Origin: Deltaproteobacteria bacterium
Lineage (GTDB): Bacteria > Myxococcota_A > UBA796 > GCA-2862545
NCBI GenBank assembly: GCA_006226595.1
Contig: SBGP01000092.1
Coordinates: forward strand, 186,001-250,000
Length of the DNA stretch: 64,000 nucleotides
Direction of reading: 5' to 3'
In this document: piece by piece, positions 1 through 64,000 of the stretch
How the letters are laid out: the number at the start of each line of letters is the position of its first letter
How positions within the stretch are numbered: the first letter of the stretch is position 1
The notes under the pieces: model-generated
Database searches by the model: none
Told to the model about the DNA's origin: nothing
What the model saw: the letters and a program-made list of their open reading frames with translations, nothing else
Translations under genes and position numbers: made by a program

Positions 1-714
1 GGAGGCGGCGACGGTACCGGCCATCATGCCGGCCTTGTCCGCGCCCTCGCCTTCCTTGATGTACTTGAGGAAGAAGTCCGCGACCTCGGGACGCTTGAGC
101 AGCTTGTCCGCGGCGTCGGCGTTCTCGGTCTCGACCACCGCCTTGGCGACGACATCGATGCCCGCGAGCCACGCGCCGGCCTGCAGCATGTAGCCGCTGG
201 TGTCGCCGGGCCCGACACCATCCTCGGGAACGGCCATGCCGACCTGGGCGTCGAGCTCCTCGAGGAAGTCCTCGCGGGCGGCGGTGTCGTTCTCGACCTG
301 GGTGATGGCCTCGTCGATGGTCGCGAGCTGGCCCTTGCCGGTACCGAGGATGCCCATGCCCTCGCGCAGCGCCTTGACCTGGACGAGGAAGGTCTCCTTG
401 TCGGTCTCGCGGCCGCCGAGCACGGTGTAGGCGAGGAGCATGCCCGTCTGGAAGGCCACGCGGTCCTTGCTCTCGGGGTCGTCGAAGCTGGTCTTCGGCG
501 CAGGGATCTTCAGCTTCTCGAGCAGGCCGGCTTCCTTGACCTCGCTCTCGAGGGTCAGCGGGGAGGGAGCCAGGACCTTGACGCCGACGTCCGCGGCGGG
601 CGCGGGCGCCGCCTCGGCGGCGGGCTCCGGCTCGTGAGCAGGCTCGTTGGTCGTCTCGGAGCCACCACAGGCGATGACGAAGGCCAGGGGGGCGTAGATC
701 CACAGGTTCCGCAT
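1..714 (-). CDS. Secreted lipoprotein of unknown function (3' end cut by window edge)
   Basis: The start is ATG at 714 and the frame stays open to the window edge, giving 238 visible residues. The N-terminus is a short lipoprotein signal peptide ending in a V-I-A-C lipobox (Cys16), followed by a Pro/Ala/Glu-rich linker to about residue 45. The rest is soluble and looks mostly helical (many Ala, Glu, Lys, Leu), with no motif I recognise. It is predicted to be a lipid-anchored envelope protein. The next gene upstream is the FHA gene on the same strand, 55 bp away, so co-transcription is possible. The function is unknown. Confidence 0.75.
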   Translation of the reverse strand, partial: MRNLWIYAPLAFVIACGGSETTNEPAHEPEPAAEAAPAPAADVGVKVLAPSPLTLESEVKEAGLLEKLKIPAPKTSFDDPESKDRVAFQTGMLLAYTVLGGRETDKETFLVQVKALREGMGILGTGKGQLATIDEAITQVENDTAAREDFLEELDAQVGMAVPEDGVGPGDTSGYMLQAGAWLAGIDVVAKAVVETENADAADKLLKRPEVADFFLKYIKEGEGADKAGMMAGTVAAS

Positions 715-769
715 CGGGCACACCTCTCGAAGGGCGGCACCATAGCATGCGCCCCCCGATGGGACCGCC

Positions 770-1672
770 CTACGCCAGAGTCTTGACCTCGACGTCATCC
801 ACCGCGAGCCGCAGGGTACTCGACAGCGGCCGTCGCTCGATCACGTCGGCCGCACCGAGCACTCCGAGCCCCTCGATCTCGCGTCGGATCCGAAGCACCT
901 GCATGTTCAGCAGCCCCAGCGAGACGCCGACCATCTTGCACAGATCGTCGACGTGCACCCAGCCGCGCTGCTCGGCCCCGGACTCGGTGTCGTCGAGGTA
1001 CACGCGGGCCAGGGTGAGCAGCAGGTAGTGATGCGCACGCGGCTTGAGCGCCTGCCAGGTAACGCCCACCCGGGTCTCGACCTGCACGTGTTCCTCGTCG
1101 AGGCTGACCGAGAAGCGAAGTGCGAGGTCCGAGGCGCTGGCACCGCGTCCGGCATCCATCGTCGCCACATGGGCCCTCGGAAGATCGAGCTGGTAGAGCA
1201 CGTCCCCGACCCGGATCTCGGTTCCCGACAACGCTCGGGTCTCGCCGTCCTCGTCGACCTGCCACTGCCCCATCGGGTTGCGATACAGGATGACCTTCGG
1301 GTCCTCGGCGTCGGGCAGACAGAGGAAGCCGTCGCTCTCCTCGATGGCGTCACCCTTGCGGGACTTCGCGCGGGCCACCGGCGCCCGCACGTCGCCGACC
1401 TGCCAGCCATCCTTCTTGCCGAAGCCGACGATGCTCCCCGGATCGAGGGCACGCGTCTGTCCGGACTCGAGGCGGACGCCATCGACGAAGGTGCCGTTGC
1501 GACTCGCGAGGTCGCGAATGACCCAGTCCGATCCGTCCCACCAGATGGTGGCGTGCTCGCCCGAGACGAGCGGATCGGAGATGCGCACGGCGGCGGAGTT
1601 CCCGCGACCGACGAGGGCTCGGCTCGGCAGGGTCACGCGCCGCTTCAGGGTCTGGTTGATGAGCGTTCCCAC
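770..1672 (-). CDS. FHA-domain protein with C-terminal winged-helix-like region
   Basis: This 300-residue protein carries an N-terminal FHA domain at about residues 4-90. The phospho-Thr-binding signature is complete: G22-R23-G24, S37-x-x-H40 and R58-N59-G60-T61. The last 110 residues (about 190-300) look like a compact helical DNA- or protein-binding domain, possibly winged-helix (inferred). There is no signal peptide or membrane segment, so it is cytoplasmic. I chose GTG at 1672 because the FHA fold begins a few residues later; a longer frame reaches 1753 but adds only Arg-rich sequence. It diverges from the carboxylase operon. FHA domains bind phosphothreonine, so the kinases elsewhere in this window are plausible partners. 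Confidence 0.85.
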
Positions 1673-1780
1673 GCCGCGGAGCCTAGCACGAGAAACGCGC
1701 CGCCTCACGCCGCGCCACGAGCCGTTTTCCGCCCATGGACGACCGCTGCACAAGGCCCTGACAACGCACCTCCTCGCCCA

Positions 1781-1796
1781 TACGGCACCGTACGGT
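1781..1796. promoter_or_regulatory. Overlapping palindromes, candidate operator for the carboxylase operon
   Basis: Two overlapping inverted repeats lie 33-48 bp upstream of the beta-subunit start: TACGG-CA-CCGTA (1781-1792) and the perfect palindrome ACCGTACGGT (1787-1796). They sit in the 156-bp region between divergent genes. The regulator is unknown. Branched-chain acyl-CoA carboxylase operons are often repressed by MerR- or TetR-type regulators, but no such gene is adjacent. Confidence 0.35.
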
Positions 1797-1828
1797 TAGG
1801 GCTTCTCCTCCCGAGGTACGCTGCCGCC

Positions 1829-3427
1829 ATGACACCGCTCGCATCCCGCATCGATCCTCGCTCCGAGGGCTTCCTCAAGAACCGCGAGGCGAACCTCGCC
1901 TCGATCGAGACCCTGCGTGAGCACCTCGCCAAGGCGCGCGCGGGGGGTGGCGAGAAGTACGTCGCCCGCCACGTGGCCCGCGGAAAGCTGCTCCCGCGCC
2001 AGCGCATCGACCTGCTGCTCGACCGGGACTCCCCGTTCCTGGAGCTGTGCCCGCTCGTCGGCATGCACGAGGGCGGCAAGGTCCCCGGCGGCTCGCTGGT
2101 CGCGGGCATCGGCCTCGTGCACGGCGTGCCGGTGATGATCTCGGCCTCCGAGGCGACGGTCCAGGGCGGCGCCATCGGGCCGTGGGGCGTCAAGAAGGCC
2201 GACCGCATCGGCGAGATCGCGTGGGAGTGCCGCTTGCCGGCCATCCACCTCATCGAGTCGGCGGGCGCGGACCTGCCGAACCAGAGCGAGATCTTCGTGC
2301 CCGGCGGCGCGGGCTTCCGACACATCACGCAGCGCAGCGAGGCGGGCTTGCCCACCCTGTCGCTGGTGTTCGGCAGCTGCACCGCGGGCGGCGCATACAT
2401 CCCCGGCATGAGCGACTACACGGTCATGGTGCGCGAGGCCGCGTACATGTACCTGGCCGGTCCCCCGCTCGTGAAGATGGCCCTCGGCGAGATCGTCGAC
2501 GACGAGACGCTCGGCGGTGCCGACCTCCACAGCCGCGTGTCGGGTGTGTCGGACTACCTCGCCGACTCCGAGGCCGACGCCGTGCGACTCGGCCGCGAGA
2601 TCGTCTACAACCTCGGCTGGCAGCCTTCGGGGCCGGCACCGACCGGTCGTGGCGACGCCCCCGTCTACGACGCCGACGAGCTGCTCGGCATCGCCAGCGC
2701 CGACCTCAAGGTGCCCTTCGATGCACGCGAGGTCATCGCCCGCGTCGTCGACGGCAGCCGCTTCCACGAGTTCAAGCCCCCATACGGCAACACGCTGGTC
2801 ACCGGGTGGGCCGAGCTCGGTGGCTACCGCGTCGGCGTGCTCGCCAACAATGGCGTGCTGTTCAAGGAGTCCTCCGAGAAGGGCGCGCAGTTCATCCAGC
2901 TGTGCAACCAGACGAACACACCGCTGCTGTTCCTCCAGAACATCACCGGGTTCATGGTCGGCAAGGAGGCCGAGGCCGGCGGCATCATCAAGGCCGGCGC
3001 CAAGCTCATCAACGCGGTGAGCAACTCCAAGGTGCCGGCGATCACCGTGATGATCGGCGGCTCGTACGGAGCCGGCAACTACGCGATGATGGGCCGCGCC
3101 TACCGCCCGCGCTTCCTGTTCACCTGGCCGAACCACAAGATCGCCGTCATGGGCTCCGAGCAGCTCGCCGGCGTCATCGACCTCGTCAAGCGCGAGGCCG
3201 CCGCCAAGAAGGGTCAGCCCGTCGACGAGGCGAAGCTCGGCATGCTCAAGCAGATGCTCGCCGGCAAGGTCGAGCACGAGTCGAGCTGTTGGGCGGCGAC
3301 CGGCCGCATGTTCGACGACGGCGTCATCGATCCGCGCGACACCCGAGCGGTGCTCGTGCAGGCCCTGACCGCGATTCACATGGCCCCCGTGGGAGGCACG
3401 ACCTCCTGGGGCACCTTCCGCCACTGA
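1829..3427 (+). CDS. mccB: Acyl-CoA carboxylase carboxyltransferase (beta) subunit, methylcrotonyl-CoA carboxylase type
   Basis: At 532 residues it matches the usual length of methylcrotonyl-CoA carboxylase beta subunits. The two crotonase-like carboxyltransferase halves are present; the second carries [16 protein letters not shown] and the WPN...VMG.EQ segment typical of the MCC/geranyl-CoA group. It transfers carboxyl from biotin on the alpha subunit to the acyl-CoA, as in leucine degradation. ATG 1829 is chosen because conserved homology starts a few residues later. The biotin carboxylase gene follows after 13 bp, so the two form one operon. Propionyl- or geranyl-CoA specificity cannot be excluded. 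No isovaleryl-CoA dehydrogenase or methylglutaconyl-CoA hydratase gene is adjacent. Confidence 0.9.
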
Positions 3428-3440
3428 CGCGGGGAAACCG

Positions 3441-5450
3441 ATGATTTCGAAGATCCTCATCGCCAACCGTGGCGAGATCAGCTCCCGCGTCGCGAAGACC
3501 TGCCGGGACCTCGGCATCCGCAGCGTAGCCGTGTACTCCGACGCCGACGCCGGCCTGCCCTTCGTCGGACACGCCGATCAGGCCGTGCGCATCGGACCCG
3601 CGGCGGTGGCCGACAGCTACCTCGACGCCGAGGCCATCCTCGACGCGGCGAAGCGTACCGGCGCCGATGCGGTGCACCCGGGCTACGGCTTCCTCGCCGA
3701 GAACGCCGACTTCGCCCAGGCCGTCGTCGACGCGGGTCTCACGTGGATCGGCCCGACGCCCGAGGCCATGCGCCAGATGGGCGACAAGTCCAACGCGCGG
3801 CACCTCGCGAAGAAGGCGGGCGTTCCCACGGTCCCCGGCTTCTCGGGTCGCGACCCGAGCGACGAGGTCCTGCTCAAGAAGGCCAAGGGCATCGGCTTTC
3901 CGCTCATGGTCAAGGCCTCGGCCGGCGGTGGCGGTCGCGGCATGCGCCTCGTCACCCGCGAAGAAGACCTGCCCGAGGCGCTGAAGTCCGCGCGTCGCGA
4001 GGCGGAGGGCGCGTTCGGCGACGGGCACCTGCTGCTCGAGAAGGCGATCATGCGACCCCGCCACATCGAGGTCCAGGTCTTCGGCGACAGCCACGGCAAC
4101 GTCATCCACCTCGGTGAGCGCGAGTGCTCGATCCAGCGCCGCCACCAGAAGATCCTCGAGGAGGCCCCCTCCCCGGCCGTCGACCAGGATCTGCGCGACG
4201 AGCTGGGCGAGGCCGCCGTGCAGCTCGCTTCCGCCATTGGCTACGTCGGTGCCGGCACCTGCGAGTTCCTGCTCGGCGACGACGACGAGTTCTACTTCCT
4301 CGAGATGAACACCCGCCTGCAGGTCGAGCACCCGGTGACCGAGCTGATCACCGAGCTCGACCTCGTCGCCCTGCAGATCAAGGTCGCCAACGGCGAGCCG
4401 CTCGAGCTCGAGCAGGAAGAGGTGTTCCTCGGCGGACACAGCATCGAGGCCCGCCTGTACGCCGAGGACCCGAACCGGGACTACCTGCCCTCCACCGGAC
4501 CTCTGCACCGCATGGACTACGGCTGGCCTGGCACGACCACCGTGCCCGGCGTGCGCATCGACACGGGCTACGCGAGCGGCACCGCCGTGAGCCCGCACTA
4601 CGACGCGATGATCGCCAAGCTCATCGTGTGGGGCGAGGACCGGGCACAGGCCCTGGCCAAGCTCGCACGGCTGCTCGAAGAGGCCTGGGTACCCGGCATC
4701 GTCACCAACCTGCCGCTGCTGCGCGAGATCTCCCGGCACGAGGCGTGGCTCGAGGGCGACCTGCACACCGGCTTCCTCACCGAGCACGGCATGCCTTCCC
4801 CGCCGCCGCTCGATCCGGTCACCGGCATCCTCGGCGCACTGGCGCTGGGACATGCCGAGCGTCGCGGAGCCAGCGTCTACGGCGGGCACGTCCCCGCCGG
4901 CTGGCGCCCGTGGGGCCCCGCCGAACAACGCGAGAGCTTCTCGGTCTTCGGCGAGGAGCACGCCGTGACGTGGACGGCCGATGGCGACGAGCTCACCGCG
5001 CACATCGGCGACGAGAGCCACGCGATCACCGTCGGAGCCCGCGATGGCGACCGGCTCACCGTGATCCGCGACGGGGTGCGCAGCCAGTGGCGGGTGTGCC
5101 GTGTCAGCCCCGGAAAGCACGACAACCTCGGCGATGGCGACACCGTGTACGTCCATACCGGCGAGATCGAGTCGATGGCCATCGTCGTGCCGCGCTTCCC
5201 CGCGCCCGCGGGTGCGGAAGCCGAGCCCGGATCTTGTGTCGCCCCGACTCCCGGCACGGTGGTCGCCGTGCACGTCTCCGTCGGCGACGAGGTCACCGAG
5301 GGACAGGCACTGATCGCACTCGAGGCGATGAAGATGGAGCAGACACTCGCGGCACCCGAAGCCGGCACCGTGGCCGAGGTGCGGGTGGTCGTGGGCGACG
5401 CCGTGGATGGCGGTCAGCTGCTGGTCCGCATCGAGCCTGCCGAGGGCTGA
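3441..5450 (+). CDS. mccA: Acyl-CoA carboxylase biotin carboxylase/BCCP (alpha) subunit, MccA type
   Basis: This 669-residue three-part subunit carboxylates its own biotin using ATP and bicarbonate. It has the N-terminal biotin carboxylase domain (ILIANRGEI start), the ATP-grasp glycine loop GGGGRGM, the RHIEVQ and EMNTRLQVEHPVTE active-site segments, a linker region, and a C-terminal biotinyl domain. Biotin would attach at Lys631 in EAMKMEQ. Length and order match MccA or bacterial AccA-type subunits. It follows mccB by 13 bp. Together they form a complete two-subunit carboxylase, probably for 3-methylcrotonyl-CoA, although the acyl substrate is set by the beta subunit and is inferred. Confidence 0.92.
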   Translation: MISKILIANRGEISSRVAKTCRDLGIRSVAVYSDADAGLPFVGHADQAVRIGPAAVADSYLDAEAILDAAKRTGADAVHPGYGFLAENADFAQAVVDAGLTWIGPTPEAMRQMGDKSNARHLAKKAGVPTVPGFSGRDPSDEVLLKKAKGIGFPLMVKASAGGGGRGMRLVTREEDLPEALKSARREAEGAFGDGHLLLEKAIMRPRHIEVQVFGDSHGNVIHLGERECSIQRRHQKILEEAPSPAVDQDLRDELGEAAVQLASAIGYVGAGTCEFLLGDDDEFYFLEMNTRLQVEHPVTELITELDLVALQIKVANGEPLELEQEEVFLGGHSIEARLYAEDPNRDYLPSTGPLHRMDYGWPGTTTVPGVRIDTGYASGTAVSPHYDAMIAKLIVWGEDRAQALAKLARLLEEAWVPGIVTNLPLLREISRHEAWLEGDLHTGFLTEHGMPSPPPLDPVTGILGALALGHAERRGASVYGGHVPAGWRPWGPAEQRESFSVFGEEHAVTWTADGDELTAHIGDESHAITVGARDGDRLTVIRDGVRSQWRVCRVSPGKHDNLGDGDTVYVHTGEIESMAIVVPRFPAPAGAEAEPGSCVAPTPGTVVAVHVSVGDEVTEGQALIALEAMKMEQTLAAPEAGTVAEVRVVVGDAVDGGQLLVRIEPAEG

Positions 5451-5468
5451 CGGCCGCTGGCGGAGGAG

Positions 5469-5490
5469 GGCCTGCCGGCGTGTGCAGGCC
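5469..5490 (+). terminator. Hairpin after mccA
   Basis: GGCCTGC (5469-5475) and GCAGGCC (5484-5490) form a perfect 7-bp stem with an 8-nt loop, 18 bp past the mccA stop. No U-tract follows, so it is either a weak terminator or an mRNA 3'-end structure. Confidence 0.35.
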
Positions 5491-5532
5491 ACCCCCGAGA
5501 GGGCTAGCCTTGGCGTCCACCCCGGAGTGACG

Positions 5533-6087
5533 ATGCCGCTGTGGTTTGCCCTGCTCCTCGCTGCCTGCGGGGCCCCGAACACCGACCCCGAGCCCACCGC
5601 CACGCAGGCGCCTGCCGGCGACGGGGAGCAGACGAAGCGCGTCGTCGTGCACCGCGAGACCCCGCCATACGGCGACGCTGCACGCGCCGCCAAGCTCGGC
5701 GACGTCGAGTGCACCTACGTCATCGACGTCGACGCGAAGGGCCTGCCCACCCGGGTCGCGGCCCCCGACTGCCCCCCGGAGTTCGCCGACGACGGCATGC
5801 CGGCCATGGAGAAGTGGCGATGGGAGCCCGGTGAAGCCGAGACGGTGAAGATCACGGTGAGGTACAAGTTCCGGGACCAGGTCTCCAAGGGTCCGTTCCC
5901 GATCCTCTGCAAGGTCTCGTTCCGGGTGGACGAGCAGGGCGCCAAGCACGACGTCGACCTCTCCGCGTGCCCCGATGACCGCCTCGACTACGTCAAGTCC
6001 TACGTCGAGGGCATGAGCGACCTCGGTCCGAACCGGTACACGTTCGAGATCGTCGACGTCCCCAAGACGTTCCCCGCACCGGGCTGA
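5533..6087 (+). CDS. Lipoprotein with TonB C-terminal-like domain
   Basis: This 184-residue protein has a very short signal peptide and a lipobox ending at Cys12 (LLLAAC). After a linker, about residues 40-120 resemble a TonB C-terminal fold: ECTYVIDVDAKGLPTRV, then an Asp-rich turn and KWRWEP, equivalent to the V-x-V-x-x-x-G motif and the final Trp-x-x-Pro strand of that family. There is no TonB transmembrane anchor and no ExbBD nearby, so it is probably a stand-alone periplasmic or outer-membrane lipoprotein rather than an energy transducer. ATG 5533 is chosen because it gives the signal peptide. The specific role is unknown. Confidence 0.75.
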   Translation: MPLWFALLLAACGAPNTDPEPTATQAPAGDGEQTKRVVVHRETPPYGDAARAAKLGDVECTYVIDVDAKGLPTRVAAPDCPPEFADDGMPAMEKWRWEPGEAETVKITVRYKFRDQVSKGPFPILCKVSFRVDEQGAKHDVDLSACPDDRLDYVKSYVEGMSDLGPNRYTFEIVDVPKTFPAPG

Positions 6088-6118
6088 CGCGCGGGCTCGC
6101 CCGCGGTAGCCTCCCGGC

Positions 6119-6976
6119 ATGGGCCGCACCTACCGCCGTGATCCCGCTACCTTCTCCATGCACGCGAACGGGCTCGAGTTCGGCTGCCTCACGTGGGGAG
6201 CCGACGGTCCGCTCGTCATCCTCGTCCACGGCTTCCCGGACACCGCGCGAACGTGGGACTTCGTCGGTCCGAAGCTCGCCGAGAAGGGCTTTCGCGTCAT
6301 CGCGCCGTACACGCGCGGCATTGCGCCGTCGCAGATCCCCGAGGACGGCGACTACGGCAGCGACACGCTCGGCCGCGACATCCTCGCGCTGATCGGCGCC
6401 GCTGGCGAGGACGAGGCGGTGGTCGTCGGGCACGACTTCGGCGCGAGCGCCGCGTACTCCGCGGCAGGCCTCGGTCCGGACCGGGTGTCGAAGCTGGTGA
6501 CCGTCGCCATCCCGCATCCCGCGAGCATCCAGATGAGCTTCGGCAAAGCCTGGGGCGCGCGGCACTTCCTCACCCACCGCATGCCCGGCGCCGCCGAGCG
6601 CTTCGCGAAGCATGACTTCGCCCAGCTGCGCACCCTGTACGAGCGCTGGTCACCGGGTTTCGACTGGCCGGACAGCGAGCTCGAGTGGGCTCGCAACAGC
6701 TACTCCGCGCCCGGTTCGTGCCAGGCGGCGTTGGACTACTACAAGCACCTCACCCCGAAGCCACCGCCGGGGCACCTCGCGAAGATCGAGGTCCCGACCC
6801 TGATTGTCGGCGGCAAGAGCGACGGCATCATGAAGCAGGCGGACTTCGAGCGCAGTGTGCGCCGGTTCACCGGCGAAGTGCACGTTCGTATGCTTCCCGG
6901 CGGGCACTTCCTGCACCGCGAGCACCCCGAGCCCTTCCTCGACCTGCTCATCGACTTCCTCGTCGGTCGCCTATGA
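6119..6976 (+). CDS. Alpha/beta hydrolase, epoxide hydrolase-like
   Basis: A 285-residue alpha/beta-hydrolase. The oxyanion motif is HGFPD (37-41), the nucleophile elbow is GHDFG with Asp106, and the C-terminal base is His263 in GGHFLH. An Asp nucleophile next to HGxP is the pattern of epoxide hydrolases and haloalkane dehalogenases rather than Ser esterases. The cap region holds several Trp and Tyr residues that could polarise an epoxide. No signal peptide is seen, so it is cytoplasmic. It stands between unrelated genes and its substrate is unknown. Confidence 0.85.
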   Translation: MGRTYRRDPATFSMHANGLEFGCLTWGADGPLVILVHGFPDTARTWDFVGPKLAEKGFRVIAPYTRGIAPSQIPEDGDYGSDTLGRDILALIGAAGEDEAVVVGHDFGASAAYSAAGLGPDRVSKLVTVAIPHPASIQMSFGKAWGARHFLTHRMPGAAERFAKHDFAQLRTLYERWSPGFDWPDSELEWARNSYSAPGSCQAALDYYKHLTPKPPPGHLAKIEVPTLIVGGKSDGIMKQADFERSVRRFTGEVHVRMLPGGHFLHREHPEPFLDLLIDFLVGRL

Positions 6977-7057
6977 CCTTCCGAGACGCCTCGTGACACG
7001 CGTCTCGTCCTATCCTCCCGGTGCAAGCCCCTCTACGGAGGAGTCTGCGGAGGTGGC

Positions 7058-7381
7058 ATGAGCACGACGGCCCTCGATCTCAGCGCGGCGCTGTTCCCCG
7101 TGCTCTTCGTCGCCGTGGTGTGGATGTCGATGCCCCGCACCCGCGGCTCCCACCTGTTTCTCGCTCTGGCCGCCGTCACGCACCTCGTGGGGCTCGGTCA
7201 GCGGGTGGCGATGCAGGCGGTGCTCGACCTCGTGGCCCTTCGCCAGCCGGTGCCCCCGTGGCAGATCGACGCCCTGCGCGGCGGCCTCCCCGCACTCACG
7301 CTGATCGGCAGTGCCGCGGTCGTGCTCGCCGCGTGGCTGGTACTCGCCCGCTGGCCGACGACCGTGGAAGAGCCTGGCTGA
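7058..7381 (+). CDS. Small membrane protein, about three TM segments
   Basis: A 107-residue protein made mostly of hydrophobic segments (about 8-24, 32-50 and 78-98) with short charged loops, so an inner-membrane protein. ATG 7058 follows a purine-rich GGAGGT-like stretch (GCGGAGGTGGC). The next gene begins 58 bp later on the same strand. I recognise no family. Confidence 0.65.
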   Translation: MSTTALDLSAALFPVLFVAVVWMSMPRTRGSHLFLALAAVTHLVGLGQRVAMQAVLDLVALRQPVPPWQIDALRGGLPALTLIGSAAVVLAAWLVLARWPTTVEEPG

Positions 7382-7439
7382 TCGCCGGCTTCGACTGGCG
7401 CCGACCCGACGGACGGGTCATCGTCTGGCCGGAGGTTGC

Positions 7440-9080
7440 ATGCGACGTGTTCTGGGGCTGGCGCTGCTCGCGGCGTGCGGCGGCAGTGGTGAGGCCCACA
7501 AGATCGTGCTCGTGTCGAGCGGAACGATGGAGTCGAGCCAGGACAGCCGCCTCATGCGCGACCTCGGCGATGCCCTCGACGAGATGGGCTTCGCCGTCGT
7601 CCACGACCCCGAGAACCTCGGCGACTTCGACGCCGACGCGGCACGGGCTCGCGCCGGACTGGTCGACGCCGCCCACGCGGCGGTGGTGATTTTCGAGGCC
7701 GGCAAGGAGCGGCCCGGCGTGCTGCCCGGCACGCACCTGTGGGCGGTTCGCGCCACCGTGCACATGGTCAACGAGCGCCCCGAGTTTGCCGCGCCCGAGC
7801 CGTACACGCTCGAGTTCGTGCGCGAGGACAGCTCGCTCACCGGCATCGCCAGCGACGCCCGCGACACCTGGGTCAACGCGTTCGCCCCGTACATCGCGGA
7901 CGCCGCGGTGCACAGCCCTCAGCTCACCGCCGTCCTCAACGGCGAGGGCGAGACCCGCGCGCTGCTCGCGGTCACCGACCTCAAGAACTACGAAGACCTC
8001 ATCCGCTCGCGCCACGAGACGGCCACCGAGTACGCCGCCTACTGCCAGGCCGAGGGCGAGCGCCTGCAGAGCTTCGCGGACGCCGAAGGCATCACCTGCT
8101 ACGGCAACCCGTGCGGTCAGTACGCGATGGTCGGCGTGAACGCCGACAACCGGCCCATCGTGCAGGACCTGTCGCGGCTGCCGATCTTCACCGTACCCCC
8201 GAAGCGCAAGGGCTACTGGGCCGAGCCTCCCGAGCGCCTGTTCGTGATCGAGGCCGATCGCAGCGAGCGCGACCTGCTGCGCAGCGGCAACTTCTACGGC
8301 ATCGGCACGGTCAACCAGGGCCACGCCGTCGGCGCCGTCGAGACCTTCACCAGCGAAGGAACCTCGGCGCTGTGGGGCTTCGATACCCGCGACGGCAGCA
8401 AGAAGCAGATGGTGCTCCTCGGTCCCGGCCAGCGGAACGGGGTGAGCGACATCTCGCCCGACGGCGCCTTCGCGCTGTGGTGCCTGCGCGACGGCGGCAT
8501 GTGCCACGTGCAGGCGGGCGGCGCGCCCACCGAGCTTCCCGCACTGTCCTGGGGGCGCTTCGGCTGGGCCGGCAGCGAGCTGCGCATCATCGGCGCGGAT
8601 CGTGATGGCGGCGTGCTCCTCGTCGACCCGACGAGCGGCAAGGCGAGCCCCGTGAAGGCCAAGGGCCGCTTCCGCGCCGTGGCCGGCAAGACCGACGCTG
8701 GCCTGGTGTTCGTCACCCGCGACGACCGAGGCGCCTGCCACCTCGTGACCGCCGATGCCACGGGAAAGGTGCTCGCCGACGAGGCCATGCCGCAGTGCAT
8801 CGACGACCCCACACTGGTCGCGGACGGCCGCCTGGTCGGGACCGCCGTCGTCACGCACCCGGACGACGTGCCGGGTGATGCCGAGGTCGTCGTGTGGGAG
8901 CCCGGAATGACCGCGCCGTTCCCGCTCACCTCGGGTGCCTACCGCGAGGAGATCGTGTACCCCTCCGCGGACGGAAAGACCGTGTTCTTCAACCGCCGCA
9001 TGGACGCGCCCACCGACCCGCGCTTCGACACCCGCGTGTACCGCCGCGCGGTGTGCGAGGTCGAGCTCCCCGAGAAGTAG
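7440..9080 (+). CDS. Lipoprotein with beta-propeller (PD40/WD40-like) repeats
   Basis: A 546-residue secreted lipoprotein with a lipobox at Cys13 (ALLAAC). The first 200 residues are a mixed alpha/beta domain of unknown type, including ALLAVTDLKNYEDLI. From about residue 270 on there are repeated beta strands with the PD40 pattern: DISPDGAFALWCL, YPSADGKTVFFNR and similar D-G-x-x-hydrophobic motifs. This predicts a C-terminal beta-propeller like that of TolB or prolyl-peptidase accessory domains. The predicted location is the periplasm or outer membrane. The start at 7440 is set by the signal peptide. The function is unknown. Confidence 0.8.
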   Translation: MRRVLGLALLAACGGSGEAHKIVLVSSGTMESSQDSRLMRDLGDALDEMGFAVVHDPENLGDFDADAARARAGLVDAAHAAVVIFEAGKERPGVLPGTHLWAVRATVHMVNERPEFAAPEPYTLEFVREDSSLTGIASDARDTWVNAFAPYIADAAVHSPQLTAVLNGEGETRALLAVTDLKNYEDLIRSRHETATEYAAYCQAEGERLQSFADAEGITCYGNPCGQYAMVGVNADNRPIVQDLSRLPIFTVPPKRKGYWAEPPERLFVIEADRSERDLLRSGNFYGIGTVNQGHAVGAVETFTSEGTSALWGFDTRDGSKKQMVLLGPGQRNGVSDISPDGAFALWCLRDGGMCHVQAGGAPTELPALSWGRFGWAGSELRIIGADRDGGVLLVDPTSGKASPVKAKGRFRAVAGKTDAGLVFVTRDDRGACHLVTADATGKVLADEAMPQCIDDPTLVADGRLVGTAVVTHPDDVPGDAEVVVWEPGMTAPFPLTSGAYREEIVYPSADGKTVFFNRRMDAPTDPRFDTRVYRRAVCEVELPEK

Positions 9081-9082
9081 TC

Positions 9083-9604
9083 GTGGAGGCACCCCGCGAT
9101 CTCACCGTCACCGCCGACCTCGACCGCGCACGCATCGAGTGGCAGGAACACGTACCTCCGGGGCTGCTTCGCAAGGGCCTGCTCAACACCCTGGGCTTCG
9201 CGGTGATCGGCGTGCTCGTGTTCGGCGGCTTCGCCATCGCCGGGCCGCTGAGCTGCTTGTTCGCGGCCATGGCCCTGTTCGCGGGCGCCTGGCTGCTCGG
9301 GAGCGCGGACGATGCCGTGCCCTCGCCGGTCGTGCTCGACCTCACCCCCACGAGCCTGGCGCTGTCCCGCAGGGAACGGCGCTCCGAGGTCGCGTGGGCG
9401 GAGGTCTCCAACGTGGGCGTGGACGGCCAGACGCTCACGCTCCAGCTGGGCGGCAAGCCCTACCGCTTCTGGTTCAGGCACCGCGACGCTGCGCAGTGGT
9501 GCGCCGACGAGCTCGAGCACTGGCGAGTCCGCGCACCGGACGTCGGCACCGGAGACGTCCCCGCGGCGCTCGACGCGCTCAGATCGCGGCAGGACGAGCG
9601 GTGA
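9083..9604 (+). CDS. Two-TM membrane protein with PH-like cytosolic domain
   Basis: A 173-residue protein. The first 30 residues are polar, a hydrophobic hairpin spans about 34-72, and the remainder has the alternating strands of a bacterial PH-like domain. The GTG start at 9083 lies 2 bp after the upstream lipoprotein stop, suggesting translational coupling. It resembles in layout, though not closely in sequence, the protein at 16454-17011. Its 3' end overlaps the convergent lipase gene by 26 bp. The function is unknown. Confidence 0.65.
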   Translation: MEAPRDLTVTADLDRARIEWQEHVPPGLLRKGLLNTLGFAVIGVLVFGGFAIAGPLSCLFAAMALFAGAWLLGSADDAVPSPVVLDLTPTSLALSRRERRSEVAWAEVSNVGVDGQTLTLQLGGKPYRFWFRHRDAAQWCADELEHWRVRAPDVGTGDVPAALDALRSRQDER

Positions 9605-10322
9605 TCCGCGGAAACGGACGGCCCTCGATGCACGGACCGATGGCCGTGCTCACCTTGCGCAGCACCGTCGGCGAGAGCAGCATCGCGGTGTGCCCCAGCC
9701 CATCGATGTGATGGTGGGTGCCAAACGGCGCCGCACAGTGCTCGGCGGGAAGGACCAGCGCGTCGCCGCCGACCCCGATGGTCGTCACCTCGCAGCGCGG
9801 CGGCGGCAGCTCATCCAGGTGCCGCAGGAAGCTCGACCCCGGCGTCATCTGCCGCACCAGCGGCGTCGGCAGGTAGGTGGTCGCGTGGCTGCCACCGTGA
9901 GGTGTGCCCAGGGTCACCAGGCGGTCCACGCGGCGGTCGCCGCCAAGTGCCTGGAGGTAGTAGCGGGAGACGAGGCCGCCGAGCGAGTGCGCGACGATGT
10001 CGATGCGTCCGCCCCGGACGTCGCGGTCCAGCCGCCGCTTCAGCTCCAGGGCACAGCGCTCGATCGACCCGGTGGTCAAGTACGAGAAGCTGTACTGGCG
10101 CCGGTGACCGCGCGCGTGCATCCACGCCTGCAGCGGGTACACACTGGCCCGATTCGCCGCCAGTCCGTGCACGAAGACGACGGTGTGCAGGTCGCGGCGA
10201 CGCACCGGCTCATGGCGACTCGGCACGTAGGCGAACGGGAAGAGCAAGGTCTGAACGCCCAGGGATGCGGCTTCGAGCGCCGCGTTGGTCCGCGTCTGAC
10301 GGAAGGAGAAGTCGGAACGCAT
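9579..10322 (-). CDS. Alpha/beta hydrolase, triacylglycerol lipase/PGAP1-like esterase
   Basis: A 247-residue esterase or lipase-like protein. HGLAANR (residues 52-58) is the oxyanion loop, and Ser113 in AHSLGG is the nucleophile. LGTPHGGS follows, as in lipases that act on lipids or phosphatidylinositol anchors. A His near the C-terminus (HIDGLGHTAM) completes the triad. ATG 10322 is preceded by GGAGGT. The first 30 residues are only mildly hydrophobic, so it is probably not secreted by a standard signal. It is convergent with the membrane protein upstream and divergent from hflX. The substrate is unknown. Confidence 0.82.
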   Translation of the reverse strand: MRSDFSFRQTRTNAALEAASLGVQTLLFPFAYVPSRHEPVRRRDLHTVVFVHGLAANRASVYPLQAWMHARGHRRQYSFSYLTTGSIERCALELKRRLDRDVRGGRIDIVAHSLGGLVSRYYLQALGGDRRVDRLVTLGTPHGGSHATTYLPTPLVRQMTPGSSFLRHLDELPPPRCEVTTIGVGGDALVLPAEHCAAPFGTHHHIDGLGHTAMLLSPTVLRKVSTAIGPCIEGRPFPRITARPAAI

Positions 10323-10440
10323 CGCACCTCCACGCTGACACCATATGCTGTAACGGTTTGGAATGGCAAGCTCTTTGGTGTCGGAATGTCCCGGAGCGGC
10401 CGGGCACGCCCCCCGACGGGCCGACGAAGGTGATACGTGC

Positions 10441-10446
10441 GGAGGT
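10441..10446 (+). promoter_or_regulatory. Shine-Dalgarno deciding the hflX start
   Basis: GGAGGT lies 5 nt before GTG 10452. An upstream in-frame GTG at 10437 overlaps nothing comparable, so 10452 is the better start. Confidence 0.6.
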
Positions 10447-10451
10447 CCGAG

Positions 10452-11759
10452 GTGCTCCGCTTGACCGTCTCCACCCACGCGCCGCCAGACCGCGCCATCC
10501 TCATCGGCGTGTACGCCACCACCACCGACGCCGACCGACGACTCGACGAGCTCGACAGCCTCGTCCGCGCTGCACGCGCCGAGCCCGTGCACCGCATCGT
10601 CCAGCGCCGGCCCCACAACGTCGCCGAGGACCGCCCGCTCAACCCGGCGACCTATGTCGGCAGTGGCAAGGTCGAGGAGATCGCCGAGGCCGTCGCCGAG
10701 CACCACGGCAAGGTCGTCGTCTTCGACCACGAGCTGTCCCCCGCCCAGGTTCGCGAGCTCGAGACGCGCTTCGCCTGCCGCGTCGTCGACCGCTCCGAGG
10801 TCATCCTCGACATCTTCGCGACCCGCGCCCGCAGCCGTCAGGCCAAGCTCCAGGTCGAGCTCGCTCAGCTGCAGTACACCGCACCACGCCTGCGCGGCAT
10901 GTGGAGCCACCTCGCACGTCAGGCCGGCCAGTCCGGCGGCGGTGGCATCGCGACCCGCGGCCCGGGCGAGAAGCAGCTCGAGATCGACCGCCGCATCGTC
11001 CAGAAGCGCATCCTGCACCTCAAGCGACAGATCGCCGAGATCGACGCCCGCAAGGAGCGCCAGGTCAGCGCCCGCGCCGCCCAGTCCTGGGGGGTCGGGC
11101 TCGTCGGCTACACGAACGCCGGCAAGTCCACCCTCCTCAACGCGCTGACCAAGGCGGACGCCTTCGCCGAGAACATGCTGTTCGCGACACTCGACACCGT
11201 GAGCCGGCGGTGGGAGGTCCAGCCTGGCGTGGCGATCCCCCTCTCCGACACCGTCGGCTTCGTGCGCGACCTGCCCCACCACCTCGTGACCGGCTTCCGC
11301 TCGACCCTCGCCGAGGCGCTGCACGCGAGCCTGCTGCTGCACGTGGTCGATGCCAGCCATCCCGACGCCATCGAGCAGGTCCAGGTCGTTCAAGAAGTGC
11401 TCGCGGACCTCGAGGTGCCCGAGCACCGCGTGCTCGGCGTGCTCAACAAGGTCGACGAGCTCGAAGATCCCGACGTGCTCCGCGAGCTGCGCTGGCTTCT
11501 GCCCGATGCCATCGCCATCTCCGCGATCACCGGCGAAGGACTCGCGGAGCTGGCGCGCACCGTCGCCGAGCGCCGGGCCGGCGAGTGGCAGAGCGTGTGG
11601 GTCGACATCCCCCACGCCGAGGGGCGGCTGGTCGCACTGGTCAACGAGCGCGGCGAGATCCTCTCCGAGGCGTGGGACGGGGACGGCTGGCACGCCGAGA
11701 TCCGCGTGCCCCGCTCCGTCCTTCCCGAACTTCGCGACGTCCTTCGCGACGGAAAGTGA
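10452..11759 (+). CDS. hflX: GTPase HflX, ribosome-splitting factor
   Basis: A 435-residue protein in the usual HflX size range. It has the N-terminal HflX domain with NPATYVGSGKVEEI and the conserved DHELSPAQ segment, the Gly-rich GGGGIATRGPGE segment, and the TrmE-Era-type G domain: G1 GYTNAGKST, G3 DTVGF and G4 NKVD. The C-terminal domain is present. HflX dissociates stalled or stressed ribosomes in other bacteria. The start is GTG 10452, chosen by the GGAGGT before it. No hfq or hflKC is nearby. It is divergent from the lipase gene. Confidence 0.95.
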   Translation: MLRLTVSTHAPPDRAILIGVYATTTDADRRLDELDSLVRAARAEPVHRIVQRRPHNVAEDRPLNPATYVGSGKVEEIAEAVAEHHGKVVVFDHELSPAQVRELETRFACRVVDRSEVILDIFATRARSRQAKLQVELAQLQYTAPRLRGMWSHLARQAGQSGGGGIATRGPGEKQLEIDRRIVQKRILHLKRQIAEIDARKERQVSARAAQSWGVGLVGYTNAGKSTLLNALTKADAFAENMLFATLDTVSRRWEVQPGVAIPLSDTVGFVRDLPHHLVTGFRSTLAEALHASLLLHVVDASHPDAIEQVQVVQEVLADLEVPEHRVLGVLNKVDELEDPDVLRELRWLLPDAIAISAITGEGLAELARTVAERRAGEWQSVWVDIPHAEGRLVALVNERGEILSEAWDGDGWHAEIRVPRSVLPELRDVLRDGK

Positions 11760-11812
11760 AAGCGCAGCGCCGCCAGCGCGTTCCGCTCGCCACCTCACCC
11801 CACGGAGTGCCC

Positions 11813-12235
11813 ATGCGCACGATCACGCTCGTCTCGTTCGTCCTTCTCACCGCCTGCGCCGGGAGCGACGAGCCCGACCCGGACTTCACGCTCGACCCGG
11901 GCTTCGGCGACGACACCCGCGGCCCGTTCAGCAGTGCCGGCGAGGTCGAGGACACGACCTGCGGCGCGTGGTTCCCGACCACGGCCCAGCACCAGGTCAC
12001 CCTCACCGAGAACTTCCTGGCCCTGCACTTCATGACCGACACGGTGGATGCGCCGTTCAAGGTCATCGAGGGCAACAACACCTGGTGCAGCGACACCGAC
12101 AGCACCCCCCTGCCCGTCGTGTCGAGCGGCGCGTGGAGCGGCGGCACCTTCGCCGTCTACGTGGGTTCGCCGACCGAGGGCGGCTCCACCCCCTACGACC
12201 TCACCGTCGCCGAGGGGCTGCCCGACGGCATGTAG
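11813..12235 (+). CDS. Small secreted lipoprotein
   Basis: A 140-residue protein with signal peptide and lipobox at Cys15 (LLTAC). A 30-residue Asp/Pro-rich linker is followed by a beta-rich domain with two Cys (CGAWF, WCSDT) that could form a disulfide. It starts 53 bp after hflX and may be read with it. The fold resembles pre-peptidase C-terminal (PPC-like) beta sandwiches only loosely. The function is unknown. Confidence 0.7.
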   Translation: MRTITLVSFVLLTACAGSDEPDPDFTLDPGFGDDTRGPFSSAGEVEDTTCGAWFPTTAQHQVTLTENFLALHFMTDTVDAPFKVIEGNNTWCSDTDSTPLPVVSSGAWSGGTFAVYVGSPTEGGSTPYDLTVAEGLPDGM

Positions 12236-12289
12236 CCGCCTTTGCCCGCTCCTGACGAAGGCGTCATTTTTCGGGGATAGGTTCGCGCC

Positions 12290-13795
12290 ATGCGACTTCT
12301 CCCCTTCCTTCTCGCCGCCTGCGCACCCACGGTTCGCGAGGCGCCGCTCGACACCGCCACCGGCGATAGCGCGATGGAGGAGACGGACTCGCCCGTCGAC
12401 ACCGGGGACACCGCCGAGCCCGTGACCCGGCCCGAGGCGCGTCTCGACGCGGTCCTCGCCTGGCCGGGCGACCGGACGTACTTCTTCGCCGGCACCGAGT
12501 ACATGCGCTTCGACGCCGCCAATGGCGAGGTGGACGCGGGCTACCCGCTCGACCTGGCCACCTACTGGGACGGCGCGCCCGCCGAGCTCGATGCCGCCGC
12601 GCTCGTCGACGAGGACACGGTCCTGTTCTTCCGCGGAGCCGAGGTCGTGGACTACGACCGGGTCGCAGACGCCGCCCGAGGTCCCGCCGAGCCCCTCACC
12701 CAGCGCTTTCCCGAGCTTTGGGCCGACGGCATCGACGCGGCGGCGGTGGTGGACGGCGTGCTGTGGGCGTTTCGCGACCAGGCGGTGCGCACCGTGGACC
12801 TGGCCAGCGGAGACACGGAAGAACAGCCGCTCTCCGCGGTGGTGGGCGCTCCCGAGACCGGCGTGGACGCGGCCTTCGCCGAGGGGCGGCGGCTGCACCT
12901 GTTCGCGGGCGAGCACTTCGCGACCGTCGACCTCGACGCTCGCCAGTCCGTGGACGGCGGACGCTTCGTCTTCGCGTGGCCCGGACTGTGGGACCCGGAG
13001 GACGGCACCGGCGATGTCGGCGACCGCCTGCCCACCGAGGTTGCCGCCATGCTCGTCGACGACCCGACCCCCGAGGAGGTCGCGGCCCGCAAGGCACGGG
13101 TGCGCCAGAGCATCGTCGGCACCGACTACGTGGACCTCTCCGCGTCCTACCCGCAGTACACCCACTCGGTCGAGGAGCGCCTCGGAGCGTGGGGCTGCCT
13201 GATCCTGTACGACGCCGGTCGCGACGTGCACCGCTTCCGCTGCGCGACCGACACCGCGGGCGCTGGACGGCTGGAGATGGCGCCGCTCACCGTGCCCTTC
13301 GTCGACTGGCGGGCGGCCGCGTACCACGTCGACCAGACCTCGCAGGGCGACTTCTCGGCGGACGCCGGCGCGCCGCTGTCGATCTTCGACGCGGATGGCG
13401 ATGTGTTCTACATCGAGCGCGTCTCCGCCAACGGCGCGACCGGGAGCATCTCGGGCGGCCTCAACATCCGCGTGCGCTACGACAAGGACGGTGTGGAGCA
13501 CCAGATCGGCTTCTCCCACCTGAACACCAACGTGCCCGGGTACGTGCTCGACGCCGCCGCCGACGGCACGCCACTGCCGACCGGCACGGTGTTCGGGTTC
13601 ATCGGCTACACCGGCAACCTGTGGATCGGCGCGCCCCCCGAGGTGGACGGCCCCTACACGGGTAGCGGCGCGGGCCTCCCGGTGTCGCACAGCCACTTGT
13701 GGTTCGCGAACGACCTCGACAACCACACGACGCTTACCCGCGAGACGCGCGAGGCGATCGACTTCAGCGGGCGCTACCCTTACGGCGGCGGCTGA
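12290..13795 (+). CDS. Lipoprotein with four-bladed hemopexin-like propeller and LytM/M23-like C-terminus
   Basis: A 501-residue protein with lipobox Cys11 (LLAAC), followed by a Thr/Asp/Glu linker to about 46. Four repeats of about 45 residues follow, opening LDAVLAW (52), LDAAALV (100), IDAAAVV (149) and VDAAFAE (192), with internal YFFAGTEYMRFD, VLFFRGAEVVDYD, LWAFRDQAV and LHLFAGEHFATVD. These are hemopexin repeats and the count of four matches a complete propeller. From about 310 on, the strands end in SHSHLWF (His467, His469), like the H-x-H of M23/LytM peptidases. The upstream metal ligands (H-x3-D) are not evident, so it may be catalytically dead. It is likely an outer-membrane or periplasmic protein. 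Confidence 0.8.
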   Translation: MRLLPFLLAACAPTVREAPLDTATGDSAMEETDSPVDTGDTAEPVTRPEARLDAVLAWPGDRTYFFAGTEYMRFDAANGEVDAGYPLDLATYWDGAPAELDAAALVDEDTVLFFRGAEVVDYDRVADAARGPAEPLTQRFPELWADGIDAAAVVDGVLWAFRDQAVRTVDLASGDTEEQPLSAVVGAPETGVDAAFAEGRRLHLFAGEHFATVDLDARQSVDGGRFVFAWPGLWDPEDGTGDVGDRLPTEVAAMLVDDPTPEEVAARKARVRQSIVGTDYVDLSASYPQYTHSVEERLGAWGCLILYDAGRDVHRFRCATDTAGAGRLEMAPLTVPFVDWRAAAYHVDQTSQGDFSADAGAPLSIFDADGDVFYIERVSANGATGSISGGLNIRVRYDKDGVEHQIGFSHLNTNVPGYVLDAAADGTPLPTGTVFGFIGYTGNLWIGAPPEVDGPYTGSGAGLPVSHSHLWFANDLDNHTTLTRETREAIDFSGRYPYGGG

Positions 13796-14821
13796 TCAGG
13801 GGATCAACCCGTCCCGCACGAGCTGCTCGAGGTGGTCGTTCACGGTCTCGCGCAGCGGCCGGTACGTCACGCCGAGCTCCCGCTCGCTCTTTCCGTGGTC
13901 CATGCGCACCTCGAAGCCGACGTTCACGCGGACGTACTCGAAGGTGAAGCCGAACAGCGGCGCCGCAAGGTAGGCGACCCACTTGGGGATGCGTCGCGTC
14001 GGCGGCTTGAAGCGACCGGGGTGATCCTCTGCAATCCACCGGCCGACGGTGAGCATGGGCACCTCACCGCAGGACAGGATGTGGCGCCCGGACGCCTCTG
14101 AGCGCTCGGTAGCCTCGGCATGGGCGAAGGCGACCTCGCGCACGTCAACCCATGGCGTCTCGAAGTCCCACATCGCCGGCATCTTGCCCGTCGCCATGTT
14201 GATCATGTACTCGACAGAGGTCCCGTCCACGCGGGTCGACAGCGACGGCCCCATGACGAAGCCCGGGTTGAGCACGACCAGGTCCCACTGGTCCTGGGCC
14301 TCGGCGATCCGCCAGGCTTCCCGCTCGGCCACGGTCTTGCTGTACGGATACGGCATGTGATCGAGGCGGGAGGTCTCGTTCCAGTGCGACTCGTCGAGCA
14401 GCCCGCCGCGGGTCTGGCACTCCTTGGCATCGCCGAAGACCGCCGCGACGCTCGACGTGAGCACCACCCGGCGCACGCTCTCGGTGGCGCTGGCGTCGGC
14501 CAGCGCGTTGCGGGTGCCCTCGAGAGCAGGCTCGACCAGGTCCTTCTCGGGGTCGCCGCCGCTGAGCGTGAACGGCGAGGCGGTATGGAGCACGACCTCG
14601 CAGCCCGCGAAGGCCTCCCGGAAGGACCCGGGCTTCATCAGGTCGGCGGAAAACAGCTCGAGCGTGCCCGGCAGCTCGTCGGCGAGCGCGCGCAGGTGCC
14701 CGACCTTGTCCTCGCGCGACGGATCGCGCACCGTACCGCACACGTGGTGACCACGGGCGAGGAGCTCGCGAACGACCCAGCCGGCGACGTAGCCGCTGGC
14801 CCCGGTGACTGCGACCCTCAC
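13796..14821 (-). CDS. NAD(P)-dependent epimerase/dihydroflavonol reductase-like SDR
   Basis: A 341-residue extended SDR. The N-terminal TGASGYVAG is the nucleotide-binding loop, and the catalytic Y-x-x-x-K is YPYSK. The TSSVAAVFG segment and the NPGFVMGP motif are typical of dihydroflavonol 4-reductase and cinnamoyl-CoA reductase-like enzymes. The GTG start at 14821 is chosen because it overlaps the stop of the small upstream lipoprotein by GTGA, implying coupled translation; in-frame starts further upstream give no obvious SD. It probably reduces a carbonyl substrate with NADPH. The substrate is unknown. Confidence 0.85.
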   Translation of the reverse strand: MRVAVTGASGYVAGWVVRELLARGHHVCGTVRDPSREDKVGHLRALADELPGTLELFSADLMKPGSFREAFAGCEVVLHTASPFTLSGGDPEKDLVEPALEGTRNALADASATESVRRVVLTSSVAAVFGDAKECQTRGGLLDESHWNETSRLDHMPYPYSKTVAEREAWRIAEAQDQWDLVVLNPGFVMGPSLSTRVDGTSVEYMINMATGKMPAMWDFETPWVDVREVAFAHAEATERSEASGRHILSCGEVPMLTVGRWIAEDHPGRFKPPTRRIPKWVAYLAAPLFGFTFEYVRVNVGFEVRMDHGKSERELGVTYRPLRETVNDHLEQLVRDGLIP

Positions 14822-15012
14822 TCGGCGCACCCGAACTGCAGCGGGCAGCTCTCCATGATCAGCAGGCCGCCATCACAGGTGGCCTCGATGTCGAGGCACT
14901 CCTGGTAGAGGTCCGCGTCCATGCACGGGTCGGTGGCGGGAGGGCAGTGCGAGGCGGTGTCTTCGACCGTCGAGCCGCACGCGAACAGCAGGAGAAGCGG
15001 GATGAGTCGCAT
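14818..15012 (-). CDS. Small Cys-rich lipoprotein
   Basis: This 64-residue lipoprotein has a signal peptide and lipobox at Cys12 (LLLFAC). The mature part has six further Cys spread over 46 residues, consistent with disulfides in the periplasm. It is translated directly before the SDR gene (4-bp overlap) and divergent from the luciferase-like gene 35 bp away. Its length fits a structural or binding peptide. The function is unknown. Confidence 0.6.
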   Translation of the reverse strand: MRLIPLLLLFACGSTVEDTASHCPPATDPCMDADLYQECLDIEATCDGGLLIMESCPLQFGCAE

Positions 15013-15047
15013 GCCGCATGCTACCTGCGTGGGTCTGGAGGCGTCCC

Positions 15048-16028
15048 GTGAAGCTGTCCATCCTCTGCCAGTCGCCGGTCAGCGAGGGCATGTCGCCGGC
15101 GGATGCCGTGCGCGAGACGGTCGCGCTGGCCCGGCTCGCGGACCGCGCGGGCTACGAGCGGTTCTGGGTCGCGGAGCATCACTCGGACCTCGCGCTGGCC
15201 AGTGGCGCGCCCGAGGTGATGGTCGCGCACCTCGCCGCGGTGACGGAGCGTATCCGCGTCGGCTCCGGCGGCGTGCTCATGCCGTACCACAGCCCGTTTC
15301 ACGTGGCCGAGCAGTTCAACCTGCTCGCGGCGCTGCACCCCGGCCGCATCGACCTGGGCCTCGGCCGCAGCGGCGGCAGCGAGCAGAGCGCCCCGCAGGC
15401 CCTCGGCGTCCGCGCGCACGGCGATGCCACCTTCCGCGCCGTGGACGAGCTGCTCACCTGGCTCGGCAAGGGCTCGGACGGCCGCCCGTACCCGGGCACC
15501 TTCGCGGCGCCAGCCGTCGACGAGTCCGCGGAGCCGTGGATTCTCGGCACCAGTGCGTCGAGCGCCCGCTACGCCGCGGAACGCGGCCTGCCCTATGCCT
15601 TCGGCGGCTTCCTCGACCCCCGAGGCATGATGCAGGCCCTCGGCACCTACCACCAGCACTTCACCCCCGGCGTGTGCGCGAAGCCCAAGGTCTTGCTCGC
15701 CTGGTACGTGCAGGCCGCCGAGACCGATGCCGAGGCGCAGGCCCTCACCCGCTCCTCGGAGCACTGGTTCGTCGAGAACCTCGTGCGTGGCCGCAACGCC
15801 CCCTTCCCGAGCCCTGAGCGCATCGCGAACGCCGCCTACGGACCGATGGAGCAGATGGCGATCGCCATGCGGCGCCAGTTCGCCATCGTCGGCACGGCGG
15901 AGCGCGTGCTCGACGGTCTCGAGGCCCTTCAGAAGCAGACCGCCGCGGACGAGCTGATGCTGGTCACCATCCCCTACGAGCCCGAAGCCAGGCGCCTCAG
16001 CTACGAGCTGCTCGCGAAGGCAGCCTGA
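15048..16028 (+). CDS. LLM-class flavin-dependent oxidoreductase (luciferase-like)
   Basis: A 326-residue TIM-barrel flavin monooxygenase-like protein. The luciferase-like motifs are in order: RFWVAEHHSD, GSGGVLMPYHSP, LHPGRIDLGLGR, ILGTSASSA and the C-terminal LM.VTI segment. The enzyme uses reduced flavin (FMNH2 or F420H2) from a separate reductase. GTG 15048 is chosen because it follows GGAG by about 7 nt; an in-frame start at 15018 would overlap the divergent gene's leader. The substrate is unknown. A partner flavin reductase is not adjacent. Confidence 0.88.
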   Translation: MKLSILCQSPVSEGMSPADAVRETVALARLADRAGYERFWVAEHHSDLALASGAPEVMVAHLAAVTERIRVGSGGVLMPYHSPFHVAEQFNLLAALHPGRIDLGLGRSGGSEQSAPQALGVRAHGDATFRAVDELLTWLGKGSDGRPYPGTFAAPAVDESAEPWILGTSASSARYAAERGLPYAFGGFLDPRGMMQALGTYHQHFTPGVCAKPKVLLAWYVQAAETDAEAQALTRSSEHWFVENLVRGRNAPFPSPERIANAAYGPMEQMAIAMRRQFAIVGTAERVLDGLEALQKQTAADELMLVTIPYEPEARRLSYELLAKAA

Positions 16029-16080
16029 CAGGCGCTTACCGGAGCCCGAGCTCCGGGTCTCGGCGAGATAGGTCCCAGCC

Positions 16081-16443
16081 ATGGACCTCCTCGACCAGGC
16101 GCGCACGCTGCACACGACCGGCGAACTGTTCGCGTGGCTCCACGCACGCGGCCTCCACGCCTACCAGATCGTGCAGATGGACGAGTACAGCCTCGACATC
16201 GTCGTCCCGGTCGCCGAGGGCCTGACGCTCGTGTTCGACACGACGTGAAACGCCGGCGTCGTCGCGGTCGCGGCGCTCGATCACCCGCCGGATGCGGACG
16301 CACTCCTCGCGCGCCGACTGGCAGCCGGGTGGCGGCCCACTCCCTCCTACCTGCGGCGGGGACCCACCGTCCTCGGGCACGCCTGCACGGTGTCCCCGGA
16401 CCAGTGGACGCCCCCGCCCGACGGCTGGCGTCCCGCTGGGTAG
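16081..16443 (+). pseudogene. Reading frame interrupted by in-frame TGA at 16246 (recoded, or a pseudogene)
   Basis: ATG 16081 begins a frame of 55 codons ending at TGA 16246-16248. The same frame continues without a stop for 64 more codons to TAG 16441-16443, and both parts use codons with the high third-position GC of neighbouring genes. The N-terminal part reads MDLLDQARTLHTTGELFAWL and then a beta-like DIVVPVAEG...FDTT. The C-terminal part is Pro/Trp-rich (DQWTPPPDGW). Other genes here end normally at TGA, so a general code change is unlikely. A premature stop, sequencing error or selenocysteine are the options; no clear SECIS was identified. The next gene starts 10 bp past the TAG. Confidence 0.5.
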
Positions 16444-16453
16444 AATCCGGCGC

Positions 16454-17011
16454 ATGGACATCCACGCCGAGCTCGACGAGGTCCGCCTCACGCTGCGGAC
16501 GGACGCGACCTACCCCGGGGCGATGTTCTTCCTGCCGTTCGCGCTGATCGGGTCGCTGTTCTTCATCATCGGCCTCGTCATGCTCGGGTTCAATGTGTCC
16601 GCGCTGTTCGACGGGAGCTTCGAGGTCGGCGTGACCCTGTTCATCGGGCTCGGGTTCACGTTCGTCGGAGGCACGCACACCACCATCGGGATTGGCGGCA
16701 TCACCTCGCCGCTCCACCGGATCGAGGTCACGCTCGATCCCCACCGGGTCACGCTCCGGCGGTACTTCGGCCTGGTCCCCGTGTGGACACGGGAGCTTCC
16801 CCTGTCCGAGATCGAGGGCGTCGCGGTGGACGGGACGTCGCTCGTGCTTCAGCGCACCCACGGCGAAGAGCGCCTGTCCCTTCGCGGCATGAAGGAGGCC
16901 GACGTGGTCGAGCTCGCGGCGATGCTCGACGCCGCCGCCCGCGCGGAGAGTGCGGGCCAGGCCCCCGAGGCGCTGCGTCAGCTGGTCGGGCGCAACGCGG
17001 TGCACGCGTGA
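16454..17011 (+). CDS. Two-TM protein with PH-like domain
   Basis: A 185-residue membrane protein. A short cytosolic N-terminus is followed by hydrophobic segments at about 21-43 and 52-76 and then a beta-rich C-terminal domain (VTLRRYFGLVPVWTRELPL) resembling bacterial PH domains. It has the same organisation as the protein at 9083-9604. It ends in GTGA overlap with the downstream ThpR-like gene, so the two are translationally coupled. The function is unknown. Confidence 0.7.
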   Translation: MDIHAELDEVRLTLRTDATYPGAMFFLPFALIGSLFFIIGLVMLGFNVSALFDGSFEVGVTLFIGLGFTFVGGTHTTIGIGGITSPLHRIEVTLDPHRVTLRRYFGLVPVWTRELPLSEIEGVAVDGTSLVLQRTHGEERLSLRGMKEADVVELAAMLDAAARAESAGQAPEALRQLVGRNAVHA

Positions 17012-17541
17012 GGCCGAACTGGTTCGTGGGTCTCGCCGTCGACGGCGACGGCTGGTTCGCGTCCGTTCCCGAGCCCCCGCGAGGACTTCGCCGCTTTCAC
17101 CCCGACGACCTGCACTTCACCGTCGCCTTTCTCGGTGCGGTGGACGAGGCGCAGGCGCTCGCCGCGTGGTCGGTCCTCACCGAGTCCGTCGACTTCGCGG
17201 TCACCCTGGGCACGGTGGTGCCGATGGGACCCAAGCGCCGCTATTCGGCCCTGTCCGCCATGGTCGGCGAGGGTCGCGAGCCCCTCGAGGCGTGGATGCG
17301 CCGCTGGCAGGCCCCGCTGCTCGAGGCCGCGGGAGCCGCTCCACCGCGGCACGGGGTGAAGGCGCACTGCACACTGGCCCGCCCCATGCGGAGAGCCAGT
17401 GATGCCGCGCGTACAGCGGGCCTTCGCTGGGCCGAGGCGCTGGAGGTCGGCCACGTGCGAGTGCGCCTCGACGAGGTCGCGCTGTACACCTGGGACGACG
17501 AGCGCCGCACCCGCCTGTTCCGCAAGGTGCGCACCCGCTGA
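17008..17541 (+). CDS. thpR: RNA 2',3'-cyclic phosphodiesterase (2'-5' RNA ligase family)
   Basis: A 177-residue protein of the 2H phosphoesterase superfamily. It has both His-x-Thr/Ser-x motifs: HFTV (about 36-39) and HCTL (about 122-125). Length and spacing match ThpR/LigT, which hydrolyses 2',3'-cyclic phosphates. GTG 17008 overlaps the upstream stop. It is convergent, with no gap, to the DUF1295 gene. Its in vivo substrate in this organism is not known. Confidence 0.88.
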   Translation: MRPNWFVGLAVDGDGWFASVPEPPRGLRRFHPDDLHFTVAFLGAVDEAQALAAWSVLTESVDFAVTLGTVVPMGPKRRYSALSAMVGEGREPLEAWMRRWQAPLLEAAGAAPPRHGVKAHCTLARPMRRASDAARTAGLRWAEALEVGHVRVRLDEVALYTWDDERRTRLFRKVRTR

Positions 17542-18375
17542 TCAGCGCGGTGGGCGGGGCCAGAGCAGCGGCGTGTGCGCCTTGTACTCCTCGTAGTCCG
17601 GCTCCCCTCCCCACTTCGCGTCCGCGCGGGCCTCGAGCAGCGGCACGCCGCTCCCGTAGCGCAACAGCACGAACACGAAGGTGGGCGACAGCAGCGCGAG
17701 CCACTGAGCACCGTGGAGCTGGCTGGCCGCGACCAGCGCCACGCCGCACCACAGGGCGATCTCGCCGGCGTAGTTGGGATGCCGAGACCAGGCCCACCAG
17801 CCATCGCGGATGAAGGTGTCGGCATGGGCCGGGTCCGCGCGGAACCGCGACTTCTGCGCGTCCGCCGAGGCCTCGAGCACAAAGCCCACGAGCCACGTCC
17901 CCAGGCCGAGTACGTCGAGCACACCGAGGCCGTGCTGGGCGTCGGCGAGCACCACCCACACGGCGAGTGGGGTGAGGAAGGTCCACAGGCCCTGCAGCGT
18001 CCACGCGACGAAGAAGCGCGGCGCCGAGTGCTTGAGCTCGTCGAAGCGCCCGTCCTTGCCGGCACGATGGACGCGCACCGCAAGGAACAGGCCGAGTCGA
18101 ACGGCCCACACGAGCGTCGCTCCCGCGAGCAGACCGCCGCGCAGCGACACCTCCGGGCTGGCGAGCACCGCGGTGGTCACGAGCAGGACGTAGGTCAGGC
18201 TGCCGACCAGATCGTAGAAGCGTTCGGTGCGCAGGGTGTAGGCCGGGACGAAGGCCAGCCACTGGACTCCGAACGCGACGGCCACGAGTCCATAGAACAG
18301 CCCACCGCCAAGCGCCCAGGCCAGGCCGAGCGCGAGCCCGACCGCCACCACGGCTACGGCCGCGGCGCGCGCCAC
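17542..18375 (-). CDS. DUF1295/steroid 5-alpha-reductase-like membrane enzyme
   Basis: A 277-residue integral membrane protein with about six to seven hydrophobic helices. The C-terminal signature RHPNYAGEIALWCG is the conserved region of the DUF1295/steroid reductase and isoprenylcysteine methyltransferase superfamily, which binds a nucleotide cofactor in the membrane. GTG 18375 is chosen because it lies 1 nt after the kinase stop, so it is co-translated with the kinase gene. In other organisms such proteins reduce or methylate lipid substrates. The link with the kinases is only positional. Confidence 0.8.
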   Translation of the reverse strand: MARAAAVAVVAVGLALGLAWALGGGLFYGLVAVAFGVQWLAFVPAYTLRTERFYDLVGSLTYVLLVTTAVLASPEVSLRGGLLAGATLVWAVRLGLFLAVRVHRAGKDGRFDELKHSAPRFFVAWTLQGLWTFLTPLAVWVVLADAQHGLGVLDVLGLGTWLVGFVLEASADAQKSRFRADPAHADTFIRDGWWAWSRHPNYAGEIALWCGVALVAASQLHGAQWLALLSPTFVFVLLRYGSGVPLLEARADAKWGGEPDYEEYKAHTPLLWPRPPR

Positions 18376-18376
18376 G

Positions 18377-21300
18377 TCAGCTACGCACGCGGGCCACGTC
18401 GGGCCGCGCGTAGAACCGCATGCGGTTGCCCGGAGACAAGCGCTCGCCGACCCGCTCGACGATGGCACTCGCCCGGTCGGCGACAGCCTCCTCCTGGGTG
18501 GCCGCGTAGAGCACGAGCAGCAGCTCGAGGATCAGGCCGTCCGCGCCCTGCTTCGGCATCGCATCGAGGCCGGCCCGCACGGCGTTCGCCGCGATCTCGG
18601 TCGCCCCGGTGCCGGAGAGCGCGATCCCCGCGTCGCGGGCGATCATCGCCCTGCTGATCGCCAGTCGGGCGTCCGGCCGCACCATGGCCCACATCGCGAG
18701 ATCGCGGGCCCCCATGGGGTCGCGGGTCGCCTGGAGCCGGGCCCGGAGCCCGGCGAGCTGTGCCGGCGGGTCGTAGATGATCGAGCTCGGGACCTCTCCA
18801 GGCTCGGGAAGCACGTTGGCCAGCGACTCGAGGGCGCCGCCATCGGCATAGGCCCGCGCCGCACGCAGCCGCGCATCCCAGCGGCGGGCCTCGAAGGCGG
18901 TGGCATAGGTCTCGGCCTCACGGGCCGCAGCCAGGCTCCCCTCGGTGTCGCCCACGCGGGACAAGGCCTCGGCGCGAAGTCCGAGGACCTCGGCGAAGCG
19001 CTCGGCCAGCTCCTGCTGACGCACGAGGGTGAGCAATTGCTCGGAGCGGTGGGTCGCGTTGCCGAGCCGGCCTGCGGCGATGTCGAGCTCGACGATGCGC
19101 GCCAGCACCGCTGCGTGCACGCGCGGGTCCCCCCGATGCCCGAGCAGGTCGTCGGCTTCCTCGAGGAGCAGCGCCGCGCCGGACAGGTCACCGAGCAGCG
19201 CCCGTGCGTGGGCCAGGCCACGGCGAGCACGGCCCTCCTGGTCCGAGGAGCCGGACTGCACCGCGGCGTCGAGGGTCTCCTGCCACAGGTCGCGGGCGGC
19301 GGCGAACTCGCCGCTCCGGAGCTTGATGTCCGCAAGGGCACGACTGGTGGCCGCGCGCTCGGGCGCCCCCCGCTCGGCGAGGTCCAGGGCCTCTTCCAGC
19401 GTCTTCTCGGCCTGCTCGAGGTCTCCCTTGCGGAACTGGGCGCGTCCCAGCGAGCCCAGACATCGCGAGACGACAGCCTGATCGCCCTCCTCCCGCGCCG
19501 CCTCGACAGCCTCGGCCAGGTGGGCGGCCGCCGCAGGCCACTCGCCGCGACCGAGGTGGGCCTCGCCCATGAGCATGCGCAGCCAGCGGCGGTTGCGCAC
19601 GACCTCGTCGGCCTCCAGGGTGCGCTCGGCGGTGAGACGAATCGCCTCGGCCCGCTCACAGATGCGGAGCACGATGGAGTACAGACCGGCGCGTGCCTCG
19701 CGGCGCGCGGCGCGGATGAGCATCGGGTAGGCCGTGGCACGGTCGCCGGCGGCCATCAGGTGCTCGGCGACCTCGAGCAGGGCCTCGCGGCGACGCCGCG
19801 ACATGAGCACCTTGGCGATGCGCCCGTGGATCTGCGCCCGCTCGAACTCGGTCATGCCCTCCGCGACCACCGCGGGCGCCGAGGGATGGGCGAAGCGCAG
19901 CAGCTCCTCGGGCCCCTCGCCCTCGCGCTGGAGGAGCTGACGACGAACGAGGTCGTCGAGGGCCTCACCCGCCTCCAGCCCGCCGGCGCCGGCGCAGCGG
20001 CACAGCAGCGAGGGTCCGCTCGGTCGACCGAGCAACGCCAGGGTGCGACACAAGTTGAGCGCGGTGACGTCGAGCGAGTCCATGCGCTCGGCGAGGGCCT
20101 CGCGAACGACGCGGGGTACAGGAAGGGCCGCCTTCTTGAAGCGGTCGAGAGGCACGGTGGCCCGCAGCTCGTCGCCACGCTCCTCGATCCACCCGGACTC
20201 GACGAGGGCCTCGAACTGTCCGACCACGCCTCCCGGATTGCCGCCGTAGTCGGCGTGCAGGCGTCGACCGAGCACCGGAGCCGCGGCACCGGCGAGGTTC
20301 CGGTCCCGGAGCATGGCGATGACGGCCGGACGCTCGAGCGGTCCGATCTCCATGACCTCGAGCGGAAGTCCCGAGCTCGCGAAGTGCAGGTCGCTCTCCG
20401 CGGCGTCCACCGGGTAGGCGAGCAGCCAGGCTGCTCCCTCGCGAGTCACCCGGTCGTGGACCAGCGCCCGCAGCGCGTCTCCCTGGCCCTCTTCGACGAA
20501 GTCGTCGACGGCGATCAGCGCGGTCTGGCCCTCGAGGGCTTCGGCAAGCCCGTCCGGACCCATGCCGTTGGCCCCGAGAGACTCGAGCAGCCCGGAGAAC
20601 AGCTTGTCGACGCCGCGGGTGTACGCCACCGCGATGTCCATGGTGCGCGCCAGCTCGGCGACGGTCGCGAGCAGGTGACTGCGTCCCGAGCCCGGCGCCC
20701 CGCGGAGCACGAGCTCGCCGCCGCCGCCATCGCGAAGCTCCTGCAGGCGCGTGCTCCACGCGAGCATCAGGTCGTCGCGGCCACGAAGCGGCGCGGGTCC
20801 GGCCTCCTCGGTGAGCTCGAGTCCCGCAATCGCCGCCGCCGCCGTCTGGTAGCGATGGGACGGCTCCTTCGCCAGCAGCCGCTGGCACACCTTCTCGAGG
20901 TGCCGCGGAATCGACGGGTCGTGCGACGAGGGCGCCGCCGGGACCTCGGTGAGGTGACGCGCGAGATAGCCGGCGACGCTCTTCGCCTCGATCGGGCGCT
21001 TGCCCGTGAGCATCACGTAGAGCACGGCTCCGAGCGCGTACAGGTCGGCGCGCGGGTCGACGGCCTCACCGCTGATCAGCTCGGGCGCCATGAACGCGAC
21101 CGTGCCTACGAGCCGCCCGGCGACGGTGAGCTGCGTACCCGTGGCATCCGGGTCCTTGACCACGCCGAAGTCGCTGATCTTCGGCGTGCCGTCCTTGGCG
21201 ACGAGCACGTTGGATGGCTTCACGTCGCGGTGAATCAGCCCCTTGTCGTGGATGTGCCCGAGCGCCTCAGCCATGCCGCGGAACAGGGCTTCGGTCTTCA

Positions 21301-21661
21301 CGAAGCGGTCCGTGGGCGGGTGCTCGGCCCAGCTGGAGAGCACGTCGTCGAGGTCCGAGCCCTCGACGAACTCCATGGCAATCCACGGAAAGCGCCCCAC
21401 CATGCCGGTCTCGTACACGTGCACGATGTTCGGGTGGTCGAGCCGCTGCAGGGTCTGGTACTCGCGCGTAAAGCGCTTGACCTCTTCGGGCTGCACCGAC
21501 TGTGGATGCAGGACCTTGAGGGCAACCACGCGGCCACGCGGATCCGTGGCGCGGAACACGGTGGCCATGCCACCGGAACCCACCTCTTCGACCACCGTGT
21601 ACGGTCCGACCCGCTGACCGGGGCGGATCTGGCCGCCCAGGTCCTGTGGTGTATCCGTCAT
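18377..21661 (-). CDS. Ser/Thr protein kinase-ATPase-TPR protein 1
   Basis: This 1094-residue protein starts with a complete Hanks-type kinase domain (about 20-280): GSGGMATVF loop, Lys49, HRD 144-146 with Lys148 and Asn151, and DFG 164-166. A STAND-like ATPase follows at about 293-560. Its P-loop reads GAPGSGRS (321-328), with Arg where Lys is standard; a VDD Walker B follows. The last 450 residues are TPR-like helices (RAQFRKGDLEQAEKTLEEAL and similar). No TM segment is seen, so it is cytosolic. The ATG at 21661 is 64 bp after the similar kinase 2. The arrangement resembles PknK/MalT-like signalling proteins of myxobacteria. Confidence 0.9.
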   Translation of the reverse strand: MTDTPQDLGGQIRPGQRVGPYTVVEEVGSGGMATVFRATDPRGRVVALKVLHPQSVQPEEVKRFTREYQTLQRLDHPNIVHVYETGMVGRFPWIAMEFVEGSDLDDVLSSWAEHPPTDRFVKTEALFRGMAEALGHIHDKGLIHRDVKPSNVLVAKDGTPKISDFGVVKDPDATGTQLTVAGRLVGTVAFMAPELISGEAVDPRADLYALGAVLYVMLTGKRPIEAKSVAGYLARHLTEVPAAPSSHDPSIPRHLEKVCQRLLAKEPSHRYQTAAAAIAGLELTEEAGPAPLRGRDDLMLAWSTRLQELRDGGGGELVLRGAPGSGRSHLLATVAELARTMDIAVAYTRGVDKLFSGLLESLGANGMGPDGLAEALEGQTALIAVDDFVEEGQGDALRALVHDRVTREGAAWLLAYPVDAAESDLHFASSGLPLEVMEIGPLERPAVIAMLRDRNLAGAAAPVLGRRLHADYGGNPGGVVGQFEALVESGWIEERGDELRATVPLDRFKKAALPVPRVVREALAERMDSLDVTALNLCRTLALLGRPSGPSLLCRCAGAGGLEAGEALDDLVRRQLLQREGEGPEELLRFAHPSAPAVVAEGMTEFERAQIHGRIAKVLMSRRRREALLEVAEHLMAAGDRATAYPMLIRAARREARAGLYSIVLRICERAEAIRLTAERTLEADEVVRNRRWLRMLMGEAHLGRGEWPAAAAHLAEAVEAAREEGDQAVVSRCLGSLGRAQFRKGDLEQAEKTLEEALDLAERGAPERAATSRALADIKLRSGEFAAARDLWQETLDAAVQSGSSDQEGRARRGLAHARALLGDLSGAALLLEEADDLLGHRGDPRVHAAVLARIVELDIAAGRLGNATHRSEQLLTLVRQQELAERFAEVLGLRAEALSRVGDTEGSLAAAREAETYATAFEARRWDARLRAARAYADGGALESLANVLPEPGEVPSSIIYDPPAQLAGLRARLQATRDPMGARDLAMWAMVRPDARLAISRAMIARDAGIALSGTGATEIAANAVRAGLDAMPKQGADGLILELLLVLYAATQEEAVADRASAIVERVGERLSPGNRMRFYARPDVARVRS

Positions 21662-21724
21662 GCTCGGATCGTAGCAGGGGTGACCGCGCTTCCCCACCAC
21701 CGCGACGCACGGTGACGTGGGGAG

Positions 21725-24700
21725 CTACCCGATCTCTCCGTAGGGCGTGGCCAGGAAGGCTTCCCCATCCTGGCGCGGCAGGTTGGCCGCGAGCGATCGC
21801 GCGAGCGCCTTGGCGACTCGCTGGTGACGAGCCCGCTGGACCGGGTCCTCGCAGAGTTGCGCGAGCAGGTGCTGGGCGTGGAGCTGGTAGAAGCGGTAGC
21901 CGTTGGCCTCGGCGATGCCGAGCGCGCGGCGCACGGTGTCGAGTGCGCGCTTACGCTCGTCGAGAGCCATCAACGCACGGCCGAGTGCGAGCTGCGTGCG
22001 CACCTGGATCAGCGGCCAGCCGCGGGTGTCCCACTCGGTCTCGGACTCGATGCGCGCGGCCTCCACGGCCCGGCCCGACTCGGCCAGCGCGCGAATCCGC
22101 CATGCCCAGACCATGGGAGACACGCCCTCCGAGTCGTGCTCGAGCAGCGGAATCAGCTCCGAGATCCGCGCCAGGGCCTCGAGAGGGTCGCCCCGCTCGA
22201 TGGCCACGCGCGCGAGCACGGACAGCGCGAGCAGCTCGTCCTCCGGGGTGCCGAGCGCACGCACGAGTCGCAGCGACTCGCCAGCGGACGCGGAGGCGCT
22301 GTCGAGGCGGTTTATCGACAGCAGCACCTGCGCCCGGTACGCGAGACCGAGCGCGATGCCATGCGGGTGGTTCACCTCGCGCGCCTGAGCGACGGTGCGG
22401 TCCGCGAGCTGCATGGCCTTGCGGAGCACGCCGGTCGACAGGTACAGCTCGACGAGGTTGACGCGGGCGATGGTCAGCGCGCCGAGCATGCCGAGCCGCT
22501 CGAAGTTCGCAGCCGACTGCTCGAGGTGGTTGCGCGCGTCGCTGCTCGCACCGCGACAGATCGCGAGGATGCCGAGGCCGTTGTACGCATAGCCGAGGGC
22601 CCGCTCGTCGCCCGTACGCTGAGCCGTCTGGGCCGCATCCTTCCACAGGGCCTCGGCCTGTTCGAGGTCACCGGAGCCCCACACCAGCCCACCGAGCTGG
22701 TACAGCGGGAGCGTGCGCAGGCGCGGATCGCCGACCTCTTCGGCCTTCGCCAGCGCCTGACGCAGGTACTTCTCGGCCTCCTCGACCGGACCCTGGGTGC
22801 GCAGCTGCGACCCGAGCTCGGAGCTGATCTCGGCGATGAGTCGCGAGTCGCGGACCAGCCACGCCAGCTGCTCGGCGCGCTTGGCATCACTGACCGCCTC
22901 CTGCCAGCGCCCGAGGTGGAACAGCGCCTGCGCGCGCGACAGGTACACCTCGGCCAGGCGTCGATCGGCCTCGTCGAGCAGCATCTGCGGGCGCGCGGTC
23001 TTCTCCATGCGCAGCGCGCGGTCGAGGAACGCGAGCGACTCCTCGAACAGCGAGCGGTGGAGGTGCCGTTTCGCGGTCTGGACCAGGTAGGCGTAGGCCT
23101 TCGCGGCCACACCCGCCTGCTCGAAGTGCCAGGCGAGCTCCTCGACGACCACCGCGGGACGGTCGCGGAACTGCGCCTCGAGTACCTCGCCGAGCGCGCG
23201 ATGACGCTGGGACAGCTCGTTCTTGTCGAGGTCCTCGAGCAACACGTCGCGGAAGCGCGTCTGCGCGAGCCCGACCCGCTCGGTGTCCTCGGAGCGCGTC
23301 TCGAGGACGATGCCCTGCTCGACGAGCACGTCGAGCGCCTCCATCGCGCGGTCCTCGTCGAACGGCACCACCTTGAGCAGGACGTCGAGATCGATGGGCG
23401 TGCGGGCCATCGCAATGCTCTGGGCGACCCGCACCGCGTCCTGATCCAGCGGAGCGAGGCGATCGCGCAGGGCATGCCGCATCGACGCGGGAATGGGCAG
23501 GCGCGAGCGCGTGATCTCCGAGGGCTCGAGGGCGATGCGGAAGCGCGAGCCGTCCTCGACCATCAGCCCCTCGTCGACCAGCGCGCGGAGCATGTCGGCG
23601 ACGAAGGCCGGGTTGCCGTGGGACTCGCGGAACACGCGCTTGGCGAGGGCCCGAGCCGAGGCGCTCGACGGCACCAGCGACAGCATGAGCTCCTCGACCT
23701 CGGTGCTGCGCAGGGGCTCGAGCTCCATGCGCTCGATCGGTCCGGCGCGCTTGAGCGCCTCGATCACGCCAGCTCCGCTCTCCTGCTCGACGCTGAGCAC
23801 GTACAGGACGGGCTCGTCGGAGAGGCCGACGGTGTTGCGAAGCAGGTACTCGAGCAGCTCGCGGGTCGCCGGATCGGCGCGGTGCAGGTCATCGAGGAGC
23901 ACCACCACGGGTGCACGCTCGACCACGAGCTCCTTGAACGCGCTGATCACCGGGTAGCGCTCGCGAATCACGCCGTCGTCGTCGCCCGCGAGCACCTGCC
24001 GGAGGATGACCGGCGCGGTGTCGGTCGCCAGGGCCTGATACACGCCCACGAAGGCGCCGAACGGGCGATCCTGGGGGCGGCAGTGCCCACGGGCCACGGT
24101 GAGGCCGTGACGGCGGGCATAGGTCGCGGCAGCCGCGAGCAGGCGGGACTTTCCGCTGCCGGCACCGCCGGTGAGCATCACCGCACCGCCGCTGCCGTTG
24201 TGCACGAGGCGGTCGAGCGCGTCGCGGAGCACGGCCTTCTCGCGGGTACGACCCACGGTGCGCGGCGGCCACCAGCCCTCGAGCACCTCGGAACCGGCGA
24301 CGTCGCCGAGCACGTGCAGGAGGTGATGCGCGCTCGCGTACCGCTCGGCGGGGTCCTTCTTGAGCAGGCGCATGCAGATCTCGTCGAGGTGCTGCGGCAC
24401 CAACGGATCGACCTGCGACGGCGGCACCGGCTCCTTGTGCAGGTGCTTGTCGAGGAAGCCCTGCAGCGTGCGCGCCGAGAACGGACGCTGGCCGGTGAGC
24501 ATCAGGTACAGCACCGCACCCAGGCTGTACAGGTCTGCCCGCGCATCCACCGCGTCGCCGACGATCTGCTCGGGCGAGATGTACGCCACGGTACCGATCA
24601 CCTCGCCGACCTGGGTGAGCTCGCCCTCGCCCTGGCTCTCCTTGACCACGCCGAAGTCCATGAGCTTCACGACGCCATCGGGACGGACGAGGATGTTCGC

Positions 24701-25180
24701 GGGGGTCACGTCGCGGTGCACGAGACCGCGGTCGTGCACGTAGGCCAGCGCCCGCGCGACCTGCACGAGCACCGCCTGAACTCGCGCGAAGCGGTCGGCG
24801 GCTTCCAGCTGCTGCCAGTCACGCGCCTCGTCGCGCAGCGTCCGCCCCGGCACGTACTCCATCGTGTACCAGGGCCGATCGCCGATCATTCCGGTCTCGT
24901 ACACCCGCAGCACGTTCTCGTGCTGCAGACGACCCAGGGCGCGGAACTCACGGCGGAAACGTTTGCGTGCCTCGTCGCGGTCCTTGAGAGGCAGCAGCAA
25001 CTTCATCGCGCACACCTCGCCCGTCTCGGTGTCGCGCACGCGCATGACAGAAGCCATGCCACCACGCGCCACGTCCGACAGGACCTCGTACCTGCCGATC
25101 ATCTCGCCAGTACGGGGGTCTTCGCCGGTCTCGAGAAGGGGGCCGCCGGTGTCCCCTTCGCCGCTATTGGAGTGCGTCAA
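21725..25180 (-). CDS. Ser/Thr protein kinase-ATPase-TPR protein 2
   Basis: This 1151-residue protein has a Hanks-type kinase domain at about 28-290: Lys60, HRD 155-157 in HRDVTPANIL (Thr where most kinases have Lys), DFG 175-177 and SPEQ. An AAA/STAND-type ATPase with intact P-loop GGAGSGKS and a LLDDLHRAD Walker B follows, then TPR repeats to the C-terminus. The start is uncertain. TTG 25180 has GAGG 6 nt upstream; longer starts exist at GTG 25213 and TTG 25222, and Met27 also precedes the kinase. It is divergent from the PP2C gene, 107 bp away, and heads the kinase-kinase-DUF1295 run. Confidence 0.88.
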   Translation of the reverse strand: MTHSNSGEGDTGGPLLETGEDPRTGEMIGRYEVLSDVARGGMASVMRVRDTETGEVCAMKLLLPLKDRDEARKRFRREFRALGRLQHENVLRVYETGMIGDRPWYTMEYVPGRTLRDEARDWQQLEAADRFARVQAVLVQVARALAYVHDRGLVHRDVTPANILVRPDGVVKLMDFGVVKESQGEGELTQVGEVIGTVAYISPEQIVGDAVDARADLYSLGAVLYLMLTGQRPFSARTLQGFLDKHLHKEPVPPSQVDPLVPQHLDEICMRLLKKDPAERYASAHHLLHVLGDVAGSEVLEGWWPPRTVGRTREKAVLRDALDRLVHNGSGGAVMLTGGAGSGKSRLLAAAATYARRHGLTVARGHCRPQDRPFGAFVGVYQALATDTAPVILRQVLAGDDDGVIRERYPVISAFKELVVERAPVVVLLDDLHRADPATRELLEYLLRNTVGLSDEPVLYVLSVEQESGAGVIEALKRAGPIERMELEPLRSTEVEELMLSLVPSSASARALAKRVFRESHGNPAFVADMLRALVDEGLMVEDGSRFRIALEPSEITRSRLPIPASMRHALRDRLAPLDQDAVRVAQSIAMARTPIDLDVLLKVVPFDEDRAMEALDVLVEQGIVLETRSEDTERVGLAQTRFRDVLLEDLDKNELSQRHRALGEVLEAQFRDRPAVVVEELAWHFEQAGVAAKAYAYLVQTAKRHLHRSLFEESLAFLDRALRMEKTARPQMLLDEADRRLAEVYLSRAQALFHLGRWQEAVSDAKRAEQLAWLVRDSRLIAEISSELGSQLRTQGPVEEAEKYLRQALAKAEEVGDPRLRTLPLYQLGGLVWGSGDLEQAEALWKDAAQTAQRTGDERALGYAYNGLGILAICRGASSDARNHLEQSAANFERLGMLGALTIARVNLVELYLSTGVLRKAMQLADRTVAQAREVNHPHGIALGLAYRAQVLLSINRLDSASASAGESLRLVRALGTPEDELLALSVLARVAIERGDPLEALARISELIPLLEHDSEGVSPMVWAWRIRALAESGRAVEAARIESETEWDTRGWPLIQVRTQLALGRALMALDERKRALDTVRRALGIAEANGYRFYQLHAQHLLAQLCEDPVQRARHQRVAKALARSLAANLPRQDGEAFLATPYGEIG

Positions 25181-25287
25181 ACGGTGCCTCTGTTTTCGTC
25201 GCGCGGATGACACTATAGTCAAAGGCCTTCCCGCCGACCCGCCACGAAACGCGGCGGCAAGTGTACCCCTTCCCCCTCGAGGGCAGC

Positions 25288-26049
25288 ATGGACATCGAGG
25301 CCTACGGCCGCACCGACCCGGGTCCCGTTCGCGAGAACAACGAGGATATGTTCCTCATCGACATCGAGCACGGGATCTACGTGCTCGCCGACGGCATGGG
25401 AGGCCATGCCAAGGGCGAGGTCGCGAGCCAGATGGCCGTCGAGGCCGTTCACGAGATCCTGATGGGTGAGGTCGATCCCGACGAGACCCGTCTGGTGCGC
25501 GACGTCGAGCCGATGGACCCCGCCGACACCCTGCGCGAGCGCCTGCGCTACGCGATGAACCAGGCGAGCGTCCGCATTCGTCGCGAGAGCGAGATCCGCC
25601 CCGAGGCCCGAAACATGGGCACCACGGTGGTCGTGCTCGTCGTCGAGGACGGCCAGGCGCACCTCGCGCACGTCGGGGACAGCCGCGCGTACCTGTACCG
25701 CCGCGGTCGCCTCACCCGTCTGACCCGCGATCACACCGTGGTTCAGCAGGAGATCGACGCGGGGCGCCTCACCGAGGAGCTCGCGCGACTCGTGCCGCAC
25801 AAGCACATCCTCACCCAGTCCGTGGGCTTCCACGGCCCGGTCGAGCCCGACACCACGACCCGGGTTCTCGAAGAGGGCGACATCCTGCTCCTGTGCAGCG
25901 ACGGCCTCACCGACCCGCTCGACGACGACCGCATCGCCCAGATCATGGGCGAGCACCCGATCGACCTGCTCGCCGACGAGCTCGTCGAGGCTGCGCTCAA
26001 GGCCGGCGGCGAGGACAACGTCACGGTGATCGTCGCCCGCGCTGGCTAG
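25288..26049 (+). CDS. PP2C-type Ser/Thr protein phosphatase (PphA/PrpC-like)
   Basis: A 253-residue soluble PP2C phosphatase. The metal-binding motifs are complete: VRENNED (14-20), ADGMGGH (34-40), GDSRAY, LCSDGL and EDNVTVIVA. It removes phosphate from Ser/Thr using Mn or Mg. ATG 25288 is preceded by GAGGG 4 nt upstream. It is divergent from two kinase genes, an arrangement common in myxobacterial kinase/phosphatase pairs, so it probably opposes them. No N-terminal membrane segment is present. Confidence 0.93.
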   Translation: MDIEAYGRTDPGPVRENNEDMFLIDIEHGIYVLADGMGGHAKGEVASQMAVEAVHEILMGEVDPDETRLVRDVEPMDPADTLRERLRYAMNQASVRIRRESEIRPEARNMGTTVVVLVVEDGQAHLAHVGDSRAYLYRRGRLTRLTRDHTVVQQEIDAGRLTEELARLVPHKHILTQSVGFHGPVEPDTTTRVLEEGDILLLCSDGLTDPLDDDRIAQIMGEHPIDLLADELVEAALKAGGEDNVTVIVARAG

Positions 26050-26069
26050 CGGGCCGCGCCCGGCTCGCG

Positions 26070-26249
26070 AGCAGGCTGCAGAAAAGGCGGACCGAGCGAT
26101 CTGAGGGCCGTTTTGCGCATTCGGCCGGTGGCGGAGCGATTCGTCGAAAGTCGAGGAAGGAGCGTGCCGAGGCACGTAACTGACGAGACGACGGGCGGAG
26201 GGGTGAAACGGGCTCAGAGCGCGACGGGAGCCTTTTCCAGCAGCCTGCT
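26070..26249. repeat. 180-bp element with 19-20-nt imperfect inverted ends (repeat or structured RNA)
   Basis: The left end AGCAGGCTGCAGAAAAGGC (26070-26088) is nearly the reverse complement of 26230-26249, which differs by one indel and one substitution. Next inward, CTGAG and CCGTTT are matched by CTCAG and AAACGG, so the flanks could pair as a long imperfect hairpin. Inside lies a small hairpin CGTGCC-GA-GGCACG (26163-26176), preceded by a purine-rich GGAAGGAG stretch. The element fills the gap between the PP2C stop and a convergent stop (26248-26250). A 21-nt core (26145-26165) matches 17 of 21 positions at 32324-32344, so this may be a dispersed repeat family. No transposase is nearby. 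Confidence 0.5.
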
Positions 26250-26820
26250 AGAACAGCCTCGACACCACGCCGTAGCCGAGAAACAGGCCCCCGAAGCCAA
26301 ACAAGCCGCTGAGGGGAGCCGTGATGAGCCCGGCGCCGAGGACGACCCACAGGCGAGGAAGATCTCGGCCGGCGAGCCATGCGTAGAGCGGCGTGACCCA
26401 ACCGCACTGAAACACGGCGGCGATCGCTCCGAGCAGCATCGCGACCACGGCGACGTCCAAGGTGACGGTGAGCGCCGCTGCCAGGCCGGACACGGTGGCA
26501 CCCCACGCGCCGAGCACCACGAACCCGAGTACCGCGCTCGCCGAGACGCGTGCGAAGCGAGGCACCCGCTGCAGAGCGAGGCAGAGGACGATCCCGACGA
26601 TCGCCCCGGAGACGAGTCCGAGCACACCCGCGGTCCACACGAAGTTCAGGACCTCGGAGGGAATCTCCGGGTCGTCTCGCGTCGTGACGAACACCAGCGC
26701 CCCGGGCGCGAGCGCTCCGGTCAGGCCACCCAGCAGCGCCCAGTCACGGATCCACCGCGGAAGGTCGGCGCTGAGAGGCGCATCGGTCGAGGTCGGCGGG
26801 TGCCAGGTCGCGTCGTCCAT
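26248..26820 (-). CDS. Polytopic membrane protein
   Basis: A 190-residue protein. The first 40 residues are polar and Pro/Asp-rich. The rest holds about five hydrophobic segments separated by short charged loops, ending in a Gly-rich GLFGFGGLFLGYG helix. ATG 26820 is used because longer in-frame starts (to 26919) only add polar sequence. The stop overlaps the end of the inverted-repeat element. The membrane part is Gly/Ala-rich as in small-molecule channels, but I recognise no family. Confidence 0.6.
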   Translation of the reverse strand: MDDATWHPPTSTDAPLSADLPRWIRDWALLGGLTGALAPGALVFVTTRDDPEIPSEVLNFVWTAGVLGLVSGAIVGIVLCLALQRVPRFARVSASAVLGFVVLGAWGATVSGLAAALTVTLDVAVVAMLLGAIAAVFQCGWVTPLYAWLAGRDLPRLWVVLGAGLITAPLSGLFGFGGLFLGYGVVSRLF

Positions 26821-26872
26821 GCTGGGATTGTGCCCGGCGTCCGTGCAGGAGTCGTGCACCGAAGCAGGACGA

Positions 26873-27568
26873 TCAGCGCGCGGCGGCGTGGCAGTCCGCG
26901 CACAGTGCCAGCAGCTCACCGTAGGCGGCTACGCGCTCGGAGTCCTTGGTCGCGGCCAGCGCCTGCTCACCGATCGCCTGGATGCGCCCCTCGAGCGGCG
27001 CGACGTCCTCCGGCAGGGTCTCGGCCCCCCACATGGGCGCGCCGGTCAGCGCGCGAGCACCGGTCTCGAACAGCGTCGGAGACGGTGTGACCAGGCCTTC
27101 CCACATGCGCTCGGACGCCCACTGGTGACGGAGCATGCGCTCCTCGACCGTGCTCGCGGCGAGGGGCGCGGACTCGAAGTTGAACGCGGGTCCCGGCCCG
27201 TTCTCGGTGTGGCAGGCGCCGCAGGTGCGGGCCATCTCGGCCACTGCGCGGGCCGCCTTGTGACGCGTCTCCGAGGTCCCGAGCTCGCCGCCCTGGAATG
27301 CGAGCTCACCGAGCCGGTCCTGCCACGGCTCGGGCAGGCCCACGGTGGCGCGGGTGTAGCCGGCAATCTGGTTGCCGGCGCTCTGCCAGCCGTCGCGGTT
27401 GCCGACGATCACGGCCTCGCGGCCCTCGACGGCGAGCGCATAGTGACCCGCCATGTACGCACGGGTGCCCGCGGGAGGCTCGACCTTCTCGGGCTCGGCC
27501 TCCTCGGCGACGGGCGTGGGCTTGGGACAGCCGCAGAGCAGCGTGAGGACCAGGACGTGAGAGCGCAT
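26873..27568 (-). CDS. Di-haem cytochrome c lipoprotein
   Basis: A 231-residue secreted protein with a lipoprotein-type signal peptide (LTLLCGC; Cys12 or Cys14). Two haem c attachment sites are present: CGACH (116-120) and CADCH (223-227). The protein is all-helical between them. Met residues near the haems (Met145, Met155) are possible axial ligands. It should be exported and carry two covalent haems in the periplasm, so it is likely an electron carrier. ATG 27568 has GGAGGAGAG just upstream. The partners are not encoded nearby. Confidence 0.8.
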   Translation of the reverse strand: MRSHVLVLTLLCGCPKPTPVAEEAEPEKVEPPAGTRAYMAGHYALAVEGREAVIVGNRDGWQSAGNQIAGYTRATVGLPEPWQDRLGELAFQGGELGTSETRHKAARAVAEMARTCGACHTENGPGPAFNFESAPLAASTVEERMLRHQWASERMWEGLVTPSPTLFETGARALTGAPMWGAETLPEDVAPLEGRIQAIGEQALAATKDSERVAAYGELLALCADCHAAAR

Positions 27569-27664
27569 CTCTCCTCCGAGGCCCGATCCTAGCGCCGGCG
27601 GCACGCGAGGCCACCCATCGGTGGACGGTGGTAGTCGACGACCGCCCCCGTTTCCGCTCGGTAC

Positions 27665-27679
27665 GCAGCCATGGGCTGC
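27665..27679. other. Short perfect inverted repeat between operons
   Basis: GCAGCC-ATG-GGCTGC is a 6-bp stem with a 3-nt loop. It lies in the 153-bp gap between the DUF4340 gene and the cytochrome gene, both on the minus strand. The role is unclear: it may terminate the upstream operon or be an operator for the cytochrome. Confidence 0.2.
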
Positions 27680-27721
27680 ACGAGACCCGCTCCACATCGG
27701 GCAGAGCGACGCGCCCGAGCG

Positions 27722-28771
27722 CTACTCGGGGACTTCCTCGAGCAGCGCGTTGATGTCGGCGAACGCGGACTTGGCCGGGTCGCTGACCACCTGCACCAGG
27801 GCGCGGTTGTAGTCGCTCTGGGCATACCAGTTGCCGTCCGCAGCCTCGGACACCGCGATGGTGTGCGTGCCGTTGTCGCCGGCGATGCGCACGGTGTACT
27901 TCGGGGTCAGCCCAGCGATCTCCTCGACCGGGTAGAACGACACGCGCAGTCGCGTGAGGTTGCCGACCAGCGTCGCCGCCGTGCCGAGCTCCTCGCCGCC
28001 CTTCGGCGCCCAGTAGGCCGCCGCGGCGTCGTCCTTGTTCTCCTGGACCAACGTGATCTCGCGACCATCGGCGGCCACGGTCACGGTGGTCATCTCGCGC
28101 TCGAGGTTCGGCTGGAGCAGGCGGTCGATCAGCCCGGACTCGGGCTTGTCGAGGGGCCCGAAGACCTTGTCGTCGACCAGGTACACCCGGCCGTCGAGCT
28201 TCACGTAGCGGTCGCGCGCCCCGTAGGTCTCGGCGCCGACGACGAGCGTGACCGGCCCACTCTTGCGATGGACCTCCAGGGTGCCGTAGGGCTTGTCGAA
28301 GCCGAACACGGACGGATCCGCACCACCGAGGTCGAGCTCGCGAATCGCGTACAGCGGTGCGAACCGCTCCCACACGGAGTCGGCGGACTTGTTGCCCTTG
28401 AACGCGCCGCGCTGGGTCTCGACGACCACCTCCGGCTCGGCCTCGGGCTCGTCCTCGGCGCCCTCGAGGGCGGGGCCCTCCTCCGGGGTCTCTCCCTCGG
28501 GCGTGTCGGTGGCAGGCTCGGGCTCGACCACCTTCTCGACCTGCGACGAGACGTCGACCCACAGGTAGTCGCCCTGGGTGTCCGACTTGCGCTGGACGAC
28601 CGCGTCCACGCTGTCCGTCTTCCACACGAGCTTCACCAGGGACGCCTCGTCGGCCTGGAGCAGCACGATCTTCTCGGCGTCGGCCTCGCTGACTTCCTCG
28701 GCGGTCCACGTGATGTACGAGGCGCCGAGCGCGACAGCGAGCAGGCCAGAGAGCACGGCAATCTGTCGCAT
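27722..28771 (-). CDS. DUF4340-domain protein, last gene of the Gld-like ABC operon
   Basis: A 349-residue protein with an N-terminal membrane anchor (about 5-22) and a periplasmic domain. A Glu/Pro-rich low-complexity linker lies at about 84-117. The two beta-rich halves with GFDKPYGTLEV and YLVDDKVF are typical of DUF4340. ATG 28771 overlaps the stop of the GldG-like gene by one base (TGATG), with GGAGG five bases upstream. DUF4340 genes regularly follow ABC-2/GldG operons. The molecular role is unknown. Confidence 0.82.
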   Translation of the reverse strand: MRQIAVLSGLLAVALGASYITWTAEEVSEADAEKIVLLQADEASLVKLVWKTDSVDAVVQRKSDTQGDYLWVDVSSQVEKVVEPEPATDTPEGETPEEGPALEGAEDEPEAEPEVVVETQRGAFKGNKSADSVWERFAPLYAIRELDLGGADPSVFGFDKPYGTLEVHRKSGPVTLVVGAETYGARDRYVKLDGRVYLVDDKVFGPLDKPESGLIDRLLQPNLEREMTTVTVAADGREITLVQENKDDAAAAYWAPKGGEELGTAATLVGNLTRLRVSFYPVEEIAGLTPKYTVRIAGDNGTHTIAVSEAADGNWYAQSDYNRALVQVVSDPAKSAFADINALLEEVPE

Positions 28772-30555
28772 CACTTCCTCCGTGCGCGGATGCGGAACAG
28801 GCCCGCGAACAGGAACAGCATGGGGATGCCGAAGGCGCTCGCCAGGAACCAGACGATGTCCTCCTGACGGGTGTGCGCGACCTTCACGTCCTCCTCGCTC
28901 TCGGTCTCACCCGCGAGCTCCTCGTCGCCGAGCAGCCAGCGCGCACCGTCCTCGAGCAGGCGCTCGTTGGCGGCGGAGAAGCCGAGCAGCGCATCGCTGA
29001 ACACGTTGTCGTCGGCAATGGCCATCACGCGGAACGCGTTCTCACCCTCACCCTCGACGACCACGCCGATGTCCCACACCTTGGAGGTCTCGCCGTCGTC
29101 GAGCTGGAAGTTCAGCGGCAGCGACTCGAGCCAGGTGTCGGGGAAGGTACGGATGATCGCCGTCTGCTTGCCACGGCCGCCGTCGATCTTCTCGAGCCCA
29201 CCCGCGGAAGGGGTGAACAGGCGGTAGCGCTCGGCGTTGCGCTGCAGCTCGCGGATGGAGTCGTGCGCGCCGAAGCGGTTGGTGACGAGCAGCAGGCGGT
29301 CGGCGACCGTGCGGCTGTCCGGGTAGATCTTGGTCTCGTTGGCGAGCGGCCCCATCGTGATCTCGAGGCCGAGCGGCCCGAGCACGCCCTTGAGCGGCTC
29401 ACGACCGGGCTCGACGAGCACGAGCATGCGACCACCGCGGTCGAGGTACTTGGCAATGGCCTCCTCTTCCTGCGGGGTGATCGGCAGCTTGGGCGCGGCG
29501 ACCACGAGGAAGGCGGCATCGTCGGGCACCGCGTCCATCGAGCCATCGGTGGCTCCGAAGGACTGGACCTTGAGGCCCTGCTCCTCGAGCTTCTTCTTGA
29601 ACTTCGCGAGCTTGCGCCCGGGGTTCTCCTTCTCGCGGGCGCTGGCCTCACCGTGGCCCGAGAGCATGTACACGGTGCGCTCGCCCTTCGCGAGCTTGAG
29701 CAGGCGCTTCTGCACCTCGCGATCGAGCTTCTTGAGGTTGCGCTTGGCGCGGTCGAGCTCGGTGCCGACCTTCCACTTGTCGCTGGCCTCGCCCTGCTGG
29801 AACACGACGTAGCCATTGTCGTTGATGCGCAGCTTCTCGGAGAGCACGGGCTCGAGCGCCTGATCGGCGACCCGGACCGTGAGCTGCCCACCGGAGACGT
29901 CGACGAGCTGGTCCATGTACGGCTCGAGCTCGCGAAGGACCTCGTTGCCGCTGGGGTAGAAGAGCACGATCTCGACGGGGTCGGGCAGCGTGCGGGCGAG
30001 CGCCAGGGTGCTGTCGCCAGCCCGCGTGGTGCGGAAGTAGGCGTAGTCCCAGTCGACGTTGTGCTCGGAGGCCAGGTAGTTGACCGGCGCGAACAGGGCG
30101 ATGGCCAGCGCGGTGAGCAGCCCGGACTCGGCGGCCCGACGCTGGGCGTTGGTCGGCAACAGCACCGGGTGGTTGGCCAGGGCGCGGTCGAGGAACGCGG
30201 CCGGCAGCGCACCGACGAGCAGCGAGATGGCGCCGAGGCTGTACGCGACCACGTACCACCAGGCCTGGGTCTCCTCGACGAGCCCGAGGGCGTCGGAGAA
30301 CAGGTCGGTGGTGGTCAGGTACAGGACCAGCGACAGCGAGCCCACGCCCATCCACATCAGCGAGGCGCGCAGCGCGTCCTTGCGAGCGGAGACGTCCTGC
30401 GCGCCGAACTCGCGGAAGCGCAGGCCCACGCCGAGCAGCGCGAGCAGGAGCCCGGCGCCGCTGACGAGGAAGTGCATGCCGCTGCCAGCGGCGTAGCGCT
30501 CGCCGACGGCAAACAGGCCGAGGCCGAACAGCCAGGTGAGAAGCGGAGCACTCAT
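28771..30555 (-). CDS. GldG-like ABC-transporter auxiliary membrane protein
   Basis: A 594-residue protein. The N-terminal 150 residues hold five or six hydrophobic segments; then a large extracytoplasmic alpha/beta domain (GldG/ABC_transp_aux type) with VDWDYAYFRTT, EIVLFYPSGNEV, VYMLSGHGE and VVAAPKLPITPQEEEAI follows, and a C-terminal TM segment precedes RIRARRK. The stretch LEPYMDQLVDVSGGQLTVRV matches the GldG pattern. It overlaps the permease gene by 4 bp (ATGA). In Bacteroidetes GldG works with GldA and GldF in gliding; here the family match supports an export complex, not necessarily motility. Confidence 0.85.
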   Translation of the reverse strand: MSAPLLTWLFGLGLFAVGERYAAGSGMHFLVSGAGLLLALLGVGLRFREFGAQDVSARKDALRASLMWMGVGSLSLVLYLTTTDLFSDALGLVEETQAWWYVVAYSLGAISLLVGALPAAFLDRALANHPVLLPTNAQRRAAESGLLTALAIALFAPVNYLASEHNVDWDYAYFRTTRAGDSTLALARTLPDPVEIVLFYPSGNEVLRELEPYMDQLVDVSGGQLTVRVADQALEPVLSEKLRINDNGYVVFQQGEASDKWKVGTELDRAKRNLKKLDREVQKRLLKLAKGERTVYMLSGHGEASAREKENPGRKLAKFKKKLEEQGLKVQSFGATDGSMDAVPDDAAFLVVAAPKLPITPQEEEAIAKYLDRGGRMLVLVEPGREPLKGVLGPLGLEITMGPLANETKIYPDSRTVADRLLLVTNRFGAHDSIRELQRNAERYRLFTPSAGGLEKIDGGRGKQTAIIRTFPDTWLESLPLNFQLDDGETSKVWDIGVVVEGEGENAFRVMAIADDNVFSDALLGFSAANERLLEDGARWLLGDEELAGETESEEDVKVAHTRQEDIVWFLASAFGIPMLFLFAGLFRIRARRK

Positions 30556-31271
30556 TGCCAGCGCCTCCCCTTGAGGACCTGCGTCGTGAGCCACAGGAAC
30601 ACCGCGGTGACCGAGGCGTAGAACACCACGCCGGACAGCTCGAGGCGGCCGCCCTGGAACGCGGGGAAGTGGGCATCGAACAGGTCGAGGTAGTGAATCG
30701 CGTCGAGCGGCGCCTCGGAGAAGGAGCCGATCTCGCCGAGGATCATCATGAACGTGACCATCACGCCGGAGAGCACGGCGGCGACGACCTGGGAGCGCGA
30801 CAGGGCACTCCCGAAGTTGCCGATGGCCGTGCCCGCGGAGCCGACGAGCAGCAGGCCGAGGTAGCCGACGGCCAGGTGGCCCAGGGCGACCTTGCCGTTC
30901 CAGAGGATGAGCAGCGGCATGTACAGGGTGAGCAGCACGAAGATGCTGACCATGCCCACGCCCGCCAGGTACTTGCCGAGCACGACCTCGCCCTCGCTGA
31001 TGGGCGCGGTCTCGAGCAGCACGTCGGTGCCCTGGCTCTTCTCCTCGGCGAACGAGCGCATGGAGAGAAGCACGGCAGCGATGAGCGTGGTGCCGAAGCC
31101 GTACAGGAAGAAGGCCTCGAGCAGCTCGTGGCTGTACGCGGGGCCCGCGAAGTACGACAGGGCGTTGAACAGCAGGCCGAGGATGAACAGCAGCGCGGAG
31201 ACGATGATGTAGCCGCTGGCGCTGTTCAGGTACGACGCGAGGTCGCGTCGGGCGACGAGGAGCACGTTCAC
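30552..31271 (-). CDS. ABC-2 type permease, GldF-like
   Basis: A 239-residue integral membrane protein with about six hydrophobic helices. The start (MNVLLVARRDLASYLNSASG) and the FAEEKSQGT.VLLETAPIS segment are characteristic of GldF/ABC-2 permeases. GTG 31271 overlaps the ATPase stop by GTGA. It is the membrane channel of the transporter formed with the ATPase upstream and the GldG-like protein downstream. Confidence 0.87.
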   Translation of the reverse strand: MNVLLVARRDLASYLNSASGYIIVSALLFILGLLFNALSYFAGPAYSHELLEAFFLYGFGTTLIAAVLLSMRSFAEEKSQGTDVLLETAPISEGEVVLGKYLAGVGMVSIFVLLTLYMPLLILWNGKVALGHLAVGYLGLLLVGSAGTAIGNFGSALSRSQVVAAVLSGVMVTFMMILGEIGSFSEAPLDAIHYLDLFDAHFPAFQGGRLELSGVVFYASVTAVFLWLTTQVLKGRRWQ

Positions 31272-32206
31272 AGCTCACCTCCGACCGGGGCGCGGGTGAG
31301 ACCGAGGAAGGCCTCCTCGAGCTCGTCGTCGGGCACCTCGACCAGGCGGATGCCGAAGCCGGCACCGATGATCTCGGCGATGAACGACTCGCGGATGTCG
31401 CCCTCGAGGTCGACGATGGCCGAGGCGAGTGCGCCACCCACCGGCCGCGGGACGACGTCCTCGACCTTGGGATGCGCGCGGAGCCAGGCCTCGAACTCGC
31501 CCTGATCGCCGCGCACGGTGAGCACGATGCGTGCGTCGCCGAGCTGACGGGTGAGCTCTTCTTCGGTGCCCTGCGCCTTGAGCTTGCCGTCGTGGATGAC
31601 GAGCACGCGGTCACAGGTCTGGCTGATCTCGGTGAGGATGTGGCTCGAGATCATGACCGCGCGGCCTTCGCCGAGCTTGCGGATGACCTTGCGCATGTCC
31701 TTGATCTGGGCGGGGTCGAGGCCACTGATCGGCTCGTCGAGGATGACGAGCTTCGGATCGTGGATGACCGCCTGAGCCAGGCCCACGCGCTTCTTGTAGC
31801 CGTGCGACAAGGTGCCGATGACCTGGTGCTCGCGACCGCGCAGCGCACAGGTCTCGATGACTTCGGGAAGCCGCTTCGCGACCTGCGCCGCCGTCATGCC
31901 CTTGAGCCGTCCGATGTACGTGACGAACTCGGTCACCGTCATATCGCGGTACTGAGGCGGGTTCTCCGGCAGGTAGCCGATGCGCGACTTGAGCGCGTCC
32001 GAAGCGGTCGTGACGTCGAGTCCGTCGATGGTCACCGTTCCCGAGGAAGGCGGGAGCAAGCCCGCGAGAACCTTGAGGATGGTGGACTTGCCCGCGCCAT
32101 TGAGGCCGAGCACGCCGACGATCTCACCGTCGCTGACATCGAAGCTGACGTCGTGGACCGCCCGGAAGTCGCCGTAGTACCGAGTGAGGTTCTTCACTCC
32201 GATCAT
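31268..32206 (-). CDS. ABC transporter ATP-binding protein, GldA/NatA-like
   Basis: A 312-residue ABC ATPase with Walker A GLNGAGKS (34-41), Q-loop LPENPPQYRDMT, signature LSHGYKKR, Walker B LVILDEP and the D-loop SGLDP, followed by the C-terminal extension of about 80 residues seen in this ABC-2 class. ATG 32206 begins MIGVKNLTRYYGDFRAV. It is the first gene of a four-gene minus-strand operon (ATPase, permease, GldG-like, DUF4340). It hydrolyses ATP to drive the permease. The substrate is unknown. Confidence 0.9.
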   Translation of the reverse strand: MIGVKNLTRYYGDFRAVHDVSFDVSDGEIVGVLGLNGAGKSTILKVLAGLLPPSSGTVTIDGLDVTTASDALKSRIGYLPENPPQYRDMTVTEFVTYIGRLKGMTAAQVAKRLPEVIETCALRGREHQVIGTLSHGYKKRVGLAQAVIHDPKLVILDEPISGLDPAQIKDMRKVIRKLGEGRAVMISSHILTEISQTCDRVLVIHDGKLKAQGTEEELTRQLGDARIVLTVRGDQGEFEAWLRAHPKVEDVVPRPVGGALASAIVDLEGDIRESFIAEIIGAGFGIRLVEVPDDELEEAFLGLTRAPVGGEL

Positions 32207-32227
32207 GGGTGCGTCTCCAAGCGGTGG

Positions 32228-32272
32228 GTGGAGTATCCACGCATGGGCAGGCGTCAACCCCCCCGGGGGGGG
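32228..32272. promoter_or_regulatory. Upstream region of the ABC operon: palindromes
   Basis: GTGGA-GTA-TCCAC (32228-32240) is a 5-bp inverted repeat 22 bp upstream of the ATPase start. A run of seven C followed by eight G (32258-32272) makes a long self-complementary homopolymer. Both lie in the 205-bp gap before the operon, so an operator or regulatory structure is possible. Confidence 0.3.
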
Positions 32273-32288
32273 CTGCGCCCTCGCGACG

Positions 32289-32400
32289 GCGTCGACGCGC
32301 GCTCCGTCGCGGAGGGAGGTCCGCGAAATCCAAGGAAGGAGGGTCGTCCCAGCGAATCCCCCCGAGCGACGCGACGCAGGCCAGTCAGGGGAGAGTTTTC
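32289..32400. repeat. Second copy of the repeat core found at 26 kb
   Basis: A 21-nt segment (32324-32344) matches 26145-26165 at 17 positions, including the AGGAAGGAG block. The flanking arms (GCGTCGACGCGCGCTCC on the left, CGAGCGACGCGACGC on the right) can pair imperfectly, so the copy could fold as a hairpin around the core, as at 26 kb. It lacks the 19-20-nt ends seen in the first copy. It lies between the ABC operon and the M14 peptidase gene. Confidence 0.35.
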
Positions 32401-32411
32401 GTCAGCTTGCG

Positions 32412-33401
32412 TCAGTCCTCGCGAACCAGCGCCCGGACGGCCTGAAGTCCCCTCGCCCGGTGCGGATCGGCGTCTTCCGGGTTGTACCAGCGGAAGTAGG
32501 TCCGCCAGGTCCGGGGCTTGAGCGGGCGAATGCCGCTGCGGGTGAGCTCGATGAGGAAGGCATAGGTGCCGTAGGTCCCGTACAGGTGATCGAGCTCGGT
32601 GCCCTGCGCGCGAAAGAAGAAGCCCCACCGCGACAGCTGCCGGGTCTTGTACGCGTGGTCGCCCTGGGCGTCCTCCATCATCCGGCCGAGTCGCACGAAC
32701 TCGGCCTGGTCCTCGGTGCGCGCCCAGCGCCCGGACCATGGGTGGTAGAAGTAGCCACCGAAGGCGTGCAGGCTGGCGGCCCGGTCGTACTGCTCGCGGG
32801 CGGCGAGCGCATCCAGGGCCTGGGACTCGGGCTGCGACAGCCCCTCCTCACCAGGGGACGTCGCGTAGTACCCGGGGATGATGCGCTTCCACACGGCCCG
32901 GGCGTCGCGATGCACCGTGAAGTCACGGTTCAGGTCGACGTTCTTCGCATTGCCGCGACGGTAGCGGGTCTCGCCCTCACGCAGGTCCTGCTCGACCTTG
33001 GCCCGCCCGTCCGGGTTGAGCAGCGGGATCACCGTCAGCTGCACACCCGGCGGCGGGGAGCGCATGGACTCGAGGAGCAGATCGGTCGCGACCTCGACGC
33101 TGATCCACTCCAGCGCGTGGATGCCGGCGAAGACGAGCACCTTGCGCTCGATCTCCCCGTCTGGGACGAGGTGGAAGGCCCAGATCGGCCGCCCCTGGTG
33201 TGTGGCCCCGATCTTCTCGACGTCGACGGGGTGATCGGCCATGCTCGCCGCGATCTGCCCGAACACGTCGTGCTGAAACCGGTAGTCCTCCGCGACCTCG
33301 GCATCCGGGGGCTCGGGAATGCGCGTGGCCCAGGCTTCGAACGAGGCCGTGTCCTCTGGGGAGGCCAGCGCGAGCGCGGCGAAGAGTCCGAGCCAGCTCA
33401 C
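32412..33401 (-). CDS. M14-family zinc carboxypeptidase
   Basis: A 329-residue secreted carboxypeptidase with a short hydrophobic N-terminus. Zinc ligands are His95 and Glu98 in HALE and His212 in SLHAFGG; NVDLNRD gives the substrate-binding Asn158-Arg159; the catalytic Glu285 is in IELTRSG. This is the M14 pattern. GTG 33401 overlaps the upstream stop by GTGA; an alternative GTG lies at 33404. It is translated with the membrane protein before it. M14 proteins cleave C-terminal residues from peptides or peptidoglycan. Confidence 0.87.
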   Translation of the reverse strand: MSWLGLFAALALASPEDTASFEAWATRIPEPPDAEVAEDYRFQHDVFGQIAASMADHPVDVEKIGATHQGRPIWAFHLVPDGEIERKVLVFAGIHALEWISVEVATDLLLESMRSPPPGVQLTVIPLLNPDGRAKVEQDLREGETRYRRGNAKNVDLNRDFTVHRDARAVWKRIIPGYYATSPGEEGLSQPESQALDALAAREQYDRAASLHAFGGYFYHPWSGRWARTEDQAEFVRLGRMMEDAQGDHAYKTRQLSRWGFFFRAQGTELDHLYGTYGTYAFLIELTRSGIRPLKPRTWRTYFRWYNPEDADPHRARGLQAVRALVRED

Positions 33402-34000
33402 CACGATGCCGCCAGCGCGAGGCCCGCCCCGCCCTTCACGGGCATGGGCACCACGCCGAGCTGGCGGATGGGCATGCGCGGGGGACGCCCGGTCGCGGTG
33501 ATGAACGACTGCCGGTTGACGAGCGACTGCCCCGCGACGAGCACCAGCCCGACGGGCAGGGAGAGCCCGAGCGACAGCGGCGTGAGCGCCATCAGGCCGA
33601 GGCCGACGCCAGCGAGGCCAATGGGCGCCTTGTAGCCGGCCTGCCGGAGCTGTCCCGCCGCCCGCAGGACGCCCGAGGTGACGACGAAGGGCGAGACAAT
33701 CATCGCCGTGCCGCCGGTGGCCGCGAGCAGTGCCCCACCCGCGACCAGCGCCGGGAAGCGGAACGCGGTGGCGGCCATCACCACCCCCGCCCCCGTCGCG
33801 ACGGAGCCCATGCCGAAGGCCAGCAGGCCGTAGCCGGCTTGGCGATTGGCGCGGACGAAGCGCTCCTCGAGGGTGCGCGAGATCGGCACGGCGTCGCGGG
33901 TCACGCCGCCACGCGGATCCGGCAGGTAGCGGCCGTCGTCCGACCGCGTGGGGAGCGGCTCCGCGAACGCCAGGTTCGCGACGAGCGCGAGCGTCAGCAT
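33398..34000 (-). CDS. Membrane protein, paralogue of the next upstream gene
   Basis: A 200-residue protein with an N-terminal signal-like helix, a polar linker (SDDGRYLPDPRGG), then ERFVRANRQ followed by three or four Gly/Ala-rich hydrophobic segments, and a C-terminal LAASW. ATG 34000 is preceded by GGAGGT. Motif order and the ends (RFVR.NR at the front, GxALAxxxW at the back) are shared with the adjacent 34035-34640 gene, so the two are tandem paralogues. The function is unknown. It is coupled to the M14 carboxypeptidase (4-bp overlap). Confidence 0.7.
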   Translation of the reverse strand: MLTLALVANLAFAEPLPTRSDDGRYLPDPRGGVTRDAVPISRTLEERFVRANRQAGYGLLAFGMGSVATGAGVVMAATAFRFPALVAGGALLAATGGTAMIVSPFVVTSGVLRAAGQLRQAGYKAPIGLAGVGLGLMALTPLSLGLSLPVGLVLVAGQSLVNRQSFITATGRPPRMPIRQLGVVPMPVKGGAGLALAASW

Positions 34001-34034
34001 GCCACCTCCGCGCACAGCCTATCGCAAGGGACCG

Positions 34035-34640
34035 TCACCAACGCCCTCCCAGCGCGAGCGCGCGCCCACCGTCCAGCGGCACCACGTGAAGCACGAGGCC
34101 CGGATCCGGGCCGCGCCCCATGCGGCCGACGAAGTGGCGCTGGTTCACGCGAGCCTGGGCGAAGGGAGCGACGACGAGGACCGGGTACGTCACCGGGACG
34201 ACGAGGATGGCCGCGCTGAGCACCACCGAGACCACGCCGATGTAGAACCAGGTCTTCGGCACCTCGACGCCGTGGTCGCGCAGTACGTTGGCCGCCACAC
34301 CCGCGGTCGCAAGCCCGAGCACGGGACCGCCCACGGCCGCCGCGCCACCCGCGAAGAACACGCCCCATCCGATGCCGTAGAGCGCGGGAGACCCGATGCT
34401 CCAGGCCTCGGCGCGCACGAGCATGCCGAGCCCCGCCGCGCCGAGCCCCGCGACGGCGGCGAGCGAGCCACCGCGCGCCGTGCGGTTCATGCGCACGAAG
34501 CGCCGCTCTGCCGCGACCGGCAGCGGCGGGCCGGGATCGTAGGGGCTCATCCGGCTCTGGAGGTACGGCAAGCGCTCGCCCTCCGCGGTGGTGGACGGCA
34601 AGGGCGAAGCAAGGGCCAGGGACAACAGCAACGACCACAC
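34035..34640 (-). CDS. Membrane protein, tandem paralogue
   Basis: A 201-residue protein with a signal-like N-terminus (SLLLSLALASPLP), a RRFVRMNRTA motif and four Gly/Ala-rich hydrophobic segments, ending in GRALALGGRW. The sequence parallels the gene at 33398-34000. The start is uncertain: GTG 34640 lies 10 nt after GGAGGT, whereas TTG 34649 is only 1 nt after it. It is divergent from the XPB-like helicase gene, 38 bp away. The function is unknown. Confidence 0.68.
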   Translation of the reverse strand: MWSLLLSLALASPLPSTTAEGERLPYLQSRMSPYDPGPPLPVAAERRFVRMNRTARGGSLAAVAGLGAAGLGMLVRAEAWSIGSPALYGIGWGVFFAGGAAAVGGPVLGLATAGVAANVLRDHGVEVPKTWFYIGVVSVVLSAAILVVPVTYPVLVVAPFAQARVNQRHFVGRMGRGPDPGLVLHVVPLDGGRALALGGRW

Positions 34641-34678
34641 GGGCAGCAAGACCTCCGTCCCGAGGTTAGCCCCCCGAC

Positions 34679-36040
34679 ATGACCGCCCGCATCCGCTTCG
34701 ATGGAGGAACCGTCGTCCTCGAGGACGCGCCGGAACACGTGCGCCCGGATTCCTTCGTGTACGACGGGCGAATCGGGCACTACCGGGCCCAGGCGATTCA
34801 CTATGCCGACGCGGTGCTCCGCATGCACCGCGCCAAGGTGCCCTACGTCGACGAGGCCCGTGCCTACGACGTGCTCGACCGACCGCACCGCTCGAACCGC
34901 AGCCCGCGCGACTACCAGGCCGAGGCGGTGCAAGCCTGGCGGGCCAGCGGACGGCGCGCCACCGTGGTCCTGCCGACGGGGGCCGGCAAGTCCTTCGTCG
35001 CCGAGATGTGCATCGCCGACGCGAACCGCTCGGCCCTGGTGGTCGCGCCGACCATCGACCTCGTCGGCCAGTGGTACGACGGTCTGCGACGGGCCTTCGG
35101 TGAGCCCGTGGGCGTGCTCGGCGGCGGCGTGCACGAGGTCCACCCCATCACCGTGGCCACCTACGACAGCGCGTGGATGCACATCCATCGCTACGGCGCG
35201 CGCTTCGGGCTCATCGTGTACGACGAGGTCCACCACCTGCCGGGTCCGAGCTTCGCTCAGTCCGCGGAGTGCGCCATCGCGCCGTTCCGGCTCGGGCTGA
35301 CCGCGACCCTCGAGCGTCCCGACGGCAGCCACGCGCGCATCGACGACCTCGTCGGCCCCGTGTGCTACCGCAAGGAGATCACCGATCTCGCCGGCGACTT
35401 CCTCGCCCCCTACCGCACCGAGCTCGTCGCGATCCCGCTGTCGGACGCGGACCGCGGCGCCTACGAGGAGAACCGGCACATCTACCGGAGCTTCGTCGAG
35501 TCCCGAGCGATTCGCGTGGGCAGCCGCGGCGGGTGGAGCCACTTCCTGCGCGAGGCCGCGCGCTCCAAGGACGGCCGACGGGCACTGCTCGCGTGGCGCG
35601 AGAGCCGCCGCATCCTCCAGGGCGCACCCGCGAAGCTGCGCATGCTCGAGGAGCTGCTCCGGCGGCACCGCGACGGCCGTGTGGTCGTGTTCACCAACGA
35701 CAACGCCACCGTCTACGACATCAGCCGACGCCTCCTGCTTCCCGCGATCACCCACCAGACCGACGCGAAGGAACGCCGGGCCCTGCTCGACGCGTTCACC
35801 GACGGCAGCCTGCCGGTGCTCGTCACCAGCCGCGTGCTCAACGAGGGCGTCGACATCCCGTCCGCGGACGTCGCCGTCGTCCTCTCGGGGACGGGGACCG
35901 TGCGCGAGCACGTCCAGCGCCTCGGCCGCATCCTGCGCCCCCAGGAGGGCAAGCAGGCCGTGCTCTACGAGCTCGTCGTCGAGGGCACCAGCGAAGAGGT
36001 CACCAGCGCCAGGCGCCGCGACCACGTCGCGTACTCCTGA
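34679..36040 (+). CDS. Archaeal-type XPB/RAD25-like SF2 DNA helicase
   Basis: A 453-residue superfamily II helicase. The first 60 residues resemble the archaeal XPB damage-recognition domain (IRFDGGTVVLED and the YRAQAI.YADAV stretch). Motif I is PTGAGKS (99-105), motif II is DEVH (182-185), and motif III is LTAT followed by ERPDG, where archaeal and eukaryal XPB have R-E-D; here it is R-P-D. Motif V is NEGVDIPSADV and motif VI QRLGRILRP. The length matches archaeal XPB (about 450). It should unwind DNA during nucleotide excision repair. It is divergent from the membrane paralogues. Confidence 0.88.
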   Translation: MTARIRFDGGTVVLEDAPEHVRPDSFVYDGRIGHYRAQAIHYADAVLRMHRAKVPYVDEARAYDVLDRPHRSNRSPRDYQAEAVQAWRASGRRATVVLPTGAGKSFVAEMCIADANRSALVVAPTIDLVGQWYDGLRRAFGEPVGVLGGGVHEVHPITVATYDSAWMHIHRYGARFGLIVYDEVHHLPGPSFAQSAECAIAPFRLGLTATLERPDGSHARIDDLVGPVCYRKEITDLAGDFLAPYRTELVAIPLSDADRGAYEENRHIYRSFVESRAIRVGSRGGWSHFLREAARSKDGRRALLAWRESRRILQGAPAKLRMLEELLRRHRDGRVVVFTNDNATVYDISRRLLLPAITHQTDAKERRALLDAFTDGSLPVLVTSRVLNEGVDIPSADVAVVLSGTGTVREHVQRLGRILRPQEGKQAVLYELVVEGTSEEVTSARRRDHVAYS

Positions 36041-36508
36041 TCACCGAACGACGAGCTGCACGTCGATGGACGGATCGCCGCCGGACCACACCACCGTGGT
36101 GAGGTTCACCTCGAGGTCGACGGGCTCGTCGTCCTCGTTGGAAATGCGCACGGTCGCGGACGCACTCGACGAGACCGGCATGCCGGTGTCGCCCTCGAAC
36201 GCGGAGTACAGCGCCTCGGAGGCCGAGCCCTCGCCGCGACGGAAGTCGAAGGCGCTGCTTCCGTCGGGTGTGACCAGCTCACCCACGAGCTCGGTGCGGC
36301 GGGGCCGATAGCTCGCGGTGACCGAGAGGGACGCATCGATGTACTCGGTGTCGTCCTCGTACGCGTAGAACAGCGTCGCCGTCTCCCCCGGCTGCAGGGT
36401 GAAGGTGAACTCCCTGGGGAACTCGTCCGGCGGCGGCGTGTTTCCGAGGGTGGCGAGCAGACCGACGACCAGCGCCGCCCCGCCTGCGACCGAAGCCCAG
36501 CGATGCAT
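36041..36508 (-). CDS. Secreted beta-rich protein
   Basis: A 155-residue protein. One N-terminal helix (about 5-22) is a signal or anchor; the mature part is beta-rich (FTFTLQPGETATLFYAYEDD, YIDASLSVTASYRP) with many Asp/Glu. GGAGGT 7 nt upstream supports ATG 36508. It is convergent with the helicase gene, with no gap. No family is recognised. Confidence 0.65.
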   Translation of the reverse strand: MHRWASVAGGAALVVGLLATLGNTPPPDEFPREFTFTLQPGETATLFYAYEDDTEYIDASLSVTASYRPRRTELVGELVTPDGSSAFDFRRGEGSASEALYSAFEGDTGMPVSSSASATVRISNEDDEPVDLEVNLTTVVWSGGDPSIDVQLVVR

Positions 36509-36553
36509 GTGCAACCTCCGCGCGGAGGGTGACACGTCCCCGCGCCACCCGCA

Positions 36554-36907
36554 CTACAGAGACGCGGCCAGGGCCTCGCGGACCGCGCGCAGGTCGGGGT
36601 TGTCGAGGTCCGGGTCACCCGCGACCGCAGCCTCGATCAGCTCCAGGGCGCGGCCGGGCGAGCCTCCGCGACCGGCGATGAGCAGGCCCATGCGCAGCAC
36701 GCGCTCCGGCTCTCCGAGCACGCCGAGCAGCGACCCGAGCGGCACGCGGACGGCGAATTCCGGCGTGAGCGAGGTCAGCGACTGCGCCTCGGTCAGCTCG
36801 CGGTCGAGATCCTCCTCCTCGCGGGGGTCGCTGCCCCCACGAAACTGCGCGGCGAGAAGCTCGGCGAGCTTGCGGATCTGCCTGAGAAGGAAGTCGTCGC
36901 GAATCAT
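36554..36907 (-). CDS. Small helical protein (DUF6483-like)
   Basis: A 117-residue protein of amphipathic helices beginning IRDDFLLRQIRKLAELLAA, with many Glu/Leu. The N-terminal pattern (D-F/Y-hydrophobic-R-Q-I-x-x-L-A) resembles a family of small uncharacterised proteins (DUF6483); this is an inference. ATG 36907 is chosen although it has no clear SD; GTG 36931 is an alternative. The function is unknown. Confidence 0.5.
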   Translation of the reverse strand: MIRDDFLLRQIRKLAELLAAQFRGGSDPREEEDLDRELTEAQSLTSLTPEFAVRVPLGSLLGVLGEPERVLRMGLLIAGRGGSPGRALELIEAAVAGDPDLDNPDLRAVREALAASL

Positions 36908-37010
36908 GGGAGGAAGCTGGGCACCGTCCACGCTTCGACAAGCCCCGCAGGCGCGGTCGCGAACCGCGCGTCGTCATGCGAGACTGCACCTCCACGCTCC
37001 CGGAGGTCTG

Positions 37011-38582
37011 GTGCGTCTTCCCCTACTCTCCCTCGCCATCCTGCTGTCCGCGTGCATGCCCCCGACCCTGAAGACGGGCATGGACATGGCCGAGCAGGGC
37101 GACTTCGAGGGTGCCGCTCGCTACTTCATGCAGTGCCTCGACGACGACGCGTACGACGAGATCGCCGCGAAGGGGCTCGACCGCGTGGCTCGCGACAGCT
37201 TCGAGGTGAAGCTCGACATCGCGCGCGAAGCCGAGGCCGATGGACGCTACGCCGACAGCCTGGCCGCCTTCGACGACGCCGACGCGTGGCTCGCCGTCCT
37301 CAAGGAGTACGACGCGGTCGGCTGGAACCCGGGCGACGCGCTGACCGTGGAGCGCGAGGAGGTCAAGGACCGGCTCGCCCTCAAGCACTATGTCGACGCC
37401 AAGGACGAGGTCGCTGGCGGCAAGTTCGAGCAGGGCATCGCGTCCTACGAAGAAGCGCTGGCCGTGCGACCCGGCTTCCAGGACACCGAGACCCAGCTCA
37501 CCGACGCGTACTACGCCTGGGGACGCGCCGAGGTCACCGCCGGCCACTATCGCAAGGCCGCCGATGCCTTTGCCAAGGCCGTCGAGCGCGGAAAGGGCCA
37601 CGAAGCCATCGCCTGGGGAAGCGCCGTGTCCGCGGCCCTCGGTCGCTACTACCTGAAGACGGGTCACTGCCGCCACGCGGCCCTGGAGCTTCGCCGAGTC
37701 GACCGCGGAGCCATCCACGACACCGAGCTCAACGCCGAGGCCGAGCGCGCCGAGGCCTGTGCCCGTGTGGAGCTGGTCGTCGAGAACTTCGACGAGGTGG
37801 CCGGCGAGTCGATCAGCGGCACGTCGCTGGGCGCCGTGGTCAGCGACCGGGTGGTGCACGAGCTCTCGGAGCGCGGCAGCGAGTTCGTGAAGCTGCTCGA
37901 CACCGAGGCGGCCCGCGCATTCACCGCACCGGATGCGGAGCCCCGGCCCGGACACATCTACGTGATTCGCGGCAAGGTCAGCCAGTACCGCATGGAGCGG
38001 AGCGAGCCGAAGTCCGTGACGAAGTCCGAGGTCGCCCACAAGCGCGAGCTGTGCCCGCCGCCCGACGGCCCGTACTACGACATGGAAGACGAGTGGTGCG
38101 ACGACCCGTTCACCCTGCTGTGGGACGAGACCCGCGAGGGCGTGAAGTGGCGCATCGCGGGCAACGTGCGCGTCACCGACCCGCGCTCGGCCGAGCAGAT
38201 CCTCTCCAAGCCCCTCGAGCTGAGCGAGCACTCCGAGCGGATCACGCGCGAGGGCCTGCGGCGTGAAGACGGCGTGGACGGGCCCATCGTGCTCGTCGTC
38301 GACCGGGAAGAAGGCAAGTTCGCGGTGCCTCAGACGATGATCGACGCGCTCGCCGAGAAGCCGGAGCCGCTCCCGAACGACGGCGAGCTGGCCCTGGCCG
38401 CCGCCCATCGCCTCGCCGAGGAAGCCGCCACGCAGGTGCTCGCGACCGTCGACCGACCGCCGCTTCCGCCGGTGCCTGGCCGCCTCGAGATCCAGGCCCC
38501 TGTCACCGACGCCAGCGAGCTCAAGTTCGGCACGCCGAACACGCCGGACACCGAGCCGAAGGGCTTCGAGCCCGAGAACTAG
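37011..38582 (+). CDS. Lipoprotein with TPR-like repeats
   Basis: A 523-residue protein with lipobox Cys15 (LLSAC). About 20-240 holds TPR-like helix pairs (MDMAEQGDFEGAARYFMQCL, EVAGGKFEQGIASYEEALAV). The C-terminal half (about 260-520) is an alpha/beta domain with IYVIRGKVSQYR and two further Cys. GTG 37011 follows GGAGGT closely (3 nt). It probably sits in the outer membrane facing the periplasm and binds partner proteins through the TPRs. The function is unknown. Confidence 0.75.
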   Translation: MRLPLLSLAILLSACMPPTLKTGMDMAEQGDFEGAARYFMQCLDDDAYDEIAAKGLDRVARDSFEVKLDIAREAEADGRYADSLAAFDDADAWLAVLKEYDAVGWNPGDALTVEREEVKDRLALKHYVDAKDEVAGGKFEQGIASYEEALAVRPGFQDTETQLTDAYYAWGRAEVTAGHYRKAADAFAKAVERGKGHEAIAWGSAVSAALGRYYLKTGHCRHAALELRRVDRGAIHDTELNAEAERAEACARVELVVENFDEVAGESISGTSLGAVVSDRVVHELSERGSEFVKLLDTEAARAFTAPDAEPRPGHIYVIRGKVSQYRMERSEPKSVTKSEVAHKRELCPPPDGPYYDMEDEWCDDPFTLLWDETREGVKWRIAGNVRVTDPRSAEQILSKPLELSEHSERITREGLRREDGVDGPIVLVVDREEGKFAVPQTMIDALAEKPEPLPNDGELALAAAHRLAEEAATQVLATVDRPPLPPVPGRLEIQAPVTDASELKFGTPNTPDTEPKGFEPEN

Positions 38583-38601
38583 GCGGGCCGCTCGGCCGTC
38601 G

Positions 38602-39600
38602 CTACTTCTTCTTGCGACGGAACAGGCCGCGCTTGCGCGGCTCCGGATCCGCCACGGGCGCGGGAGCCGGCGCAGGCGCGGGGCGCGGTGCAACCGCCGT
38701 CGGAGCGGGGCGCGGAGCTGCGCGAGGCACCGGTCGCGGCCTGGGGGTGGGCTCGGGCTCCGGCACGATCTCCTCGATCACGGGCTCCTGAACGGCGACC
38801 GGCTCGGGCTCGGGAACCTCGGGAACGGCGAGCGTCGGGGCCTCGGCGACCGGATCCGCCGTCTCGGTGCCCATCCACACGGCGGCCAGGCCACCGACGA
38901 TGAGCAAGGTGATCACGGGGGCTGCGACGACCAGCGCAGCGACCATCCACGTGGGCGTGGCGGCCTGGGGCGCCGGGGAGGTCGCGACCACCGTCGGAAG
39001 GTCATCGGGGTCGACCTCATCGCGGGTCGGCACCGGGGGCTCGGTCATCGGCGGCGCCGGCATCGGGGGCGGCTCGACGATGGGCTCGGTCACCTCGGGG
39101 GGCTTGCGGCGGATCGTCTGGGTCGCCTCGGAGTCGAGGTTCGGCGGCCGCACGAGCGGCAGCTCACCGAAGGGGTCGACCTCGTCGAACCCGCCCTCGT
39201 AGGTGAGCGCGGGCGGCGCGATGAACACCGGGGCTTCCTGGCGCAGCGAGTACGCGTCGGTCACCGGTGTCGCGCCGTCTTCCCTCGTCGGCACCAGGTG
39301 CGGCCCGACCTCGGCCTCGTCCGACCACACGCGGGCGAGCTCGATGCTGTACGGCAGGTCCCAGCCCTTGCCCCACAGCAGGCGGGCCTCGTGGGCATCG
39401 CCGTCTTCCCACAGGTCCTCGCCGGGGGCCTCGGCCTCGAAGCCCGCGCCCGCGGGACCGTGCTCGACCACATCGAGATCCGGGGACTGCAAAGCGAGGC
39501 CGATCCGGGGCGACGTATCGTCGGCCCAGGCCTCTTCGAGGACGTCGTCGAGTTCGATCTCGAACTCTTCTTCGTCCGCTTCTGGAATTCCCCCGCCCAT
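38602..39600 (-). CDS. Single-TM protein with acidic N-terminus and Pro-rich tail
   Basis: A 332-residue protein. The first 80 residues are acidic (EADEEEFEIELDDVLEEAW); a Pro-rich linker (about 175-200) precedes one TM helix at about 215-245, followed by a long periplasmic Pro/Glu/Val-rich (TonB-linker-like) region and an Arg/Lys-rich end (RGLFRRKKK). It has no recognised domain. ATG 39600 is chosen. It shares strand and spacing (141 bp) with the giant repeat protein upstream, so co-transcription is possible. Confidence 0.7.
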   Translation of the reverse strand: MGGGIPEADEEEFEIELDDVLEEAWADDTSPRIGLALQSPDLDVVEHGPAGAGFEAEAPGEDLWEDGDAHEARLLWGKGWDLPYSIELARVWSDEAEVGPHLVPTREDGATPVTDAYSLRQEAPVFIAPPALTYEGGFDEVDPFGELPLVRPPNLDSEATQTIRRKPPEVTEPIVEPPPMPAPPMTEPPVPTRDEVDPDDLPTVVATSPAPQAATPTWMVAALVVAAPVITLLIVGGLAAVWMGTETADPVAEAPTLAVPEVPEPEPVAVQEPVIEEIVPEPEPTPRPRPVPRAAPRPAPTAVAPRPAPAPAPAPVADPEPRKRGLFRRKKK

Positions 39601-39741
39601 GCGCCGCACACTAGCGCATTTTCGGGCAGAGCACCCGATCTTCGCCGGTTCTCGACGTATCCACGGGCCTCCTCAGGCCATGCACAATCCGTGATGCGGA
39701 TCGCGGGCTGCCGAGAAACTCCGCGACAACCCCGATCACGG

Positions 39742-42700
39742 TCAGCCGAGACGCGAGGTGTCGCCGAGACGGATGCTGCGCACCTTGGTTCCCTCGACGT
39801 CGACGAGAATCGTGCGGCTGGTGCTCAGCGGCTGGGTGATCGTCACATCGAGCCCCCGCAGACCCACGCTCTCGAGCGACACGTGGTCGCCCGTCGGCAG
39901 GATCGCATGGGCCGAGCTCGCGTTGATCTGGTGGGCACCGATGCCGAGCCCCTCGCCGAGGGTTCCCTGGATGGTGAACCGGTTCGCCTGCGCGTTGCCG
40001 CCATTGTCGAGGGTCACCGAGCCCTGGTCGTTGCCGAGGCGGCCGTTGCCCACGGACAGCGAGCTCGTGTTGATGGTGATCGCGCCGGCATCGACGCCGA
40101 AGCCCCAGCCGGTCTCGGAGAGCGTCTGGACGTTCTCGTCGATCTTGTCCTGGAGGCTCTGCATCTCGGCCTCGTCGACCTCGGTCGACACGTCGCCGTT
40201 CTGCAGACCCTCGATCAGCGGCTGCAGGGCGACGCTGCCCTTCTTGCCGCCGCCCTGCTTCTTCGAGAGCAGACCGTCGTAGTCGTTGACGGAAGCGGCG
40301 ACCTTCACGGTGACCGGACCCGCCTTCGCAACGATGCCGACGCCCTCCTTGACCTTCACCGACGCCAGGCCGGCGGCGATGTTGCCGAGCAGGCCGCCCT
40401 CGAACTCGATGTCGAGCTCGGAGAGCGGAATGAGGCCGTTCTGAGCCACCGCGGACACCGTGAACGCACCGCCGTTGGCGACCGGAATGCGGGCCGAGAA
40501 CTGGCCATTTGCGTTGGCGAAGGGCGCGGCAGTGAACTGTCCGGGGTCGACGGCCGGGCCGCTGGCGCCGCTCGCGACCTCGTTCATCGGCATGTGCAGC
40601 AGCTCGACGTGGATGCCGTTCACGTCGAGCCCATCGACCGCCACGCCCTCGAGGTTGTTGTCCGCGTCGAGCGCGACGCCGCTGCGACCGACCTGCACAC
40701 TGTCGACCGAGCCGCTCATCGTGCCCTTGCCGCCACGAATGTCCTCGACGTTCGCGCCGTCGATGGTCGCCACGGTGCCGTTCGCGTCGCGGGTCGCATC
40801 GAGCCCCTCGACGTCGACCGAGCCCACGTGACCGTTGCCCATCGAGCCCTTGGTATCGAGGTTCTCCGCGTGCGCGTGGTCGACGGACGCCTTGCCGGTG
40901 CCGTCACTGCTCACGTCGGTGAGGGTGATGCCGGAGGCCGAGGCGCCGCCGAGCGACACGTCCTGATCGCCGTCGTGCTTCACCGCGCCGACGCCCGCGC
41001 TGTCGATGACCACCTCGCTGGCTCCGCTGGTGGTCACACCCTTGCCGTGCACGCCGTTGGCTTCGACGCTGGCGACGCTGGTGCTCGTGCCGCCACCCTG
41101 GTGGGAGATGCCGCTCGCGGAGGCGGAGCGCACATCGACGCTGTCGGCACCGCTGGTGCTCACACCGCTGGCGCTGACGCCCTCGATCTTCGCGCCCGCC
41201 ACGTCGACCTCGTGGCCGCCGCCGCTGTAGTGCACGTCGTTGACGCTGCCGCTGCCGACCGACGCGGTCTTCGCACCCGAGGTGGTCACTCCGGTGGCCG
41301 ACACGCCGCTCACGTTCGCCGAGGACGCCTCGACCTCGTGGCCGCCGCCCTTGTAGCTGAGCCCGGTCGCACCCGCGCTGTCCACCGACGCGCTCGACGC
41401 ACCCGAGGTGGTGACGCCGTTCGCGGACACGCCGCTCACGCTGACCGAGGACGCCCCGGCCTCATGACCCCCGCCCTTGTAGCTCAGGCCGGTGGCACCG
41501 GCGCCATCGACCGAAGCGGTCTTCGCGCCCGACGTGGTCACGCCCGTCGCCGACACGCCGCTCACGCTCGCCGCATCCACCGCGACCTCGTGACCGCCGC
41601 CCTGGTAGCTCACGCCGCTGGCGCTTCCGCCACCCACGTCCACCGAAGCGGCGCCGGTCTTCGTGACCCCCGTGAGACCGATGTCCGTGGCCTGGGCCGA
41701 GTCGAGGCGCACATCGTGGCCGCCGCCCTGGTAGCTCACGCCGCTCGCCCCGACGTCGCCGACATCGAGGCTGTTCGCGCCGCTCGACGACGCGCCGGTC
41801 GCCGCGATGTCGCCCGCGGAGATCTCGTTCGCGTGCACCTTGTGCGTGCCGTCGTCGTAGTCGACGTCGCTGGCGGTGGCTTCCTTGACCGAGCCACTCC
41901 GCAGCGTGCTGCTCGTGACGTCGGCATCGAACACGATGCCGTTCGCCTGCACGGAGCTGGCGCTGGCGCCGGACTCGTGCGCGACGCCACTGGCCGCGAC
42001 CGCGCCGATGCGGCCGCCGACATCCGTGCCCATGCCGCGAGCCACCACGTCGACGCCCGTCGCGGAAGCCGTATCCGCCGTCGCGCCCTTCGCGTCGATG
42101 CCCGTGGCGGCGACGTCGGTCTTGACGCCGATCAGGTCGGTCGCCGCCGTGACCTCGGTGCCGGTGGCGGTGACGCTGTCGACATTGCCGTAGCTGGTGC
42201 GCGCGCCTTCGACCGTGGCGCTGCCGATCGTGGACTTCACCGACAGATCGCCGATGTCACCCTTGGCGGCCTTCGGCGCCTCCTTCTCGATGCCGAGCAG
42301 CGCATCGACCTCTTCGCGCTTGCTGGTCGCGGGCTGCGCGTTCGGCGTGACCGCGAGGCCCGAGACCTCGGCGGAGATGTCGGTGAGCTCGAGCTTGTCG
42401 ACCTCGTCGGTGCCGTGGGACGCCCCGCTGACCGAGATGCTGCCGATGCTCACCGAGAGCACGCCCGCCATGAGCGAGCGGTCGAGCTCGACCCACTCCT
42501 GGTTCTCGTCGGGGGTGAGCGTGCCGCTGGCCTTCTTCGCGTCGAGCTCGTTCTTGCGCGCCGCGTCGGCCCGCAGCTTCGGGATCTCCGCCTCGAGCCA
42601 CTCGACGCGCTTCTTGTCGACCATGCCCTGCGGCGCGTTCTTGAGCTCCGACAGCTCTTCCTCGAGCAGACCCAGCCGCTCCTTGGCCTCGAGGGTCATC

Positions 42701-43947
42701 GCGAAGGAGTCGACCGAGAGCTCCTTGACCTCGGACTCGACGGTCGAGCCGTCCTCGGCCTGGCTCGTCACCTTGGCCCCACCGGGCAGGTGCAGCTTGT
42801 CGAAGCTCGCATCCACATCGAGCCCGCCGGTGGCCGCCGCCGAGGCGATGCCATCCCCGAGCGCCGCCGCGTCGTCGACCGTCTGAGCGGCCTTGGCGAG
42901 CGGCGCGAGCAGGTCGCGACCGAAGAAGGTCAGCTGCTCGCCGACCACGTCGCGGAGCGCCTCCTCGGCCCCCGCACCCTCCGAGAGCTCGGCGGGGTCG
43001 ATGGCCGCGCGGGCCGCGTGCAGCTCGATCGCCATCACCACGAGGCGCGGAATCGCGACCTGGAGGAACGGGTCGGCGACGTTCACGCCGAGATCCTGGA
43101 AGTCGATGACACCGGCCTCGACGTCGAGCGAGGTCTGCGCGTTCTCCTGGTCCGGGACGTCGACCGTGACCTTGAGCGCGTTCACCGAGCCGCGACCGCT
43201 CGTGACCTTCGCGCCGTCCACCGTCGCGTCGATGCTCTCGATGCCCAGGTTCGCGAGCTTGACCGTCATACGTCCGGCAGAGAGGTCGCCGTCGACGTCC
43301 AGGGTGTGGTCCTGGGCCGTGTCGAGCTTCACGCCACCGAGATCGCCACCTGCCGCGGCCTGCGCGAGGTCGAGGTTGAGGCCGACTTCCTCGCCGTGGA
43401 CCACCGCGTCGACCACGTCCTTGGTCGCGTCCCACACCGCCGACGCGTCTTCCTTGGCCTTCTTCAAGGTGCCGGAGAAGTCGTCGGAGAGCGCGCCGAT
43501 CGGGTCGGCCCACCACGGGGTTCCGCCGGGATTGTCGAGCAGCTGGTCCGCGAGCTTGCCGCCGTCGATGGCCGCGAACTTCGCACGCCCCTCCTCGCTC
43601 ATGCGCGACAGCAGCGCCTTGGCTGCCTCGGTCTCCTCGCTGCTCACCGTGTCGAACCAGCCACCGTCGGTCAGCCACTCCTGAAGCTGCGCGAGCTGCT
43701 TGTCCTCGGACTCGCCGGCGAGGGCCTCGATCTTCGCGGCCATGTCGTCGTCGCCCGGGTCCTGGTCCTGATCGCCGCCGCCCCAGAGGCTCGAGAACCA
43801 GCTACCACCCTCGTCGTCGGCGGTCTGCTCGACGTCCGCGGCGACGGCCGCGTTGCCGCGGAGGTCCGCCTCGACCTCTTCGGTCTGAGGGATCTCGTCG
43901 GTCTTCTCGGCAGCGGGGGCCGGAGCGAAGGACTTGCCGCCACTCAT
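39742..43947 (-). CDS. Giant repetitive protein (1401 residues), beta-solenoid-like
   Basis: A 1401-residue protein without signal peptide or TM segment. About 1-110 is acidic and charged; about 150-410 is mixed alpha/beta; about 415-480 is a charged coiled coil (LLEEELSELKN, LEAEIPKLRAD). Between about 620 and 1050 Gly/Ser/Ala/Val/Thr-rich repeats dominate, made of two half-units of 20-22 residues: VTTSGA...ASVDxAGATGLS and YKGGGHEV...SVSGVSATG. The pattern of one Gly turn and alternate Val/Ala suggests a beta-solenoid. The C-terminal 300 residues are non-repetitive. ATG 43947 has AGGAAGG upstream. No family recognised. It could be a structural, adhesion or secreted-effector protein, but there is no evidence for export. 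Confidence 0.85.
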   Translation of the reverse strand: MSGGKSFAPAPAAEKTDEIPQTEEVEADLRGNAAVAADVEQTADDEGGSWFSSLWGGGDQDQDPGDDDMAAKIEALAGESEDKQLAQLQEWLTDGGWFDTVSSEETEAAKALLSRMSEEGRAKFAAIDGGKLADQLLDNPGGTPWWADPIGALSDDFSGTLKKAKEDASAVWDATKDVVDAVVHGEEVGLNLDLAQAAAGGDLGGVKLDTAQDHTLDVDGDLSAGRMTVKLANLGIESIDATVDGAKVTSGRGSVNALKVTVDVPDQENAQTSLDVEAGVIDFQDLGVNVADPFLQVAIPRLVVMAIELHAARAAIDPAELSEGAGAEEALRDVVGEQLTFFGRDLLAPLAKAAQTVDDAAALGDGIASAAATGGLDVDASFDKLHLPGGAKVTSQAEDGSTVESEVKELSVDSFAMTLEAKERLGLLEEELSELKNAPQGMVDKKRVEWLEAEIPKLRADAARKNELDAKKASGTLTPDENQEWVELDRSLMAGVLSVSIGSISVSGASHGTDEVDKLELTDISAEVSGLAVTPNAQPATSKREEVDALLGIEKEAPKAAKGDIGDLSVKSTIGSATVEGARTSYGNVDSVTATGTEVTAATDLIGVKTDVAATGIDAKGATADTASATGVDVVARGMGTDVGGRIGAVAASGVAHESGASASSVQANGIVFDADVTSSTLRSGSVKEATASDVDYDDGTHKVHANEISAGDIAATGASSSGANSLDVGDVGASGVSYQGGGHDVRLDSAQATDIGLTGVTKTGAASVDVGGGSASGVSYQGGGHEVAVDAASVSGVSATGVTTSGAKTASVDGAGATGLSYKGGGHEAGASSVSVSGVSANGVTTSGASSASVDSAGATGLSYKGGGHEVEASSANVSGVSATGVTTSGAKTASVGSGSVNDVHYSGGGHEVDVAGAKIEGVSASGVSTSGADSVDVRSASASGISHQGGGTSTSVASVEANGVHGKGVTTSGASEVVIDSAGVGAVKHDGDQDVSLGGASASGITLTDVSSDGTGKASVDHAHAENLDTKGSMGNGHVGSVDVEGLDATRDANGTVATIDGANVEDIRGGKGTMSGSVDSVQVGRSGVALDADNNLEGVAVDGLDVNGIHVELLHMPMNEVASGASGPAVDPGQFTAAPFANANGQFSARIPVANGGAFTVSAVAQNGLIPLSELDIEFEGGLLGNIAAGLASVKVKEGVGIVAKAGPVTVKVAASVNDYDGLLSKKQGGGKKGSVALQPLIEGLQNGDVSTEVDEAEMQSLQDKIDENVQTLSETGWGFGVDAGAITINTSSLSVGNGRLGNDQGSVTLDNGGNAQANRFTIQGTLGEGLGIGAHQINASSAHAILPTGDHVSLESVGLRGLDVTITQPLSTSRTILVDVEGTKVRSIRLGDTSRLG
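41100..41770 (-). repeat. 126-bp tandem repeats inside the giant protein gene
   Basis: The GTAG motif (plus-strand reading) recurs at 41229, 41355, 41481, 41607 and 41733, exactly 126 bp apart, i.e. 42 codons. Each unit encodes the two half-repeats of about 20 and 22 residues. Flanking divergent units extend the repeat array on both sides. Exact periodicity at DNA level suggests recent duplication or gene conversion. Confidence 0.85.
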
Positions 43948-44060
43948 GGGAACCTTCCTGTGGGAAGCCCGGAGGAGATGGGCTTCCCTCCCATCGTACC
44001 GCACTTTCGGCCGGCGCTGCCACCGCCTGCCTGACAGTTCCCCGACACTCGTCGGGATCG

Positions 44061-46325
44061 CTATCCGGCGCGTCGGGGCCCGAGGAAGGTCCGCTCGTAG
44101 GCGGCGCGCACCGCGTCATCCGCCGAGGTGAGGATGCGGTCGCCGTCGATCAGCTTGCGAACCTGCTTTGCGAGTCGCTCGGGCAGGACCTGCTGCACGC
44201 GAGACAGTGGACCGAGCACGCGCGGCACGGCGATCTCCGCCTCGTAGTGGTGCCAGCTGCGCACGACCTCGCGGGCCACGTCCTCGGGATCCACCGCGAG
44301 GGTCCTGCGGTGCGGGAAGGCGGCAGCGAGGCGCGTGCGCACGACCGTGGGCAGGATCGTCGTCAGCGTGACCCCGGTTCCCTCGAGCTCCTGGCGCAGG
44401 CTGGCCGAGAGCCCCACCACCGCGTGCTTGCTCGCCACATACGAGGCGAGCCCGGCGACAGGAACGCGCCCGGCGAGGCTCGCGATGTTGACCACGTGGC
44501 CCCGGCCCCGCGCCTGCATCGCCGGAAGCACGGCCTTCAGCCCGTTCGAGACGCCGAAGTAGTTCACCCCGAGGTTCGCGGCCTCGGCCGCACGGCTCTC
44601 GTCGAGGAAGCGGCCGGTCGCGGCGACGCCAGCGTTGTTCACCCACACCTCGATGGGCCCGAGGCTGTCCTCGATGTCTGCGACGAGCGCGTGCATCGCC
44701 TCGGCATCGGTGACGTCGACGCTGCGAGCCACCCCACCGAGACGCGCCGCCTCGACCTTGGCGCGGTCGAGATCGAGGTCGGCGATCACCACGCGGCAGC
44801 CCTCGTTGGCGAAGCCTTCGGCGATCGCGAGCCCGATGCCGTGCGCACCACCGGTGACCACGGCGATTGGGCCCTGAGAAGCGCCACGCGCCGTGTACAC
44901 GCTCGGGTCGAAGCGCCGCAGGCGGCGGCGCGCATCGAGCGTGCTCCATGGGTAGATCGCCCGGTTCTTGCCCTGCTTGTCGAGGTACCAGCTGCCGCAG
45001 CCGCCACTGTTCCACACCGACGGCCCCAGAGCTTGCTGGACCTCGTCGTTCCACCGGTCGTGGGCCCGCTCGGTGACCTCCACCGCGGCCCAGCCCTGCT
45101 CGTCCATCTGCCGCACCCCGTCGGCGATGTAGCGGGCCTGCGCCTCGAGGATGACGAGCACCGAGGTGTGGCCGTTGCCCGTGTTGGGCCCGAGCGGCAG
45201 GAACAGGTTCGGAAAGCCCGGCACCGTGGTCCCGAGGTAGGCGGTGGGCGAGCCATTCCACGCCTCGGACAGGCTCTGGCCCGTGCGCCCGACCACACGG
45301 TGCGCGATCGGTGGGTCGTGGACCTCGAAGCCCGTGGCGAGGATCAGCGTGTCCACCGGGTGCTCGACACCGTCCGCGTCGACCACGCCGGTCCGCGTGA
45401 TGCGCGTCACCGCGCTGGTCACCGTCACGTTGTCCTGCGCGAGTGCCGGGTAGTAGCTGTTCGACATCAGCAGGCGCTTGCAGCCGAAGGCCCACTCGGG
45501 GGTGAGCCGCGCGCGCAGGGCCGGATCGTCGATGTGTCGCGCGATGTGTGCTTCCGCGGCATCCCTCAGGCGTCCGGTCCGGTTCTGCCGCTCGGATCGC
45601 TGGAGCAGCTCCAGGCCCAGGTACCAGGCGGCCCGGTAGCCGCGCTGGAAGCCCGGGACGTAGCGGAACGCGGCGCGCTCGACCCAGGGAATCGCGTGAT
45701 CCGGCTTCGGAATCACCCACCCCGGGGTCCGCTGGAACAGCACGAGCTGGTCGACGAGCGGCTGGATCTCCGGAACGAGCTGGATCGACGTCGACCCGGT
45801 GCCCACCACGGCGACACGGCGTCCGCGCAGGTCGAGCCCCTCGGGCCAGCGCGCGGTGTGGAAGGCCTCGCCCTCGAAACGGTCCAGTCCGTCGAAGTTC
45901 GGGAGGTTCGGCTCGTGAAGCGGCCCGGTACCGGCGACGAGCACCGGCGCCCGCCACAAGCCCTGGCTCGTGCGCACCTCCCACTCGGCGGAGGCATCGT
46001 CCCAGCGCGCTTCGAGGACCTCGGTGTCGAGGTGCACATGCGGCTCGATCCTCATGTCGTCCGCCACCGCGAGCATGTAGCGATGGATCTCGGGCGCCTC
46101 GGCGAACACGCGCGACCACTCGGTGTTCAGCGCGAACGAGAGGCTGTACAGCTGCGAAGGCACGTCACAGGCGCATCCGGGGTAGCGGTTGTCGCGCCAG
46201 GTGCCGCCGAGCGTGCTTCCCTTCTCGAGGATCGCGAAGTCCTCGATGCCCGCCTCTCGCAGGTAGTGAGCGACCGCGAGGCCAGCGAAGCCTCCGCCGA
46301 CGATCAGGACGCGGGTGCGGTTCAT
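44061..46325 (-). CDS. Baeyer-Villiger-type flavin monooxygenase fused to an SDR
   Basis: A 754-residue fusion. Residues 1-470 form a flavin monooxygenase with Rossmann motif GGGFAG (10-15), the BVMO signature F-x-G-x-x-x-H-x-x-x-W-P (150-161) and a second nucleotide motif GTGSTS (175-180). Residues 485-750 are a classical SDR: TGGAHGIG (491-498), NNAG (563-566), Ser616, Tyr629 and Lys633. The monooxygenase inserts oxygen next to a ketone using FAD and NADPH; the SDR could supply or consume the matching alcohol/ketone (inferred). ATG 46325 is 37 bp after the ferritin-like gene on the same strand. Confidence 0.88.
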   Translation of the reverse strand: MNRTRVLIVGGGFAGLAVAHYLREAGIEDFAILEKGSTLGGTWRDNRYPGCACDVPSQLYSLSFALNTEWSRVFAEAPEIHRYMLAVADDMRIEPHVHLDTEVLEARWDDASAEWEVRTSQGLWRAPVLVAGTGPLHEPNLPNFDGLDRFEGEAFHTARWPEGLDLRGRRVAVVGTGSTSIQLVPEIQPLVDQLVLFQRTPGWVIPKPDHAIPWVERAAFRYVPGFQRGYRAAWYLGLELLQRSERQNRTGRLRDAAEAHIARHIDDPALRARLTPEWAFGCKRLLMSNSYYPALAQDNVTVTSAVTRITRTGVVDADGVEHPVDTLILATGFEVHDPPIAHRVVGRTGQSLSEAWNGSPTAYLGTTVPGFPNLFLPLGPNTGNGHTSVLVILEAQARYIADGVRQMDEQGWAAVEVTERAHDRWNDEVQQALGPSVWNSGGCGSWYLDKQGKNRAIYPWSTLDARRRLRRFDPSVYTARGASQGPIAVVTGGAHGIGLAIAEGFANEGCRVVIADLDLDRAKVEAARLGGVARSVDVTDAEAMHALVADIEDSLGPIEVWVNNAGVAATGRFLDESRAAEAANLGVNYFGVSNGLKAVLPAMQARGRGHVVNIASLAGRVPVAGLASYVASKHAVVGLSASLRQELEGTGVTLTTILPTVVRTRLAAAFPHRRTLAVDPEDVAREVVRSWHHYEAEIAVPRVLGPLSRVQQVLPERLAKQVRKLIDGDRILTSADDAVRAAYERTFLGPRRAG

Positions 46326-46362
46326 GCGAGCTCCCGGGAGGATGCGTTCAGCGTATCTCGAC

Positions 46363-47148
46363 TCATGCCGCCGCCATCGCCGCGTCGAGCTCACGGAGGA
46401 ACGCCATCGCCGCGACGTGCTCACCCGCCTCGTCCGGATGGAAGTCGCGGCGGCAGTAGCGGAGGGCGCTGGTGAGGATGCGAGGCCGACGGAGGAACTC
46501 GACCAGCAGCCGCCGACGGCAGCCGCGGGTGCCGTCCTGCTGCCCGAGGTGCGCCGAGGCGCTCATGCCGAAGCCCGTGAGCAGCGTGACCGCCGCCGCG
46601 AAGCCGGCCACGCGCACGCGCAGCCGCGGGTCGACCTCCTGGAGCACGTCGAAGGCGACCGAGCGGTGCTCGATCTCCTCGGCCGCGTGCCAGTAGATCA
46701 GGTGCTGCATCTCGGGGTGCACGTCGGCGACGAGCTCGTCCGGATCGAAGGCCACCTCGGCGAGCGTCGCGGTGAAGTGCTCGAGGGCCGCGGTGATCGA
46801 CAAGCGAAACACCGGCGGCACCCGCGTCTCGATGCGGCGGTACCCGAAGTCCTTGTACCAGGCGAGCCAGCTCTCGATCTCGTAGCCCTGGGCCTCGAGC
46901 ATGCGGAAGGCATCGCGGTGGGCGACGCCGTGGTTCGCTTCCTGCCCGTAGAACCCACGCAGGCGCTCCGCCTCGACCGCGGTCTGCGCCTCGTAGTGGC
47001 GCACCGCACGCACGAACATGCGCTCGCCCTCGGGGAACAGCGCGAACAGCCCGTTGATCACGTGGGTCAGCTGCGGATCGCCGCGCACCCAGTCGCGGGG
47101 CACGTCGCTCAGGTCCGGACGGACGCGGCGGACGGGAATCGCGGTCAT
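46363..47148 (-). CDS. Metal-dependent hydrolase family protein (PF10118-like, putative di-iron)
   Basis: A 261-residue all-helical protein. Two E-x-x-H motifs (Glu70/His73 and Glu158/His161) plus nearby Glu42 and Glu123 match a ferritin-like di-iron arrangement; such proteins have been annotated as metal-dependent hydrolases (PF10118). ATG 47148 follows GAGGTGC. It is the first gene of the run with the BVMO-SDR fusion and is divergent from tetR. Di-iron oxygenase activity is inferred, not shown. Confidence 0.75.
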   Translation of the reverse strand: MTAIPVRRVRPDLSDVPRDWVRGDPQLTHVINGLFALFPEGERMFVRAVRHYEAQTAVEAERLRGFYGQEANHGVAHRDAFRMLEAQGYEIESWLAWYKDFGYRRIETRVPPVFRLSITAALEHFTATLAEVAFDPDELVADVHPEMQHLIYWHAAEEIEHRSVAFDVLQEVDPRLRVRVAGFAAAVTLLTGFGMSASAHLGQQDGTRGCRRRLLVEFLRRPRILTSALRYCRRDFHPDEAGEHVAAMAFLRELDAAMAAA

Positions 47149-47195
47149 GTGCACCTCGTGTCGGAAAGGCCAGGTACGACCACGCCCAGCCAAGA

Positions 47196-47210
47196 CTGAA
47201 CAACGGTCAA
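47196..47210. promoter_or_regulatory. TetR-type operator site 1
   Basis: CTGAACAACGGTCAA; matches the TTGAACATNGGTCAA consensus of the two sites nearby with two differences. It is the copy nearest the metalloprotein gene (48 bp upstream). Confidence 0.65.
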
Positions 47211-47228
47211 TTCAAGCCTAGGGTCAAA

Positions 47229-47243
47229 TTGAACATCGGTCAA
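47229..47243. promoter_or_regulatory. TetR-type operator site 2
   Basis: TTGAACATCGGTCAA, 33 bp from site 1. The TTGA/TCAA ends are inverted, giving a partial palindrome with an internal 7 bp. Confidence 0.75.
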
Positions 47244-47251
47244 CTCAGAAC

Positions 47252-47266
47252 TTGAACATTGGTCAA
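47252..47266. promoter_or_regulatory. TetR-type operator site 3
   Basis: TTGAACATTGGTCAA, 23 bp from site 2 and 28 bp upstream of the tetR start. Two helical turns separate sites 2 and 3, so dimers could bind on the same face. Confidence 0.75.
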
Positions 47267-47294
47267 CCTGGCTGCGAGGCGGTACCCTGCCCTC

Positions 47295-47921
47295 ATGAGC
47301 AGCAAGCGCGAGAAGCGTCGCGACCAGCTGATCGCCCTCGGGGTGCAGCTGTTCGCGAACAAGCCCTACGACGAGGTCGTCATCGAGGACCTCGCGGCCG
47401 CGGCCGGCGCCAGCAAGGGCCTGCTCTACCACTACTTCGGCAGCAAGAAGGCCTTCTACCTGGCCTGCGTGCGCATGGTCACGAACCGGCTCGTCGCCGA
47501 GATCGAGTCCATCGATACCGACGACCCGGTGGGTGCCGTCGAGACCGGACTGCACCGCTTTCTCGACTTCCTCGAGCGCCACGGCCAGGTGTACCGCTCG
47601 CTGATGATCGGCGCGTCCGGCGGTGACCTCGGCGTGCACGAGCTGTTCGACGAGACCCGCGGCGTGATCGCGGCGATGCTGCTCGACGAGCTCGGCGTGC
47701 CCCCCGACCACGCGCTGTACCGGAGCACGGCGCGGGCGTGGATCGGCTCGGTCGAAGCTGCCGCGCTCGACCGCCTGCAGCACGGCGACCCCGACCGCGA
47801 CGCCTTCGTGAGCATGCAGGCCCGCGCGCTGGCCGATCGACTGCTGCACGTGCACCGCCTCGATCCGGGAGCAGCGAGTCCCCGGGCCATCGACGCCGCG
47901 CGAAGCGCCCTCTCCCGCTAG
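47295..47921 (+). CDS. TetR/AcrR-family transcriptional regulator
   Basis: A 208-residue TetR repressor. The N-terminal helix-turn-helix runs about residues 7-52 (LIALGVQLFANKPYDEVVIEDLA, ASKGLLYHYFGSKKAFYLA). The remaining helices form the ligand domain. ATG 47295. Three sites of the same 15-bp sequence lie in the 146-bp gap to the divergent oxidation genes, so it probably represses both itself and them. The effector is unknown; it may be the enzyme's substrate. Confidence 0.92.
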   Translation: MSSKREKRRDQLIALGVQLFANKPYDEVVIEDLAAAAGASKGLLYHYFGSKKAFYLACVRMVTNRLVAEIESIDTDDPVGAVETGLHRFLDFLERHGQVYRSLMIGASGGDLGVHELFDETRGVIAAMLLDELGVPPDHALYRSTARAWIGSVEAAALDRLQHGDPDRDAFVSMQARALADRLLHVHRLDPGAASPRAIDAARSALSR

Positions 47922-48098
47922 CACCGTCACCGATCGGCGACAGGCGTCGCCCATGGTGGACACGCCCTGCGCTCCGGCCCGCGTGGATCCGCACCACGAG
48001 CGAGGCCCATCCTGGCACGCCCCTCGCTTCAGCCCAGGCATGGCGTCGCGTCCTGCGCGCGCTTCCCCCCGCCGCGGCCCTGCCGCCTGGAGATGCCC

Positions 48099-49367
48099 AT
48101 GCGCCCGTCCCTGTGTCTGCTCCTCGTCCTCGCTGCCTGCGGCGAGCCCCCGGTCGAAGCGTCCTGCGAAGAGAACTGCGTGTCCGCCTTCTCGCCCTTC
48201 GCGTTCACCATCGATGCCGAAGCTGTCACCGCCGAGAGCCCCGTGAACGGGAGCTATGCGCGCCTCGTGCCCCTCGGCGACATCGACGGCGACGGCCTCG
48301 CGGACGCGGGGCTCGAGAGCGAAGACGGCGTGGCGGTCCTCACCGCCGCCGCGCTCGCCGCCGGCAACGCGCCCGTGGACCTCTCGGGTAGCTCCATTCG
48401 TCGAGCCGGAGACCTCGACGGCGACGGCGTCGACGACATCGCGGTGCTCGCCGACGGCGACCTGCACCTGTTCACGGAGGGTCTCGATGCACCGAGCGCG
48501 GTGCTGTCTCACACCGCCGATCGCCCGCTGCGCGCGGTCTCGGAGGGTGCGGACCTCGACGGGGACGGTCGCGCCGACCTGCTCGTGTCCGAGTTCGTGC
48601 CCGACAACCGCAACAAGGAGATCATCCGCGAGCTTTCCGGCGCCGACCTCGCGCCGACCATGCAGGTGGCGGACCTGTTCAGCTGCTTCGGCTCGCCCGT
48701 CGACGGCGACGGTCCCGCCTCGATCGCCATGCTCGGCGACTTCGACGGGGACGGCACCAGCGACGTGGCCACCGGTGCGACCCGGAACTTCGCCGGCGTC
48801 CACACCGCGGCACGCCTCGGCTCCGGCTTCTTCGGCGGCCTCTCCGACCAGGAGGTCCATGTGCACGAGTGTCATCCCGACGGCTGCGACGCCGGCGTCA
48901 GCGTGCAGGCCATTGGCGACACCGAGAACGACGGGCTCGCCGACCTGCTGGTCACGGCGTGGCCCGAGCCCGGCGTGTGGGTGGTGCCGGGACTCGACCT
49001 CGCGAACAAGCACTACGCGAGCCAGCTCGTCGGTGGCGTCGCCATCGAGGGGCGTCACCTCGCCGATGCGACCTGGGCACGCCCGGCGGGCGACCCGACC
49101 GGAGAGGGCGCCGCCGACCTCATCGTGGGCCTGGCGAGCGGCGATGTGCTGCTCGTCAACGGCCTGGCGCTCACCGAGACCGAGATCGCGCTGCCCACCG
49201 ACCTCGCCGCCGAGGAAGCCGCAGGCGAAGCGGCGACCGTGCTCAACCACTTCGCACTGCCCGCGATCGACGACGCCGTCGGCATCGGGGATGCGGACGG
49301 CGACGGGGTGGACGACCTGGTCGTGCTCTCGGACGGGGCGGTGCTGCTGATCGGCTCCGCCCGGTAG
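48099..49367 (+). CDS. Lipoprotein with FG-GAP/VCBS repeats
   Basis: A 422-residue lipoprotein with lipobox Cys14 (VLAAC). It contains at least five Ca-binding-type D-x-D-G-D-G loops (GDIDGDGLAD, GDLDGDGVDD, ADLDGDGRAD, GDFDGDGTSD, GDADGDGVDD), marking an FG-GAP beta-propeller. ATG 48099 is preferred over 48093 because GGAG lies 6 nt upstream. It is a predicted surface or periplasmic binding/adhesion protein. It is convergent with ftsH (3-bp gap). Confidence 0.85.
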   Translation: MRPSLCLLLVLAACGEPPVEASCEENCVSAFSPFAFTIDAEAVTAESPVNGSYARLVPLGDIDGDGLADAGLESEDGVAVLTAAALAAGNAPVDLSGSSIRRAGDLDGDGVDDIAVLADGDLHLFTEGLDAPSAVLSHTADRPLRAVSEGADLDGDGRADLLVSEFVPDNRNKEIIRELSGADLAPTMQVADLFSCFGSPVDGDGPASIAMLGDFDGDGTSDVATGATRNFAGVHTAARLGSGFFGGLSDQEVHVHECHPDGCDAGVSVQAIGDTENDGLADLLVTAWPEPGVWVVPGLDLANKHYASQLVGGVAIEGRHLADATWARPAGDPTGEGAADLIVGLASGDVLLVNGLALTETEIALPTDLAAEEAAGEAATVLNHFALPAIDDAVGIGDADGDGVDDLVVLSDGAVLLIGSAR

Positions 49368-49370
49368 GCG

Positions 49371-51263
49371 CTACTTACCGGCCTGCTCCGCGGGGATCCA
49401 CTCCGCGGTGGGCCGATCTTCCCAGCTCTCCGCGGGCTGAACGCGGGACAGGAAGCTCTGCATCTCCTCGCCGTCGAGCACCTCGATCTCGAGCAGGCGC
49501 ATGGCCATCTCCTCGAGCACGACGCGGTTCTGGACGAGGATGTCGATGGCGCGCTGGTGGCACTGGTCGAGGATCCGGCGGGTCTCGCTCTCGATGACCT
49601 CGGCGGTCTCCGGCGAGCCGTGCGTGCTGCCCGCGACCCCGGGGAAGCCCCAGGCGCTGCGGGTGTCGCTGGTGCCGTAGTTCACGCAGCCGATGCGCTT
49701 GGACATGCCGAACTCGCTCACCATCTTGCGGGCGATCTCGGAGGCGCGGCGAATGTCGTCGCTGGCACCGTTGGTCACGTCCCCGAACACGAGCTCCTCG
49801 GCGGCGCGTCCGCCGAAGGCCATGGTGATGCGGTTGAGCAGGCCGGCCTTCGTGTTGAGGTGGCGGTCCTCCTCGGGCAGGTACGAGGTGTAGCCGAGGG
49901 CGGCGATGCCGCGCGGGATGATGCTGATGCGCTGCACCGGGTCGGACCCGGGGCTCGCGGCGCCGGCAATCGCGTGGCCGCACTCGTGGTACGCGACGAT
50001 GCGCTTCTCCTTGTCGGACAGGCGCAGAGTCTTCTTCTCGAGGCCCACCACGGTGCGCTCGATGGCCTCCTTGATGTCCTCCATCTCGACCGCACTCGCG
50101 TCGCGACGCGCGGCGAGGATGGCCGCCTCGTTGAGCATGTTCGCGAGGTCCGCGCCGGCGAAGCCGGGGGTGAGCTTGGCCACCTCTTCGAGGTTCACCT
50201 CACCGCCGAGCACGAGCTTCTTGCCGTGGACCTCGAGGATCTGCTTGCGGCCCTCGAGACCCGGGCGATCGACGACGACCTGGCGGTCGAAGCGGCCAGG
50301 ACGGAGCAGGGCGGGATCGAGGATCTCGGGACGGTTGGTCGCCGCCATCACGATGATGCCGCGGCGGTTGTCGAAGCCGTCCATCTCGACGAGCAGCTGG
50401 TTGAGCGTCTGCTCGCGCTCCTCGTTGCCACCGGGTCCGCCCACCGAGCGGCTGCGGCCGACGGCGTCGAGCTCGTCGATGAACACGATGCACGGCGCGT
50501 GCTCGGTCGCGTTCTTGAACAGGTCACGCACGCGGGCCGCACCGACACCGACGAACATCTCGACGAAGTTCGAGCCGGAGATGGAGAAGAACGCCACCTG
50601 GGCCTCGCCGGCCACCGCGCGGGCGAGCAGGGTCTTGCCGGTTCCGGGCGGGCCGACGAGCAGCACGCCCTTCGGGGGACGGCCGCCGAGAGCGGTGAAC
50701 TTCTCGGGGGTCTTGAGGAAGCTGACGACCTCGCGCAGCTCCTCGGCCGCCTCCTCGACGCCGGCGACGTCGTCGAAGGTCACGCCGGTTCCGTCCTCGG
50801 GCACGAGCTGAGCCGAGCTGCGCCCAAACGCCGCCATGCCGCGGCCTCCGGGGTCGCGCCGGCTCATCATCACCCAGAACAGGACGACGACGGCCAGCGG
50901 CAGCATCATCAAGAGCACCGAGCTCTCGCAGCCGCTACGCGGCGCCGCCTGGTAGGCGACGCCCTGATCTTCGAGCAAGGGCACGAAGCCCTCGTCGTTG
51001 GCGACCAGGTTGGTGCGCACCTCGCGATTCGGCGGGATCTCGCCGTCCTTGACGGGCTCCGCCTTGCGGGTGCCGGTGACCACGCCGGTCTCGGCGTTGA
51101 TGGTCACCTTTTCGATCTCGCCGTCGACCACGAGTTGCTTGAACTCGGTCCACGTCACGTCCCGCGCGCCGAGCTGGTACGGCACGGTGGCGAGCCATCC
51201 GACGAGAAGGAAGAGAAAGAGGATGCCGACGACAGCCGGCCAGCGCGGTGGATTAGGGTTCAA
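49371..51263 (-). CDS. ftsH: ATP-dependent zinc metalloprotease FtsH
   Basis: A 630-residue protein of normal FtsH length. Two N-terminal TM helices (about 10-27, 113-132) flank a short periplasmic domain. The AAA module has Walker A GPPGTGKT (204-211), Walker [10 protein letters not shown] and the second region of homology ([19 protein letters not shown]). Zinc motif HECGH is 426-430. The start is TTG 51263, supported by GGAGG 4 nt upstream. It degrades membrane and soluble regulatory proteins. Confidence 0.95.
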
Positions 51264-51356
51264 GCCCCCTCCTGACGGGGCTACGTATTCACCTCGGGCC
51301 GTCTCGGAAAGCGGGGGCCCTCACGTAGAGCCCGATCCGACCGGGATCTCAGCGCC

Positions 51357-52907
51357 TCAGCTGCGACCGCGCACGCCCGTCGCCTCGTCGAGGACCTGCA
51401 TGGTGCGCTGGTAGAGGAAGCGCGCCTGCTGCGGGTTGTCGCCGATCGAGACCACGCCGACCTTGCCGAACTCGGACAAGGCGCCGATGAGGTGGAAGAC
51501 CACGCCGCGCTCGGTGGGACCGTGGAAGTGGAGCCCGTGGTAGACGGCGATATCGACGAGGTCCTCGGCGAGGAGCCCCTTGTAGCGGTCCTCCTGGAGG
51601 GTATCGGTCGCGAAGTAGTACTTGGGCCGCCCGCTCGGCGCGTAGAACAGTCCGTCCTCGAGGCTGTAGCTGCCTGCGGTGAGGAACTTCAGCGTCAGGA
51701 ACGGGTGGGTGGTGCCGCCCTTTCGCAGGTTGATCTCGATCGCGTAGTGCTGGTAGCCCTCGGCCGTCGGCACGCTGACGTAGTCGATGCCGAAGCGCCC
51801 GATCACGCCCTTGGCCGCCATGACCTCGGCCACGCGCGCCGCGGACTCCTGGATCTCGAGGCGGTAGCCGTCCGCCGCGGGGAAGGTGCAGCCGAGGAAC
51901 ACCTGGCCGCTCGGTCCGCCGAGCACCTGGTCGTGGGTGCTGATCACCTGGGGCTCGCCGATGGCGTTCACGCGGCACTGCGCCGACGGCGACATCTTCT
52001 GGTCGCCCTCGACCCAGGCCTCGACCACGCCCCCCATCTCTTCGTACTTGGCGAGGAAGCTGTCCCAGTCCTCGGCGGGGGCCTCGAACTTGAGCCGCTC
52101 GGGGAGCAGATCCTTGATGCGAGCCGCGAGGTCGCGCACCGAGCTGGTGCCGTCGAGGTCATCCATGCGGAAGACCGCGTTGCCCTCGCCGGAGAAGCCG
52201 TCGTTGAGCTTGACCACCGCTCGTCGCGCGTCCGGGTCGTGTCGCTTGATCTCGGCGAGGCCCTCGGAGATCTCGTCGTGCGTGTGCAGGCGCTCGAAGC
52301 CGAAGGGCAGGACGATGCCCGCTTCGCGAAACACCTCGCGGCAGCCGGACTTGGTGCCGAGGTCGGCGAGCGCGGGGTCCACGGAGTTGAGCGGCAGCCC
52401 GAGGCGCACGGCGAGGGAGCGCTCGCGGTGGGTGCTGTTGAAGCACACGAGGTGCGCGCGGTCCGGATGGCGGATCTGCCGGCGGATGCGCTCGAGCAGC
52501 CGCGGCCGCGCGAGGATCTTGTCCGACAGCGGCACGGAGCTGGCGTCGTTGCAGTGGAGCATCACGAGGCGCGAGCGCGCGTGACTGCTGGGCACGCCGG
52601 GAAGCAGGGCCAGGTAGTAGTCGACGACGACCGGATCGAGCTGCTGGCTCGTCACGAAGATCAGGCGCGTGCGGGGCTGACGCAGGAGCATCAGGTTCAC
52701 GAGCATGCGCTCTTCGTAGTGGTAGACGCCGCTGATCTTCTGCAGCTCACGCGCGTCGAGCGAGAGCGACGGCACGATCACCACGTCCTGGGGGATGCGG
52801 GGGTCCGTGGAGAGCGCGTGGTACAGCGCGCCGGTACGGGCCTGGAGGGCCTCGAAGGCCGCGAGCTCCTCCGAGGAACCCGGAGGGAAGTACGGGGCTT
52901 GGTCCAT
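51357..52907 (-). CDS. ATP-grasp peptide ligase, PGM1-like
   Basis: A 516-residue protein. The N-terminal half is an alpha/beta domain with IVPSLSLD. The ATP-grasp fold follows (AVVKLNDGFSGEGN; glycine loop; IGRFGIDYV; EINLRKGGTTHP). This sequence group resembles the PGM1-related peptide ligases (pheganomycin-type) and IQCH-like C-terminal domains. It should join a carboxylate to an amine using ATP. It is 9 bp after the acyltransferase gene, so the pair is an operon; products of both are unknown. Confidence 0.78.
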   Translation of the reverse strand: MDQAPYFPPGSSEELAAFEALQARTGALYHALSTDPRIPQDVVIVPSLSLDARELQKISGVYHYEERMLVNLMLLRQPRTRLIFVTSQQLDPVVVDYYLALLPGVPSSHARSRLVMLHCNDASSVPLSDKILARPRLLERIRRQIRHPDRAHLVCFNSTHRERSLAVRLGLPLNSVDPALADLGTKSGCREVFREAGIVLPFGFERLHTHDEISEGLAEIKRHDPDARRAVVKLNDGFSGEGNAVFRMDDLDGTSSVRDLAARIKDLLPERLKFEAPAEDWDSFLAKYEEMGGVVEAWVEGDQKMSPSAQCRVNAIGEPQVISTHDQVLGGPSGQVFLGCTFPAADGYRLEIQESAARVAEVMAAKGVIGRFGIDYVSVPTAEGYQHYAIEINLRKGGTTHPFLTLKFLTAGSYSLEDGLFYAPSGRPKYYFATDTLQEDRYKGLLAEDLVDIAVYHGLHFHGPTERGVVFHLIGALSEFGKVGVVSIGDNPQQARFLYQRTMQVLDEATGVRGRS

Positions 52908-52916
52908 GGGCGCAGT

Positions 52917-53645
52917 CTACACGGGCGCCGGGCCGGCTTCCGCGCTTTTGCGAGCCAGTGACGAGAAGACCTCCTCGGCCCAGGCGACCAGATCTTCGAC
53001 CGAGCGGTCGGCGAGACCCTCGTCCGTGTCGACCGCTTCGCCGAAGCGGACGATCACCTCGCGGCCCACCCGCGGGAGGCGAGCGCCCACCGGCAGCACA
53101 TCGCGCATGCCCTGGTGGTGGAAGGGCAGGACCAGCGGCCTGGCCGCGCGCACGAGGTGCGCGAAGCCCGACTTGAGCGGCTCCATGGCCCCGTCCTCGC
53201 GGCGGGTGCGGGTGCCCTCCGGGAAGAAGTGCACCCACTCGCCCTGCGCGAGCCGCTCGGCGAGGAAGTGCATGCCGGGCTGGTCGAGACCCGCACCGCG
53301 CACGATGGGCACGCACTTGCCGGCGTTGAACACGGCGGCCTTGAGCGGACTGCCGAAGAAGTTGATCGCGTCCGCGCCGATCCACCGCAGAGAGCCCCAC
53401 TGCGGGCCGGAGAGACAGGCTGTGAGCCAGGGATCGTCGAACAGGCTCACGTGGTTCGACAGGGTGAGCAGGCCGCGACCGGTGGCACGCGCCTCGTCGA
53501 GGCGCTCGGCGTCGACCAGGGTCACCCGGTTGGCGCCGCGCATCAGCGCCTGGGAGCTGGCGGCGACCATCCACGCGAGACCCCGCCGAATCGGCGTAGG
53601 TCGGGGATCGAAGCGGTCAACGGCCGCCTGGGAGCGCGCGTCCAT
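52917..53645 (-). CDS. 1-acyl-sn-glycerol-3-phosphate acyltransferase-like (PlsC/tafazzin family)
   Basis: A 242-residue acyltransferase. The catalytic H-x4-D motif is NHVSLFDD (64-71) and the glycerol-phosphate-binding block is FPEGTR (141-146); a further block includes GKCVPIVRG. The NHVSLFDDP form is typical of tafazzin-like members. ATG 53645. It likely acylates lysophospholipids or an amino lipid. The ATP-grasp gene follows 9 bp later. Confidence 0.85.
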   Translation of the reverse strand: MDARSQAAVDRFDPRPTPIRRGLAWMVAASSQALMRGANRVTLVDAERLDEARATGRGLLTLSNHVSLFDDPWLTACLSGPQWGSLRWIGADAINFFGSPLKAAVFNAGKCVPIVRGAGLDQPGMHFLAERLAQGEWVHFFPEGTRTRREDGAMEPLKSGFAHLVRAARPLVLPFHHQGMRDVLPVGARLPRVGREVIVRFGEAVDTDEGLADRSVEDLVAWAEEVFSSLARKSAEAGPAPV

Positions 53646-53693
53646 CGCGGCAGCCTACCAGGGGCGACCGCTCGTGGAAACGTGCACCGCAAC

Positions 53694-53725
53694 GACGAAA
53701 ACCCCGACCGAGGCCGGGGTTCGTC
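53694..53725 (-). terminator. Rho-independent terminator of rpsN
   Basis: Downstream of the rpsN stop (53763, minus strand) GACGAACCCCG and CGGGGTTTTCGTC can pair around the loop GCCTCGGT. The stem is 11 bp with a two-T bulge and a TTTT run in its descending arm. It also separates rpsN from the acyltransferase gene. Confidence 0.75.
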
Positions 53726-53762
53726 TGCATCGAGATGCGATGGGCTCGCGGCCCGGGCAGTC

Positions 53763-54068
53763 CTACCAGGAGGACTTGTGGATGCCCGGGAGCTTGCCCT
53801 CGTGCGCGAGCTCGCGCAGCGCGATGCGGGAGATACCGAGCTTGCGGTACACCGCGCGCGGACGACCCGACACCACGCAACGGGTGGTGAGGCGGACCGG
53901 CGAAGAGTTGCGCGGCAGCTTCGCCAGCTTCTGCTGGGCGGCGAGGCGCTCCTCGGGGGTCTTGGTCGGGTCCTTCGCGATCTGCTTGAGCTCGGCGCGC
54001 TTGGCGGCGTACTTGCGCACCAGACGCTCGCGCTTCTTCTCGCGGTTGATCATGCTGGTCTTGGCCAT
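53763..54068 (-). CDS. rpsN: 30S ribosomal protein S14 (type without zinc-binding Cys)
   Basis: A 101-residue protein of the long, E. coli-like S14 form: [16 protein letters not shown] at the start and [26 protein letters not shown] in the core. It lacks the CxxC...CxxC zinc ribbon of the shorter form. It stands alone rather than in the spc ribosomal operon and is followed by a clear terminator. In some genomes such copies are made during zinc shortage; no Zur box was recognised upstream. Confidence 0.93.
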
Positions 54069-54213
54069 CGTTTCCTCGGGCGTGGGACGCGGAGGGTCCC
54101 AGGGCTACCGGGCCCGTCTATCGCGACGTTCCGGGCTGTCAAGCGCGACGGGGTGCAGGCATCTTCCTGCGAACGCTGCGAAACGGGATAAGCGTCGCCC
54201 CGACGGAGACTGC

Positions 54214-56835
54214 ATGAAGATCGACGCCTTCTGGATCGGAATCGGCGCCCTCGCCCTCATCGGCGGCATGATCGCGTTCACGGGGAGCGGCACGGACACC
54301 ACCGTGGACGGCCCCGAGCCCGAGAACCCGGTGGTCAAGGCCGACCGCATCCGCGCCTGTCAGCAGCTGACCGGCGAGGTCGAGGATCGCGTCGCGGCGT
54401 GCCTCGCTCAGATCGGCACCATGCCGATGTCGCGCATGGCCAGCGACGAAATCAAGAGCTGGACCGGCCGCGGCAAGGTGTTCATGCTCGGCGGCGACAT
54501 CGCGATCGACGGCGTCGAGCCGATGACGTTCACGATGGACGGCGACTACAAGGACCTCGCCCTCGGCACGGACGAGGCCGCCTTCGCCGCGAAGCTGCGC
54601 GAGGACGGCGTGCGCGGCATCGTCGTCGGCCGTGACCTCACCGGCGCAGTGGACCGCAACAAGACGGTGATCTCGCGCCTCGCGCAGCACGACTTCGTCG
54701 AGTGGTTCCAGCTCCGCCACGTCACCGAGGAGGCCTTCCTCTACACCGTGCGCTCGACCCCCGCGAAGGTGCCGACCTCGACGGGTGATCGCCTGCTCAA
54801 GGGCCTGCGCGCGCGCCTCGCCGGCACCGCCGTCCCGAAGCAGACCTGGACGCCCGAGCAGGTGCGCCTCATCGCTTCCGCACGCCTCCAGGGCGGCACG
54901 CTGATGAGCCGCTACGAGGTCAGCTCCGATCTCGAGAAGGGACTCGACGATCTCGCCTCCAAGCTCCGTCGCGAGTGGGAGCGCAACGTCGAGATCTACG
55001 GCCACGGCACCCTCGAGGAGCGCCTCGACGACCTGCGCTTCGACATCCAGGTGGTCATGGAGGTCGCCTACGTCGAGCCCCGCAGCCGCTACGCGATCTT
55101 CGACCTGTGGGAGATGGGCGTCGACGGCGTGATGTTCTCGCAGCGCGATCCGAAGCCCGGCGAGAAGCTCGAAGAGAAGTTCACGGTGATGCCCGGCTCC
55201 GAGCACATCCTGCGCTCGAAGAAGTCCGCGGATCACTTCCTGCGCGAGGCGGTGGCCGAGGGTGGCTGGAACGACCGTCGCCCGTGGGAGAAGGACACCC
55301 GCACCAAGCTGCAGATGATCCGCACCCAGCACTTCATGGAGAGCAAGCGCGGCGGCGGCGATGCCGTGCGCCTGTTCCGGGCCGTGCCCGAAGAGCCCAT
55401 GGAGAACGTCACCGACGACAGCCTGCGCCAGATGCTGATCGACGGCGGCGACTGGTGGGCCGACACGATGGAGCCCGACGGCTACACCCTCTACAAGTAC
55501 TGGCCGACGCAGAACCGCTCCTCGACCGACTACAACGAGGTGCGCCACATCCTCGCGACCCGCGACCTGTCGGACACGTGGCGCTACAACCCGGATCCGC
55601 GCTACCTCGAGCACGCGCGCATGAACATGGACTGGCTGCTGCGCTACGAGGTCACTTCCGACGACCCGAAGCACGCCACGCTGCCGCACCCGCCCGACGG
55701 CACGATGCTGTTCCGCTACCCGTTCACGGACATGGAAGTCCGGGGCAAGCAGGCGAACCAGAAGCTCGGCACCGTGGCCGTCGCGCTGCTCGGCTGGGTC
55801 GAGTGGGCCAAGGCGACCGGCAGCAAGGCCGAGGACGAGCGCATCAAGCAGATGGCGCGCTTCGTCCAGTCCATGCGCGACGAAGAGGGCCGCTTCCACG
55901 CGTACTTCGTGCCGCCGAACCACTCCTACGCCCGGCAGAAGAACGACATCGTCCCCGGTGAGGCCGCGCTCGCACTGGGCATGGTCGCCGAGTACTTCGA
56001 CGACCCGAAGTGGCTCGAGGGACACGAGAAGTTCCTCGACTTCTACGAGCCCTGGTTCCGCAGCCGCGAGGTCCGCAAGCGCCCCGAGGGCCGCTGGCCG
56101 CACGCCACCTACACGAACACCGACCGGCTCGATCTGGTGCAGTTCGGCCCGTGGTCCGTCATGGCGAACAAGCAGTACTACAAGCTCACCGGCAACGAGC
56201 GCGCGGCGAAGTTCGGCCTCGAAGTCGCGGACTGGATGATCGACAACTACCAGTGGACCGGCGACCGGTCCCCGTGGCCCGACTACGTCGGCGGCTACTA
56301 CAAGCTGCCGAACGAGCTGCCCGCGATGCAGACCTTCTGCTACTCCGAGGGGACCGCCGCCGCCTACTCCATCGCCGCGCAGTACAAGCCCGAGGTGAAG
56401 GAGAAGTACGACATGTCGACCCGCGAGGCGCTGCGCTTCATGCGGGTGATGCAGTACGACGAGCTCGACAGCTACTTCGCGGCCCACCCCGAGCTGATCC
56501 ACGGCGGCATCAAGTACCAGCTCGCCGAGAACAAGGTGCGCATCGACTACGTCGGCCACGGCCTGTCCACGGTGTCGCAGTACCTCGATGCCCGGGTCGA
56601 CGATCCGGCGGTGGAGGTCGTGTTCTCCGCGCGGAGCCCGAACGACCGCAAGCCGAAGGTCGACGCGAAGTGGGTTCCCTGGGACGTGGTCGAGGCACAG
56701 CGCGCCGCGGCCGCCAAGGAAGAGCACGCCGATGAGCACGTCGAAGAGCTGGTCAAGCCCGTGGCGCCGAAGCGCAGGGGTCCGACCCCCGACCAGGATG
56801 GCGACGGCAGCGAGGGAGACGAGGGCGACGAGTAG
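54214..56835 (+). CDS. Large membrane-anchored protein with AMMECR1-like and alpha/alpha-barrel regions
   Basis: An 873-residue protein anchored by one N-terminal TM helix (about 5-23). About 200-390 shows local similarity to the AMMECR1 fold (WEMGVDGVMFS, then a late FLREAVAEGGWN segment); this is tentative. About 400-800 is a repeat of helix pairs with aromatic and Asp motifs (GDWWADTMEPDGYTLYKYWP, MNMDWLLRY, LGWVEWAKATG) like alpha/alpha-toroid glycosidases or epimerases. The C-terminal 60 residues are charged (Asp/Glu/Lys-rich). ATG 54214. No catalytic residues identified. Extracytoplasmic location is predicted. Confidence 0.68.
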   Translation: MKIDAFWIGIGALALIGGMIAFTGSGTDTTVDGPEPENPVVKADRIRACQQLTGEVEDRVAACLAQIGTMPMSRMASDEIKSWTGRGKVFMLGGDIAIDGVEPMTFTMDGDYKDLALGTDEAAFAAKLREDGVRGIVVGRDLTGAVDRNKTVISRLAQHDFVEWFQLRHVTEEAFLYTVRSTPAKVPTSTGDRLLKGLRARLAGTAVPKQTWTPEQVRLIASARLQGGTLMSRYEVSSDLEKGLDDLASKLRREWERNVEIYGHGTLEERLDDLRFDIQVVMEVAYVEPRSRYAIFDLWEMGVDGVMFSQRDPKPGEKLEEKFTVMPGSEHILRSKKSADHFLREAVAEGGWNDRRPWEKDTRTKLQMIRTQHFMESKRGGGDAVRLFRAVPEEPMENVTDDSLRQMLIDGGDWWADTMEPDGYTLYKYWPTQNRSSTDYNEVRHILATRDLSDTWRYNPDPRYLEHARMNMDWLLRYEVTSDDPKHATLPHPPDGTMLFRYPFTDMEVRGKQANQKLGTVAVALLGWVEWAKATGSKAEDERIKQMARFVQSMRDEEGRFHAYFVPPNHSYARQKNDIVPGEAALALGMVAEYFDDPKWLEGHEKFLDFYEPWFRSREVRKRPEGRWPHATYTNTDRLDLVQFGPWSVMANKQYYKLTGNERAAKFGLEVADWMIDNYQWTGDRSPWPDYVGGYYKLPNELPAMQTFCYSEGTAAAYSIAAQYKPEVKEKYDMSTREALRFMRVMQYDELDSYFAAHPELIHGGIKYQLAENKVRIDYVGHGLSTVSQYLDARVDDPAVEVVFSARSPNDRKPKVDAKWVPWDVVEAQRAAAAKEEHADEHVEELVKPVAPKRRGPTPDQDGDGSEGDEGDE

Positions 56836-56873
56836 TCCCCTCCTCGCTCCGCACGAGACGACCCCCGACGCGG

Positions 56874-56910
56874 CGTGGTCCGACACCCCCGAGACGGGAA
56901 TCGGACCACG
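56874..56910 (+). terminator. Long perfect inverted repeat after the 873-residue gene
   Basis: CGTGGTCCGA (56874-56883) and TCGGACCACG (56901-56910) form a 10-bp stem. The 17-nt loop itself holds CCCG-AGA-CGGG. It lies 39 bp past the stop and no U-tract follows; it may be a terminator or an RNA processing site. Confidence 0.5.
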
Positions 56911-56968
56911 TGGGGCTAGCCACCGGCCCGTCTCCACCGCTACCGTGAGCGCACTCCAGGAGACGCCC

Positions 56969-57544
56969 ATGCGAACCCTCGCCGTGGCCGCCGCGCTCAC
57001 CTTCGCCGCCCCCGCCGCCGAAGCCGCCCCGAAGCACGTGGGCCAGGCCGTGATCACCCTCGCCGCCGCGTACGGCGGTGGCCTGGCCGGCGGCATCATC
57101 GGCATCGGCGCCTACAGCGCCTACGACCCCTACCAGCGCAACGCCGACGACGCGGAGGCCTTCCTGATCGGCGGGCCCACGGGCTTCGCGCTCGGCGGCT
57201 GGGGCGGGGCGAGCATCGCGCACCTGGTCATGGGCAGCCCCGTCGGCGCCAAGGTGTGGACCTACACCGGCCTGATGAGCCTGGTCGGCGGCGGCCTCGT
57301 GTTCGTCACCCCGGCGCTGTACGAGAACTTCCAGGACAACCGCTTCGCCACCGCGTGGATCATCGGCCTGCTCACGACGACCGTGGCGATGCCGTTCACC
57401 GCCTTCGGCGCCGTCATGTTCGGCAAGAAGAAGGAGGAAGCCGAGACCTCGGCCTTCGCTCCCCGTCGCCGGGCACTCGAGGTCGCCGTGCTTCCCGCCG
57501 TCAGCCACCGCCAGCAAGGGCTGACGCTGTCCGCGCGATTCTAG
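56969..57544 (+). CDS. Secreted/membrane protein, Gly-rich
   Basis: A 191-residue protein with a signal peptide (to about residue 20, AAEAAP), then four Gly/Ala-rich hydrophobic segments, the last ending before KKKEE (about 158). The C-terminal tail (RRRALEVAVLPAVSHRQQ) is polar. ATG 56969 has GGAG at 9 nt. Similar Gly-rich membrane proteins occur elsewhere in the window (33.4-34.6 kb), but without clear sequence identity. The function is unknown. Confidence 0.65.
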   Translation: MRTLAVAAALTFAAPAAEAAPKHVGQAVITLAAAYGGGLAGGIIGIGAYSAYDPYQRNADDAEAFLIGGPTGFALGGWGGASIAHLVMGSPVGAKVWTYTGLMSLVGGGLVFVTPALYENFQDNRFATAWIIGLLTTTVAMPFTAFGAVMFGKKKEEAETSAFAPRRRALEVAVLPAVSHRQQGLTLSARF

Positions 57545-57550
57545 GCATTT

Positions 57551-57586
57551 GCAAAGGCTTTTCGGCCACTCGGGCCGAGCCCTTGC
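57551..57586 (+). terminator. Hairpin terminator-like structure 1
   Basis: GCAAAGGC and GCCCTTGC (one mismatch) enclose a perfect TCGGCC/GGCCGA stem with a 5-nt loop. It starts 6 bp after the stop of the gene at 56969-57544. Confidence 0.5.
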
Positions 57587-57595
57587 ATCTTTAGG

Positions 57596-57614
57596 AGCTT
57601 TTCGCCGAAAAGCT
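57596..57614. terminator. Palindromic hairpin 2
   Basis: AGCTTTTC-GCC-GAAAAGCT is a perfect 8-bp stem with 3-nt loop. It follows hairpin 1 by 9 bp and precedes the pseudokinase gene. No run of T follows. Confidence 0.4.
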
Positions 57615-57735
57615 ACGTTGCCCCGCAGGAATGCCTCCACGGCCAAAGAGTGGATCGCGCGGAATCCCGCATTGCAGCGGAACCATGGGGACGCCCCCAC
57701 CGGGCCCTGGGGACTGCCCCTATGATTCGAGCATC

Positions 57736-58701
57736 ATGAGTCTTTCTCCCGATGTCGATGCACCGGAGGAGCTGCCGCCCATTCTGGCGCGGCGCTTCGA
57801 AGTCGTCGCACGTCGACGCGCCGGGTGGCTGTGCAACAGCTTCATCGTGCGCGACTCGACCGGTGGAGAGCACCTGCTGCGCATCCTCAAGCCCGAGGTG
57901 TGCTCGCTCTCCGCACGTCGGGGTCGCACCGGTGCCGTACTCCAGGCCTGGCGCGCAGCCCTGGCCCTGCGGCACCCTGGAGTGGCGACGGTCCGGGACG
58001 TGGGAGCGGTGGCCCACGAAGACGTGATCGGCGCGTGGCAGCTCGTCGAGCTCATCCAGGCTCCGAGCCTGCGCTCGGTGATCGAGGAGAGCGTGATGAC
58101 GACCGCCTCGGCCGCCGACCTGCTCGTGCAGGTCGTGGACATCCTCGACCAGTGCAGCCCACATGGCTCTCACCTCGGTCTGTCGCCGTGCAACGTGTTC
58201 ATCGAGACGCAGCCCTCCGTGCGCGTGCGCCTCTCCGACTACGGCACCCTCGGGCCCCTGCGCCGCGACGTGACCACGCTGGCGCTGAGCGACCCGGAGC
58301 GGTCCGCGTGGCTCGCGCCCGAGCAGCTCTCTGGCCGACACAGCGGTGCCCAGACCGACATGTGGCAGATCGGCGCCCTGTTCCGCTACGCGCTGACTGG
58401 CGCCTCGCCCTCTCGCGCCGCGAACCACGAGCGGCTCGACAAGGGCGCACGCACGCTGATCCGCTGGCTGATGCACCCCGATCCACTGTCACGCCCGGAC
58501 GACTTCCAGTCCGTGCGCGCGCAGCTCGAGGCCGTGGCCGCCGGCTCCGAGCGCGACGCGACGCCGCAGGCCCCGACCCTGAACCTGCGACGCCCGAGGG
58601 TGGTGAAGCCAGAGCCGCTGCCGGTGTGGCTCGAGTACGCCGCGCCCATGGTCGCCGCCGCGTTCGTCGCCGTCGCCGGCTACTTCCTGCTCACGCAGTG
58701 A
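57736..58701 (+). CDS. Membrane-anchored pseudokinase
   Basis: A 321-residue protein with a kinase-like fold: RFEVVARRRAGWL, an alpha-C region, HLGLSPCNVFI and SDYG. The beta3 Lys is replaced by Arg49 (LLRILKP), and the HRD Asp is Gly148 (HLG); the DFG equivalent is DYG (168-170), so Asp is retained there. Catalysis is therefore unlikely. A C-terminal TM helix (about 303-318) anchors it with the kinase-like part in the cytosol. ATG 57736. It may be a scaffold for the kinases. Downstream is a convergent lipase. Confidence 0.82.
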   Translation: MSLSPDVDAPEELPPILARRFEVVARRRAGWLCNSFIVRDSTGGEHLLRILKPEVCSLSARRGRTGAVLQAWRAALALRHPGVATVRDVGAVAHEDVIGAWQLVELIQAPSLRSVIEESVMTTASAADLLVQVVDILDQCSPHGSHLGLSPCNVFIETQPSVRVRLSDYGTLGPLRRDVTTLALSDPERSAWLAPEQLSGRHSGAQTDMWQIGALFRYALTGASPSRAANHERLDKGARTLIRWLMHPDPLSRPDDFQSVRAQLEAVAAGSERDATPQAPTLNLRRPRVVKPEPLPVWLEYAAPMVAAAFVAVAGYFLLTQ

Positions 58702-59542
58702 AACGCCCGGTCCGCAGGTAGCGCACGGTCGAGCGCACCACGAGCGGATGCTGCATGATGAACGTGTGGATGGCCCGCACGATGAGCTCGTCCTCGGCCC
58801 CATCGAGGAAGGTCGACTCCATGCTCACGGTCATGTCGTCCTCGCCGTCGATGAGCGGGTTGTAGCCCGCGCCGTCCCCGCGCACGCCGGTCACGGTGCC
58901 GAAGGGCACGTCGGGGACCGGGATGGTCGGCAGCCGCTCGCTATCCAGCGCCGTACCGCCAGGGCCGGCAATCGCCTGGAAGGCCCAGGTCTTGCCCAGC
59001 AGATCGACGAGCTCCGCTCCCTTGTTCGGCGTGGCGATCATCACCAGCCGACCGACCTCGAGCCGCTTTCGCCACGCACCATTGCGCGCGAGCAGCACGC
59101 GGGCGACCACGCCGCCCATCGAGTGGGTGACGAAGGAGACCTTGCTCACGCCCTCGACCCGGTCGAGCAGGTGCTCGAGCTGCTCGGCATGCTGCTCCAG
59201 CGTGCGCCGCGTGCTGGGGTAGTTGACCGTCTCGGCCTCGAAACCGTCCTTGCGCAGGGCACGGAGCATGGGGAGCATCGCGTCCTTGGCTCGAAACAGC
59301 CCGTGCAGGGTGAGCACCAGGTGCTCACTGTTCGGCGTGAGGTCAAGATGCGCCGCACGCTTCGCGAACGCAGCCTCGCACTCCTCGTAGGAACCGAAAG
59401 CGAGCGCCTCGTCCATCGTGCCGAGCAGGCGACAGCGCCCCGTGTACACATTCTCTTGAATGCGGTATCCGCCCCGGACCATCAGATCGGCCCAGAACTG
59501 CTTGCCACCTAGGGTCGGCGTCGGGAAGTAGAGCTCTGGCAT
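58691..59542 (-). CDS. Alpha/beta hydrolase, lipase/PGAP1-like
   Basis: A 283-residue lipase-like protein. The Ser nucleophile is in THSMGG, and an HG oxyanion motif (LTLHGLF) precedes it; IATPNKG follows as in lipases and PGAP1-type GPI-inositol deacylases. Family members cleave lipid esters. ATG 59542. It overlaps the pseudokinase gene by 11 bp (convergent). It is similar in motif order to the lipase at 9579-10322. No signal peptide. Confidence 0.82.
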   Translation of the reverse strand: MPELYFPTPTLGGKQFWADLMVRGGYRIQENVYTGRCRLLGTMDEALAFGSYEECEAAFAKRAAHLDLTPNSEHLVLTLHGLFRAKDAMLPMLRALRKDGFEAETVNYPSTRRTLEQHAEQLEHLLDRVEGVSKVSFVTHSMGGVVARVLLARNGAWRKRLEVGRLVMIATPNKGAELVDLLGKTWAFQAIAGPGGTALDSERLPTIPVPDVPFGTVTGVRGDGAGYNPLIDGEDDMTVSMESTFLDGAEDELIVRAIHTFIMQHPLVVRSTVRYLRTGRFTA

Positions 59543-59586
59543 CGCGAGACAGCGTATCCCGCCGCGGGTCGCGCTACCCTGTGAAC

Positions 59587-62500
59587 ATGGCCCCGGTTTC
59601 CCTCGGCGCGTTCACGCTTCACGGCCCCCTCGCCGAGGGCGGCATGGGCGTGGTGTGGCGAGGCGTCCACACGGAGCACCGCGTACCCGTCGCCGTGAAG
59701 GTCCTCGCCCCTCACGCATGGCGTCGCCGGGACCTGCTCGAGCAGTTCCGCAACGAGGTGCGCGCGGTGGCGCGCCTCGACCACCCGGGCATCGTCATGG
59801 TCCTCGACCATGACACGATCACCCCCGAAGCCAGCGAGGCGTCACAGGGCCGACTGGCGGTGGGCTCGCCCTACCTGGTCATGGAGTACGCCTCGGCCGG
59901 CACCCTCGGCGAGCTGGGCCGCTCCCTGCCGTGGCCGGAGCTGCGCTCGGTGCTGCTCGCGATGCTCGATGCGCTGGCCCACGCGCATGCACGCGGCGTG
60001 GTGCACCGCGACATCAAGCCCGGCAACGTGCTGCTGTGTACCGCCGACGACCTGCGTCCGGGCATCAAGCTCACCGACTGGGGCATCGCCCACGCCGTGA
60101 ACTGGACACGCGGTCGACGCGCGACCGAGCGAGCCGGCACCCTGCACTTCATGGCGCCCGAGCAGGTCCGCGGGGACTGGCGCGCTCAGGGGCCGTGGAC
60201 CGACCTGTACGCGCTGGGCTGCCTCGCGTACCGCCTGGCCGCGGGCCGACTGCCGTTCGCGGGTCTTCGCGGGGATGCGCTGGCGGCAGCACAGTGCCAC
60301 GAGCAGCCTCCTCCGCTGGCGCCCCGCATGCCCGTGGGCTCGGGCTTTGCCGCATGGGTCACCTGCCTGATGGCCAAGGACCCGGCCGACCGCTTCCCCC
60401 GTGCCGCCGAGGCCGCCCAGGCACTGCGCGTGCTCCACGACCCGCCTCCCCGCCCCAAGCTCGTCGCGAACACACCCACGATGAGCGGACGACTCGTGAT
60501 CCCCGGCGGCACGACCCTCGAGATCGACGCCCTCGCCGAGCTCGCCGGGCCGGTCGTCCCTTCCTACGGCGAGGGGCAGGCACTTCCCGCAAGCCGCATC
60601 GGCTTTCCGCCGGACTGGCGCTCCCCCTCCCCGCCACCGCCGGCCCCCGCGCTGGTCGGCGCCGGCCTGAGCCTGTGGGGTCTGCGCGCCATCCCGCTGA
60701 TCGGCCGCGAGGCAGAGCGCGACCAGCTGTGGTCGACCCTGGGGGAGGTCCACGAGTCGGGAGAGGTGCGCGCGCTCGTCCTCGAAGGCCCCAGTGGCAT
60801 GGGCAAGTCCGCGATCAGCCGCTGGCTGACCCAGCGCGCCCACGAGGTCGGCGGCGCTCACGTCGTGCGCGCCGTCCAGGGCGAAGGCGAGTCCCCCGAT
60901 GCGGGCCTCAGGCGCGCCCTCGCGCGCGCGCTGCGGGTCGAGGGCCTCCGGGGCGAGGCCCTGCGCGAGCGGCTGGCGACCACCACGCCGCCCGAAGAGC
61001 TCGATGCGCTGGCCCGCGTGCTCGCCGACGAGAACGAGGTCGAGGTCAGCGCCCTGGAGCGACGACTGCGCGCTCGGGAGCGCCGCTCGGCCATCGTCGA
61101 GGCCCTGCGCCGTCACGGCCGCGGCCAGCCCGTGCTCCTCGTGCTCGAGGACGTCCAGTGGAGCGACGAGGCGATCTCGCTCACGCGGGAACTCCTGATC
61201 CAGACCGTCGACCGTCCCTTCCCACTGTTGGCGCTGCTCACCGCGCGCTCAGAGGCCCTGGCGATGCGACCGGTGGAGGCCGAGCTGCTCGCCGAGCTCG
61301 GCGCCCCGCGGATGGTCGTCGGCCCCCTGCCCCAGACCGCGCACGTCCAGCTCATCCGGCACCTGCTCGATCTCGACGAGTCTCTGGTGGCGCGCATCGA
61401 GCAGCTCACCGAGGGCAGCCCCCTGTTCGTGATCCAGCTCGTCGACGAGTGGGTGCGGCGCGGGCTGCTCGTGCCCTCGGCACGCGGACTTCAGCTGCGC
61501 GGCGGCGCACAACCCGAGCTTCCCGACGACCTGCACGCGACCTGGGCACGCCAGGCCGACGAGGTGCTCGACGGACTGCCCGGCGTCGCGCGATGCACGC
61601 TCGAACGCGCAGTGGTGCTCGGCGCGGTGGTCGACTCCGAGGAGTGGGCCACGGTGTGTCGCACCGACCTCGACCCCGACGACGAGCTCGCCAGCGAGAC
61701 CGCACGCGACGTGCTGCGGCGGAGGCTGATCAACCGACGCCTGGCCCGAGAAGACGGCGGCTCGCTCGCCTTCACCCACTCGCTGTTCCGCGAGGCGGTC
61801 GTGCGCATCTGCCGGGAGGAGGGCCGCTACCAGAGCCACCACAAGGCGGCGGCGAAGATGCTGCGCACCCGGTCCGCGAACCCCACCGGCGAGCTCGCCG
61901 AGCGCATCGGCCTGCACGCGCTGGAGGCCGGCGACCTCGCGACGGCGCTTCCGCCTCTCCTCGAAGCCGTCGAAGAGCGCCGCCACCGAACGAACTACCG
62001 CTCCGCCCTCGCCCTCGTGCACCGCCTGGAGCAGGCCCTCGACGAGGCCCACGTGGCCGCATCCGACCCGCACCGCGGAGAGCTGGCCCTCCGCGCGACC
62101 GTGCTCCACCGCCTGCAGGGCGACTACCGAGGAGCCGCCGCCCGGGCCCAGGCGTTGCGCGAGGACTGCATGCGCCACGGGTGGCCCGATCGCGAGGTCG
62201 ACGCGATGCTCGAGCTCGCCACGGTGCGCCTGCACACCGATCGCGTCGAAGAGGGCCGCAGCCTCGCCGAAGAAGTGATCCGACGCTGCCGCCCAGACCA
62301 CCCGACCCTGTCGAACGCGCTGTACATTGCCGCCGCCGCCGCGGGCGAGGCTCGCGACTTCGAGGCCCAGGAGGCCTACCACCGCGAGGGCGCCGAGGTG
62401 TGCAAGGCCATGGGCGACGAGGTCGGCTGGGCCGACTGCCAGCGCGACCGTGGCAACCACTACCTGCGGCGCGGGGACTACGACACCGCCGAGCCGCTGT

Positions 62501-63060
62501 TCGCCCAGGCCCTGCCCGTCTACGAGTCGCGAGGACTGCGGCTGGGCATCGCCCACACCGTGAACGGCCTCGCGGAGATCGCCCGAAAGCGCGGCGACCT
62601 CGAGACCGCTGAGGCGGGCTACACTCGCTCGATCCGCCTGTTCGAGTCGATTGGGGGTGGGCAGGCCACCGTGCCGATGCTCAACCTCGGCCTCGTGCGC
62701 CTGGCCCGCGGGGCCTGGGGCGAAGCGCGCGAGGTGGTCGAGCAGTCCCTGGCGCGCCTGCAGCGTCAGGGCCGCGGTGGACTGGTCGCCGCCGCTCACG
62801 CCCTGCTGCTCCCGACCTACGCGGCCGCCGGTGACTGGGCCGACTGGGACCGCGCCATCGGTCGCCTGCGCAAGCTGCTCGACGAGACCGGCATGGTCGC
62901 GCGCGACCTCGCGTGGGCCCTCGAGAAGGCCGGCGACGTCGCCGTCGGGGCTGGGGACGTGGTTCGCGCCCGTCGCGCCCGCCGCCTCGCCCGTCGCCAG
63001 TACGAAGCGCTGGGCGACCAGGCCGGCATCCAGCGTATGGTGCAGCCCGTCGACGGCTGA
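59587..63060 (+). CDS. Ser/Thr protein kinase-ATPase-TPR protein 3
   Basis: A 1157-residue kinase with a Hanks-type domain at about 8-280: G-loop AEGGMGVVW, Lys38, HRD 140-142 in HRDIKPGNVLL, and DWG (164-166) where DFG is usual. A Pro-rich linker (about 340-360) leads to an ATPase: Walker A GPSGMGKS and Walker B LLVLEDVQWSD. The last 400 residues are TPR-like helices. No TM segment. ATG 59587; GTG 59581 is an alternative. It is the third protein of this design in the window, 34 kb from the first two. Confidence 0.9.
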   Translation: MAPVSLGAFTLHGPLAEGGMGVVWRGVHTEHRVPVAVKVLAPHAWRRRDLLEQFRNEVRAVARLDHPGIVMVLDHDTITPEASEASQGRLAVGSPYLVMEYASAGTLGELGRSLPWPELRSVLLAMLDALAHAHARGVVHRDIKPGNVLLCTADDLRPGIKLTDWGIAHAVNWTRGRRATERAGTLHFMAPEQVRGDWRAQGPWTDLYALGCLAYRLAAGRLPFAGLRGDALAAAQCHEQPPPLAPRMPVGSGFAAWVTCLMAKDPADRFPRAAEAAQALRVLHDPPPRPKLVANTPTMSGRLVIPGGTTLEIDALAELAGPVVPSYGEGQALPASRIGFPPDWRSPSPPPPAPALVGAGLSLWGLRAIPLIGREAERDQLWSTLGEVHESGEVRALVLEGPSGMGKSAISRWLTQRAHEVGGAHVVRAVQGEGESPDAGLRRALARALRVEGLRGEALRERLATTTPPEELDALARVLADENEVEVSALERRLRARERRSAIVEALRRHGRGQPVLLVLEDVQWSDEAISLTRELLIQTVDRPFPLLALLTARSEALAMRPVEAELLAELGAPRMVVGPLPQTAHVQLIRHLLDLDESLVARIEQLTEGSPLFVIQLVDEWVRRGLLVPSARGLQLRGGAQPELPDDLHATWARQADEVLDGLPGVARCTLERAVVLGAVVDSEEWATVCRTDLDPDDELASETARDVLRRRLINRRLAREDGGSLAFTHSLFREAVVRICREEGRYQSHHKAAAKMLRTRSANPTGELAERIGLHALEAGDLATALPPLLEAVEERRHRTNYRSALALVHRLEQALDEAHVAASDPHRGELALRATVLHRLQGDYRGAAARAQALREDCMRHGWPDREVDAMLELATVRLHTDRVEEGRSLAEEVIRRCRPDHPTLSNALYIAAAAAGEARDFEAQEAYHREGAEVCKAMGDEVGWADCQRDRGNHYLRRGDYDTAEPLFAQALPVYESRGLRLGIAHTVNGLAEIARKRGDLETAEAGYTRSIRLFESIGGGQATVPMLNLGLVRLARGAWGEAREVVEQSLARLQRQGRGGLVAAAHALLLPTYAAAGDWADWDRAIGRLRKLLDETGMVARDLAWALEKAGDVAVGAGDVVRARRARRLARRQYEALGDQAGIQRMVQPVDG

Positions 63061-63151
63061 GGTCCCCCAACCTCCCGTCCTCGGAGCGCGTGGAACATCC
63101 TCCGCGCATTCCGCGTTTCCACCGTGCCAACGCCGCGATATGGTGCCCGCC

Positions 63152-64000
63152 ATGCTCACGACCCTGCTCGCACTGTCCCTCGCTCTCGCCAACCCCGAGG
63201 CCCCCGCCGACCCCTCTCCCGAGGACACGGCAGCGGGCGCGGTCACCGAGGCCGAGACCCCCGAAGAACCCGCTCCCGCCGAGCCCGCCGGTCCGCCGAC
63301 CCCCGAAGAGCTCGCGCCGTGGGCCCCGGCCTTCGAGGGCCGCGTCACCGTGGACTCGCCGCACTACGACCTCGAGATCCTGTACTTCCAGGAGAAGAAC
63401 GAGGAGGGCCTCGCCGAGGCCCGCAAGCGCATGGCGGCGAACCCCGACGACGTCGTGCCCTACTGGATGGCGGCCCGGTTCATCTACGAGATTGGCGAGC
63501 GCTTCGAGCGCGACGACACGTCGATCGACAAGGTCGCCCACTACCAGGAGATGGTCGACATCGCCGAGGCCGGGCTCAAGCTCGATCCGAAGAACCCGCA
63601 CCTGCTGTTTGCCCAGGGCATCGGCCACGGCCGCCTCGGCACCACCAAGGGCGTGCTCTCCTCGCTGTTCCGCGCGAAGACCGTCGAGCAGGCCTGGGTC
63701 GCGACGACCAAGTCCGGCATGGAGTACGCGGCGATCGGCAACAAGGAGTACGTGCCCTGCGACGCGCACCAGGCGCTGGCCATCTTCTACCGCCTCGTCC
63801 CCGACTGGTGGATCATCGGCGTGATCGCCGGCACCCGCGGTGACCTGCAGAAGTCCGTCGATCACGGCAAGGCGGCCGTCACCTGCGGGCCCAAGCTGAT
63901 CCGCGGGTACAAGGAGTACGGCGTATCGCAGATCTGCTTCGGGCAGAAGAAGAAGGACGAGGCCATGGTCGCCTCCGGCCTCGCGACGCTCAAGGAAGCG
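63152..64000 (+). CDS. Secreted protein with TPR-like region (cut by window edge)
   Basis: The first 283 residues are visible. A signal peptide (LLALSLALA) is followed by a Pro/Glu/Ala-rich linker (about 15-60), then helical repeats (EKNEEGLAEARKRMAANPDD, EAGLKLDPKNPHLLFAQG) that resemble TPRs. The frame runs off the window edge and no C-terminus can be described. The predicted location is the periplasm. The function is unknown. Confidence 0.75.
   Translation, partial: MLTTLLALSLALANPEAPADPSPEDTAAGAVTEAETPEEPAPAEPAGPPTPEELAPWAPAFEGRVTVDSPHYDLEILYFQEKNEEGLAEARKRMAANPDDVVPYWMAARFIYEIGERFERDDTSIDKVAHYQEMVDIAEAGLKLDPKNPHLLFAQGIGHGRLGTTKGVLSSLFRAKTVEQAWVATTKSGMEYAAIGNKEYVPCDAHQALAIFYRLVPDWWIIGVIAGTRGDLQKSVDHGKAAVTCGPKLIRGYKEYGVSQICFGQKKKDEAMVASGLATLKEA

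Follow-up and report, generated by a model that had tools for sequence, protein, structure and literature searches.

The question raised by this locus is what a bacterial lipoprotein might do with hemopexin-like repeats in its N-terminal half and a domain resembling the M23/LytM peptidases in its C-terminal half, and in particular whether that domain would cut its substrate or bind it without cutting. The locus lies in a window of 64,000 nucleotides, the whole stretch of DNA that was analysed, from a genome of 7.2 Mb in 117 contigs (G000); all window coordinates given below are on the forward strand.

The gene, its ortholog and the N-terminal region

The open reading frame at 12290-13795 (ATG at 12290, stop at 13795) encodes 501 amino acids, arranged as a short lipoprotein-type signal, an acidic linker, hemopexin repeats, a middle region and a putative M23-like domain. 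It is a genuine gene, with an end-to-end counterpart in another genome of the genus. The ortholog lies in G001, from the single further species of the genus that the search covered, and was the sole full-length relative among 58 related genomes; the two proteins share 63% identity over residues 6-501 (E 1.4e-199). The ortholog gene, with an identical protein, is also present on JAGSGY010000032.1, which belongs to the MAG 'Proteobacteria bacterium isolate GY13CH_bin.7', and a further match to the full-length query, in G039 (E 2e-4), covers residues 9-74 only. Across 492 aligned codons the window gene and the ortholog differ 215 times at position 3, 134 times at position 1 and 116 times at position 2, and this excess at the third position is the pattern of a coding gene. 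Identity varies along the protein, from 20/47 over residues 1-47 to 106/189 (56%) in the propeller, 64/103 in the middle region and 120/162 (74%) over residues 340-501, the highest value, thus marking the C-terminal part as the most constrained.

The signal, MRLLPFLLAAC (12290-12322), is short, with 10 residues ahead of the cysteine as judged by inspection of the sequence, and contains the lipobox LAAC. Its cysteine, C11, is kept in the ortholog, and the protein, which the sequence-only reading had called a lipoprotein, is presumably lipid-anchored at this residue. A poorly conserved linker rich in Asp and Thr follows (12323-12439). The middle region (residues 237-339; 12998-13306), which lies beyond the propeller, matched no known family in Pfam, NCBIfam or PHROGs; it carries C303 and C318, the only cysteines of the protein besides C11, both of which are kept in the ortholog and may form a disulfide. 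On the same strand, 54 bases upstream of the start codon, an ORF of 140 amino acids (11813-12235; MRTITLVSFVLLTAC...) is lipoprotein-like. In G001 another gene occupies the position just upstream, and no match to it was found in the window's own genome.

The predicted hemopexin propeller

Several lines of evidence strongly support the assignment of the N-terminal half as a hemopexin domain. PF00045 was the only family reported by Pfam (E=4.6e-12, 46.1 bits against a curated cut-off of 21.3), and in the ortholog the same family was found at E 1.5e-17 and 63.7 bits with two stretches above the cut-off; for the ortholog, too, Pfam reported no family but hemopexin, and NCBIfam gave nothing. Comparison of the propeller region with hemopexin domains of the phylum by hhalign gave 99.3% (E 7.6e-21) over blades 1-3. 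Sequence matches in the PDB were to the hemopexin domains of MMP-14, gelatinase A, vitronectin and hemopexin, to which a two-sequence profile added the plant hemopexin-fold proteins LS-24, CP4 and DC25 (6ix1), whilst a hemopexin-repeat protein of Streptomyces nojiriensis could be aligned at 31.5% identity over 99% of the propeller.

The sequence-only reading had counted four repeats, each beginning with (L/I/V)DA, and taken them as a full propeller. The motifs are indeed found as LDA (52), LDA (100), IDA (148) and VDA (192), and a blade HMM, trained on 18 hemopexin repeats from the phylum's other genomes, matched at starts 51, 100, 147 and 191, with four matches also in the ortholog; a fifth match, at residue 310, is noise. 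Blade 1 (residues 51-99; 12440-12586) carries the PF00045 match (E 4.6e-12, or 9.1e-13 alone) and the match to MMP-14 in the PDB (E 7.2e-14), and blade 2 (residues 100-146; 12587-12727) scored 17.8 bits with the blade HMM and corresponds to the second PF00045 stretch above the cut-off in the ortholog. Taken singly, blades 3 and 4 score weakly (E 0.01-0.003 each): blade 3 (residues 147-190; 12728-12859) scored 2.0 bits (E 0.0096), with the hhalign alignment passing through it, and blade 4 (residues 191-236; 12860-12997) scored 3.1 bits (E 0.0043), LS-24 also aligning there. Together, the four blade-HMM matches, the hhalign result and the Streptomyces alignment make four blades well supported by sequence, and a complete four-bladed propeller is thus predicted. 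The earlier claim therefore stands for the four repeats, of which the last two are weak, and less so for a folded propeller, as a single-sequence AlphaFold2 model of the whole protein reached a pLDDT of 35.

The propeller contains no conserved histidine and no cysteine, which argues against both a vertebrate-like heme site and the type of disulfide found in MMPs, whose propellers are closed by a disulfide between blade 1 and blade 4. Heme binding through a conserved propeller histidine was considered and rejected, neither H203 nor H209 being kept in the ortholog. No viral relatives of the hemopexin region were found in a search of viral sequences.

The C-terminal domain and its candidate zinc ligands

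The most conserved part of the protein, approximately residues 340-475 (13307-13714), is probably M23/LytM-like. An HMM scan for the two families proposed beforehand recovered Hemopexin (PF00045) only: the C-terminal half matched no family in Pfam, NCBIfam or PHROGs, M23 being missed even at E<=10, and a PDB sequence search with this half gave no M23 match. As the M23 family profile (PF01551) was not reached, the domain is called M23-like here and is not filed in the family. Direct profile comparison gave a marginal signal. With hhalign, the pair of C-terminal sequences scored 25.5 (E 0.0027) against 32 M23 domains from the window's own and related genomes (32 of the 37 loci L012-L048, the other five being left out for want of a usable translation), and 0/300 column shuffles scored as high. 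In this alignment D354, GAPL, FSHL and GTVFGFIGYTGN lie opposite the M23 motifs GxDf, GtPv, YaHl and Gq.iG.vG.TG. A larger M23 profile scored 23.9 (E 0.0043), with 1 of 200 shuffles higher (31.8), and with HMMER the two proteins had single-target E values of 0.005 and 0.008, the real score being exceeded by a few of the shuffles. The reverse search, in which a two-sequence core profile was run against 19 genomes at E<=10, retrieved no M23 genes; besides the two orthologs it returned six weak matches, none of which was M23-like on reading.

Such values leave room for a reading in which the C-terminal half has no relation to M23 and is a beta domain that resembles it by chance; the protein would then be a binding lipoprotein of the hemopexin type whose C-terminus is specific to the genus. 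This reading would account for the lack of a curated family match, for the shuffles that now and then reach the M23 score (with the larger hhalign set, HMMER and MAFFT) and for the confinement of this C-terminus to the genus, as seen in 2/377 genomes of the phylum and 2/63 of the order. However, the profile score, the gap pattern, the terminal HxH and the order of motifs all fit M23, and the M23 profile outscored five other profiles (hemopexin domain, blades, MACPF, PhoD and reversed M23), the best of which reached 18.6 with hhalign, and we regard a chance likeness as improbable.

If the domain is M23-like, its ligands can be proposed. The sequence-only reading had found the first zinc ligands unclear, having overlooked the candidate motif H346-(x)7-D354 (13325-13351). 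H410, within FSHL (13517-13519), is the candidate for the central histidine of M23 (YaHL) in both the hhalign and MAFFT alignments, and H467-S-H469 (13688-13696) is the candidate HxH, evident in the sequence and aligned by MAFFT. The motif SHSHLWF, earlier placed at the very C-terminus, is present at residues 466-472, but 29 residues come after it, and the spacing from TGN to SHSH is approximately 22 residues, as against 4 before the HxH of ordinary M23 domains. The M23 order of H(x)nD, central histidine and HxH is thus present, with a marginal alignment behind the assignment, and the LytM likeness proposed earlier has in its favour this order of motifs and the marginal profile statistics, set against the absence of a family match. 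The proposed zinc set comprises H346, D354 and H469, whilst H410 and H467 would assist in catalysis.

When aligned by MAFFT with 59 viral M23 domains (59 of 80 loci, the remainder having contained stops, been too short or been near-duplicates), H346 falls on the M23 histidine in 58/59 and D354 and H410 on their counterparts in 59/59, whilst the register of the HxH (HSH or HLW, against HLH) varies with where the row ends are cut. As the three motif columns also received H, D and H from 19 of 200 shuffled pairs, the MAFFT alignment by itself proves little; in further shuffles an HxH arose by chance in the 58-residue tail in 4% of cases, and a histidine in a given 10-residue stretch in 27%.

A review of the M23 peptidases (PMC9662197) describes the H(x)nD spacing as variable, with H(x)7D in phi29 gp13 and H(x)12D in LasA. 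As gp13 has exactly the spacing of the candidate motif, the domain may be catalytically active, and the earlier suggestion that it may bind but not cut is for that reason no longer the best reading. That suggestion corresponds to a rival explanation that keeps the architecture and takes the LytM-like domain to be a degenerate one without catalysis, as in EnvC/NlpD, which binds peptidoglycan or activates an amidase, with the propeller as a sensor. We consider this rather unlikely. Some loss of catalytic-type residues would be expected in such a domain, whereas H346, D354, H410, H467 and H469 are all kept in an ortholog that differs at 37% of residues overall; to its credit are the position four residues before D354, which is canonically H and is here T350, the very low M23 profile scores, as a diverged domain would give, and the existence of degenerate LytM factors, which the same review mentions (PMC9662197).

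A model of residues 262-501 was built with the viral M23 rows truncated ahead of their HxH so that the HSH of the window protein was not forced into place, which leaves the last strand poorly defined. Mean pLDDT was 54, with the last strand and its HxH below 50; ten-residue blocks over 352-441 averaged 68-84, except for a value of 50 at 382-391. Foldseek gave the phage lytic endopeptidase LysTt72 as its best match (E 0.94), its other PDB matches being unrelated chains at E of approximately 1 or more. With VIA-align, 31 of the 32 top rows (Z 6.1 to 4.1) were chains of the M23/LytM fold, some so identified by title and others assigned to this fold by us; LytU scored 6.1, LytM 5.9, Csd3 5.8 and phi29 gp13 (3csq) 4.8. 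Row 25 is a cyanophage ejectosome chain whose title gives no fold identity, and the first clearly unrelated chain stands at rank 33 (Z 3.9). As M23 rows were part of the model input, which makes the comparison circular, the likeness to LytM and lysostaphin is a sign of consistency and no proof. The domain shares with the M23B peptidases LytM, lysostaphin and phi29 gp13 the order H...D, His, HxH, and its model resembles them; it differs in being reached by no M23 family model.

A proposed targeting role and related architectures

The explanation we favour, with reasonable though far from full confidence, is that of an exported lipoprotein whose propeller positions a zinc peptidase of the M23/LytM type on peptidoglycan. 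The protein would be exported and probably anchored in the outer membrane; the four-bladed propeller would bind a ligand and so hold the peptidase domain at its substrate; and the C-terminal domain would cleave, or less likely only bind, the stem or cross-link peptides of peptidoglycan. We infer that the propeller is the targeting module and peptidoglycan the substrate. The presence of a propeller together with a domain like those of wall peptidases on one lipoprotein suggests that bacterial hemopexin domains can have a targeting role in envelope hydrolases, as in the MMPs, rather than one in heme carriage. The two-species set offers a small system in which such a role could be tested.

A bolder proposal, which we put forward tentatively, is that the protein is an independently evolved bacterial counterpart of the MMP design, in which a surface-anchored M23-type peptidase with an H(x)7D motif uses the hemopexin propeller as an exosite. 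Its substrate could then, just as tentatively, be the cell's own wall, the wall of prey or another protein matrix. MMP-14 and MMP-2 provide the best PDB sequence matches and have PF00045 blades in a propeller joined to a zinc peptidase, as is proposed here, whereas the window protein is a bacterial lipoprotein with no propeller cysteines. In the MMPs the order of domains is the opposite, and their peptidase belongs to M10, which is unrelated to the M23-like domain.

Nothing joining hemopexin with M23/LytM turned up in the literature searched, the word hemopexin being absent from the M23 review (PMC9662197) and two papers that mention both hemopexin and LytM being unrelated, to judge by title and the opening of the abstract. 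Among the genomes searched, none from another genus showed the combination; the earlier view that it is undescribed thus remains without a counter-example. Hemopexin itself is rare in the phylum (15/377 genomes, the two of the genus included). No relatives of the C-terminus were found in viral contigs, comparison with phages gave two weak matches (E 0.3), and a search of wider genome contigs returned only the known ortholog (1 relative among 23 pattern matches).

The comparisons suggest that what is new is the pairing of hemopexin with an M23-like domain, and that fusion of hemopexin to a hydrolase recurs. In the same phylum, a 633-aa open frame on the reverse strand (L050, in G324) has hemopexin blades followed by a peptidoglycan amidase of a different catalytic family (Amidase_2, N-acetylmuramoyl-L-alanine amidase, E 3.3e-12), and WP_329583243.1, from a Streptomyces plasmid, also joins hemopexin to a hydrolase, which is in this case M35 and N-terminal. 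The plant seed proteins LS-24, CP4 and DC25 have a single four-bladed propeller, as is predicted for the window protein, several of them aligning over repeats 2-4, and differ in having no second domain. For DC25 a four-bladed structure and binding of a heme analogue have been shown (PMC6934871), whereas the window propeller has no conserved histidine. Among bacteria, hemopexin domains are also present in the photopexins of Photorhabdus, reported as the first known from prokaryotes (PMC2422844); these combine two hemopexin domains and a PA-IIL lectin domain, with no peptidase.

Other hemopexin proteins were also observed. Two loci (L051 and L054) encode PhoD-like phosphatase domains with C-terminal hemopexin repeats, and another in the same phylum (L049) joins hemopexin to a stretch resembling reprolysin. 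Three genomes (G239, G350 and G363) have open frames of 4215-4969 aa that contain many hemopexin repeats. In L056, also of this phylum, a MACPF domain (E 1.2e-18) precedes hemopexin repeats, as it does by eye in L053, L055 and L057, and these four could possibly represent a family of targeted pore-forming proteins.
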